This document shows, piece after piece, positions 1-43,079 of a stretch of DNA of 43,079 nt. Source of the stretch: an uncultured Spartobacteria bacterium. GTDB lineage: Bacteria; Verrucomicrobiota; Verrucomicrobiia; Chthoniobacterales; Chthoniobacteraceae. The stretch spans positions 1-43,079 of the forward strand of contig CAIWVL010000223.1 of NCBI GenBank assembly GCA_903916085.1. Reading direction: 5' to 3'. Every line of letters begins with the position of its first letter. Position 1 is the first letter of the stretch. The position numbers and the translations under genes are program-made. Below the pieces are notes generated by a model, which was given only the letters and a program-made list of their open reading frames with translations, searched no databases and was not told where the DNA came from.

Positions 1-485
1 TCACCAAATACACGCAACAGATTTTGCGGCAGGTGGACTGGGGTGATTTGGATTATCTAGTGCTGGATCTGCCCCCAGGTACTGGTGACATCCAGCTCAC
101 CATCGTACAGACGGTTGCTCTGACCGGTGCCTTGATTGTGACCACACCTCAGGAGGTCGCACTCATTGACGCCCGCAAGGCTGTGAGCATGTTTCACAAA
201 GTAAACGTGCCTGTGCTTGGGCTGGTAGAAAACATGAGCTATTTCTTATGTCCCTCTGATGGAGTTAGATATAACATCTTCGGCAACGGTGGCGGCCAGC
301 GCGAAGCCGACCGACTGGGCGTGCCGCTTCTCGTACAGATCCCCATCGACATCCCAACGCGTGAGGCAGGCGACCACGGTCTCCCCGTCACAGCGGCCGC
401 GCCCACAAGTGCGGTGGCTGCAAATTTTACAGATTTAGCGAAATCATTACGTCAGGCACTGGAAAATCCAGACACTCGGCACTAG
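1..485 (+). CDS. mrp: Mrp/ApbC-family P-loop ATPase, Fe-S cluster carrier (5' truncated)
   Basis: The reading frame is open from the first bases of the window (codons in frame with position 3), so the start and the Walker A region lie upstream. What remains is about 160 C-terminal residues with family hallmarks: the switch segment DLPPGTGDIQLT, the ALTGALIVTTPQEVAL strand-loop, the ENMSYF segment and IFGNGGG. The family binds and transfers Fe-S clusters in the cytoplasm as a dimer, using a CxxC pair after ENMSYF. Here that position reads C-P-S-D, so the second cysteine is replaced by aspartate. This could mean altered cluster binding or a lineage variant. The family assignment is secure; the cluster-carrier role is inferred from the family. 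Confidence 0.9.
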   Translation, partial: TKYTQQILRQVDWGDLDYLVLDLPPGTGDIQLTIVQTVALTGALIVTTPQEVALIDARKAVSMFHKVNVPVLGLVENMSYFLCPSDGVRYNIFGNGGGQREADRLGVPLLVQIPIDIPTREAGDHGLPVTAAAPTSAVAANFTDLAKSLRQALENPDTRH

Positions 486-624
486 ATTAATCCTTACTAG
501 CTGAATGCATGGGTTTCCCCAGGTTCCGCTAGTGTGCGTTCGTTCCCCCCTTCTGCGTTCCCTCCCTGCCCCCCTTCCTCCAGCCCACTCCCCTCCTAAC
601 TCCCCCCAAACCCGAATCCTCTTC

Positions 625-885
625 ATGAGTTCCACCCCCTCAGATAGTAAGTCGGAATTAAAATCCCAAGCCCGCGCCTCAGGAAGCGGGAATGACCGGG
701 ATTCCATTCTCTACAAGGAGTTTCTCGCTGAACGTGATGAAATCCTGCGTCATAAATGGATTGAAAGTGAAAAGGCCGGACACGACATCGGGTTTGAAAA
801 GGCGCTCTTAGACTGGATTGTACGTTTTCGTGCGAGCTGGCGACAGCAACGTCAACAGGGCCTTCCTTTTACAAAAGCTGGCTAA
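625..885 (+). CDS. Small conserved-looking hypothetical protein (86 aa)
   Basis: The frame is open from 505, but the first 40 codons translate to a Pro/Arg-rich low-complexity stretch from a C-rich leader. I therefore take the ATG at 625, which gives a Ser/Lys-rich N-terminus followed by a compact charged helical region. The central part (LYKEFLAERDEIL, HKWIESEKAGHDIGFEKALLDW) looks like a real, constrained domain, and the C-terminus is basic (RASWRQQRQQ). I do not recognise a function. It lies 139 nt after the Mrp gene and 89 nt before pyrR on the same strand. There are no membrane segments or cysteines. It could be a small cytoplasmic accessory or nucleic-acid-binding protein; nothing in the sequence decides this. 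Confidence 0.6.
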   Translation: MSSTPSDSKSELKSQARASGSGNDRDSILYKEFLAERDEILRHKWIESEKAGHDIGFEKALLDWIVRFRASWRQQRQQGLPFTKAG

Positions 886-901
886 AACTGCAGAAAGCCG
901 C

Positions 902-933
902 GCTCTCCTGCATTAGAGCGAGCTCTCCTGCAT
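902..933 (+). promoter_or_regulatory. Direct repeat and stem-loop in front of pyrR
   Basis: The 12-mer GCTCTCCTGCAT occurs twice without mismatch at 902-913 and 922-933, a 20-nt period. The first copy also forms a stem-loop CGCTCT(901-906)/AGAGCG(915-920) with an 8-nt loop. An AAGCC/GGCTT pair brackets the whole segment. The position, 40-70 nt upstream of pyrR, suits an operator or an RNA element acting on the pyr genes. It does not match the PyrR-binding loop consensus known from Bacillus, so a PyrR role is only a guess. Confidence 0.3.
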
Positions 934-974
934 GGCTTGAGCCTTTCAGTCCGCCTCAAGTTTATCCCTGACCC

Positions 975-1532
975 ATGCCTCCCGACTCGGCCCGATCCAT
1001 TCTCGATTCCGCAGCCCTCCAGCGTTCTTTGGAACGGATGGCTCGCGAAATTTTGGAGCGCCATCCAGACCCAGCGGCGTTCTCGCTCATTGGTGTTCCA
1101 TCTCGTGGAGTGGAACTCGCGGCGCGGTTGGGGCGGATTATCGGCGAGGCCGTGGGGAAGGAGCCCTTTTGCGGGGCCATCGACATTTCCATGCATCGCG
1201 ACGACATCGGCGTCCGTGGTTCGGTATTCGCGGTGCGCCCCTCGCGTTTACCTGCGAGCCTGGCAGATGGATCTATTGTTCTTGTGGACGATGTACTCCA
1301 AAGCGGACGTACTTGCCGCGCCGCGCTAGACGCTCTTTCCAGCTTTGGACGGCCCTCGCGCATCGAGTACGCTGTCCTGGTTGATCGTGGGATGCGCGAA
1401 TTGCCCGTCGCCGCCAATTACGTTGGCAAAACGGTTGAGACCACCCGCGAGGAGCGCGTTTTTGTCCGACTTCATCCAATAGACGAAGTCGAAGGCGTCT
1501 GGCTGGAGCGCCATGCAGCGCGGCGCGGCTGA
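975..1532 (+). CDS. pyrR: PyrR, pyrimidine operon attenuation protein / uracil phosphoribosyltransferase
   Basis: 185 aa, the normal PyrR length. It is a type I phosphoribosyltransferase: [14 protein letters not shown] is the PRPP-binding loop, and the N-terminal helix ([34 protein letters not shown]) and the SMHRDDIG segment are typical of PyrR rather than of Upp. In the family, PyrR binds pyr mRNA when UMP or UTP is high and causes attenuation; many members also convert uracil and PRPP to UMP. The ATG at 975 follows a pyrimidine-rich leader without a Shine-Dalgarno. The gene is followed almost directly by pyrB, so co-transcription is very likely. Whether this protein still binds RNA cannot be told from sequence alone. 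Confidence 0.93.
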
Positions 1533-1552
1533 CAGTGAACGATTGCCTGCTT

Positions 1553-2551
1553 ATGAACATTGCCAATTCTAGGTCAGCGTCCGAATCACCCGCTCTTGGC
1601 AACGCCACCCCGCAGGTGCGTTGGACGCGCAAGGATCTCACTGGGTTGCAGTCTCTTTCTCCTGAGGAACTGAGTCTTGTGCTGGACACTGCGGCCGCCT
1701 TCAAGACAGTCGGCACGCGCCACATCAAGAAAGTCCCGGCGTTGCGTGGCAAAACGCTGGTGAACTTCTTTGTCGAACCCTCCACCCGGACGCGTGTGTC
1801 TTTTGAGTTGGCGGCGGAGCGGCTAAGCGCGGACGTCATTAACATGAGCGCCTCGGGCTCCAGCCTGACCAAGGGCGAAACACTCAAAGATACCGCTCTA
1901 AATTTACAAGCACTTCATGCCGATGTTATTGTGCTTCGCCATAGCTCCGCAGGCGCAGCGCAATTTCTTGCCGAGCGCCTGGAGGCAAGCGTGGTCAACG
2001 CCGGCGACGGTGCCCACGAACATCCCACTCAAGCCCTCCTAGATACGTTTACCATTCGCGAACGCAAAGGTGGTATCGCCGGCCTTCATGTGGCCATCGT
2101 GGGGGACATTCTGTTTTCTCGGGTCGCACGATCAGACATCTTTGCGCTCACCAAGCTCGGCGCGAAAGTCACGTTGGTCGGCCCCAGCACGCTTGTTCCC
2201 GTGGAACTGGCTCAACTCGGCGTAAACATTTCCCACGATTTAGACGCGCTGCTTCCTGAATTGGATGTGATCAACCTCCTGCGCGTGCAGCACGAGCGTC
2301 AGCACAAGTCTTACTTCCCTAGTTTGGGCGAATACACAGCGCTTTTCGGACTCACCAAAGCCCGCGCCAATCGGCTTCAAAAGGATTGCCTCGTGATGCA
2401 TCCCGGCCCGATCAATCGCGGCGTAGAAATCGACAGCGACGTTGCTGACAGCTCGCGGAGTGTGATTTTGGAGCAGGTCACAAACGGGCTCGCGGTGCGG
2501 ATGGCGGTCCTTTATCTGTGCAACGCCGCCCGTTCTGGCGAGTGGTTGTAG
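1553..2551 (+). CDS. pyrB: Aspartate carbamoyltransferase catalytic subunit
   Basis: It catalyses carbamoyl phosphate + L-aspartate to N-carbamoyl-aspartate, the committed step of UMP synthesis. Visible motifs are the carbamoyl-phosphate loop [14 protein letters not shown], the mobile loop [23 protein letters not shown], and HPGPINRG near the C-terminus. The frame can also start at a GTG at 1535, only 2 nt after the pyrR stop. I prefer the ATG at 1553 (332 aa), because residues before it look unrelated to the family and neither start has a Shine-Dalgarno. No pyrI regulatory subunit is seen nearby, which fits the PyrR-controlled class of operons. The next pyr gene lies 236 nt downstream across a repeat element. 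Confidence 0.95.
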
Positions 2552-2623
2552 CGTTCACTTGCGCGGCAAATGACTGATTTTGAATGGTCTGTTTGGGCAG
2601 AGATTCTCAAGAATTGTCCCCCT

Positions 2624-2716
2624 TTCAGAAGCCCCCGGCCGGGGGCTAAGAGATTAGCCGGTGGTTCCGCTCGTGCCTCGCATCACCACCGGCTTTCTTT
2701 CGAGCCTCCGGCTCGG
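2624..2716. repeat. REP/MITE-like palindromic repeat, short copy
   Basis: This non-coding block between pyrB and pyrC consists of three hairpins in a row. They are GCCCCCGGCCGGGGGC (about 2630-2645), GCCGGTGGT (2657-2665) paired with ACCACCGGC (2685-2693), and CGAGCC/GGCTCG (2701-2715). The middle hairpin recurs in reverse complement at 42106-42142 and in similar form at 42266-42304. The left flank resembles that at 42072-42100, and the right flank (GAGCCTCCGGCTCGG) resembles that at 42315-42329. It is therefore a dispersed repeat, probably a shortened version of the longer copy. Confidence 0.75.
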
Positions 2717-2787
2717 TGCCGCAACGTGCTCCAACGAAGTGCAGCATCCTGTCTTTATTCACTCTTTCTTAATCCTCATTCATTCCT

Positions 2788-4077
2788 GTGAGCACATCTT
2801 CTAACTCCATCCTCTTCAAAAATGGCCGCGTGATTGATCCTGCAAACCGCAGAGATGCCATCGGGGACGTGCTCATTCTTAATGGCCGTGTCGCATCGGA
2901 GGGCGCGGTCGTTCCTCCCGACGTGGAGCGTGTGGACTGCACCGGGTTGGTTGTCACGCCGGGGCTCATTGATCTGCATGTCCATTTGCGCGAACCGGGG
3001 CAATCTGCCAAGGAAACCATTGCGACGGGGGCGCGCGCTGCTGCTGCTGGGGGGTTTACTACCGTGGTGTGCATGCCAAACACGACGCCCTCCATTGACA
3101 GCGCTTCGGTGGTTGCCTGGGTGGTGGAAAAGGCGCGGGCCGAAGCTTGTGTCCGTGTTTTGCCCACGGGTGCGCTCAGCAAAGGGATTGCGGGAGAGGA
3201 AATGGCCCCGATTGGAGCCCTCAAAAAGGCCGGAGTCGTCGCCCTCACAGACGATGGGCGTTGCATTCAAAATCATGAACTCATGCGGCGCGCTCTTGAG
3301 TACGCCAAGATGTTTGGGTTGACGGTGATGGATCATTGTCAGGACTATTCACTGGTAGGGCGCGGTGTCATGCACGAGGGCTACTGGAGCACCGTTTTAG
3401 GGCTTCCCGGCTGGCCTGCGGCAGGGGAAGAGCTCATCGTCCAGCGTAACGCCATGCTGGCGGAACTCACCGGCACGCCAATTCATTGTCAGCATTTAAG
3501 CGCCGCCGGCAGTGTGCGTCTGCTGCGCGAGGCCCGGCAACGCGGGGTGCCTTTGAGTGGTGAAATCTGCCCTCATCACATCGCGCTCACGGACGCTTCC
3601 CTGCAAGGGTACGACACGAACTTCAAAATGAATCCGCCACTGCGCTCTCAAGAGCACATTGAGGCGCTCTTGGAAGGGGTGGCTGATGGCACCATCACCA
3701 TTCTTGCGAGCGACCATGCGCCTCATTGCAGCTTTGAAAAGGAAGTCGAGTTTGACCAGGCACCCTTCGGTATTCTAGGACTGGAAACCGAACTCGGCCT
3801 CTTTTTGGACATTCTCGTCCATAAACGCAAAGCAATCGACCTGAATCGCTTGGTGGAAATGTACACGATCAATCCGGCTCGCTTGCTGGGGCTGGACTTG
3901 GGTACCCTCTCGCCCAACGCACCCGGCGATGTGACCGTTTTAGATCCAGGACTGGAATGGACAGTCGATCGGGAAGCCAGTTTTTCGCTGAGCCGCAATA
4001 CGCCATTCCACGGCTGGGAACTTAAGGGCCGCGCCGTGCGCACTGTTGTCGAGGGACGATCCGTTTGGAGCCTGTAA
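2788..4077 (+). CDS. pyrC: Dihydroorotase, class I
   Basis: It converts N-carbamoyl-aspartate to dihydroorotate, the step after pyrB. The 429-aa length fits the class I (Bacillus/Thermus-like) enzymes. Metal ligands of the amidohydrolase fold are visible: the HxH pair in DLHVHLREPG (H64, H66), the aspartate in LTDDGRC, histidines in MDHCQD and CQHLSA, and the SDHAPH aspartate near the C-terminal third. Translation probably begins at the GTG at 2788, which gives the usual N-terminus (ILFKNGRVIDPANRRD). It is separated from pyrB by 236 nt containing a palindromic repeat and is followed by a strong terminator, so it ends the pyr cluster. No carA/B, pyrD, pyrE or pyrF is present in the window. 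Confidence 0.95.
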   Translation: MSTSSNSILFKNGRVIDPANRRDAIGDVLILNGRVASEGAVVPPDVERVDCTGLVVTPGLIDLHVHLREPGQSAKETIATGARAAAAGGFTTVVCMPNTTPSIDSASVVAWVVEKARAEACVRVLPTGALSKGIAGEEMAPIGALKKAGVVALTDDGRCIQNHELMRRALEYAKMFGLTVMDHCQDYSLVGRGVMHEGYWSTVLGLPGWPAAGEELIVQRNAMLAELTGTPIHCQHLSAAGSVRLLREARQRGVPLSGEICPHHIALTDASLQGYDTNFKMNPPLRSQEHIEALLEGVADGTITILASDHAPHCSFEKEVEFDQAPFGILGLETELGLFLDILVHKRKAIDLNRLVEMYTINPARLLGLDLGTLSPNAPGDVTVLDPGLEWTVDREASFSLSRNTPFHGWELKGRAVRTVVEGRSVWSL

Positions 4078-4083
4078 AAAGGC

Positions 4084-4113
4084 TCGGGGACTCCCCGATT
4101 TTTCCTTTTTTCT
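4084..4113 (+). terminator. Rho-independent terminator after pyrC
   Basis: Stem TCGGGG (4084-4089) and CCCCGA (4093-4098) with a 3-nt loop, followed at once by TTTTT, CC and a second run of seven T. It starts 7 nt after the pyrC stop. Confidence 0.85.
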
Positions 4114-4145
4114 CCTCAGTATTCTTCCTGTAAACTCTGCCTCCT

Positions 4146-5297
4146 ATGGCCCGTCGGTGGTTGCTTGTTCTCACCTTTGCGCTGCTTTTTGCTTTCGCTT
4201 GGAGGCATTGGCGGCCTGACGCTGCTTCAGTTTCCGCCCCGGTGAGCGGCTCTTCGGCCTTGGAATCACCGGTTGCCAAGGTTGAGCCCAAGTTTGTGGG
4301 AGGACAGTTGCCGATGCTCGCCTCAATGGAAGAGGAGTACACGAAGCTTGTCGAAATCGTTGTCCCCTCGGTGGTGAGTATCACAACCCAGAAACGGGTG
4401 CGTCAGCGCGTGCCGATGGTCATGGACGCATTTGACCTGATTTTTGGCCCTCGCCAGCGCGTCGTCGAACAGACCGCCACGGGCCTGGGCTCTGGGGTGA
4501 TTGTTTCTGCCGACGGACACGTGCTCACCAATCATCACGTCATTTCCGGTATGGAAGAAATTCGGGTGCAACTCACTGACGGCCGGATGGAGCCTGCCAC
4601 GCTGATTGGAAGTGATCCGGCCACGGACATTGCAGTTCTCAAAATCAAGGGCCCTGTACCGGCTTTGGCTTTTGCTGATTCGGATAAAGTGCGCGTAGGC
4701 CAGCCAGTGCTTGCCGTCGGCAATCCGTTCGGACTCCAAGAAACTGTGACGCAAGGAATTATTAGCGCGAAAGGGCGGGCAGTCAGGGACAGCGGCGTGG
4801 AGTTTTTGCAGACGGATGCGGCTGTGAATCAGGGGAATTCGGGCGGTCCATTGCTGAACTTTCGAGGGGAAGTTATTGGGATTAACAGCGCCATTTACTC
4901 CGCTAACACGGGGACTTGGCTGGGGATTTCATTCGCGATTCCCGCCAACGTGGCTCGGCGTTCCATGGAGAGTTTGTTGCGTACCGGTCGTGTGCAACGG
5001 CAGACGCTTGGCGTGGCCACCATGCCCCTCACTCCAGAGTTGGCGCGCCAGGTGGGTTTGCGGGCGGTGGTGGGTGCACTGGTGACCCAAGTGAAGCCGG
5101 GGTCGCCTGCTGAGCGCGCGGGCATTCAACCGGGCGACGTGCTGGTCAGAATCAACGGGGAACTCGTCGAAAATCCGGGCAGCTTACAAAAGTTTCTGGC
5201 CGATAAAAAGGTCGGCACGCGGGTCCAAGTCAACGTGGTACGCGAGGGCAAAGAGTACACCGTGACGACGGAGGTGGCGGAGCTGCCGGAAGGGTAA
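4146..5297 (+). CDS. HtrA/Deg-type periplasmic serine protease with one PDZ domain
   Basis: 383 aa. An N-terminal hydrophobic segment (residues 5-19, after MARR) is a signal anchor or signal peptide, placing the protein in the periplasm. The trypsin-like domain carries the full triad: H131 in TNHHV, D161 in ATDIAVLKI and S232 in GNSGGP. One PDZ domain follows (about 278-380, containing GSPAERAGIQPGDVLVRING). Family members degrade or chaperone misfolded envelope proteins. The single PDZ makes it DegS-like in architecture, but it lacks evidence for the DegS signalling role, so I leave the symbol open. It begins 33 nt after the pyrC terminator and is probably transcribed separately. The ATG at 4146 has no Shine-Dalgarno. 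Confidence 0.9.
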   Translation: MARRWLLVLTFALLFAFAWRHWRPDAASVSAPVSGSSALESPVAKVEPKFVGGQLPMLASMEEEYTKLVEIVVPSVVSITTQKRVRQRVPMVMDAFDLIFGPRQRVVEQTATGLGSGVIVSADGHVLTNHHVISGMEEIRVQLTDGRMEPATLIGSDPATDIAVLKIKGPVPALAFADSDKVRVGQPVLAVGNPFGLQETVTQGIISAKGRAVRDSGVEFLQTDAAVNQGNSGGPLLNFRGEVIGINSAIYSANTGTWLGISFAIPANVARRSMESLLRTGRVQRQTLGVATMPLTPELARQVGLRAVVGALVTQVKPGSPAERAGIQPGDVLVRINGELVENPGSLQKFLADKKVGTRVQVNVVREGKEYTVTTEVAELPEG

Positions 5298-5481
5298 GGC
5301 GGTTCGGCGGGGATTCACTCGCAGCGCGGACGCTGAAGGCCCCCCCTGTTTTGAAGTGAGTCCGCTTGAACATCACTCTAACGGTCGGAGAAATCGGTTC
5401 TGGAAGACAACGCTAGATGCGCGGCAGTGACGCCGCCGGAATACCCACTTCCACGGCACACTGAGACTGCCTCAAACCAAG

Positions 5482-5502
5482 AAAAAAGGTGGCCCCACCT
5501 TT
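5482..5502 (-). terminator. Rho-independent terminator for the pheST transcript
   Basis: Arms AAAGGTGG (5485-5492) and CCACCTTT (5495-5502) lie next to an A run at 5482-5487. Read on the minus strand this is a GC-containing stem ending in six T. It lies about 325 nt beyond the pheT stop, so the transcript would have a long 3' end unless the closer hairpin also acts. Confidence 0.55.
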
Positions 5503-5786
5503 GCCGTCTAACCAGATTTCCCGTTCCCTCGTTAGGTTAACGGTGGAGACCTAGAGCGGGCATCAGACTTCCAATAAAGGCATGTCATCAACCTACCCAC
5601 TCGAGCCTCCTGATTATGTAATATCGGATCGGAATTTCCAGCGTATACTCGAACAACGCAGGGCCATTATTTTTAAGTTACACACAAACGCCCAGACTTC
5701 TGAAAACGCTCATGTGCCGCATTTTAACGCAACAAACAGACACCACCACAAGAACTAGATAAATGATCTAGACTAAAGAACAAGCA

Positions 5787-5817
5787 GAAGCTCAGAAGTC
5801 ATCAAAAACTGAGCTTC
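5787..5817 (-). terminator. Hairpin immediately downstream of pheT
   Basis: Perfect 9-bp arms GAAGCTCAG (5787-5795) and CTGAGCTTC (5809-5817) around a 13-nt loop, 10 nt past the pheT stop on the minus strand. The sequence after it on that strand is only moderately T-rich, so it may be a weak terminator or an mRNA 3'-end stabiliser. Confidence 0.4.
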
Positions 5818-5826
5818 GCAACAAGA

Positions 5827-8199
5827 CTATTCTCGCGCCTGCACCCCTAATTCCACAATCACTCGTTGTTTAAGACGTCCATGCGCTGCGTTCACCTCGT
5901 CTGCAGTGAGAGTCCTATCAGGAGCCCGGTATGTCAATGAATAGCCCACCGACTTCGCATCCAACGGAAGCCGTTCTCCTGTGGGATCGGTGAAAACATC
6001 AAATAACGTGACGTTCTGGAGCAACGACTCGCCCGCAGACTCCAACACTTCCACCACCCGCCCGTGAGCCAACCCTTTCGGTGCCACCAACGCCATGTCC
6101 CGGGTCACCGCAGGAAACCGCGGGACTTCCCGATACGTCGCCTGGGCCGACCCCTGGGGCCACAAGCCGTCCAGAGTGATTTCTGCCGCCACCAAAGCGC
6201 CACTGACATCCAGCGCGTGTGCCTCAGAGGGGCGCATCTGCCCCGCCAAGCCAACGATCCGCCCCCCAACGCGAACGCTCACACTCACACCAAGGCTGCC
6301 AGTTGCAGGCTGGGCTTCAAACTCCACCTCCACGCCCAGTACTGCCGACAAAATACCCTTGAGCTCAAACAAATCCGTGTCCGGCACACTCTGCGAACGC
6401 CAGTTCGCCGCCCCCATCGCTCCCGCCAGAACCAATCCAAAGTGCGTGCGCTCCTCTGTGCCCTCTGCGGAAAAGACGCGCCCGACCTCAAATAAACGGA
6501 TCGCTTTGACCCCAGCGCGCGCATTCCGCGCGGCGGCCTCCACCAATCCCGGAACAAGCGCGGGACGCAGTACCACCTGATCTTCGTTCAGGGGATTTTT
6601 CACCCGCCGCACAGGTGTCTGCACGAACGGACTTTCCGCCATGCGCTCTGAAACCAGACTCAGGCTGCGCGCCTCAAAAAGCCCCTGCCCAACTGCCGCC
6701 CGCCGGACTTGCATCAAACGGTCGTAATTCCGATCCGCTACAGAGCTCTCCACGAAGCGTGCACGCGTGGAGGCGGGGAAATGAGCGATGCCCACAATCC
6801 GCGCAATTTCCTCAATAAGATCGACTTCCCGTGTAAGATCGGAGCGGTGCGAAGGCACGTCCCAACCGTCTTGCGAGCGACTCAGGCCGAGCGCACTCAA
6901 AATTTGTGCAATCCGCGCCTCTGCAACTGGGGCCCCTAGCAAGGACGCTACCCGTTCCGCGCGTAGACGCACGTGGCACACTGGGGTGAGCCCCATAAGC
7001 AATGCGCCCACATCGACCTGGTCACTTCCGGTTCCCGTACGCAGGGAAACCACCGAGGCACCGGCTAATTCCACCAGAAGCGCCGTCGCCCGCTGCGAAG
7101 CGCGCAGCACTCCCGCGACATCAACGCCGCGCTCGAACCGGTAGCTTGAATCGCTCGAAAGCCCGAGCGTGCGCGAAGTGCGCCGAATGCCGCTCGAAGC
7201 AAACGCCGCGCTTTCTAAGGAGACGTGCGTGGTCGTTTCAGTGACGGCCGTCGCCTGGCCGCCCATCACGCCGGCGATAGCCACTGGCCCAGAATCGTCA
7301 GCGATAACTAAATCCCTGGTAGAAAGCTTGTAAGACTTGCCGTCAAGCGCGAGAAGTGACTCGCCTTCACCTGCAAAACGAACGCGTAGTTCCCCCTGTA
7401 GCTTATCAGAATCGAATGCATGAAGCGGCTGTCCAGTCTCCATGAGCACCCAGTTGGTGATGTCCACCACGTTATTGATCGCTCTCAGGCCGATCGCCTC
7501 CAGACGTTGCCGCAGCCAATCAGGCGAAGGCCCCACTTGCACCCCGTCCAATTGACGGACCGAATACAGCAGACACTCCGGCACCGTGACCTGAAGCATT
7601 GCTTCAGAAGCCGACTCCGGCACAAACGTATGCGCCTGCCGCCAAGCCTTTGCTGTGAGCGCCGCGACCTCGCGCGCAAGCCCCTCGTGACTAAGAAGAT
7701 CGGGACGATTCGGCGTCACCTCCAGGTCTAGCACTGTGTCCGCAGGGAAAAGTTGCCCGAGGGGCGTGCCGACTTGGACGGAAGGGGCGAGGATCAGCAA
7801 ACCCTCGGAATCTTTGGCGAGTCCGAGTTCGTCGGCACTGCACATCATGCCGAAGGAATCGACACCGCGCAGTTTGCCGACTTTGATTTTGAAGTCGCCT
7901 GGCAAAACTGCGCCTGAGCGTGCCAGCAGCACTTTATCGCCGACCTTGTAATTCTTTGCACCACAAACAATTTGAAGAGGCGCGCCCGAACCATCGTCCA
8001 CCTGACAAACCGAGAGTCGGTCGGCGTTGGGATGCTGCTCCGAGGACAACACTTGTGCCGCTACGACGCCGTCGATCGCGGCACCTCGCGCGTCAATCCC
8101 CTCGACTTCCACGCCCGCCATCGTCAGGAGCGCAGACAGCGCAGTGGCGTCCTCCTGAAAATCTACAATCTCCCGCAACCAATTCAAAGAAGCCTTCAT
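5827..8199 (-). CDS. pheT: Phenylalanyl-tRNA synthetase beta subunit
   Basis: 790 aa, normal for the bacterial beta chain of the (alpha-beta)2 enzyme that charges tRNA-Phe. Domains in order: an N-terminal MKASLNWLREIVDF segment; the EMAP/OB tRNA-binding domain (about 40-150, HPNADRLSVCQVD); the B3/B4 editing region with LEVTPNRPDLLSHEGLARE and NNVVDITNWVLMETGQPLHAFD; the B5 domain; the catalytic-like core with HFGLVLAG; and a C-terminal ferredoxin-fold anticodon-binding domain (about 695-790, EVPRFPAVTRDMAL). It lies 20 nt downstream of pheS on the same strand, which gives the standard pheST operon. The ATG at 8199 has no Shine-Dalgarno. No sign of damage. Confidence 0.97.
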   Translation of the reverse strand: MKASLNWLREIVDFQEDATALSALLTMAGVEVEGIDARGAAIDGVVAAQVLSSEQHPNADRLSVCQVDDGSGAPLQIVCGAKNYKVGDKVLLARSGAVLPGDFKIKVGKLRGVDSFGMMCSADELGLAKDSEGLLILAPSVQVGTPLGQLFPADTVLDLEVTPNRPDLLSHEGLAREVAALTAKAWRQAHTFVPESASEAMLQVTVPECLLYSVRQLDGVQVGPSPDWLRQRLEAIGLRAINNVVDITNWVLMETGQPLHAFDSDKLQGELRVRFAGEGESLLALDGKSYKLSTRDLVIADDSGPVAIAGVMGGQATAVTETTTHVSLESAAFASSGIRRTSRTLGLSSDSSYRFERGVDVAGVLRASQRATALLVELAGASVVSLRTGTGSDQVDVGALLMGLTPVCHVRLRAERVASLLGAPVAEARIAQILSALGLSRSQDGWDVPSHRSDLTREVDLIEEIARIVGIAHFPASTRARFVESSVADRNYDRLMQVRRAAVGQGLFEARSLSLVSERMAESPFVQTPVRRVKNPLNEDQVVLRPALVPGLVEAAARNARAGVKAIRLFEVGRVFSAEGTEERTHFGLVLAGAMGAANWRSQSVPDTDLFELKGILSAVLGVEVEFEAQPATGSLGVSVSVRVGGRIVGLAGQMRPSEAHALDVSGALVAAEITLDGLWPQGSAQATYREVPRFPAVTRDMALVAPKGLAHGRVVEVLESAGESLLQNVTLFDVFTDPTGERLPLDAKSVGYSLTYRAPDRTLTADEVNAAHGRLKQRVIVELGVQARE

Positions 8200-8219
8200 A
8201 AGTTGAACAAAGGAAAAGA

Positions 8220-9230
8220 CTAAAACTGTGACAAGAAGCGCTGATCGCTGTCGGTGAAGTGGCGAATGTCCGGTACTCCGGACATAATCATCGCTAAACG
8301 GTCGAGTCCAAAACCAAAGGCAAAGCCAGTGTACCGCTCGGGATCCAGCGCGCGATCTCCCCGGCGCACGTTAATTGCCTCAAAAACAGCAGGATCCACC
8401 ATACCACAGCCCGCTATTTCCAGCCACCGACCGCCCCCCAAGGCGGCTGCCTTGATGTCCACCTCGAAACTGGGCTCCGTAAACGGGAAAAAGTGCGGCC
8501 TGAAGCGAAACTCGGCGTCTTTGCCAAAGAGTTCACGGAAAAAGAATTCCAACGTGCCCCGAAGATCACCTAAAGTCACATCTTCATCCACATAAAGACC
8601 TTCCATTTGATTAAACTGGGCCAAGTGCGTGGCATCTACTTCGTCCCGACGATACGCCGCACCCGGTGCAATGATCCTTACTGGAGGTGCCATTTTTTCC
8701 AAAGTGCGCACCTGAATGGAGGAAGTGTGCGTGCGCAGGAGACGACCGTCGGGAAGATAGAACGTGTCAGCCTCGTTGCGGGCGGGATGATCGGCTGGGG
8801 TATTCAGAGCGTCAAAACAGTGCCATTCAGTTTCGATGTCAGGTCCATCCGCGAGGGCGAATCCCATGCGGCGGAAGATCTGTACGGCCCGGTCCAGGAG
8901 CTGCGTGATGGGATGAAGGCCGCCGGAAGGAAAGGCGACGCCGGGGAGCGTAACGTCAAGACCTTCGAATGCCCTGGCTTCGCGTTCTGCGGTTAGAGCG
9001 CCCTTGCGGGTTTCGAGGGTCGCCATGACCGCAGCGCGCGCTTCGTTGAGCACTTTACCAATGCGCGGCTTTTCTTCCTTGGAAAGCTCACGCATCCGAT
9101 CCGAGAAGACGGTCAACTCGCCACCGCGTCCCAGCAGACGCACGCGTTGCGCCTCGAGTTGGGCCTCGTCGGTACAGGCGTTGATTGCTTGGAGGGCTTG
9201 CGAACTGAGAGATTGAATTTGCGATTCCAT
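8220..9230 (-). CDS. pheS: Phenylalanyl-tRNA synthetase alpha subunit
   Basis: This is the catalytic class II subunit that adenylates Phe and transfers it to tRNA-Phe. The frame is open up to 9410, but residues before MESQIQSLSSQAL do not fit the family. I therefore start at the ATG at 9230, which gives 336 aa, the usual length. Visible are the N-terminal coiled-coil arm (LLGRGGELTVFSDRMRELSKEEKPRIG), motif 2 around FRPHFFPFTEPSFEVD, GGRWLEIAGCGMVDP, and motif 3 GFAFGFGLDRLAMI. The usual infC-rpmI-rplT genes are not upstream; instead pheS is divergent from a TerC-family gene with a 195-nt shared control region. Confidence 0.96.
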   Translation of the reverse strand: MESQIQSLSSQALQAINACTDEAQLEAQRVRLLGRGGELTVFSDRMRELSKEEKPRIGKVLNEARAAVMATLETRKGALTAEREARAFEGLDVTLPGVAFPSGGLHPITQLLDRAVQIFRRMGFALADGPDIETEWHCFDALNTPADHPARNEADTFYLPDGRLLRTHTSSIQVRTLEKMAPPVRIIAPGAAYRRDEVDATHLAQFNQMEGLYVDEDVTLGDLRGTLEFFFRELFGKDAEFRFRPHFFPFTEPSFEVDIKAAALGGGRWLEIAGCGMVDPAVFEAINVRRGDRALDPERYTGFAFGFGLDRLAMIMSGVPDIRHFTDSDQRFLSQF

Positions 9231-9360
9231 CGGATGACAGGCTGTGGCTTCGACTCGAAGGTTTCGCAGAATGCCCTGCTCAAAAAACGGTGCAAGTCTG
9301 GCCTGCATTTCCAAGCCAACGCGGACTGCGACGAGCGCAAAAACATCTAATAAAGCAAAC

Positions 9361-9389
9361 TTGGAACCCTGCCTCATCCACGCTAACTT
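9361..9389 (+). promoter_or_regulatory. Sigma-70-like promoter for the TerC-family gene
   Basis: TTGGAA (9361-9366), a 17-nt spacer and TAACTT (9384-9389), 37 nt before the ATG at 9426. It lies within the divergent pheS/TerC region. Confidence 0.4.
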
Positions 9390-9425
9390 CATCTTTTCCT
9401 GCAGGCCCACTTCTACTCTATCCCT

Positions 9426-10220
9426 ATGATTGAATTGCCCGAACTATACGAGATTGAGGAACAGTGGCCCATTCTCGCCTCCATGGCGCTGATTGAGATT
9501 TTGCTCTCCGTAGACAACCTCATTGCGGTCTCGGCGGTTGCGACCCACCTGCCTCCGAACAAGCGCAACCTCGCTTTAGGCATCGGCGCAATTGGCTCCT
9601 ACTTCTTCCGGGCCCTCGCATTATTGGTGACTGCGCCCATCATTTCGAGTTACTTTGCCGCAAAGATTTTAGGCGCGCTGTACATGATTCACCTGATGGC
9701 GTCCCACTTCACTAGTCGTAAAGTCGAAAGCGCCAAGCCTCAAATTGAGGAGTGGGGTTTCGGACGAACGCTTCTCAGCGTGTTGCTCGTAGATTTCATG
9801 CTGAGCACCGACAACATCGTCGCCGCCGTGTCTCTGAGCAGAACACTCTGGGTGGTGTGCTCCAGCGTCTTCTTCGGCATCGTGTTCGTGCGCCTCTTGG
9901 GCGGCATCACCGTGCGGGCTGTCCGCCGTCTGCCGGTCCTCAGTAACAGCGTGTACGTGCTCGTCGGCTGGATCGGGCTGATCCTGCTCGCGGAGACTGT
10001 CTCCAAGACACTCAAAATTTCGCATCTGAGCGACCTACAGAAGTTTCTGGTGCTGCTTGAGATCACGATTATGACGCTTGTTTACGATGCCGCGCCTTTC
10101 TTGCAACGGCTTCTGGCACCGTTTCTCGCCCGAGTCATGCTCCCCTTACTGCGACTCATCAACGCGCCGCTTTCGGTCCTGTTCTGGCCCATCAGAAAGC
10201 TGACCTCTCTAGCAGCCTAA
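9426..10220 (+). CDS. TerC-family integral membrane protein (possible metal exporter)
   Basis: 264 aa with about seven hydrophobic helices. Two copies of the family's D-N motif sit in membrane segments: LSVDNLIAV near residue 28-36 and LSTDNIVAAVSLS near 126-138. This duplicated motif is characteristic of TerC/YjbE/YkoY proteins. Members have been linked to tellurite resistance and, in several bacteria, to manganese export at the Sec translocon. I infer an inner-membrane transporter role only from the family. It stands alone between pheS (divergent) and uvrA. A possible promoter (TTGGAA-17-TAACTT) precedes it and a hairpin follows it. No yybP-ykoY riboswitch is recognisable upstream. The substrate is unknown. 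Confidence 0.85.
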   Translation: MIELPELYEIEEQWPILASMALIEILLSVDNLIAVSAVATHLPPNKRNLALGIGAIGSYFFRALALLVTAPIISSYFAAKILGALYMIHLMASHFTSRKVESAKPQIEEWGFGRTLLSVLLVDFMLSTDNIVAAVSLSRTLWVVCSSVFFGIVFVRLLGGITVRAVRRLPVLSNSVYVLVGWIGLILLAETVSKTLKISHLSDLQKFLVLLEITIMTLVYDAAPFLQRLLAPFLARVMLPLLRLINAPLSVLFWPIRKLTSLAA

Positions 10221-10230
10221 GCGAGCTTGT

Positions 10231-10258
10231 GAGGTACCCGGCGAAATTCCGGGGCCTC
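10231..10258 (+). terminator. Hairpin downstream of the TerC-family gene
   Basis: GAGG-ta-CCCGG (10231-10241) pairs with CCGGG-g-CCTC (10249-10258) around a 7-nt loop, 10 nt after the stop. There is no T run, so termination is not certain. Confidence 0.35.
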
Positions 10259-10473
10259 TACCACCGGCACACCGAGCGAAGATGGTTTTCCGATCGCTTT
10301 CGTGGGGCGGGCCCCCACAAGAGCACCTCATGACCAGAAACCGCCTCTCGGGGGCTGAGACACTTTGACCTTCTCATGATCCGCCATTTCTTGGCACACG
10401 GCGCTCCTGGAGGAACGCGGTATGTCCGGCACCCTCGCAAGTTTTTAGAGATCATGGGCTTCGCTAGCTTTTA

Positions 10474-13400
10474 ATGAACCATTTTTCTGAGTCGAGCGTC
10501 GGCACAATCGAGGTGCGCGGTGCGCGCCAAAACAACCTCAAGGGCTTCGATTTATCGTTGCCCCTCGGCAAGCTGATTGTCGTTTCCGGCCCCAGCGGCA
10601 GCGGCAAATCTAGCTTCGCCTTCGACACCCTTTACGCTGAAGGCCAGCGGCGTTACGTCGAAACGTTCAGCCCCTATACCCGGCAATTTTTCGATCGGAT
10701 GGATAAACCGGCGGTGGATGAAATCCGAGGCATCCCGCCCGCCATCGCCATCGAACAGGTCAATGCCGTGAAGTCCACGCGCTCCACCGTGGGCACGATC
10801 ACCGACCTCAACGACTATCTCAAACTACTTCTCCCCCGCGTGGTCGAAGCCTTTTGCCCCGGCTGCCATCGGCCCGTGCGCCCCGCCACTGCGGCCTCGA
10901 TTACAGACTCCATCGCCGCCCTCAACCTCGGCCCACTCCTCCTCACTTTCCCCATGGCCGTCCCTGCGGACGCCGCGCCCGCTGAGTTCTTGAGCTTCCT
11001 CCAACAGCAAGGCTACCAGCGCATTTGGGCAGACGGCACCGTGCTGCGCACCGACGAACCGGCCGCCACCCTGCCCGCGCAGGTATTCGTCATCCAGGAC
11101 CGCCTTACCCCTGACGCCGACAACACCGCGCGCCTTTCTGAGGCGGTGGAAACCGCGCTACGCTTTGGTAAAGGACGTCTCGCAGCCATCGCCGGAAGCA
11201 CCATCCATCCCTTTGCAAAAGGATGGCATTGCGCCTCTTGCGAACGCAGCCTACCGGAACCCACGCCCGGCCGTTTCTCCTTCAACCATCCCCTTGGGGC
11301 GTGCGCCACTTGCCGCGGATTCGGACGCACCATCACCCTCGACCTCATGCGGGCTATTCCCGATGAATCATTGAGCCTCGCCGATGGTGCCATTAAACCT
11401 TTCCAGACCGAGAGCGGCCAAGAATGCCAGAGAGATTTACTCAAGGCAGCCACCAAGCGAGGCATCAAAACCAAACTGCCCTTTTCCAAGCTGCCCGAAG
11501 CCGAGCGCCACTGGGTTTTGTTTGGCGAAGCCCCGGAACGCCCGGGTGAAGAGCTTTGGAACGAGGGACTTTGGTATGGTGTGCGGGGATTCTTCCATTG
11601 GCTGGAATCCAAAAGCTACAAAATGCACGTCCGCGTGCTCCTGAGCCGCTACCGCAATTACACCCTCTGCCCGGACTGCGAAGGCGGTCGTTTTGCGCCG
11701 GAGACTCTAAACTTTCGCTGGGACGGTCTCACCGCTCCCGAACTCATGCGCCTCCCGGTCAGTGAGTTGCACGCCTTCATCGCGGCTCACCGGGAACACA
11801 TCGCGACGGACGCCACCGCAGATCTGTTGGCCGGCGAGGTCCAAGCTCGGCTCGGCTATTTACTGGAAGTAGGCCTCGGCTATCTCACATTAGAACGCCC
11901 GACCCGCTCGCTCAGCGGCGGGGAAACGGCGCGCGTAAACCTCACGACCTGTTTGGGAACTGCGCTAGTCAACACGCTGTTTGTCTTAGATGAACCCAGC
12001 ATCGGTCTCCATCCGCGTGACACGGGCCGTCTGTTAGGCGTGTTACGTCGACTACGCGATCGGGGCAATACTCTCGTTGTGGTGGAACACGAAGAGGCGG
12101 TGCTACGTGCCGCAGACCACTTTGTAGAAATCGGGCCAGGCCGGGGCGAATCAGGCGGTCACCTCGTTTATTCAGGCCCATCCGGCAGCGTGCTCGCAGG
12201 CAAAACCGACACACTCACAGGCGATTATCTTACCGGTAAAAAATCCGTTCCCATCCGTACAGCCCGCCGCCCCGCTAAAGGCTGGATCCGCGTGGAAGGC
12301 ACCTCAGCGCACAATCTACAAAACGTGGACGCCGATTTTCCCCTGGGCGTGCTGTGCTGCGTAACAGGCGTTTCTGGTTCGGGAAAGAGCACGCTTGTAC
12401 ATCAAGTACTATACAGGCATTTAGCTAAGGCTCAGGGACTTGAACTCGAAGAGCCGCCCGGCCCCTGCAAGGCTTTGATCGGTGCGGAGAAAATCGGCCC
12501 CGTATTGCTCGTAGACCAGTCGCCCCTTTCAAAAACGCCGCGCTCCAGTCCCGCATTGTACCTCGGCATCTTCGACGCGATCCGAGAACGCTTCGCGCAA
12601 ACTCCGGAGGCGAAGTCTACGGGACTCACGGCCAGCGCCTTCTCATTTAACTCGGGCACAGGCCGTTGCGAACGTTGCTCTGGAAGCGGCTTCGAAAAAA
12701 TCGAGATGCAGTTTCTAAGCGACGTGTTCGTGCGTTGCCCTGAATGCGAGGGCCGCCGTTATCAACTGCACATCCGAAAGCTCAAGCTCCAAGGCCTCTC
12801 CATTGACGGAGTCCTTGATTTGACCGTGACGGAGGCCATTCCCTTTTTCGCGGAACTGGCCCTTAAACCCGTTCTAGCTCCATTGCGCGCCCTAGAGGAA
12901 ATTGGCCTGGGCTATCTACGCTTAGGCCAGCCGCTCAACGGCTTATCAGGTGGGGAAGCGCAGCGTCTGAAATTGGTGGAACGGCTGATTCAACGTTCTG
13001 AAAAGGGAGCCTTCCTGATTTTAGACGAGCCCACAACCGGGCTTCATTTTGACGACATCACGCTTCTCGTCGGGGCACTGAATCGGCTTGTCGACGATGG
13101 GCACACGGTCGTTGTCATTGAGCACAACCCTGAGCTTATTCGCGGTGCCGATCACGTCATCGACCTCGGCCCAGAAGCGGGCGTAGCAGGCGGGACCATC
13201 GTGGCCACCGGGACGCCCGAACAAATTGCGGCCTGTCCAGAGTCGCACACGGGCCGTTATCTGCATGCCACAAGCTACCCTGAAGAGCATTCGCTTGTAG
13301 CTGAGCCTGAATTTGTTGTAGATGAGCCAAACTCCATCCGGATCATTGGTGCGCGTCAACATAACCTGAAGAATCTGACACTCGAAATCCCCCGTAACTC

Positions 13401-15942
13401 GCTTGCGGTGATTACAGGTTTGAGTGGTTCGGGCAAATCCTCTCTCGCGTTTGACCTGTTATTTGCAGAAGGTCAGCGGCGCTTTTTAGATAGCATGTCT
13501 CCGTATGCGAGGCAGTTCGCCACCCAACTCGAGCGCCCCGATGTGGACCGTGTTTTGGGCCTGCCACCGGCCGTAGCCATCGAACAACGACTCACGCGCG
13601 GCGGCGGTAAATCCACCGTAGCGACCGTGACCGAAGTGTATCACTTTCTGCGGCTTTTATTTGCAAAGGTCGGCCTGCAACACTGTCCCACCTGCAATAC
13701 GCCTGTGGAAAAACAGACGGCAGCAGAAGCTGTCCGCCGGACCGAGGCGCTGAGCGAAACCGGCAAAGTGAAGGTGCTCGCGACGCTTGTCCGAGCTCGC
13801 AAAGGCTTTCACACCGAAACGGCGAAGTGGGCGACTCGGCATGGGTTCAAGCAAATGCTGGTCGATGGTAAATGGGAACGCGCGGATGCCTTCCCCAAGT
13901 TGGAACGCTTTCGCGAACACACCATCGAAGTGCTTATCGGCGAGGTGAGCACGGGCAACGAAGCACGCGTTCTGGTGGAGAAGGCCCTTGAAGTGGGGCA
14001 GGGAACGGTCCAACTCCTTGATTCCCACAACCGCCGCCATGTGCTGAGCACAGAACAAAGCTGCTCAGGCTGCGGCACTTCCTTCGACATTTTAGATCCA
14101 CGCTTATTTTCCTTCAACAGTCCCCACGGTTGGTGCGAAGCCTGCCACGGCTTTGGCGAAGCATGGGACCGCAAAGACAATCCGCGCCTCGATTCCGCTC
14201 TGGAAATCGAGCTCGACCACGAACGCCAACACTCCGCTTTGGAAGACGGCGAAGCCACTCCCTGCAGCCAATGTAACGGCTCGCGCCTCAACCCCGTGGC
14301 GCGTGCCGTCCATGTGGCGAAAACATCCATCCACGCGTTGGTCTCATTAACCGCCGGAGACGTGCTCGATTGGACGAGCCGCCTCACCTTCGCCGGTGCA
14401 CAGGCTCGCATCGCGGCGGACATTCTTCCCGAAATCACCCAGCGCCTCCAATTTCTTGGGGAAGTCGGCCTCGGTTATTTGGCACTTAATCGCTCCGCCC
14501 AAACACTTTCTGGAGGCGAATCTCAGCGCATCCGCCTCGCCGCACAACTCGGCTCCAACCTGCGTGGCGTTCTGTATGTGCTGGATGAACCCACCATCGG
14601 GCTGCACCCTAGAGATAACGCTGCCCTCCTCGACACACTCGAAGCACTCAAGGCCAAGGGCAACTCCCTCGTCATTGTCGAGCACGACGAAGACACACTC
14701 CTGCGCGCCGATCACGTCATCGACTTAGGCCCCGGTGCAGGCCGGCACGGAGGCGAGATCATCGCGCAGGGCACCTTGGCAGATTTACGGCTTTCGGAGC
14801 GCTCCGCCACGGGTCATTGCTTACGCAATCCCCTCCAGCACCCGATGCTGGGTAAGCGCCGTTCTCTTGCCAAAGGGAAACTACCAGGCTGGCTCGAACT
14901 CAAGGGCGCCTCTCTCCATAACATGCGTTCCATGAACGCCCGCATTCCTTTGGGACGCCTGACGGTACTCACGGGCATCTCCGGTTCAGGAAAAAGCACG
15001 CTCATGCGAGGCATTCTCAAACCTGCCGTTTCGGATTTCCTGAGCAGTACAAAGGTCGGTTCAAAAGCTAAATTAAACAGCAACTTACTCAAGGAATTGC
15101 GGGGCGCAGAGGCCCTGGAGGCTGTTTACGAAGTGGACCAGTCCCCCATCGGAAAAACCTCGCGCTCCACGCCTGCCACCTACCTCGGTATCTTTGACGA
15201 CATCCGAAACTTGTTCGCCGGCACCCCTCCCGCGCGGATGCGAGGGTACGCATCGGGCCGTTTCTCGTTCAATACAGAGGGTGGGCGTTGCGAGACGTGT
15301 TTGGGTCAGGGGACGATCAAGATTGAAATGAACTTCCTGCCATCCGCTCACATCACGTGCACGGACTGCCACGGAGGCCGCTACAACGCCGCCACCCTAG
15401 AAATCCCCTACCGTGGTCGGACGATCGCCGATGTGCTGGCCATGCCCATGGAGGAAGCTGCTGATTTTTTTGGACCACAAACGTCTATCTCACGTCCGCT
15501 CAAGTTACTGTGTGAAACAGGGTTAGGCTACCTGACCTTAGGACAGTCCAGCCGCACGCTGAGCGGGGGCGAAGCGCAACGGCTTAAGCTGGTCAGCGAA
15601 TTGGCGAAGGGCGTTGGCAGGAGCGAAAATGCAAAGTTGCGTAGCTCCAAGGCCCTGAAGTCGATGCTCTATCTGCTGGAAGAGCCCACGATCGGCCTGC
15701 ATCAAGCCGATGTACGCCAACTACTTGGAGTTCTGCACCGTCTCGTCGATGCCGGCCACACGGTAGTCGTGATCGAGCACCACACCTCAGTCATTGCGGA
15801 GGCTGACTACCTGTTAGAGATCGGTCCAGAAGCGGGAGCTGCCGGTGGACTCCTCATTGCGAGCGGCACCCCAGAGGCGGTGTTGCGCGTGCCCGAGAGC
15901 CGGATCGCGCCGTTTCTAAAGCCGCTACTGGTGTGCGAGTAG
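10474..15942 (+). CDS. uvrA: Double-length excinuclease ABC subunit A (tandem UvrA)
   Basis: 1822 aa, about twice the normal UvrA of 940 aa. UvrA recognises bulky DNA lesions and loads UvrB in nucleotide excision repair. Two complete UvrA units are joined in one frame. Four Walker A loops are visible: GPSGSGKSS (39-47), GVSGSGKST (632-640), GLSGSGKSS (982-990) and GISGSGKST (1501-1509). Four ABC signatures (LSGGETARV, LSGGEAQRL, LSGGESQRI, LSGGEAQRL) are intact. Each unit has its own cysteine zinc modules, for example CPGC/CATC/CERC/CPEC in the first and CPTC/CEAC/CETC/CTDC in the second. Walker B reads LDEP in three cassettes but LEEP in the last (E1736). Chlamydiae also carry a roughly double-length UvrA, which supports a PVC origin. 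There is no internal start or stop suggesting two genes. Transcribed alone; uvrB and uvrC are not in the window. Confidence 0.96.
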   Translation: MNHFSESSVGTIEVRGARQNNLKGFDLSLPLGKLIVVSGPSGSGKSSFAFDTLYAEGQRRYVETFSPYTRQFFDRMDKPAVDEIRGIPPAIAIEQVNAVKSTRSTVGTITDLNDYLKLLLPRVVEAFCPGCHRPVRPATAASITDSIAALNLGPLLLTFPMAVPADAAPAEFLSFLQQQGYQRIWADGTVLRTDEPAATLPAQVFVIQDRLTPDADNTARLSEAVETALRFGKGRLAAIAGSTIHPFAKGWHCASCERSLPEPTPGRFSFNHPLGACATCRGFGRTITLDLMRAIPDESLSLADGAIKPFQTESGQECQRDLLKAATKRGIKTKLPFSKLPEAERHWVLFGEAPERPGEELWNEGLWYGVRGFFHWLESKSYKMHVRVLLSRYRNYTLCPDCEGGRFAPETLNFRWDGLTAPELMRLPVSELHAFIAAHREHIATDATADLLAGEVQARLGYLLEVGLGYLTLERPTRSLSGGETARVNLTTCLGTALVNTLFVLDEPSIGLHPRDTGRLLGVLRRLRDRGNTLVVVEHEEAVLRAADHFVEIGPGRGESGGHLVYSGPSGSVLAGKTDTLTGDYLTGKKSVPIRTARRPAKGWIRVEGTSAHNLQNVDADFPLGVLCCVTGVSGSGKSTLVHQVLYRHLAKAQGLELEEPPGPCKALIGAEKIGPVLLVDQSPLSKTPRSSPALYLGIFDAIRERFAQTPEAKSTGLTASAFSFNSGTGRCERCSGSGFEKIEMQFLSDVFVRCPECEGRRYQLHIRKLKLQGLSIDGVLDLTVTEAIPFFAELALKPVLAPLRALEEIGLGYLRLGQPLNGLSGGEAQRLKLVERLIQRSEKGAFLILDEPTTGLHFDDITLLVGALNRLVDDGHTVVVIEHNPELIRGADHVIDLGPEAGVAGGTIVATGTPEQIAACPESHTGRYLHATSYPEEHSLVAEPEFVVDEPNSIRIIGARQHNLKNLTLEIPRNSLAVITGLSGSGKSSLAFDLLFAEGQRRFLDSMSPYARQFATQLERPDVDRVLGLPPAVAIEQRLTRGGGKSTVATVTEVYHFLRLLFAKVGLQHCPTCNTPVEKQTAAEAVRRTEALSETGKVKVLATLVRARKGFHTETAKWATRHGFKQMLVDGKWERADAFPKLERFREHTIEVLIGEVSTGNEARVLVEKALEVGQGTVQLLDSHNRRHVLSTEQSCSGCGTSFDILDPRLFSFNSPHGWCEACHGFGEAWDRKDNPRLDSALEIELDHERQHSALEDGEATPCSQCNGSRLNPVARAVHVAKTSIHALVSLTAGDVLDWTSRLTFAGAQARIAADILPEITQRLQFLGEVGLGYLALNRSAQTLSGGESQRIRLAAQLGSNLRGVLYVLDEPTIGLHPRDNAALLDTLEALKAKGNSLVIVEHDEDTLLRADHVIDLGPGAGRHGGEIIAQGTLADLRLSERSATGHCLRNPLQHPMLGKRRSLAKGKLPGWLELKGASLHNMRSMNARIPLGRLTVLTGISGSGKSTLMRGILKPAVSDFLSSTKVGSKAKLNSNLLKELRGAEALEAVYEVDQSPIGKTSRSTPATYLGIFDDIRNLFAGTPPARMRGYASGRFSFNTEGGRCETCLGQGTIKIEMNFLPSAHITCTDCHGGRYNAATLEIPYRGRTIADVLAMPMEEAADFFGPQTSISRPLKLLCETGLGYLTLGQSSRTLSGGEAQRLKLVSELAKGVGRSENAKLRSSKALKSMLYLLEEPTIGLHQADVRQLLGVLHRLVDAGHTVVVIEHHTSVIAEADYLLEIGPEAGAAGGLLIASGTPEAVLRVPESRIAPFLKPLLVCE

Positions 15943-16188
15943 AGCACTCATTTTAAACACGAGAAAAGCAGATTCTGCCCTCACTTCGTTTAGCTTCGCT
16001 TCACAGCGCACGCTGGCACACCGGTTAGGGAGGCCAGCAATGCACCCAGACGCATGTGGGGGCCGGGTTCAAAGGCGCGCGCCTCTTATGCGCTCAAAAT
16101 GGCCAATCCCCAGACGCAAAGCTCACTCAACGCCAACCTAAAAACGGCAAGTCCCTTCCGCAAATCTCCTCCGCGACTCCACGTGAAA

Positions 16189-16890
16189 CTATTCTTTCTT
16201 GAACGCATCGCTTTGCAGAAAAGTCCGTACCCGCTCTGCCAGTAATTTGTAGCCTTCTTCGTTAAAGTGGAGTTGATCGTCCACGAAAAGCTCGGGGCGG
16301 GGTGCTCCGTCCGCTCCCAAGGACAGGTCATACGCCTCAAGGTATTTGACGTGAGACGCGGTTTTCACGAACGTCGCAACGAGCGAGTTAAGCTCCCTCG
16401 TTTGAGGGACCTCCGTAATTCGCGAACCCACTGGACACAGCGAGATAAACACGATGTCTGTACCGGGAAGTATCGCGTGCACTGTGGATTCGAATTCCTT
16501 GAACTCATTGAAGACCTGTGTCGCGGACTTTCCCGCGTGAAGATCGTTGCCGCCGGCCCTTAGCAAAATCATCCGAGGTTGGCAGGGAAAGATCAGCTGG
16601 TCGGCGAAGAAGGTGGCATCCGCGATCTGCGAGCCGCCGAAGCCGTGATTGATAACAGCGTACCCCGGAAAATCAGTCGCCAGAGTTTTCCAACGCCGGA
16701 TGGTGGAGGATCCAATAAACAGCAAAGCGTCTTTGGGCGGAGGCGTGACCCGTTCACTTTGAACGATGGCGTTGATCTCCTTTTCCCACTTGAGCGACGG
16801 CGAAGTTGCCGTTGGCTCGGCGGGTGATCCTTTGGAGACGGGCGACAGGACGAGAAGTCCAAGCAGTAGGGCGATGCGTGGCAGAGTCAT
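16189..16890 (-). CDS. Secreted SGNH/GDSL-family hydrolase
   Basis: 233 aa from the ATG at 16890. That start is chosen because it directly gives a signal peptide (MTLPRIALLLGLLVLSP, cleavage near residue 20-24); the frame extends to a TTG at 16944 without one. All four SGNH blocks are present: FIGSST with S62 as nucleophile, the glycine in NHGFGGSQ (block II), GGND with N115 (block III), and DDQLH with D205 and H208 (block V). Such proteins cleave ester bonds in lipids or acetyl groups on polysaccharides, here probably in the periplasm or outside. The substrate cannot be read from sequence. It is a single gene divergent from the S4-domain gene, with two inverted repeats in the 165-nt space between. 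Confidence 0.85.
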   Translation of the reverse strand: MTLPRIALLLGLLVLSPVSKGSPAEPTATSPSLKWEKEINAIVQSERVTPPPKDALLFIGSSTIRRWKTLATDFPGYAVINHGFGGSQIADATFFADQLIFPCQPRMILLRAGGNDLHAGKSATQVFNEFKEFESTVHAILPGTDIVFISLCPVGSRITEVPQTRELNSLVATFVKTASHVKYLEAYDLSLGADGAPRPELFVDDQLHFNEEGYKLLAERVRTFLQSDAFKKE

Positions 16891-16902
16891 GAGCGGATGG
16901 GG

Positions 16903-16966
16903 GTAAGTGCGCTGTAGCCTAGTCGCGCTTACCTTAACCCGCAATGAACCTCAACAGCCTGTTGAG
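16903..16966. promoter_or_regulatory. Two inverted repeats in a divergent control region
   Basis: GTAAGTGCG (16903-16911) and CGCGCTTAC (16924-16932) form 9-bp arms with one mismatch, 13 nt upstream of the SGNH hydrolase start. Next to it, CTCAACAG-C-CTGTTGAG (16950-16966) is a perfect 8-bp-arm palindrome. It is followed toward the S4 gene by an AT-rich stretch that could hold a -10 box. The spacing and symmetry suit a dimeric regulator's operator; no specific regulator is implied. Confidence 0.35.
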
Positions 16967-17055
16967 CATTGTTTTATACGTGTATTCTTGCCGCACAGCA
17001 CTCTCGCCTGTTTTCCAGTTTGGCAACCTCCCTCTCAGGCGTTTGATTACCCTAC

Positions 17056-17436
17056 ATGCGACTAGATCTCTGGCTTTGGGCAGTGCGAGCTTACAAAACG
17101 CGGCCCCTTGCCGTCGCTGCCATCCATAACGGCCGCGTCCACATTCTCGGACTCCCCACCAAACCCTCCCACACCGTCCGTCCCGGCGAAATCATCACCC
17201 TGCGCCTCGACACCGATGTCACGCTCTGGACACGCACGCTGCGGGTGATCGACACGCCCAAGTCTCGCGTCGGAGCCAAGCTCGTTCCGCAATTTGCCGA
17301 AGACCTGACAGCGCCGGAGGAGCTTGAAAAATCACGGCTCCGTCCCGGCGCCATTTCTGGCTTTCGGCCGCGAGGAACCGGTCGCCCCACGAAACGGGAG
17401 CGCCGGGCCCTCGACGACATCATTGAATCAACCTAA
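17056..17436 (+). CDS. hslR: S4-domain RNA-binding protein, HslR (Hsp15)-like
   Basis: 126 aa. The S4 fold occupies about residues 1-60 (MRLDLWLWAVRAYKTRPLA, then NGRVHILG, then PSHTVRPGEIITLRL). The C-terminal third is rich in Arg and Lys, as in Hsp15. In the family the protein binds 50S subunits that carry a stalled peptidyl-tRNA, and related proteins act in ribosome rescue. The start at ATG 17056 matches the family N-terminus exactly, without a Shine-Dalgarno. It converges on the PVC cytochrome gene with only 14 nt between the stops. Other small S4 proteins are possible, but length and tail favour HslR. Confidence 0.85.
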   Translation: MRLDLWLWAVRAYKTRPLAVAAIHNGRVHILGLPTKPSHTVRPGEIITLRLDTDVTLWTRTLRVIDTPKSRVGAKLVPQFAEDLTAPEELEKSRLRPGAISGFRPRGTGRPTKRERRALDDIIEST

Positions 17437-17450
17437 CGGCCTCTAGCCAT

Positions 17451-20042
17451 TTACCGATTAGCTAGTGGGAAAAGCTTCCCTGGCTGCATGAGCGTCAACT
17501 TGTGGATCGCCCAAGGATCTGTGCTGGTACCCAACTGCGTAACGCGCACGAACCTGGCGTTGGCTGGCGCAAAGCTCACGTCTGTGAGAGGCGTGCCGCC
17601 ATTGGCTTTAGCAACCACTGTCGTCCACGTTTGGCCGTCCACACTGATCTCGACCTTCACCTGACGAGGAGCGACCTTCGACTTGTTGGGAACTTCTAAC
17701 TGTAGGCCAAGGACCGTGGTTTCGTTGGGTAACTCCACCTGGAACCATTGACCAGGCTGCTGCGCTACCTTTGTGCTCCAACCTTTCCCGTCCAAAGCCG
17801 CTTTCGCACCTTCAGACTCAAGGCTGGCGCTGGCCTTCCACTTGTCGCGGCCGCCCACGGGATTTGGCAGTGCCTCGATCAACTCAGGCTGAGTCCACGC
17901 AACAGCACGATTGCCGGTCGCCTGACGCACTTTCACCACCTCTTCTTCGGTCAAGATCGAGCCTTTATTGCTGAAACTATTACGCACATAACTGCCCACC
18001 GCTGCTAGATAGTGATCGGTGTTGGCCCCCAACGGAACCATCTGCGCCTCATAGGTTTTCCCGTTCAGCGGCCCACCAATGCCGTGCAGCATCACAGCGA
18101 TGAGCCCTTCCGCAGGACCCTGCACCGTTTTGGATCCGGCCAAGGGTGGCGCAAGCGTCGTGCCAGGTGCGGCACCTTCCAGAACCGTGCCTTTGCCATC
18201 GTGCCCGTGGCAGGAGAAACACAACTCGCGGAAGATCGTTTCGCCTTCCTTCAGCAAGGCTAAATCCTTGGGGCTAAAGTCTTTGGGATACGAAGGCAAG
18301 CCCGCCGCCAAAGCCATCTTTCCCAAATCTTTATACCCCTGCGAAGTGCTTTCAGCAATGAGGGCGTTAGCCTGTTCCGTCCATTTGTCCCAAGCCAACA
18401 CTTTGCCCGTCAGCAAAACTTGAAGCGCCACGGTCGGATCTGAATCCTTGGCGAGTGCGACAACGTCAGGTTGAAGGGAGTGGTCTCCCGCCTTCCACAG
18501 CGTTTCGCTGACACGAATCCCAGATACGCGCACTTGCGGATCCGAGTCTTTCAGGGCGACGCGAACTAGTTCGGGGGTCGCTGCATCGAGACCTTCCAAG
18601 GTCCAGAGTGCATGCATCTTTGCCAGCGGGTTGTTGTTCTCTCGGACCATCTTTTCGAGAGCTGGAGCCACGGACTTATCCCCGCGCACTACCAATAACT
18701 TCTGCGCAGTGTCGCGCCACCAGCCATTCGGATGTTCCAAATGCGCCACCAACTCCGCACTGCTTTCCTCGAGCATGCGTGGCTGCGGGCCGGGCTTGAA
18801 ATCCTTGTGCGTGAGACGCCAGATCCGGCCGTGGCCGATGTTTTTGTCCAGCCCATAAGACTCAGCCACTCCGCGTAGATAACTACCGGGCTTAGTCCAG
18901 TTGCTTTCCTGCACAATACCCCGGTACATGTCCACGAGGTACAAACAGCCATCCGGACCATTGGCGATGTTGATGATGCGGAAGTTGGGATCCGTCGCTG
19001 TGATGAACTCGGCCTTGTCATAGGCGTTACGGATCTTCGTGATGCCATCTTCCACCTTCACTTTGGTGCGCCGGATGAGGCGACCAACGGGCTCGGAGAA
19101 GAGAATGTCGCCCTGTAGGTCGGCGGGAAGCCGGTCGACACGCACCACTTCCTGACCGCAAGAGGCCGTGAAATGATTGAGGGTGAATTGGCCGGGCCGA
19201 TGCCGAGCGGGTCCCCCCTGCTGGTCAGGCAACCCAAGCGAGGGCCAGACTTCCAGGAAATCAGCCGGTTGCTGGTCAGGGTGCGTGAGGCCGGCGTAGG
19301 CAATGTGGGTTTGGAAATTCACCAAGGCCTTTTCGCCACCAGCGTTATTAAACCACATTTTGCCGAAGTTATCCTGAGTCAGGCCCCACTGGCCACCATT
19401 GGCGGCCGTGGCTTCCTTCAGCGTGCCCTTGGGATTCCACCTGAGCCGGAAAGAGTTATAGGTCGTATAAATCCAGTTGTCCATGGACCACACCAAACCG
19501 CTGGGCTGATGCTCCATGTTGCCCCCGCGCGGCCCACCGAGGTAGAAGAGTTCCTTAGTATCAGCCACGCCATCGCCGTTGGTGTCACGGTGCATGGTGA
19601 TGTCCAACGAATCGGTGAGCCCCACAAGCACACGGTCATCGAGGGGCAGGACCATGCGAGGAATCAGCAGGTTGTCGAGGTAGACGCTGTGCTTATCAAA
19701 CTTGCCGTCGCGCTTTGTGCTTTCGTGCAAGGAGATGCGACTCACGGGCGCATGCTCATTCGTACCATCAGCATCCTGCATGTAGGTGCGCATTTCCACC
19801 ACGTACATCTTGCCATTGCCATCAAAGGCGATCGCGGCAGGTTCCTTGATGTCCGGTTCGCTGAGTACAAGCTCCAAACTGTAGCCATCTGGGAGCTGAA
19901 TTTTCTTAAGCTCCTCGGCAGGGGAAAGCATAGGAACCTTGTAAGGCTCCGGCAACGCTGGAGGCGCAGGCGGAGTCTGCTGGGCTATCGCAGGAAGCAC
20001 TCCAACGAGGAGAAGTGCGGCGGCTTTGGACGAGTGTTTCAT
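17451..20042 (-). CDS. PVC-type membrane-bound dehydrogenase / cytochrome c protein with HEAT-like and F5/8-type C-terminal regions
   Basis: 863 aa. A signal peptide (about 1-20, ending AIAQ) precedes a long Pro-rich linker. Residues about 50-400 form a propeller-like dehydrogenase domain (GYSLELVLSEPDIKEPAAIAFD, RDTNGDGVADTKELF, GPDGCLYLVDMYRG) typical of the family abundant in Planctomycetes and Verrucomicrobia. A helical HEAT-like part (about 420-560) contains repeated DSDPQVRVSG and DSDPTVALQ units. One haem c site, C608-F-S-C611-H612, follows. The last 120 residues resemble a discoidin/F5-8C carbohydrate-binding domain (VLGLQLEVPNKSKVAPRQVKVE). It probably oxidises a sugar or alcohol in the periplasm and passes electrons to haem. 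The substrate is unknown. Transcribed alone. Confidence 0.88.
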   Translation of the reverse strand: MKHSSKAAALLLVGVLPAIAQQTPPAPPALPEPYKVPMLSPAEELKKIQLPDGYSLELVLSEPDIKEPAAIAFDGNGKMYVVEMRTYMQDADGTNEHAPVSRISLHESTKRDGKFDKHSVYLDNLLIPRMVLPLDDRVLVGLTDSLDITMHRDTNGDGVADTKELFYLGGPRGGNMEHQPSGLVWSMDNWIYTTYNSFRLRWNPKGTLKEATAANGGQWGLTQDNFGKMWFNNAGGEKALVNFQTHIAYAGLTHPDQQPADFLEVWPSLGLPDQQGGPARHRPGQFTLNHFTASCGQEVVRVDRLPADLQGDILFSEPVGRLIRRTKVKVEDGITKIRNAYDKAEFITATDPNFRIINIANGPDGCLYLVDMYRGIVQESNWTKPGSYLRGVAESYGLDKNIGHGRIWRLTHKDFKPGPQPRMLEESSAELVAHLEHPNGWWRDTAQKLLVVRGDKSVAPALEKMVRENNNPLAKMHALWTLEGLDAATPELVRVALKDSDPQVRVSGIRVSETLWKAGDHSLQPDVVALAKDSDPTVALQVLLTGKVLAWDKWTEQANALIAESTSQGYKDLGKMALAAGLPSYPKDFSPKDLALLKEGETIFRELCFSCHGHDGKGTVLEGAAPGTTLAPPLAGSKTVQGPAEGLIAVMLHGIGGPLNGKTYEAQMVPLGANTDHYLAAVGSYVRNSFSNKGSILTEEEVVKVRQATGNRAVAWTQPELIEALPNPVGGRDKWKASASLESEGAKAALDGKGWSTKVAQQPGQWFQVELPNETTVLGLQLEVPNKSKVAPRQVKVEISVDGQTWTTVVAKANGGTPLTDVSFAPANARFVRVTQLGTSTDPWAIHKLTLMQPGKLFPLANR

Positions 20043-20286
20043 GAGGGAGTTGGGATCGCGCGGGGCGCGAGAAGGCCGAGGTTAAGGGGGGAATTTGGTA
20101 AAGCGCGAGCATTCAGATCACCCGGGATCGAAGGCTTTATTAGAAGAGAAACAAAAAGGGACATTGCGGGTTCCTTGAATCGGCTAGCTTGTGTGCTACA
20201 GAAGAGGTGTGACGGGCCCATTATTTGTCGGCTAAGATTCGGCCTCCCATTTTCAACCGCCTCCCATCCCCCCACCCCTGATTTCC

Positions 20287-22749
20287 GTGGAACCCTCGCC
20301 CAAAAAACGCCCCGCTGCCTCCGCTCACGCCGATGCTTCAACCCTCCGCAAAGGTCCAGCAACCGAGGTCACTCTTTGGAGTCTGCTCAGCCTTTGGAAA
20401 GTGCCCCTACTCGCGCTCGGACTTTTCCTGCTGGTGCTCGCTGTATTCGGAGAGGCCCGGCACTTCGGTTTTCTAAGCTACGACGACAACCAGTACATCC
20501 TGGAAATCCCCGCCGTACGCGAGGGACTGAGCCTGTCCAGTATTTGGTGGGCCGTTTCGCACAGCCATGTCGGCCAGTGGCATCCGCTCACAAGCTGGTC
20601 GTTCATCTTTGACTCCAGCGTTTCCGGGCTCCCTGCACTACTCGGTGCGAACAAACCGATTGAACCCGCCGCCGGTTGGTTCCACCTGCACAACGTCCTG
20701 TTGCACGCCGCCGCCGCCGCGCTTCTTTTCCTCGCACTCCGCAAGCTCACGGGCTCCGTCTGGAGAAGCCTCTTCGCCGCCGCCCTCTTCGCCGTTCATC
20801 CGCTACGCGCGGAATCCGTCGCTTGGGTGACCGAACGCAAGGACGTTCTGAGCGGTCTTTTCCTAATGGCCACCCTCTGGGCCTACGGTTTTTACGTTGA
20901 AAAAATCAAGTCCGGCAAACGCCTTACTCTTCTGTGTGTGCTTTTTGCATTGGGGCTCCTTTCCAAGCCGATGCTTGTCACCCTCCCTTTTGTCTTCCTG
21001 CTGCTGGACATCTGGCCTTTGAAGCGTCTGGACATTGAACCCGCCGTCTCCGGCCAATGGTGGCTCACGTGGCGTCAAATCCAGCCGCTGATTCTGGAGA
21101 AACTGCCCCTCTTCATCATGGCCTTCGCCTCTGCCGTCGGCGCGGTTTTTGCCGTGGGCAAGCCTTTCCGGCCCATCCCGATTTTGCCCCTCCTCCCGCG
21201 CTTGGAATACATCCCGGTATCGTACCTGATGTACTTTAAGCAGTTTTTCCTACCGGTTAACCTCTCGCCCCACTACCCCTTCGTTGTGGAGGGCCCTGCC
21301 CTCGCAAAAGTCGCAGGCGCCACCGCTGCTCTTCTTGCAATCAGCTGGCTGGCTTGGATTTGGCGTAAAAAACAGCCCTCTATCCTGCTCGGTTGGCTCT
21401 GGTTTCTGGGCACTATGCTGCCAGTGATTGGGCTCGTCCCCGGCGGCATCCAAATCGCTGCCGATCGCTACACCTACCTTCCCCAAATCGGCATGGGCAT
21501 CGCCGTCGCCTGGGTGCTCGGGTCTTTTGTCGTTTCCAGTCTGCAAAAGCAAACCGCCGCTCTCGTGGGACTCGCCATCGTGGCATGGCTCTCCATGGCC
21601 GCCGCCCAGCAGGCTGCCATCTGGAAAGATGACGAATCGCTTTGGACGCATTCTCTGGCTGTCACTAAGGACAACGATTACGCCGATGAAAAACTGGCCT
21701 CCGCATACCAAGCTCGCGCCCTCAGGGAACCTCAGGAAAAAGCCTTGGAACTACGCGCTGAAGCCGAAAAACTCTTTCGGGATGCGATCCGACTCAACCC
21801 GCACCTCGTCGGTTCCTTAAACAACCTCAGCGTGCTCCTGCGGGGTAAGGGAGAGCTCACCGAGGCCATTGCGCTCCAAACTAAGGCGGCCGCAGAGCAT
21901 CCGACCTGGGGGCTCATGCACCGAAACTTGGCCAGCGTGCTGACCCAGAACAGAAATTATACGGAGGCGGCAGCTAGCTTTGAAAAAGCGATCGCGCTGG
22001 ATGAAAACGACATCGAATCTCATTACAACTTGGGGCTCATCCTAAGCGAAACGCAGCAGAACCCCGAGAGCTTGGAAGCCGCTTTGGAGCATTTCCGCAA
22101 GGCAATCAAGATCCAACCCCGCTTTGCCGAAGCCCACTTCAGCATCGGCAACGCGCTTTATAGGCAAGGCAAAGTGGACGATGCGATTGCCAGCTTCCGT
22201 CAGGCCATTGCAAGCGACCCCAAACACGCCCGCGCATGCAACAACTTAGCCAGCCTATTGGGCACCAAAGGTGAGAAAGACGAACCCATGCGTCTTTACA
22301 CCCAAGCAGTCAACATCGACCCAAATTATATCGAGGCCTACCGCAACCTAGCCGAAGCGCTCCTCAAATCCGGCAACGGTCCGGCTGCCCTGCAAGTCTG
22401 GAAAACGGCCCTCGAACGCAACCCAAACGACCTCCCCACCTTGTACCGACTCTCTTGGATCATGGCCACGCACCCCGACCCCGCCATGCGCAGGACGTTC
22501 GAACCGGTAGATCTCGCAAAACGCGGCATGGAACTCACCCAAGGCAAGGAACCCGCTTTCTTGGATGCCCTGGCCGCCGCCTACGCGCAAACCGGACGCT
22601 TCTCCGAAGCTAAGGACCTTGTAAAACGCGCCATCGAAATCCTCCCGGCAGGCTCGACTTCGCCTCAGGCGGACATTCTGCGTACGCGTCTGGCCGCTTA
22701 TGAAGACGAAAAACCCTTCCGCGAAACCCTTCCGGGCGTTTCCCCGTAA
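20287..22749 (+). CDS. GT-C/TMTC-like multi-pass membrane protein with C-terminal TPR repeats
   Basis: 820 aa from a GTG at 20287. The first helix (about 38-55) is followed by a luminal-type loop with FLSYDDNQYI (D66, D67), the acidic pair expected in GT-C glycosyltransferases of the PMT/TMTC type. Further marks are GQWHPLTSWSFIFD, FHLHNVLLHAAAAAL, and AVHPLRAESVAWVTERKDVLS, a stretch typical of bacterial TMTC-like proteins. About ten membrane segments extend to around residue 440. From about 480 to 770 there are at least seven TPR units (AEAHFSIGNALYRQGKVDDAIASFRQAI is the clearest). A role in transferring a sugar from a lipid carrier to proteins is inferred. The three genes that follow, two sugar epimerases and a lipid-carrier type glycosyltransferase, fit this. 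Divergent from the PVC cytochrome gene with 244 nt between. Confidence 0.85.
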   Translation: MEPSPKKRPAASAHADASTLRKGPATEVTLWSLLSLWKVPLLALGLFLLVLAVFGEARHFGFLSYDDNQYILEIPAVREGLSLSSIWWAVSHSHVGQWHPLTSWSFIFDSSVSGLPALLGANKPIEPAAGWFHLHNVLLHAAAAALLFLALRKLTGSVWRSLFAAALFAVHPLRAESVAWVTERKDVLSGLFLMATLWAYGFYVEKIKSGKRLTLLCVLFALGLLSKPMLVTLPFVFLLLDIWPLKRLDIEPAVSGQWWLTWRQIQPLILEKLPLFIMAFASAVGAVFAVGKPFRPIPILPLLPRLEYIPVSYLMYFKQFFLPVNLSPHYPFVVEGPALAKVAGATAALLAISWLAWIWRKKQPSILLGWLWFLGTMLPVIGLVPGGIQIAADRYTYLPQIGMGIAVAWVLGSFVVSSLQKQTAALVGLAIVAWLSMAAAQQAAIWKDDESLWTHSLAVTKDNDYADEKLASAYQARALREPQEKALELRAEAEKLFRDAIRLNPHLVGSLNNLSVLLRGKGELTEAIALQTKAAAEHPTWGLMHRNLASVLTQNRNYTEAAASFEKAIALDENDIESHYNLGLILSETQQNPESLEAALEHFRKAIKIQPRFAEAHFSIGNALYRQGKVDDAIASFRQAIASDPKHARACNNLASLLGTKGEKDEPMRLYTQAVNIDPNYIEAYRNLAEALLKSGNGPAALQVWKTALERNPNDLPTLYRLSWIMATHPDPAMRRTFEPVDLAKRGMELTQGKEPAFLDALAAAYAQTGRFSEAKDLVKRAIEILPAGSTSPQADILRTRLAAYEDEKPFRETLPGVSP

Positions 22750-22776
22750 TACTTGGGGTTCTGTCGGCTTCAGAGC

Positions 22777-23832
22777 ATGCGCATCCTGATCACTGGCATC
22801 TGCGGTTTTGTAGGAAGCGTCCTAGCGCGCTCCCTGCTTGAGTCGCGTGAAGGGCTCACCCTCACTGGGATCGACAACCTCTCCCGCCCCGGTTCGGAAA
22901 CCAACCTCGCTCCGCTGCGCGCCCTCGGCTGCCAAATCACCGTCGCAGATCTTCGCGACCCCGCCGTCCTCGAAGCCCAGCCAGCCGCCAACTGGCTCAT
23001 TGATGCCGCAGCGGATCCCTCCGTTCTCGCTGGCACTTCAGCCGCCTCCTCTGCCACGGAGCTTCTGCGCACCAATCTATTCAGCACGGTGCCCATGCTA
23101 GAGTTCTGCTGTCGGCATTCGGCAGCATTTACCCTGCTGTCCACCAGCCGTGTGTATGGCATAGAGCCTCTGCGCCAGATCGCACTTCAGGTGCACAACG
23201 AGGCCTATCGCCCCATTGATGGCTCAGAGTTCACACAGGGAATCGCCGAGCATTTTCCTAGCACACCGCCCGTCTCACTCTACGGTGCCTCCAAGCTCTG
23301 CGCTGAAACTCTCGCCCTCGAATTTGGTGCCGCCTTCCAATTCCCTGTGTGGATCAACCGGTGCGGCGTCCTCGCTGGCGCGGGCCAATTTGGCAAAGCC
23401 GACCAGGGCATTTTTTCGTTCTGGATTCACCGCTGGGCGGCAAAGCTTCCGCTTCGCTACATTGGGTTTGAGGGAAGCGGCTATCAGACTCGAGATTGCC
23501 TGCATCCAGCCGACCTCACGCCCCTCTTGTTACGCCAGTTAGACGCTGGAGCAGGCATCGGCAAACCCCGCACGCTGAATCTTTCAGGCGGCATGGCTAG
23601 CGCAACTTCCCTGCGCCAACTCAGCCTCTGGTGCGCCGGGCGCTTGGGCCCCCACTCCGTTGCAAGGGAAACTCAGGAACGCCCGTTTGATCTACCTTGG
23701 GTGGTGTTGGACTCCGCGCTAGCCAAGGCAAGCTGGGACTGGCAACCTACTCGGACCGCCGAGCTGATCGCTCGGGAAATCGCAGATCACGCCCAGGCAA
23801 ATCCACGCTGGCTCGATCTGTGTGGTGCTTAA
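22777..23832 (+). CDS. NAD-dependent epimerase/dehydratase, CDP-paratose/tyvelose epimerase-like (first of pair)
   Basis: 351 aa, an extended SDR enzyme. The Rossmann motif GICGFVGS starts at residue 7, and the active-site pair is Y169-x3-K173 in SLYGASK. The segments GIDNLSRPGSETNL and WINRCGVLAGAGQFGKADQGIF resemble CDP-tyvelose 2-epimerase-type proteins. The frame is open from 22753, but the ATG at 22777 places the Rossmann motif at the normal distance, so I use it. It sits 27 nt after the TPR membrane protein and 38 nt before the glycosyltransferase, so an operon is likely. It probably interconverts a nucleotide-activated sugar; the exact sugar is not decidable. Confidence 0.85.
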   Translation: MRILITGICGFVGSVLARSLLESREGLTLTGIDNLSRPGSETNLAPLRALGCQITVADLRDPAVLEAQPAANWLIDAAADPSVLAGTSAASSATELLRTNLFSTVPMLEFCCRHSAAFTLLSTSRVYGIEPLRQIALQVHNEAYRPIDGSEFTQGIAEHFPSTPPVSLYGASKLCAETLALEFGAAFQFPVWINRCGVLAGAGQFGKADQGIFSFWIHRWAAKLPLRYIGFEGSGYQTRDCLHPADLTPLLLRQLDAGAGIGKPRTLNLSGGMASATSLRQLSLWCAGRLGPHSVARETQERPFDLPWVVLDSALAKASWDWQPTRTAELIAREIADHAQANPRWLDLCGA

Positions 23833-23858
23833 AGAGAGTAAAGAGAGCCTAAAGAGAG
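23831..23858 (+). repeat. Three AAAGAGAG units before the glycosyltransferase gene
   Basis: AAAGAGAG occurs at 23831-23838, 23840-23847 and 23851-23858. The first unit overlaps the stop codon of the preceding epimerase. The purine-rich block ends 12 nt before the GTG start at 23871 and may serve as a weak ribosome-loading site in a window where most starts lack one. Confidence 0.5.
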
Positions 23859-23870
23859 CCGCCCCCTCCC

Positions 23871-24689
23871 GTGAACGCCCCCTCGTTTCCCCCGCTTTCG
23901 CTTCTCTCCATCGTCATCCCCGCTCGCAACGAGGAAGGCGCCATTCCTTCCACCCTGCGACACCTGCACGTAGAGCTTTCCCTGAGGAAAATCCCGCACG
24001 AAATCGTCGTGGTAGACGACGGTTCCACAGACTCCACCTGGGAAGTTCTACAAGAAACAGCTCGGGAAATCCCTCAGGTGCGCCCCACTCAAAACCCCGG
24101 CGCAAACGGGTTCGGGCGAGCCATTCAACATGGACTCAATTCCATGACCGGTGACGCCGTTGTGATCATGATGGCCGATGAATCCGACGATTGCCGGGAC
24201 GTGGTGCGCTACTGGGAAACCCTGAACGAAGGGTACGACTGCGTGTTCGGCAGCCGGTTTATGCGGGGCGGCGGCGTGATTGATTACCCGTGGATCAAGC
24301 TGTTCTTAAACCGGGTGTTTAACTTGTTCATCAAGGTGCTGTTCGGCATCCGGCTCAACGATACCACCAACGCGTTCAAAGCTTACAGGCGCTCGGTTAT
24401 CACCGGGATCGCGCCCATCCTTTCCCAGCACTTCAACCTCACCGTCGAACTCCCTCTCAAGGCCATCGTTCGAGGTTACTCGTGGAAAGTCATCCCCATC
24501 ACTTGGCGAAACCGCCGGTTTGGCGTGGCAAAACTTAAAATCGCTGAAATGGGCAGCCGCTACCTGTTCATCTGTCTATACTGCTGGTTAGAAAAAATGC
24601 TCAGCCGAGGCGATTATCGCAAACCCTCCGCTCCCAGCGAACCGCTCCTTTCCTCTGGACTGCCTCTCCCAGAAAAACCAGCTGCTTAA
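23871..24689 (+). CDS. Family 2 glycosyltransferase, dolichyl-phosphate-mannose-synthase-like
   Basis: 272 aa from a GTG at 23871. The GT-A core shows [14 protein letters not shown], the nucleotide-binding [14 protein letters not shown], and MMADESDD at the metal-binding position where related enzymes have DxD-type residues. It continues with [11 protein letters not shown] and [14 protein letters not shown], which resemble synthases that load a hexose on polyprenyl phosphate. A single C-terminal hydrophobic stretch ([10 protein letters not shown]) may attach it to the membrane. It lies between two epimerase genes with gaps of 38 and 10 nt. I infer that it makes a lipid-linked sugar used by the GT-C protein at the head of the cluster; the sugar is unknown. 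Confidence 0.88.
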
Positions 24690-24699
24690 CCCCAACCCC

Positions 24700-25758
24700 A
24701 TGTCCTCCAAGCGTATCCTTGTAACAGGCTCCTCCGGCCTCATCGGCTCAGAAATCTGCCTATTTTTTCATCAGCAAGGATTCGCACTGCACGGCATCGA
24801 CAACAACCAGCGCGCCGTCTTCTTCGGTCCCCAAGGCGACACCACTTGGAACCGAGACCGCCTCCTCGGACTGATCCCGGGATTCACCCTCCACGCTATC
24901 GACATCCGCGACCGGGACGCCGTCCTCCGCTGCGTGAGCGATCTGCGCCCTGCCGCTATTGTACACACCGCTGCACAACCTTCGCACGACCTGGCCGCCA
25001 CCATCCCCTTCGACGACTTCGATACCAACGCCAACGGCACTCTCAACCTGCTCGAAGCGGCTCGCCGCTTCTGCCCAGACTCACCTTTCATCCATTTTTC
25101 CACTAACAAAGTCTACGGAGATCGACCTAACACCATTGCCCTCAAAGAACTGAACACCCGTTGGGATTTTGCGGACCCAGACTTTTCCCAAGGCATCTCA
25201 GAGTCCTTTTCGATTGACCAATCCACCCACTCCCTTTTCGGAGCGTCCAAACTAGCCGCAGACATTTTGGTACAAGAATACGGACGTTATTTTGGCATGC
25301 CCACCTGCTGTTTGCGGGGCGGTTGCCTCACCGGCCCGAATCATTCGGGCGTTCAGTTGCACGGATTCCTGAGCTATCTAGTACGCTGTAACCTAGAACA
25401 GCGCCCGTACACCGTCTTTGGATACAAAGGAAAACAAGTACGCGACAACATTCACAGCACAGATGTAGCCCGCTTTGTATGGGAATTTTTCAAGGCACCG
25501 CGCCCCGCCGAGGTGTATAATCTGGGGGGCGGCAAGGAGAATGCGTGTTCTATTTTGGAAGCCTTCCAGATTGTAGAGAAACTCTCAGGGCAACCGCAGT
25601 TATTTACCTACAGCGACTCGGCAAGAGCCGGGGATCACATCTGTTACTACAGTAATCTCGCAAAAATACGGAACCATTACCCACATTGGGAGCTACAATT
25701 TTCCTTGGAACGGTCGCTTCAGGAAATGGTGGAAAGCTGGCGAACCAGACTTGCGTAG
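24700..25758 (+). CDS. NAD-dependent epimerase, CDP-paratose/tyvelose epimerase-like (second of pair)
   Basis: 352 aa. Rossmann motif GSSGLIGS near residue 10, [17 protein letters not shown], and the long signature [16 protein letters not shown] followed by [17 protein letters not shown], which is close to CDP-tyvelose epimerase-like proteins. The usual catalytic tyrosine is replaced: the motif reads SLFGASK, with F180 and K184. The fold and other residues look intact, so the protein is probably functional with a changed mechanism or a relaxed chemistry. It begins 10 nt after the glycosyltransferase stop and ends the four-gene run. It differs from the first epimerase enough to suggest separate substrates. 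Confidence 0.87.
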
Positions 25759-25861
25759 GACGCTTTCTTAGCCGTGATTCCAGAGGTCGCTGGACCCAAA
25801 TACCGATCGACGTAAACCACAAAAAACAGACGCACCTTCACCCGCTAGACATTCACTCTGC

Positions 25862-25891
25862 TTGACCCTGTGAAACACTGGCCGCTAACAT
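25862..25891 (+). promoter_or_regulatory. Sigma-70-like promoter for accBC
   Basis: TTGACC (25862-25867), an 18-nt spacer and TAACAT (25886-25891), 26 nt before the accB start. It is one of the better matches to the sigma-70 consensus in the window. Confidence 0.5.
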
Positions 25892-25903
25892 TCACTTTTT
25901 AAC

Positions 25904-25908
25904 GGAGG
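25904..25908 (+). promoter_or_regulatory. Strong Shine-Dalgarno that decides the accB TTG start
   Basis: GGAGG at 25904-25908 ends 8 nt before TTG at 25917. The spacing is ideal, and nearly all other genes here lack such a site, so it supports TTG as the real start. Confidence 0.75.
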
Positions 25909-25916
25909 CCTCTATC

Positions 25917-26372
25917 TTGGAACTCAAAGACATCAAAGAACTCATCGCTCTCTTTCGCAAAAACGACCTCTCAGAGTTCTCTCTGGAAGAGGAAGGCTTC
26001 AAAATCAGCCTCAAACGCGGTAGCGACGCGCTGCCTGTTTTCACGCAACACGCTCTCGCCATGGCGCCTCAACAGGCTGTCTTGCCGGCACCCGCAGCTC
26101 CGACGCTGCCCGCATCGGCACCCGCTATTCAGGAGCCCTCTCACGAGATTCACTCCCCCATGGTGGGCACTTTCTACTCAGCGCCTTCACCCGACTCACC
26201 CGCTTTTGTCTCGGTAGGCCAGCAGGTTACACCAGACACAGTCATCTGCATCATCGAGGCCATGAAGGTAATGAACGAAATCAAAGCCGAGACCTCCGGT
26301 GTCATCGTCGAAATGTTGGCTGAAAACGGTAAGCCCGTGCAGTACGGCCAACCTCTGTACCGTCTGCGCTAA
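25917..26372 (+). CDS. accB: Biotin carboxyl carrier protein of acetyl-CoA carboxylase
   Basis: 151 aa, normal for AccB. A TTG start at 25917 is supported by GGAGG 8 nt upstream and gives the usual N-terminus ([27 protein letters not shown]). A Pro/Ala-rich linker (about 54-75) joins it to the biotinyl domain (about 76-151), with the EAMKVMNE motif; K117 carries biotin. The protein shuttles the carboxyl group from AccC to the carboxyltransferase in malonyl-CoA synthesis. It is followed by accC after 87 nt, with a pyrimidine-rich spacer. The carboxyltransferase genes accA and accD are not in the window. The rare TTG start with a strong ribosome site may set expression relative to accC. Confidence 0.96.
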
Positions 26373-26459
26373 GCCGCTTCTGCGGATTTCGCTCTCCTCT
26401 CTCCCCCGGCCAGTTCTCTCTGCCCGGTTCCAGTTTCACGCCCTCATTTCTCTCCCATC

Positions 26460-27833
26460 ATGTTTAACAAGGTCCTGATTGCCAACCGCGGCGAAATCGC
26501 TCTGCGCGTCATCCGAGCCTGCAAAGAGTTGGGAATCAAGACCCTCGCGGTCTATTCGGAAGCCGACGTCGATTCCCTCCACGTGCAGCTCGCCGACCAG
26601 GCCGTCTGTATCGGCCCTGCGCCCAGCTCCCAATCGTACCTCAAGATCGATCGCATCATCTCCGCCGCCGAAATCGGCAACGTAGACGCCATCCATCCCG
26701 GTTACGGGTTTCTCGCGGAAAACGCGCACTTCGCAGAGGTCTGCGCCAGCTGCAACATCAAGTTCATCGGGCCACCGCCCTCCGCCATTCGCTCCATGGG
26801 GGACAAAAATGTCGCCCGCGCCACAGCCCGCGCCGCCGGAGTCCCCGTCACTCCCGGTTCCGACGGCTTGGTTGAGTCCGAGAAGGACGCTCTGCGGATC
26901 GCACGCGAAATCGGGTACCCAGTCATGATCAAGGCCGTTGCAGGTGGTGGCGGTCGCGGGATGCGCCCAGCCCACAACGATGGCTCACTCGTCGCCGGCT
27001 TCCACAGTGCCCGTATGGAAGCCGAGAAATGCTTCGGCAACAGCGGGGTTTACATCGAGAAACTGATCGAAAACCCACATCATATTGAGTTCCAGGTGAT
27101 TGCTGACTCACACGGCAATGTCGTGCACATCGGCGAACGCGACTGCTCCATGCAGCGGCGCAATCAGAAGATCATCGAAGAGTGCCCCAGCCCCCTCATG
27201 ACAGAAGACTTACGCCAACGCATGGGTGAGGCATCCGTGCGACTCGCTGAGTCGGTCCGCTATGAAGGTGCCGGCACGATTGAGTATCTAGTGGACAACT
27301 CCGGGAACTTTTTCTTCATGGAGATGAATACGCGCATCCAGGTGGAGCACTGCATCACGGAAGAAGCGTACGGCATTGACCTTGTGAAGGAACAGATCAA
27401 AGTTGCTGCGGGCGAACCACTTTCGCATTACGTGAGGAACGCCAAGCGCCGCTACCACGCGATTGAGTGCCGGATCAACGCAGAGGATCCTGCGAACAAC
27501 TTCGCTCCCTGCCCGGGCAAAATCAATTTGTACTACGCCCCGGGCGGTCGGGGCGTGCGCATCGATTCCCATGCCTACTCAGGTTACACAGTACCACCAC
27601 ATTACGATTCGATGATTGGTAAAGTGATCGCCATGGGAACCTCGCGTGAGAACGCGATTGCCCGGATGCGCCGTGCCCTAGGTGAATACATTTTGCAGGG
27701 AATCAAGACAACGATCCCGTTTCAGCAGGCCATCATGCATGATCCAGATTTCGTTCGGGGCGAGTACGATACAAGCTTTGTCGCGAAGCTCATTGATGCG
27801 CGGGGATCGGAGTTTGGTAAGAAAAGCGTGTAA
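26460..27833 (+). CDS. accC: Biotin carboxylase subunit of acetyl-CoA carboxylase
   Basis: 457 aa, close to the typical 450. It carboxylates the biotin on AccB using ATP and bicarbonate. The N-terminal domain starts [25 protein letters not shown]; the ATP-grasp domain has the Gly-rich loop [28 protein letters not shown] and [16 protein letters not shown] hold catalytic and metal-binding residues; the C-terminal part contains [12 protein letters not shown]. Second gene of the accBC operon. The ATG at 26460 follows CTCCCATC without a Shine-Dalgarno. The carboxyl end is intact, and a tRNA promoter begins 27 nt after the stop. Confidence 0.97.
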
Positions 27834-27859
27834 AAATTGCGATTTTCGCTAGAAAGCGC

Positions 27860-27887
27860 TTGTCAGCCGACCGTTTTCCGTTATCTT
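27860..27887 (+). promoter_or_regulatory. Promoter for tRNA-Gly
   Basis: TTGTCA (27860-27865), a 16-nt spacer and TATCTT (27882-27887), 14 nt before the first base of the tRNA. Confidence 0.5.
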
Positions 27888-27901
27888 TGCAGAACGTTAA
27901 T

Positions 27902-27977
27902 GCGGGTGTAGCTCAGTTGGTAGAGCACTTCCTTGCCAAGGAAGATGTCGCGCGTTCGAGTCGCGTCACCCGCTCCA
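27902..27977 (+). tRNA. tRNA-Gly (anticodon GCC)
   Basis: A complete cloverleaf of 76 nt. The acceptor arms are GCGGGTG (27902-27908) and CACCCGC (27967-27973). The D arm holds AGCTCAGTTGGTAGAGC. The anticodon stem is CTTCC/GGAAG with loop TTGCCAA and anticodon GCC at 27935-27937. The T arm contains GTTCGAGTC. The discriminator is T27974 and the CCA end is encoded at 27975-27977. It reads GGC and GGT glycine codons. Confidence 0.97.
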
Positions 27978-27984
27978 CATTAGC

Positions 27985-28012
27985 CCCCTCCAACGGAGGG
28001 GAAGTGTTTCTA
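27985..28012 (+). terminator. Terminator-like hairpin after tRNA-Gly
   Basis: CCCCTCC (27985-27991) and GGAGGGG (27995-28001) with a 3-nt loop, followed by AAGTGTTTCT. It is placed 8 nt after the tRNA 3' end. The T run is short, so termination may be partial. Confidence 0.55.
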
Positions 28013-28114
28013 GTCTGGATATCGTGGGCTAATCGTGGGGAAAGTTTCACAGATCCACACCCTTCTGTTTCTAAGAACATGCGGTAAGCGGCGATGCTGC
28101 ACGGTTATTAAGCA

Positions 28115-28144
28115 TTGAGCACTAACAGCGTTCCCAAGTATCTA
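28115..28144 (+). promoter_or_regulatory. Sigma-70-like promoter for the autotransporter gene
   Basis: TTGAGC (28115-28120), an 18-nt spacer and TATCTA (28139-28144). The predicted transcript start near 28151 lies downstream of the TTG at 28115 and upstream of the ATG at 28193, which supports the latter as the start codon. Confidence 0.4.
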
Positions 28145-28192
28145 GATGAAACATTTAGTGCACGCACGCCCCGCCTACTCGGACTCAAACAA

Positions 28193-30862
28193 ATGAATGC
28201 CCCACGCCACTTTAAACGCCTCTTTGGCTGCCTACCTCTGCTTTTCGCCTTCGCACCTCTCGCCACAGAAGCCGTAGACACGCTTTTCACCGCAACGCTA
28301 GATGGCAGCCTGACTTGGAATCGAGATACAGGAGGAGCCGGGGGCTATGCCTACCTGACCGCAACCTTCGTCCCCACCGTCACGGGTAGTTACACTTTCC
28401 TAAACACTGCCTCGACGCTGACTCTTTCGAACGATCCGTTCGCCTACCTATTCAGCGGTTCTTTCGACCCAACCATCAATCCGGCCACCAACCCGAATAA
28501 AATAGCCAGCGATGACGACAGCGGAGGCAATTTTCGTTTCAAACTAAACAATGTACCACTCACGCTTGGAACGACTTACATACTTGTTCCGACCGTGTAT
28601 CTGGCAGGTTCACTGGGCTCCTACGACGTCACCATTTCTGGTCCGGCTACCATCAACTTTACGGTCGCAGGAGGCGCATCCAATCCCCCACCCGTTGTTA
28701 ACTCAGACATCGTCGGTGGAGGCACCTTCAGCTCTTCTAACCTTGGAAGCTCAGTAAGTCCCGCTTTTGACGGAGGCACACTACAAGTCAGCTCTGGCAG
28801 CGTGAATGTAAGCCAGAGTTTTACAGTGAGCGGACAAGGCGGATCCATCGACTCTCACGGTAATGCCTCTGTTTTCTCGGGTGTCATCTCTGATCTAACA
28901 ACGGCTGGATCTTTGACCATCACCAATACCGTGGGCAGCGGATCTGTTACTTTCACCGGCACAAACACCTACACGGGTGGTACACGGATCAGCTCGGGAA
29001 CGCTACAGGTGGGCGCGGGCGGAACCACAGGATCAATCGTAGGCAATGTCTCTTTGGACGGCACCCTTGCCTTCAACCGCTCGGACACGCTCACTTTTGG
29101 TGGAAGCATCTCCGGCAATGGACAGCTTGTGCAGGCGGGAACAGGCAAGACGCTGTTGACTGGGGCGAGCTCGTTTACTGGGACAGTGATCGCCCAGTCG
29201 GGGACTTTGAGCGTGAACGGCTCCATTCCAAACGCAGCGAGTATTCAAGTGAACAGTGGTGCCTCTCTTGGAGGTTCGGGGACCGTCTCGAATGTCACAG
29301 TCCAAGCGGGAGGCAAACTCGCGCCAGGCAACTCAATTGCTACCCTCAACAGCGTGGGAAACCTCTCCCTCCTGACTGGATCAACGACAGTCATCGAAAT
29401 CGACGATACTTCAGCAGACCGATTCAACACCACCGGTACCGCCAACATCGCCGGGACACTTCAAGTGGTCCCTTTTGGAAATCTAACGCCGTTCCCCGTC
29501 GGAACAGGACATACGATTGTCGGAGCAAATCTTGGTGTGGCAGGTGCTTTTACCTCTGTAACGCAGCCTCTCACCGGAATTTTGAGCGGGACTCGGTTCG
29601 ACACCGTGTACATGGCCACTGCCGTGCAACTCTATGTCACCCCAACATCCTACACCGATCTGAGCTCCTCGGGTGTCAACCTGAACACGAACCAAAAGAG
29701 CGTCGGAGCAGCGCTAGATGCAGTGCGAGCGGCTTCGGGAACCCGTTTGTCGGGCACTGCGGCAGAAGCGGTGTTCAACGGGCTGTATCCGTTGAACGCA
29801 TCGCAAGTCGCTACCGCGTTGAACCATCTCTCTGGTGAGATTCACACTGCCATCGGTCCGGTTGCGGCCCGCTCTTCCGAGCTGTTCTTGAATGCAATGC
29901 TTGATCCATTCGAAGCGCAACGGGAAACGGGGCGTAGCAGCACCACCACAACTACTCTCAGCGTTGGTAGCTTGTCAGCAGGGGGAAAGGCAGTGTGCGC
30001 GGCCTCCCCACAAAATTCGCCCTTTGAGCTATGGGGATCGACCTTCGCAGGCGAAGGGCACGCAGACGGAAACGCGAGCACAGGCTCCGCTCGCCGCAGC
30101 GACAATGTTGTGGGTGGCGTGGCTGGAGTTTCAATGGCGTTGGGGTCGCAGACAGTCGTAGGATTTGGCGCAGGAGATTCAGATGTAAACGCCTCGCTCG
30201 CGGAAGGATTGGGCAATTTGTCAGCAAATGTTTTTCATTCCGGATTTTACGGAACGTCTCGCTTAGGAGACGTACGGATTGGAGCTGCCCTTGGTTATTC
30301 GCTGATGGGGATAGAAACCACTCGCAGCATGTCTTGGTTCGGCTCCTCATCGTTCAAGGGAAAATATGACGTGCCCGTATGGTCCAGCCGCCTCCGGGTC
30401 GCCTATGAAGGATTTGTGGTTTCGGGATTCACTCTCGCGCCCTATTCCCTTATTCAAGCTTCACAGGCACACATCCCGAATTTCTCGGAATCTAACGCCT
30501 CTACGGGAGCAGATTCGGGAATCTCGTCCAAATTGCGCACCGCAACCACTGCTCAAACTGAGTTAGGTGTAAAAGTAACGCGCAGTGGCAAGGTTGCAGG
30601 TCTTGGCGTCACTGGGATGCTGCAAACCGGATGGGTGCATTATCTAAAAGAAGACACGGATCTCGACGCGAGCTTTGCTGGTCTTTCTGGCGCACAATTC
30701 ACCATAAGAGGGGCACGTAACGATAAAAATTTGGCACGTATCTCGACTGGTTTTGAAGTGCAGCTCACGTCCCGGGCTGCATTTGGATCGCAAGTAGAAT
30801 TATCTGCGTCCTCGAATACGTCAGCAGTTTCGGGGCTGGCGCGGATCCAATACGCGTTCTAA
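28193..30862 (+). CDS. Autotransporter with beta-strand repeat passenger and C-terminal barrel
   Basis: 889 aa from the ATG at 28193, chosen because it gives a signal peptide directly (basic MNAPRHFKR, then LFGCLPLLFAFAPLATEA). Residues about 35-155 form a small beta domain resembling bacterial pre-peptidase-like modules (WNRDTGGAGGYAYLTATF, SDDDSGGNFRFKL). Residues about 180-450 are a Gly/Thr/Ser-rich beta helix with autotransporter-associated repeats (TNTYTGGTRISSGTLQVG, and SSFTGTVIAQSGTLSVNG); VTVQAGGKLAPGNSIATL marks the end of a repeat. The last 280 residues are an outer-membrane barrel ending in Phe (RIQYAF). The passenger is short and lacks visible protease or adhesin active sites; its role is unknown, probably surface contact. 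It stands alone with its own promoter and a terminator-like hairpin. Confidence 0.88.
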   Translation: MNAPRHFKRLFGCLPLLFAFAPLATEAVDTLFTATLDGSLTWNRDTGGAGGYAYLTATFVPTVTGSYTFLNTASTLTLSNDPFAYLFSGSFDPTINPATNPNKIASDDDSGGNFRFKLNNVPLTLGTTYILVPTVYLAGSLGSYDVTISGPATINFTVAGGASNPPPVVNSDIVGGGTFSSSNLGSSVSPAFDGGTLQVSSGSVNVSQSFTVSGQGGSIDSHGNASVFSGVISDLTTAGSLTITNTVGSGSVTFTGTNTYTGGTRISSGTLQVGAGGTTGSIVGNVSLDGTLAFNRSDTLTFGGSISGNGQLVQAGTGKTLLTGASSFTGTVIAQSGTLSVNGSIPNAASIQVNSGASLGGSGTVSNVTVQAGGKLAPGNSIATLNSVGNLSLLTGSTTVIEIDDTSADRFNTTGTANIAGTLQVVPFGNLTPFPVGTGHTIVGANLGVAGAFTSVTQPLTGILSGTRFDTVYMATAVQLYVTPTSYTDLSSSGVNLNTNQKSVGAALDAVRAASGTRLSGTAAEAVFNGLYPLNASQVATALNHLSGEIHTAIGPVAARSSELFLNAMLDPFEAQRETGRSSTTTTTLSVGSLSAGGKAVCAASPQNSPFELWGSTFAGEGHADGNASTGSARRSDNVVGGVAGVSMALGSQTVVGFGAGDSDVNASLAEGLGNLSANVFHSGFYGTSRLGDVRIGAALGYSLMGIETTRSMSWFGSSSFKGKYDVPVWSSRLRVAYEGFVVSGFTLAPYSLIQASQAHIPNFSESNASTGADSGISSKLRTATTAQTELGVKVTRSGKVAGLGVTGMLQTGWVHYLKEDTDLDASFAGLSGAQFTIRGARNDKNLARISTGFEVQLTSRAAFGSQVELSASSNTSAVSGLARIQYAF

Positions 30863-30879
30863 CTAAGAGGATGTACATA

Positions 30880-30910
30880 GCTTCGCCAGTTCCGTGGGGA
30901 CTGGCGAAGC
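30880..30910 (+). terminator. Strong hairpin after the autotransporter gene
   Basis: Perfect 11-bp arms GCTTCGCCAGT (30880-30890) and ACTGGCGAAGC (30900-30910) with a 9-nt loop, 17 nt after the stop. No T run follows, so it may end transcription with help or protect the mRNA end. Confidence 0.55.
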
Positions 30911-31156
30911 CCTTCGCTTAGATCTGGTTAAATTAGGGTCCACAGGGGAGTTACCTTTCCCTGAGAGCGCGGAGCCCCAGCTCAGCATCGGCGTTCTGGA
31001 TACGAGGCATGTCTTTGCGGAAGCGCAGCTCCTCTTTCATAAGGCTTGTCGACTGACTTGACCTCGCTGTCCCAGCAAAAGCCGAGACCACCGCAGTTTG
31101 CGTCTCCGCAATCTGCGAGAATCAGCTTACTCTGCGGACCAACTCATCCGCACCCG

Positions 31157-31720
31157 ATGGACCCCACCCGCTGCTCTTGGCTGCCGACTCATCTCGAACT
31201 GTACCGCCACTACCACGACACCGAGTGGGCTGTGCCTTCCTTTGGCCGGCGTTATCTGTTTGAAATGATCTGCCTCGAAGGCGCTCAGGCAGGCCTGTCT
31301 TGGTGGACCGTCCTTCAGAAACGAGAGCATTACAGGCAGGTCTTCCACCAGTTTGAACCCGAAAGCGTTGCCGCTATGACCAACCCGGAGCTGGAAGCGC
31401 TCGTATCCGATGCAGGGATCATCCGCCATCGAGGAAAAATTTTTGCCGTGCGCCAGAACGCGAAAGCCTGGCTGGAACTCGAATCCCGCAAAGGAGATGC
31501 CGTCCAATGGATGTGGAGCTTTGTGAACGGCAAACCGAAGGTCAACCACTGGAAAACCATCTCGGATTTTCCTTCGAAAACGCTGGATTCTGAAGCACTG
31601 AGCCAGGCGTTACGAAAAGCAGGGTTCAACTTTGTCGGTCCGACGACCATCTACGCCTTCATGCAGGGCGTCGGCATGGTCAACGATCACACCGCAGACT
31701 GTATTTGCCGGGGCATCTGA
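31157..31720 (+). CDS. tag: DNA-3-methyladenine glycosylase I
   Basis: 187 aa, the same length as E. coli Tag. It removes 3-methyladenine from alkylated DNA to start base-excision repair. The frame extends upstream to 31046, but the ATG at 31157 puts the conserved N-terminus right: C6 (RCSW) and H20 (HYHDTEW) align with the zinc ligands, E41 (CLEGAQAGLSWW) with the base-recognition glutamate, and H178 and C182 (NDHTADC) complete the zinc site. It converges on a ferredoxin-like gene with 15 nt between the stops. No ada or alkB genes are adjacent. Confidence 0.95.
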   Translation: MDPTRCSWLPTHLELYRHYHDTEWAVPSFGRRYLFEMICLEGAQAGLSWWTVLQKREHYRQVFHQFEPESVAAMTNPELEALVSDAGIIRHRGKIFAVRQNAKAWLELESRKGDAVQWMWSFVNGKPKVNHWKTISDFPSKTLDSEALSQALRKAGFNFVGPTTIYAFMQGVGMVNDHTADCICRGI

Positions 31721-31735
31721 CCCAGGCCGGACGAA

Positions 31736-32107
31736 TCACGCGCCACAGCCGCTACAGCCAAGGGCGTTCTTTGCCACAATCCAACGATCCACAGGCGCTC
31801 CTCCCAACAAATGCTCCTGTAGGATCACCTCAAAGCGCTCGGGCGTAACCTCGCCGTACCACACACCCTCCGGGTAAACGACCAGCCACGGGCCTCCAGA
31901 ACACACCCGAAAACACCCTGCCTTCGTACGCATCGCCGCCACTCCGGTTTCCTTCACGCGACGCTTTATGCGCTCCCACAGGACCTCGCCGTCCGCACTC
32001 GCACAGCACTCCGGCCCAATACACACGAAAAGGTGGCGACTCGCAGCAAACACCCCAGCCTTCACAAGCCCCGGTTGGACCGTTGTTGAGGGGAATGGCT
32101 CTTCCAT
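31736..32107 (-). CDS. Thioredoxin-like [2Fe-2S] ferredoxin-domain protein
   Basis: 123 aa. The pattern is that of small thioredoxin-fold ferredoxins: an N-terminal strand with cysteines ([12 protein letters not shown]29/C34/C35), a helix, then a second cysteine pair in [11 protein letters not shown] (C65, C69), and the [25 protein letters not shown] segment typical of this family. These proteins hold one [2Fe-2S] cluster and act in electron transfer. An extra Cys pair occurs near the C-terminus (GCSGCGA). It lies 54 nt downstream of mlaD on the same strand, so it may be read through from that operon. The partner is unknown. Confidence 0.85.
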
Positions 32108-32161
32108 TTCAGATCCTTCGGTAAAAACGGGGAACGCTCCGCGCGTTGTCCCAAACGTATC

Positions 32162-33004
32162 CTAACGGGGTTTCAATTCTCCTTCTGGCACGGGGCGATC
32201 CTTGTAAAAGAGGACGCCAGAGCGGCGCATGTTGTAGATGAGCGTCCGGAGGTTGTCGGCGGTCTCTTTGTCGTTGAGAAGGACTCCTAGCGCACCTTTG
32301 CCCTCTGAGGCGTTCTTTCCGAGCTTCTGGAGCGAATCCGCAGCCCTCCCGGCTCGCTCCGTAACGTCGGACGCCTTGGCAAGAACTGCGTCCAAAGAGA
32401 GTGACGTTTTTTTGAAGGAAGCCGAGGTTTCCTTCAAGTTTTCGAAGGTCTCGGAGAGATTATGAACGTTGGTTTCGTTGAGAACGCGCTCGTTGATGTT
32501 CGTTGTAAGCGCTTGAATCTGCTTCAGACTCGTCGAAAGTTGATCCATCACTTCTCCACCTCGGGCAGTGAGCTCCTCAAATCCACCGGCTCGGCTTCCC
32601 TCAATGATCTCGCCTGGCTGCCAAACATCGGCAGGATCCATGTCGAGAGACGGAATGACGTCGATAAACTTGTCGCCAAGCAAGTTGGCGCTCCCCACCG
32701 TAAAGCGGCTTTTGCGTGGAATCCGAATGTTTTCGTCCACCTTCAGCTTGACAGCGACACGGTACGAGTCGCCCAAAAGTTGAGGTGCGCTACCGATGTA
32801 CCCCACTTTAGCGCCGGCCAGAAGAACGTCAGCTTCAGAAGCGAGGCCGCTGACATTGGTAAAGATCACGGTAAGTTCGTAGGGCTTCTTAAACGTGGTT
32901 CCCATCCGTCCAAAGGTCACCACAAGCACGCACAGGATTCCCAAGCCGATCAACAGGAATAGACCGACCAACATTTCCGCCCGTCCTTTATTTTGCTTGG
33001 CCAT
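32162..33004 (-). CDS. mlaD: MlaD/MCE-family substrate-binding protein of a lipid ABC transporter
   Basis: 280 aa. One N-terminal membrane helix (about 10-31, MLVGLFLLIGLGILCVLVV) anchors it in the inner membrane. A single MCE domain follows (about 38-118, PYELTVIFTNVSGLASEADVLLAGAKVG, with NLLGDKFIDV). The rest is helical with heptad character (about 145-245), suited to a hexameric tube. MlaD-type proteins guide phospholipids between MlaFE and periplasmic or outer-membrane partners. The gene is 3 nt downstream of mlaF, so they are translated together. No mlaB or mlaC is adjacent, which is common outside Proteobacteria. Confidence 0.88.
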   Translation of the reverse strand: MAKQNKGRAEMLVGLFLLIGLGILCVLVVTFGRMGTTFKKPYELTVIFTNVSGLASEADVLLAGAKVGYIGSAPQLLGDSYRVAVKLKVDENIRIPRKSRFTVGSANLLGDKFIDVIPSLDMDPADVWQPGEIIEGSRAGGFEELTARGGEVMDQLSTSLKQIQALTTNINERVLNETNVHNLSETFENLKETSASFKKTSLSLDAVLAKASDVTERAGRAADSLQKLGKNASEGKGALGVLLNDKETADNLRTLIYNMRRSGVLFYKDRPVPEGELKPR

Positions 33005-33007
33005 AAC

Positions 33008-33745
33008 TTAATCAGACTCTCCCGAACGTCCCTCAATGAAATCCATAAGCAACGGATCCTTCGAGGCCCGAAGTTCTTCCGTGGAGCCTTCAAAGTAAAT
33101 ACTCCCCTCGTGCAAAAAGGCGATGCGGTCTGCCGTGTGAAACGCGGTTTTCATGTCGTGCGTGACCACGACCGAAGTAGCCTGAAGCCGTCTTTGCAAG
33201 CGGCGAATCAAATGATTGATAGAGTCCGTTGCAATCGGATCCAGTCCTGTCGTCGGTTCATCATACAAAATACAGGCAGGCCGCGATACAATCGTGCGCG
33301 CCAACCCCACCCGCTTACGCATACCGCCCGACAGATTTTCCGGCATTTTTTCCTGTTCTCCACCGAGATCCACCATCTCAAGAGCCTCCGCAACTTTAGA
33401 GGCGATGAGAGATTCATCCTTCATGCCTGCCTCCCGCAGAGGAAACGCGATGTTTTCGCCCACACTCATGGAATCAAACAGCGCTCCACTTTGAAACAGG
33501 ATCCCGATCTTTTTACGAATAGGTCCGAGTTGGCGTTCCTTAAGGCGAGCGATGTCCTCACCATCCACCAGGACTTTGCCTTGATCAGGTTGAAAGAGGC
33601 CTACAAGGTGTTTAAGCAGAACGCTCTTGCCAGACCCCGAGCGACCAAGCACCACATGCGTCTGACCGCGCGCGACCTTCAGATTGATTCCTCGAAGCAC
33701 CTGCTGAGTGCCCAGAGACTTCCATAAATCTATCACTTCGATCAT
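33008..33745 (-). CDS. mlaF: MlaF-type ABC transporter ATPase
   Basis: 245 aa. Walker A GRSGSGKSVLLKHL, the signature NLSGGMRKRVGLAR and Walker B ILYDEPTTGLDP are intact; the GMRKR form of the signature is typical of MlaF/Ttg2A proteins. It powers phospholipid movement across the envelope with MlaE and MlaD. The ATG at 33745 is not preceded by a Shine-Dalgarno. It lies 51 nt below mlaE (less than 60 nt counting from the mlaE stop) and 3 nt above mlaD on the minus strand. The family's C-terminal extension (KDPLLMDFIEGRSGE) is present. Confidence 0.93.
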   Translation of the reverse strand: MIEVIDLWKSLGTQQVLRGINLKVARGQTHVVLGRSGSGKSVLLKHLVGLFQPDQGKVLVDGEDIARLKERQLGPIRKKIGILFQSGALFDSMSVGENIAFPLREAGMKDESLIASKVAEALEMVDLGGEQEKMPENLSGGMRKRVGLARTIVSRPACILYDEPTTGLDPIATDSINHLIRRLQRRLQATSVVVTHDMKTAFHTADRIAFLHEGSIYFEGSTEELRASKDPLLMDFIEGRSGESD

Positions 33746-33796
33746 GGGGCGAACGGTATGTAACTGATCAGTTTTCCAGCAAAGGAACGTCCTTTT

Positions 33797-34591
33797 TCAA
33801 TAGGTCCCTGCGGGAAAAAAAATATTGAGCAAGAGAGACAAAAAGAAGTTGGAAATAAGAATCACCAGCGAGGCAATCACCACCGCCTGAGTAGGTGCGC
33901 GCCCCACCCCAGCAGCACCATTCGCAGTTTTCAAGCCCTCCTCGCACGCAATAAACCCAATCAGACAGGCAAACACCGTGCCCTTAATGAGCGCCATCTT
34001 GATGTCGCGCCCCGTCGTAAAGGTCAGCATGTTTGTCATGTAATACGCGCGTGACACCCCCAGCACCTTGGTCGCCACCAGAAATCCTGCCCCGATCCCC
34101 AACCCAATGCATTCCGCTACCAGAAGGGGGGTCGAAATAATCAACGCCAGAATACGAGGCACGATCAGGAAGTCGATCGGGTGCACTCCGAGCGAGCGTA
34201 GGGCTTCGATCTGCTCAGTCACTTTCATCGTGCCAATTTCCGCCGCAATCGACGCCCCCACCCGGCCCGAGAGCATCAGCGCCGTCAACACTGGGCCCAG
34301 TTCGCGAAACAACGAAACCGCCACCACGGCACCCACCGCAGAGTCCATCCCCAAGCGGTGAAACTGAAAGTATGTCTGTGCAGAAAACACGGCTCCCGTG
34401 AACGCGCCGGTCACCACCACCACGAGCTGTGAACGAAATCCGATCTCAGCAAGCTGTTGCATCAACAGTCCCCAGCGCAACGGCGCAACCCGCAGCGAAA
34501 CAACCGTGTCCTTCACCAAAAACGCGAGCTGCCCCATGTACCGAAGCAGCCGGATCACACCGGATCCAATCGCATGGGAGATGGCGTGCAT
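33797..34591 (-). CDS. mlaE: MlaE-type ABC transporter permease
   Basis: 264 aa from the ATG at 34591 (a GTG one codon earlier is possible). It has about five or six hydrophobic segments and the conserved central motifs of the family: RELGPVLTALMLSGRVGASIAAEIGTMKVTEQIEALRSLGV, followed by VPRILALIISTPLL. It forms the inner-membrane core of the phospholipid transporter with MlaF and MlaD. It follows metG by 12 nt on the same strand, so the whole metG-mlaEFD run is probably one transcript. Confidence 0.93.
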   Translation of the reverse strand: MHAISHAIGSGVIRLLRYMGQLAFLVKDTVVSLRVAPLRWGLLMQQLAEIGFRSQLVVVVTGAFTGAVFSAQTYFQFHRLGMDSAVGAVVAVSLFRELGPVLTALMLSGRVGASIAAEIGTMKVTEQIEALRSLGVHPIDFLIVPRILALIISTPLLVAECIGLGIGAGFLVATKVLGVSRAYYMTNMLTFTTGRDIKMALIKGTVFACLIGFIACEEGLKTANGAAGVGRAPTQAVVIASLVILISNFFLSLLLNIFFPAGTY

Positions 34592-34603
34592 CACGGCGCA
34601 AGA

Positions 34604-36175
34604 TTACTCAGCCTCAACCGGAGGCGCTTCGAGACGCGGGAATAACGGCACAGGCGTGCCAAGCTGATGCCCATCGGGCAGCCCCCCCCACACAGCCGCC
34701 GCCAGACTCGGCGCAGCGCTCGCTTGAAGCTGTCCTAGAATCCCAAGCGCGGCCTCAGGCAAAACGGGCACCAACAAGATCGCCACCAGACGAATGGACT
34801 CTGCCAAGTGATAAAGGACAGCGTCCAAGCGATCAGCCTGTTCGGGGTCCTTGGCGAGCTTCCAAGGGGCCGAAGACTCGATGAGCTGATTGCAGGCACG
34901 CGCTAAGTTAACCGCTGCCGCGAGGGCGGCATCCACCTGATAGTGCTCCATCGCTTGCGTGTAGGCGGCCACCGCGCCCGGCGCCTCGACCTCGGACAGC
35001 GCGTGCAAATCGGCGTCGTTCGTGGGCACCCTCCGGAGAACCCCCTGCCGATAGCGTTGCGCCATGTTGAGGGTGCGGTTGAGTAAATTGCCCACGTTGT
35101 TGGCAAGCTCGTCGTTGAAACGCATCCGCAGGCGCTCCTCTGAAAAATCAGCGTCCCGCCCCGTGGCGATGTCGGCCATGAGATAATAGCGCAGGGCGCT
35201 GACACCATAGCGCTCCGCAAGCAGAGCGGGATTGACGGCGTTGCCGAGGCTCTTGCTCATTTTCGCGCCTGAAATGTTCCACCAGCCGTGCACAAGCAAC
35301 GTGGGGATTTCGGCGTCAGGAAAGCCCAGCGCATGGAGCATGATGGGCCAGTAAACGCCGTGGGCGGGGATCAGGATGTCCTTGCCGATAACATGGGCTT
35401 TGGCTGGCCAGAGGGTACCAAACTCGGGAAGGCCGCTGCCCGCCTCAGCCAAGTACCCGGCAAAGGAGACGTAGTTGATGAGCGCATCAAACCACACGTA
35501 TGTGACAAACTCCTTATCAAAAGGGAGTTCAATTCCCCAAGAAAGGCGAGTCTTGGGCCTTGAAATACACAAATCTCCAGAAAGACGCTCCACGGCATTG
35601 CGCAGCTCTACACGGCGAAAAGCGGGCACCACAAAGTGCTCATGGGCGTCAATAAAGCCGAGCAGCCAGTCTTTGTGGGCGGAAAGGCGGAAGTAATAGT
35701 TCTCTTCCTCGAGTTCCACGACCTGCCCCCACTCGGGACCAAATGCACCCGCTTCGTTGCGCTCCTTATCCGTGAGAAACTGCTCCTGACGAACGCTATA
35801 AAAACCACGGTGCCCCTGTTTGTAGAGCTGCCCTTCGTCAAAAAGCCGCTGCAAAATCTTTTGCACCGCCTGCTTGTGCAGTGGGTTGGTGGTGGCGGCC
35901 CAACCGTCAAATTCCACTCCCAACGTCTTCCAGAGCCCTAAAAACTTCGCAGTGCATGCCTCTGCAAAGGCTAGTGGCGTGAGCCCTTCTTTTTCGGCGG
36001 ACTGCTGCACCTTCTGCCCGTGCTGATCGACTCCCGTCAGGAAATAAGCGGATCGACCGCTCAACCGTTCAAAGCGGACAAGCACATCGGTGAGCACCTT
36101 TTCATAGGCATGACCAATGTGGGGGGCCGCATTGGTGTAATCAATCGCAGTGGTAAAAAAGGTACAGTCCGGCAT
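34604..36175 (-). CDS. metG: Methionyl-tRNA synthetase
   Basis: 523 aa from the ATG at 36175 (a GTG at 36193 is an alternative with six more residues). It charges tRNA-Met. Class I marks are clear: AAPHIGHAYE near the N-terminus and GAKMSKSLGN around residue 310. The connective region reads YSVRQEQFLTDKERN and contains no CxxC pairs, so this is the zinc-free type known from other bacteria. The anticodon-binding helical domain follows, and the C-terminal Trbp111-like dimerisation domain is absent, which explains the shorter length. It heads the metG-mlaEFD run, an unusual link between translation and lipid transport. Confidence 0.95.
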   Translation of the reverse strand: MPDCTFFTTAIDYTNAAPHIGHAYEKVLTDVLVRFERLSGRSAYFLTGVDQHGQKVQQSAEKEGLTPLAFAEACTAKFLGLWKTLGVEFDGWAATTNPLHKQAVQKILQRLFDEGQLYKQGHRGFYSVRQEQFLTDKERNEAGAFGPEWGQVVELEEENYYFRLSAHKDWLLGFIDAHEHFVVPAFRRVELRNAVERLSGDLCISRPKTRLSWGIELPFDKEFVTYVWFDALINYVSFAGYLAEAGSGLPEFGTLWPAKAHVIGKDILIPAHGVYWPIMLHALGFPDAEIPTLLVHGWWNISGAKMSKSLGNAVNPALLAERYGVSALRYYLMADIATGRDADFSEERLRMRFNDELANNVGNLLNRTLNMAQRYRQGVLRRVPTNDADLHALSEVEAPGAVAAYTQAMEHYQVDAALAAAVNLARACNQLIESSAPWKLAKDPEQADRLDAVLYHLAESIRLVAILLVPVLPEAALGILGQLQASAAPSLAAAVWGGLPDGHQLGTPVPLFPRLEAPPVEAE

Positions 36176-36269
36176 GGCTTGGGAAGCCTGCACTTAACAG
36201 CGAAAGCGCCCCTTGGCGAAAGGCAAAACAACCTGCCGCGTTGAGGGACTCAAAGAATCGACGGACGAT

Positions 36270-36878
36270 TTAGCGCACCACAGCTAGGACTCCGCCTGCC
36301 ACGGCATCCGCCAATTTCTGGCAGTACCCAGGGCTACGAGCCACCCGGCCGCCCTCCCTGGCGTTGGTGAGAAAGCCCAACTCCGCCAACACAGCCGTTC
36401 GCCGATTATAGCGCAGCACGTAAAAACGGGCCTTTCGCACGCCTCGATCCTCCTCACCGGTGGCAGCCACGACCCGCTGATGGATCGCCTCGGCCAGGCG
36501 CGTACTGCGACCGCTAAAATGGTACGTCTCAATCCCATGAGCGTCCGAGTTGGGAGCGGAATTGAAGTGGATACTCACAAATACCGCACTCGATGGCGTT
36601 CCATTTGAAATAGCCACACGCTGGGATAATTCCACAAACTCGTCCGTGGAACGCGTCATGATTACACGGTGGCCAGCCGCCTTGAGCCGCGCCTTAACGC
36701 GGAGCGCCACGTCCAATGCCGCCCGTTTTTCCACAACCCGCTGACCGGGAATGCCTCCGGGATCGTGCCCACCATGGCCAGGATCCAGCACAACGACCGC
36801 AGCACTCACCCGGACCGGTGCGCACGCCAAAAAAAACACCACCAAGCTCAAGGCCGGAACAAGCAGAGAGCGAATCAT
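36270..36878 (-). CDS. N-acetylmuramoyl-L-alanine amidase (Amidase_3)
   Basis: 202 aa from the ATG at 36878, which starts a signal peptide (MIRSLLVPALSLVVFFLACAPVRVSA); another ATG 10 codons upstream is possible. The zinc amidase fold shows DPGHGGHDPG, the glutamate in VVEKRAALD, the histidine in VSIHFNS and the catalytic glutamate in LAELGFLTN. It cleaves the bond between MurNAc and the stem peptide in the periplasm. There is no AMIN domain, so it is a minimal amidase like spore or division amidases. Single gene, about 95 nt upstream of metG on the same strand, divergent from prc with 289 nt between. Confidence 0.9.
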   Translation of the reverse strand: MIRSLLVPALSLVVFFLACAPVRVSAAVVVLDPGHGGHDPGGIPGQRVVEKRAALDVALRVKARLKAAGHRVIMTRSTDEFVELSQRVAISNGTPSSAVFVSIHFNSAPNSDAHGIETYHFSGRSTRLAEAIHQRVVAATGEEDRGVRKARFYVLRYNRRTAVLAELGFLTNAREGGRVARSPGYCQKLADAVAGGVLAVVR

Positions 36879-37167
36879 TTGAGAGCGTAGCGGGGCGGCG
36901 GAGAACATGGCAAAGGTTGCGTACCCTCCGACAGTGTCAGAGGATTTCCAGCGGAATTTTATTTTTATTCAACCCAAAGACATAGGTAAAGCGACTAGTC
37001 TGATCGCTTACACCACGCCAGCGCCCGCCTGAGCTTGGATTCTTAGACCCACTGGCGAACTTTAATTTTAAGTCATTTGCTGGGAGTCTTTGACTGTAAC
37101 CCGTCGTGGACGCAGCTTTGTGCCCTTTGCATCCCGCTGCTTACCAAGCATCCCCCCCATCCAACCG

Positions 37168-39339
37168 ATGAGACTTTCCCGCCTTTTCCTTGTTCCACTC
37201 GCTGCCCTCAGCCTGATTCCTCTCTCCTCTCTCTCTGGTCGTGCGGCGAGCGCCAGCAAAGAGCCCGATCCAGCGCAAGTCACCATCGCCGTGGCCAGCC
37301 TGCTCGAGCAGGTCCATTACTCCAAACAACGGCTCAACACGGAGATCTCGCGCAAACTGCTCCGCAACTACCTAGACCTCCTAGACTATAACCACCTCTT
37401 CTTCACCCAAGAAGACGTGGACGGCTTTACCCAAAAGTGGGCAGACAGCCTGGACTCCGAAATCATCTTTGGACGCACCCAAGCCGCACACCAAATCCAC
37501 GAGGTATTCATCAAGCGAGCGGGAGAACGTGTCGCCTTTGCCAAAGAACTCCTGACTTCGGAACTCAATTTCAACGAAGACCACACTATCGAACTCAACC
37601 GCCAAAAGCTCCCCTGGCCCGCAGCCGCTACCGTCAACCAGCTCTGGCGCGATCGCATTACCTCGGAGCTTATCCAGGAACGACTTAGCAAAAAGCAGAA
37701 GGACAAAGACCCCGCGACAGTCATCGGCAAGCGCTACGACCAGTTCCTGCGTGACCTGGGCGAGCAAAACAGCGAGGAGGTCGTAAAGCTTTTCCTGCTC
37801 AGTCTTGCCCGGACCTACGATCCGCACTCGGACTACATGAGCAAAAGCGACCAGGAGCAGTTCAACATCAGCATGCGCCTCTCCCTGTTCGGGATCGGTG
37901 CCCGACTACGCTCCGAAGACGGCTACACGAAGATTGAGCAGCTGATACCCGGCGGCCCGGCCAGCAGGCTTGGCAAAATCAAGGCAGGCGACCGGATCGT
38001 CGGCGTGGCTCAGGGGGATGCCGAGTTTGTGGACTGCGTCGACATGAAGCTCGACAAGGTCGTCGGGATGATTCGCGGCGCTAAAGACACTCTAGTCCGC
38101 CTCCAACTTATTCCCGTGGGATCCACCAACGGCTCCGAGCGCACCGAGGTGGAAATCAAACGGGACGAGATCAAAATCAAGGAGGGCGATGCGCATGCCG
38201 AACTCTTGGAATGGCAACGGCCTGACGGCTCTTTGATGAGGCTAGGCTACATCGACCTTCCCTCTTTCTACCGAGACTTCACCCAGAACGGCAACCCAGA
38301 GGCAAAAAGCACGACCCGAGACGTTTTGCGCCTGCTCACGAGACTCAAGGCAGAGGGCATTGAAGGCTTGATCATGGATTTCCGGCGGGATGGGGGCGGG
38401 TCGCTTGAGGAAGCAATCAATCTGAGCGGCCTGTTCATTAGCGAAGGGCCAGTGGTGCAGGTCAAAAACTGGAATGGCGAAATTGTCGTAAACCGGGATA
38501 CCGATCCGAGCATCGCCTACGACGGCCCCATGGTGGTGCTTGTAAACCGCCAAAGCGCCTCGGCCAGCGAGATCTTCGCTGCCGCCATGCAGGACTATGG
38601 GCGTGCCCTCATCGTGGGCGACAGCAAGACCTTTGGTAAGGGCACCGTCCAACAGATGATCGAGCTCAGCAAAGCTGTGCCCTCCTTAGCAAACGGCGGG
38701 CAAGCCGGCGCCATCAAACTCACCATCCAGAAGTTCTACCGCATCGCAGGCGGCTCTACTCAGTTGCGCGGCGTGGAAAGCGACATCACCCTGCCCTCTA
38801 CCAGCGACCAACCCGAAATCGGCGAGTCCGCTCTCAAGGATCCCTTGCCCTACGACACCATCAAACCATTGGACTACACCAAGTGGACCAAGCCCCTGCA
38901 CATCGCCGAACTCCGCAACCTCTCCGAGGCACGCATCCCGCAGAATGCTGAATTCACCTACATCCGCGAAGATTTGGAGCGCATTCGGCAGTACGTGGAA
39001 ACCAACCGACTTTCTATTAACGAAACAGTGCGCAAGGCCGAGATCGACAAAGACAAGGCACGCAACGAAAAGCGCGATGCCGAACGGGCTGCCCGCGAGA
39101 AAGGAGCTGAGCCCAAAGCGTATCGAATCACGCTGGACAATGTGGCCAAGAGCGAGCTGTTCCCCGTAACCTTTGAGGAACCCAAACGGACCAAAGAAGG
39201 CGAACCCGAAGAAGAACAACCCCAGAACGACAAAGAGGAACTGAACATTTTCAAAAGCCTCCCTATCCGCTACGACCCAGTGAAAGCAGAAGGCCTCAAC
39301 ATTTTGGGAGACCTCGTGCAGTTCGAAAAGCGCTCTTAG
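37168..39339 (+). CDS. prc: Tail-specific (C-terminal processing) periplasmic protease Prc
   Basis: 723 aa from the ATG at 37168; the open frame extends to 37090, but this ATG starts a signal peptide (MRLSRLFLVPLAALSLIPLSS). Domain order: N-terminal Tsp domain (about 35-220, with DYNHLFFTQEDVDGF), PDZ (about 230-315, IPGGPASRLGKIKAGDRIVG), S41 catalytic domain with the serine cluster 463-467 in NRQSASASEIF and K491 in TFGKGTVQ, and a C-terminal domain rich in Lys and Glu. The Ser-Lys dyad is therefore intact. The enzyme degrades or trims periplasmic proteins by their C-terminus. Length and layout match E. coli Prc. Transcribed alone, with a hairpin overlapping its stop. Confidence 0.95.
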   Translation: MRLSRLFLVPLAALSLIPLSSLSGRAASASKEPDPAQVTIAVASLLEQVHYSKQRLNTEISRKLLRNYLDLLDYNHLFFTQEDVDGFTQKWADSLDSEIIFGRTQAAHQIHEVFIKRAGERVAFAKELLTSELNFNEDHTIELNRQKLPWPAAATVNQLWRDRITSELIQERLSKKQKDKDPATVIGKRYDQFLRDLGEQNSEEVVKLFLLSLARTYDPHSDYMSKSDQEQFNISMRLSLFGIGARLRSEDGYTKIEQLIPGGPASRLGKIKAGDRIVGVAQGDAEFVDCVDMKLDKVVGMIRGAKDTLVRLQLIPVGSTNGSERTEVEIKRDEIKIKEGDAHAELLEWQRPDGSLMRLGYIDLPSFYRDFTQNGNPEAKSTTRDVLRLLTRLKAEGIEGLIMDFRRDGGGSLEEAINLSGLFISEGPVVQVKNWNGEIVVNRDTDPSIAYDGPMVVLVNRQSASASEIFAAAMQDYGRALIVGDSKTFGKGTVQQMIELSKAVPSLANGGQAGAIKLTIQKFYRIAGGSTQLRGVESDITLPSTSDQPEIGESALKDPLPYDTIKPLDYTKWTKPLHIAELRNLSEARIPQNAEFTYIREDLERIRQYVETNRLSINETVRKAEIDKDKARNEKRDAERAAREKGAEPKAYRITLDNVAKSELFPVTFEEPKRTKEGEPEEEQPQNDKEELNIFKSLPIRYDPVKAEGLNILGDLVQFEKRS

Positions 39340-39344
39340 AGCGC
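39330..39344 (+). terminator. Hairpin overlapping the prc stop codon
   Basis: GCGCTC (39330-39335), loop TTA and GAGCGC (39339-39344). The TAG stop of prc (39337-39339) lies in the loop and stem. A run of A rather than T follows, so it is weak as a plus-strand terminator. Confidence 0.35.
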
Positions 39345-39652
39345 CTAAAAAAAGGCAACCTCACGCGGATGTGCGAAGAACACGGAGCTTTTATAAAAAA
39401 CTCGTTTTGAGGGTTATTCCGTAATTTCTCCGCACTCTCTGCGCCTCCACACGCCCCCTCTTTTTTTGAGTTAATTTAGCCGTCCTTAGTACCTCAAATC
39501 AGGCAAACTGACGGATCGCCCTGCATCGTACTAGAGCCCGCCATGGCTAACCCTAGGAGCACCAGCCAGTTCAGCGCGCTCTTTCCATTCGGTGATTCCA
39601 CGCGCTTGGAAGCCGTGTAAAATCCCACGCTTTTCTTAGCTCCACACTTTCC
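39340..39652. other. 313-nt intergenic region between prc and the tagaturonate epimerase-like gene
   Basis: It contains the end of the prc hairpin, an AT-rich stretch with a T run (about 39460-39466), and a short 25-codon frame (39543-39620) that ends 32 nt before the next gene. I see no RNA gene, repeat or clear promoter. Control of the sugar-acid genes may lie here. Confidence 0.5.
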
Positions 39653-40903
39653 ATGCATACTCTCGAAAAATTCTCCTTCGGCGTTGGCGACCGTTTCGCG
39701 CACCAAGCCAAGGCGCAGCTACTTGCTTTTCAAAAACTTGAAAAGGAAGGCATCACAGTCGCTCCTGTGTGGAACAAGTCCAACCGCGAGCACACCTTTA
39801 TCGGCTCCGAACCGCAGAGCGTGTTCGACGCAGCACAGACCGCCGTCCATGCTTTAGGCTGGAGCCACGGATGGCATGTCGATGCCGACCACATCCGCCT
39901 CGAAACCGTAGAACGGTTCATCGCCTCCTCCGACTTCTTCACCATAGACGTCGCCGACTCCATCGGCAAACCCGCCCCCGCCGCAGACGTCCACGCCTTT
40001 GTCACTCGCCACCCGGAGCTCATCGGCACGACGCAAATCCCCGGGGCAAGCGAACCCTTCACCCTCACTCATGCCGACGTCGAGCGGGTCGCCTCCGAAT
40101 ATCTTCTCGCCGTTCAAGATGCAGGCCGCATCTACAGGCACGTCGCCCTCGCCAAGGGCGAAGAAAACATCATCGCCGAAGTTTCCATGGACGAAACCGA
40201 CGCGCCTCAGACGCCCTCGGAACTACTCATCATTCTCGCCGCACTCGCCGATGAAAAAGTGCGCGCCCAAACCATTGCGCCCAAGTTTACAGGCCGCTTC
40301 AACAAGGGCGTGGATTACGTGGGCGATCTCGTCCAGTTTGAGCGCGAGTTCAACGACGACCTCGCCGTCATCGCACGCGCCATCGCCTTGTATGGACTGC
40401 CCGCCAATCTGAAACTTAGCGTCCATAGCGGCAGCGATAAGTTTAGCCTCTATCCCATTATCCGCCGTGCACTCGCCCGAACCGGAGCAGGCGTTCACAT
40501 CAAGACCGCAGGCACGACCTGGCTGGAGGAAATCATCGGCCTAGCCGAAGCCGGCGGTGAAGGACTCGTCCTCGCCAAAGAAATCTACGCGTACGCCCTC
40601 GCTCATGTAGATGACCTCTGCGCTCCCTACGCCAGCGTCATCGACATCGACCGCACCCAACTTCCCTCCCCAGAAACCGTCAATGCCTGGAACGGCCCAC
40701 AGTTCGCGAGCGCCGTACGACACATCCCCGGCCATCCCGGCTTCAACGCTCACATCCGCCAACTCTTACACGTCTCCTTCAAACTCGCGGCCAAAGCCGG
40801 TACGCGCTATCTCGATTTGCTCAAGGCCAACGAGGAAATCGTCGCCAAACAAGTCACCGAAAACATCTTCGAACGCCACATGCGCCCTCTCTTCATCGGA
40901 TAG
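39653..40903 (+). CDS. Tagaturonate epimerase (UxaE)-like protein
   Basis: 416 aa. The N-terminus (EKFSFGVGDRFAHQAKAQLLAF), the FIGSEPQSVFDAAQ segment and the WHVDADHI region resemble the tagaturonate/fructuronate epimerase family. Further family-like parts are FTGRFNKGVDYVGD and LSVHSGSDKFSLYPII, with conserved acidic and histidine residues likely binding metal. The known reaction is D-tagaturonate to D-fructuronate, letting galacturonate breakdown feed the glucuronate route. The gene is followed after 29 nt by a zinc dehydrogenase, fitting a sugar-acid catabolic pair. The exact substrate may be another keto-sugar acid. No kinase, aldolase or transporter lies next to it in this window. Confidence 0.8.
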   Translation: MHTLEKFSFGVGDRFAHQAKAQLLAFQKLEKEGITVAPVWNKSNREHTFIGSEPQSVFDAAQTAVHALGWSHGWHVDADHIRLETVERFIASSDFFTIDVADSIGKPAPAADVHAFVTRHPELIGTTQIPGASEPFTLTHADVERVASEYLLAVQDAGRIYRHVALAKGEENIIAEVSMDETDAPQTPSELLIILAALADEKVRAQTIAPKFTGRFNKGVDYVGDLVQFEREFNDDLAVIARAIALYGLPANLKLSVHSGSDKFSLYPIIRRALARTGAGVHIKTAGTTWLEEIIGLAEAGGEGLVLAKEIYAYALAHVDDLCAPYASVIDIDRTQLPSPETVNAWNGPQFASAVRHIPGHPGFNAHIRQLLHVSFKLAAKAGTRYLDLLKANEEIVAKQVTENIFERHMRPLFIG

Positions 40904-40932
40904 TTTTTAACAACAACCTTGCCGCGATACCA

Positions 40933-41961
40933 ATGAAAGCACTCCAGCTCGAAAAGCCACTCACTTGGCGCCGAATTGAAATCCCCGAACCACCCGCGCC
41001 AGCTGCGGGCGAGGTGCTCGTACGCGTGCAGCGCGTAGGCATTTGCGGCACGGATCTAAGCGGTTTCCTCGGCAAGATGCCGTTCTTCACCTACCCACGC
41101 GTTCCCGGTCACGAACTGGGCGTGGAAGTCCTCGCATTGGGCGAAGGTGTGACGACCCTCAAGGTAGGCGAACGCTGTTCCGTGGAGCCCTATCTCAACT
41201 GCCAGAAGTGCTATTCCTGCCGTCGCGGTTTTACGAACTGTTGCGAATTTCACAAAACCCTCGGCGTCATGTGCGACGGCGGCCTCACTGACCGCATCCT
41301 TCTTCCAGCGAGAAAGTTGCATCCCGCTCCCAACCTGACTCCCGACCAGTGTGCATTGGTAGAAACCCTCGCCATCGGTTGCCACGCCGTCAACCGCGGT
41401 AACCCTAAACCAGGGGAGACCGTTCTCATTATCGGCGCCGGTCCCATCGGTCTCTCCGCGCTAGAATTTGCCAAACTCTCCGGAGCACGCGTGGTCGTCA
41501 TGGACATTAGCGAGGCCCGCCTCGCCTTTGTGCGTGAGCAAATGGGCGTTCCCAACACCCTGCTCGTGCGCGGCGACGAGTCTGATGCGCTCGCTCTCGC
41601 CGCACTCACGGACGGCCAGCTCGCAGATCTCGTTATCGATGCGACCGGCAACAACAAGTCGATGGTGCGCGCCATGGAGTTTGCCGCATTCGCCGGAAGG
41701 GTTGTCTTCGTGGGAATCACTCAGCAAAATCTCGAATTCCCGCACGCCCCGTTCCTGCATCGCCGAGAGTTGACGCTCCTGGCTAGTCGCAATGCGCTCT
41801 CAGGCGACTTCACTCGCATCATTTCGCTCATTGAAGAGGGCAGAATCAATACGGCGCCGTGGATCACGCACCACGCCAGCTTTGATGAAGTGCCCGAAGT
41901 GTTCCCGAGCTGGGTAAAGCCCGAAACGGGCGTGATCAAGGCGGTGGTCCGAATGGACTAA
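40933..41961 (+). CDS. Zinc-dependent medium-chain alcohol/polyol dehydrogenase
   Basis: 342 aa, typical MDR length. The catalytic zinc region reads VGICGTDLSGF with GHELG, and the structural zinc loop has four cysteines in CQKCYSCRRGFTNCCEF. The NAD(P)-binding motif is GAGPIGLSALEFAK. It resembles L-galactonate, sorbitol or threonine-type dehydrogenases. Its position 29 nt behind the tagaturonate epimerase-like gene suggests oxidation of a sugar acid or polyol into that pathway. Start at the ATG 40933 without a Shine-Dalgarno. Cofactor preference and substrate are undetermined. Confidence 0.9.
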   Translation: MKALQLEKPLTWRRIEIPEPPAPAAGEVLVRVQRVGICGTDLSGFLGKMPFFTYPRVPGHELGVEVLALGEGVTTLKVGERCSVEPYLNCQKCYSCRRGFTNCCEFHKTLGVMCDGGLTDRILLPARKLHPAPNLTPDQCALVETLAIGCHAVNRGNPKPGETVLIIGAGPIGLSALEFAKLSGARVVVMDISEARLAFVREQMGVPNTLLVRGDESDALALAALTDGQLADLVIDATGNNKSMVRAMEFAAFAGRVVFVGITQQNLEFPHAPFLHRRELTLLASRNALSGDFTRIISLIEEGRINTAPWITHHASFDEVPEVFPSWVKPETGVIKAVVRMD

Positions 41962-42486
41962 GCATTGGCCCCCACACAGGGCGCAGGGGACTCGTAGGCA
42001 GAACTGGCTAGAAGGTAGGATCTCCTATGGACATCTCTGGAAGGAACCTTCAACAATTGGCCAGTCTTTCTGAAGCCTCCGCGAGGGGGCTAGGAAATTA
42101 GACGAGCCGGTGGTGATGCGAGGAACGAGCGGAACCACCGGTGATGCCCAGACAAAGCTCTGCGCGCCGGAGGTGCGCGAACAAACCCTCACACAGAACC
42201 CGAGTCGCTTGGGTTGCGGATGTTTCTCGCACACCTGCCGGAGCGCAATCCGTCTGGTGCGGTATACCGGTGGTCCCAGTCGCTTCGCTCCTATCACCAC
42301 CGGCTCTCTTCAGAAGCCTCCGGCTCGGTTGCCGACTTGGACCTTCTAACAATCCGAACAATTTCGCCGTACAGCTACCAGGTACTAGAGAAGGAATTCC
42401 TCAGATGTGGCCAACCTTCCCAGAGATTACCAACTTTCATTAGCCTTCGGCTACACACCCAAAGAGAGATTAATGATTACCGATTA
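41962..42486. other. 525-nt intergenic region holding the long palindromic repeat
   Basis: It lies between the convergent dehydrogenase and DUF4337-like genes. Its centre (42070-42335) is the repeat element listed separately. The rest includes a short AGGAATTCCT palindrome near 42392 and a GATTAC direct repeat near 42470. Frames of 79-101 codons here run through the repeat in several phases and look non-coding. Confidence 0.65.
42070..42335. repeat. Long imperfect palindrome with two REP-like hairpins (MITE-like element)
   Basis: GCCGGTGGT (42106-42114) and ACCACCGGC (42296-42304) mark the ends of a roughly 199-nt imperfect inverted repeat. Its centre lies at about 42206 in the small hairpin AACCCGAG/CTTGGGTT (42197-42215). 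Each end carries its own hairpin (42106-42142 and 42266-42304). Inner arms also match, for example CCAGAC near 42149 with GTCTGG near 42253, and the GCCGGAGG region with CCTGCCGG. Flanks (GAAGCCTCCG near 42072 and 42313) match those of the short copy at 2624-2716. It looks like a non-autonomous mobile or REP-type element. Confidence 0.75.
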
Positions 42487-43079
42487 CTAATGCCCCATAC
42501 CGAGCGCCGTAACGGCTAAGTAAACCCCAAAACCACTGACCAAAATCCCAGCGAACCACATCGACCGTACCTTAGTAATCACACAAAACGTGCAAAGCAC
42601 CAATCCCATCTCGACAGTCAGATGCGCCCAATCCAAGCGAACAGCCTGATGATGCGCAACGTCGCTTTCGGCGGCCTTAGCTTTGGCTGCCTCCACACGC
42701 TCTACAGCAAGCTGTTGAAAGCGCTTCCCAGTCACAACTAATCCACCGGTGGTGTCGTTCTCAGATCCATCCTCATTGCGTACCGGAAACTGATCTACGC
42801 CCATCTTAATATCCTCTTCAGTAGTCTTATTCTTCGTGATGTAACCTTCCCAGCGCTTAATTTCGTTGTCGCGAAGATCTTCCGAGCCCTGTTTTAACGG
42901 AAAAAGCTTAGCGAACGCCATCGCCCGCTCCAGCTCCTCCAGTCGGGCGACCTTAGACTGAAACCGCAGAAACGCATTACTCGCCTCGACTTTGAGTTCA
43001 GCGCTCTGAGTCAAAAGTTGGCTCGCTTCGCTCTGTAATCGTAACACCGCGGCATGCTCACGATGCCCCAAAAAGGCGA
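42487..43079 (-). CDS. DUF4337-like membrane protein (5' truncated)
   Basis: On the minus strand the frame is open to the window edge, so the start is outside. About 197 residues remain. The first 60 form a charged helix with coiled-coil character (LLTQSAELKVEASNAFLRF). A second helix around residues 110-140 is Ala-rich (ERVEAAKAKAAESDVAHHQ). The end has two membrane helices (about 150-165 and 170-190: VEMGLVLCTFCVIT, WFAGILVSGFGVYLAV). This arrangement, with HHQAVRLDWAHLTVEMGLVLC, matches DUF4337 proteins, whose function is unknown. It converges with the dehydrogenase gene across the repeat element. Confidence 0.7.
   Translation of the reverse strand, partial: AFLGHREHAAVLRLQSEASQLLTQSAELKVEASNAFLRFQSKVARLEELERAMAFAKLFPLKQGSEDLRDNEIKRWEGYITKNKTTEEDIKMGVDQFPVRNEDGSENDTTGGLVVTGKRFQQLAVERVEAAKAKAAESDVAHHQAVRLDWAHLTVEMGLVLCTFCVITKVRSMWFAGILVSGFGVYLAVTALGMGH

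Follow-up and report, generated by a model that had tools for sequence, protein, structure and literature searches.

Closest described systems

REPINs and RAYTs have been described in several studies (Bertels and Rainey 2011, PMC3116915; Quentin et al. 2018, PMC6006769; PMC8266576). The 2018 classification (PMC6006769) lists subclass 1.2 of the TnpA-Y1 proteins with its motifs and length and with the entry 'no' for REPs, and associates no DNA structure with these proteins, neither REPs nor IS ends. A limited literature search of main texts, mostly without subscription papers, yielded no report of REPs next to enzymes of subclass 1.2. GTAG REPs, REPtrons and TIRYT elements, including those of the verrucomicrobium Opitutus terrae, were described by Di Nocera et al. 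2013 (PMC3733652), and the TIRYTs have since been assigned to subclasses 2.1, 2.2 and 2.5.

Here we characterize a palindrome from an uncultured Spartobacteria bacterium (contig CAIWVL010000223.1; the window is the whole stretch of DNA analysed, 43,079 nucleotides). Its core is quite probably a non-autonomous REPIN-like element, composed of the inverted REP-hairpin arms of an HuH/Tyr1 unit minus the transposase gene and embedded in a MITE-like repeat. An initial sequence-only reading had proposed a MITE, a REP/BIME or a structured element. The first two descriptions both apply, one nested in the other: the core is REPIN-like, and the MITE-like repeat around it has terminal inverted repeats of a different kind.

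Anatomy of the element

The palindrome lies in a 525-nt gap between two convergent genes, one on either side. The features are listed below in window coordinates, with the strand where one is assigned and the basis in brackets.

40933-41961, + strand: zinc-type alcohol dehydrogenase gene (left neighbour)
41991-42381: whole MITE-like repeat, 391 bp, imperfect terminal inverted repeats (alignment of 10 copies, tabulated ends, terminal-repeat search)
42074-42091: outer left GC-rich hairpin AGCCTCCGCGAGGGGGCT (fold and copies)
42098-42101, + strand: TTAG foot of the left REP (window sequence against the family alignment)
42104-42306: REPIN-like core, a palindromic spacer between two inverted REP hairpins (fold, pairing, pattern match, similar arms by Y1 genes in relatives)
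42106-42141, + strand: left REP hairpin GCCGGTGGT...ACCACCGG (pattern match)
42162-42179: left inner palindromic block GCGCGCCGGAGGTGCGCG (sequence; also found in relatives' cores)
42196-42214: central hairpin AACCCGAGTCGCTTGGGTT (sequence, core comparison)
42228-42246: right inner palindromic block CGCACACCTGCCGGAGCGC (sequence, fold)
42267-42304, - strand: right REP hairpin, inverted, GCCGGTGGT...ACCACCGG (pattern match)
42315-42325: outer right GC-rich hairpin AGCCTCCGGCT (sequence, pairing)
42487-43071, - strand: DUF4337 gene (right neighbour)

The imperfect palindrome claimed at 42070-42335 is real: the 266-nt strand folds as DNA at -71 kcal/mol, compared with -49.6 +/- 4.0 for dinucleotide shuffles (z -5.4), and none of 200 shuffles was as stable. 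The core is slightly narrower than these limits and the whole repeat extends beyond them, and the central hairpin, first placed at 42197-42215, was seen at about 42196-42214. The arms 42104-42122 GAGCCGGTGGTGATGCGAG and 42288-42306 CTCCTATCACCACCGGCTC are 89% complementary, and 42126-42142 pairs with 42266-42282. The core has the architecture of a REPIN, with two inverted REP hairpins, a spacer between them and one joint hairpin. No ORF of at least 100 aa matching a family lies inside it, and the tnpA gene that IS200/IS605 elements carry between their subterminal hairpins is absent; relatives carry a transposase gene or another short spacer at the position of the central hairpin. The foot of the REP is TTAG in the family consensus of the window genome, and TTAG, GTAG or ATAG in relatives. 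It lies directly at the stem in most aligned copies, whereas in the window copy 5 nt (ACGAG) separate the left foot from its stem and the right foot has no TAA, so that this copy looks degenerate. Outside the core, the 14 nt at 42068-42081 are directly repeated at 42309-42322, before the outer right hairpin. Elsewhere in the window, a single REP hairpin of the core's family stands at 2657-2693 (GCCGGTGGTTCCGCTCGTGCCTCGCATCACCACCGG), with a GC-rich hairpin just upstream; no matching terminal repeat was seen there.

The same initial reading suggested that the strand could form one long arm with side hairpins. The arms do pair, but the comparison of 17 aligned cores, in which most pairs are invariant, leans thinly toward two local hairpins as the form that may be recognised. 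The local REP stems are 98.1% paired and contain one pair with a compensatory change in two sequences (a covariation score reached by 8 of 500 shuffles), whereas the long-range alternative is 96.7% paired and shows no compensatory change. The long arm was set aside as the conserved structure.

Copies in the window genome

We searched the genome of the window, a draft of 3.70 Mb in 379 contigs that is 97.2% complete. The palindrome matched 72 times, often as a fragment or as a self-match on the opposite strand; about ten copies are near full length, and partial matches run into the dozens. A full-length alignment was made of ten copies, which measure 305-406 bp, mostly 374-392, with uncertain ends in those that are the most worn. 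The pattern GCCGGTGGTN{10,40}ACCACCGG has 58 matches in this genome (31 forward and 27 reverse, a few hairpins matching both strands), and its reversed, non-complemented control has none. This is the dispersal in many copies that characterizes REPINs. The sequence-only reading had named a lack of further copies, with drifting arms, as the outcome that would speak against it; copies proved abundant and their pairing is kept. The core also occurs with quite different flanks at two loci, on contigs C96 and C86 (L131 and L133). A second REP-dimer family was noted at five loci (L126-L130, on contigs C30, C177, C232, C248 and C290), which shares the stem; its GTAG feet point inward, and its inner and outer hairpins are AACCC/GGGTT and GCACCCC/GGGGTGC, respectively.

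A structured RNA, or a transcription terminator that serves the two convergent genes and is maintained for its fold, would account for the location of the palindrome in a convergent gap and for its strong fold, which is obtained as RNA as well as DNA. This explanation is highly improbable: the copies are dispersed and mosaic, two of them (L009 and L017) lacking whole blocks, and the Rfam scan of the window found no family at the palindrome, its only matches being elsewhere, a 6S RNA at 5488-5667 (-) and a tRNA gene at 27902-27974 (+), both at Rfam gathering scores. The element may nevertheless have a secondary role at mRNA 3' ends.

The outer repeat

The terminal inverted repeat has the family consensus CTAGTAGGCNGTNCGG at one end and its complement at the other, and CTAG or a near form stands at most copy ends. 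The ends of the window copy are worn, with CTCG...CCAG instead of CTAG and 3 and 5 mismatches. The repeat thus has the terminal inverted repeats of IS630-type MITEs, in imperfect form in the window copy. For neither layer was a target duplication or an empty site established, including by a search via the flanking DUF4337 gene, so that CTAG as a duplication and CTAG as terminal sequence are indistinguishable.

A congeneric IS630-like element of 1124 bp (L170) has the same CTAG-terminal format as the outer repeat. At two other loci (L048 and L063), ends of the window family precede IS630-like N-terminal fragments that were recognised by eye; HMM scans gave no confirmation, and the fragments had no plasmid or family match. 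From these formats, an IS630-like origin of the outer repeat is likely, if unproven. Two candidate partners were rejected. On contig C239, the fragment of an IS630-like transposase at L055 (a match to NF033545 that stays under the cut-off) was considered as the owner of the terminal repeat, but comparison with a congeneric copy indicates a different IS630-like gene, joined at CTAG to the right end of a copy of the repeat. The other, a DDE_3 gene (L064), has no matching ends.

Several variants of the outer repeat were observed. Around 32630-32738 of contig C46 (L045), a repeat of about 105 bp has the same outer ends without the palindromic core, and represents an empty or deleted form. Six further loci (L035, L053, L054, L057, L059 and L063) hold related repeats with the same ends and other interiors, and several of these abut, neighbouring ends sharing a CTAG-like tetranucleotide. 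The long outer repeat was not found in the relatives searched.

REP hairpins and a Y1 transposase in relatives

In relatives, the matches are mostly to the REP unit (query positions 115-151) or to parts of the core, often as inverted pairs. The pattern AGCCGGTGGTN{8,24}ACCACCGG occurs in 22 of 57 genomes, with up to 72 forward and 84 reverse matches in one of them, and its reversed control has no match in any of the 57. Among the assemblies that share the REP are MAGs under the names Prosthecobacter debontii, Brevifollis gellanilyticus and uncultured Chthoniobacter. In three relatives (G029, G015 and G025), an intact gene encoding a 148-aa HuH/Y1 protein is flanked on either side by REP hairpins of the family. 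At one such locus (L067) a REP hairpin is followed by TTGCGCTCCGGCAGGAGCGCGAGAAAC and then by the start of the gene; compared by eye, the window core resembles this unit with a short variable centre in place of the gene. In another relative (L070; genome G032, contig C31), a tandem array of GCCCGGAGTTCGTCGAACAC-like units lies downstream of a REP pair, inside a reading frame.

The 148-aa protein belongs to PF01797 Y1_Tnp (E 3.7e-20 and 1.4e-22) and to the IS200/IS605 proteins of NCBIfam, and is distantly similar to the solved ISHp608 transposase. Its motifs are DH[IV]H, WQ and Y[IV]xNQEEHH; with the Y---Q--HH form and a length of about 148 aa, these correspond to the signature of subclass 1.2 TnpA-Y1, an assignment made by motifs and length, without a tree against reference sequences. 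The Y---NP motif of class-2 RAYTs is absent. Mobilisation by a RAYT, as suggested initially, stands in part: the REP arms do flank a Y1 gene in relatives, but the enzyme carries the subclass 1.2 signature and not that of a class-2 RAYT. Moreover, the window genome gave no match to this transposase at E 1e-10 (in a 97.2% complete draft the gene may be missing by assembly), so that the cognate enzyme expected of a REPIN in the same genome was not found there. Two IS200-like genes of the window genome were rejected as partners, having no REP motif nearby.

These data bear on whether the window element is only a DDE (IS630-like) MITE, whose palindromic interior would be an immobile passenger with incidental REP hairpins. 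Most long copies do share the outer terminal repeats, and the window genome gave no matching Y1 transposase. This explanation is nonetheless unlikely, since the core has other flanks elsewhere in the same genome and the REP unit is dispersed in relatives without the outer repeat, with such arms flanking Y1 genes there.

Hairpins beside subclass 1.2 genes

We surveyed loci having the DH[VI]H motif (in the class-wide set also NH[VI]H) and the Y---Q--HH motif, scanning 250 bp on each side of the gene for TAG before an 8-bp stem in which one mismatch was tolerated. The first set came mostly from the window's own family and partly from its order, and the second was class-wide (Verrucomicrobiae). 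In the first set, 18 of 28 loci have a hairpin on at least one side and 13 have inverted hairpins on both sides, while 10 have none by the scan rule; the controls gave 0.024 per 250 bp in flanks 500-1200 bp away and mostly 0-0.04 in Markov resamples. The class-wide set gave similar figures (at least one side at 17 of 25 loci, both sides inverted at 10, none at 8; control 0.032 per 250 bp). Pooled over the 53 loci, which are the best-scoring ones returned and not a random sample, some genomes recurring, a TAG-footed hairpin lies within 250 bp at 35 and on both sides in inverted orientation at 23, against a control of about 0.03 per 250 bp. Among trinucleotide feet, TAG ranks first, in 58 of the 106 flank segments; AGC, in 43, overlaps with TAG, and the next independent foot reaches 20.

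The stems vary between loci (24 different sequences, in a list that was counted in a slightly different way and also includes one plasmid locus), and the TAG foot and the hairpin recur. Among eight loci with differing ends, three (L198, L205 and L210) hold 8 of 8 local pairs on both sides despite these differences, although L205 and L210 share the same hairpins and could be a single lineage. As local pairing is a condition of the scan, the survey shows association and recurrence of form, not independent covariation. Outside the phylum, a Bacteroidota gene on a Persicobacter plasmid (CP012861.1) has TTAG-CGATGGGT...ACCCATCG on one side and ATAG-CGATGGGT...ACCCATCG on the other; a second such gene, from Bernardetia, has inverted repeats, but under a rule of 6 perfect bp it shows no TAG hairpin.

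Class-2 RAYTs are the known partners of REPs, and the REPs described here could belong to one that was lost or left unassembled, the subclass 1.2 genes being chance neighbours or insertion targets. The check for class-2 genes covered some of the REP-rich genomes, and the window genome does have one long RAYT-like gene, at the start of contig C77 (L033), where the contig end truncates it; its 314 aa include NH[F]H and YVDLNP motifs. However, this gene does not fit as partner, with no CCGGTGG or CCACCGG in the 1.67 kb covered, and chance insertion would not place inverted hairpins on both sides of the gene at 23 of 53 loci, mostly at distances of 65-115 bp. We regard this possibility as quite improbable.

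Proposed mechanism and its significance

By analogy with the TnpA-REP and IS608 models (PMC8266576, PMC3116915), the subclass 1.2 Y1 transposase would bind each hairpin on single-stranded DNA. The (G/T/A)TAG foot would serve as guide for cleavage and rejoining, and the inverted hairpin pair would move in trans as one unit. The outer repeat would be mobilised by an IS630-type transposase. Most long copies in the window genome are core-in-MITE chimeras, and so probably spread as passengers of this DDE (IS630-like) enzyme; since the core also exists alone, a REPIN was probably captured by a MITE, an order of events inferred from the copies. The element is presumably inactive at present.

The recurrent TAG-foot hairpin pair beside subclass 1.2 genes is a concrete candidate substrate for these enzymes. 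The chances seem evenly balanced that subclass 1.2 Y1 proteins of Verrucomicrobiota and Bacteroidota are as a rule the enzymes of (G/T/A)TAG-footed hairpin pairs, forming REPtron-like units parallel to class-2 RAYTs, and that such a REPIN can outlive its transposase by riding a DDE-type MITE. If true, this would bring IS200-like Y---Q enzymes into REP biology alongside the class-2 RAYTs. The hairpin pairs also bear on the origin of REP transposases from IS200, and the nesting seen here points to a way in which a REP family might survive in a genome that lacks its transposase.

Comparison with known systems

The family resembles the REPIN/RAYT systems by its two inverted REP hairpins with a TAG-type foot, palindromic spacer, dispersal and similar hairpins by a Y1 gene in relatives. 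It differs from them by the Y---Q--HH motif of subclass 1.2 in place of Y---NP of class 2, the G/T/A-TAG foot, a core of about 200 bp and the absence of a detected transposase in the window genome. With the GTAG REPs, REPtrons and TIRYTs it shares the phylum, a GTAG-type foot, dimers with structured spacers and long inverted repeats around some Y1 genes, whereas the TIRYTs belong to subclasses 2.1, 2.2 and 2.5. The O. terrae GTAG REP families were compared by description, and the window REP may be one of them. Subclass 1.1 of IS200/IS605 likewise has a Y1 enzyme of the Y---Q type and hairpins near the element ends; here the hairpins are mutually inverted, the motifs are WQ and Y---Q--HH, and the window element is gene-less. 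Finally, the outer repeat is short and gene-less like the MITEs of the IS630 family, with terminal inverted repeats and CTAG ends, but its partner transposase is putative and it carries a complete REPIN-like core.
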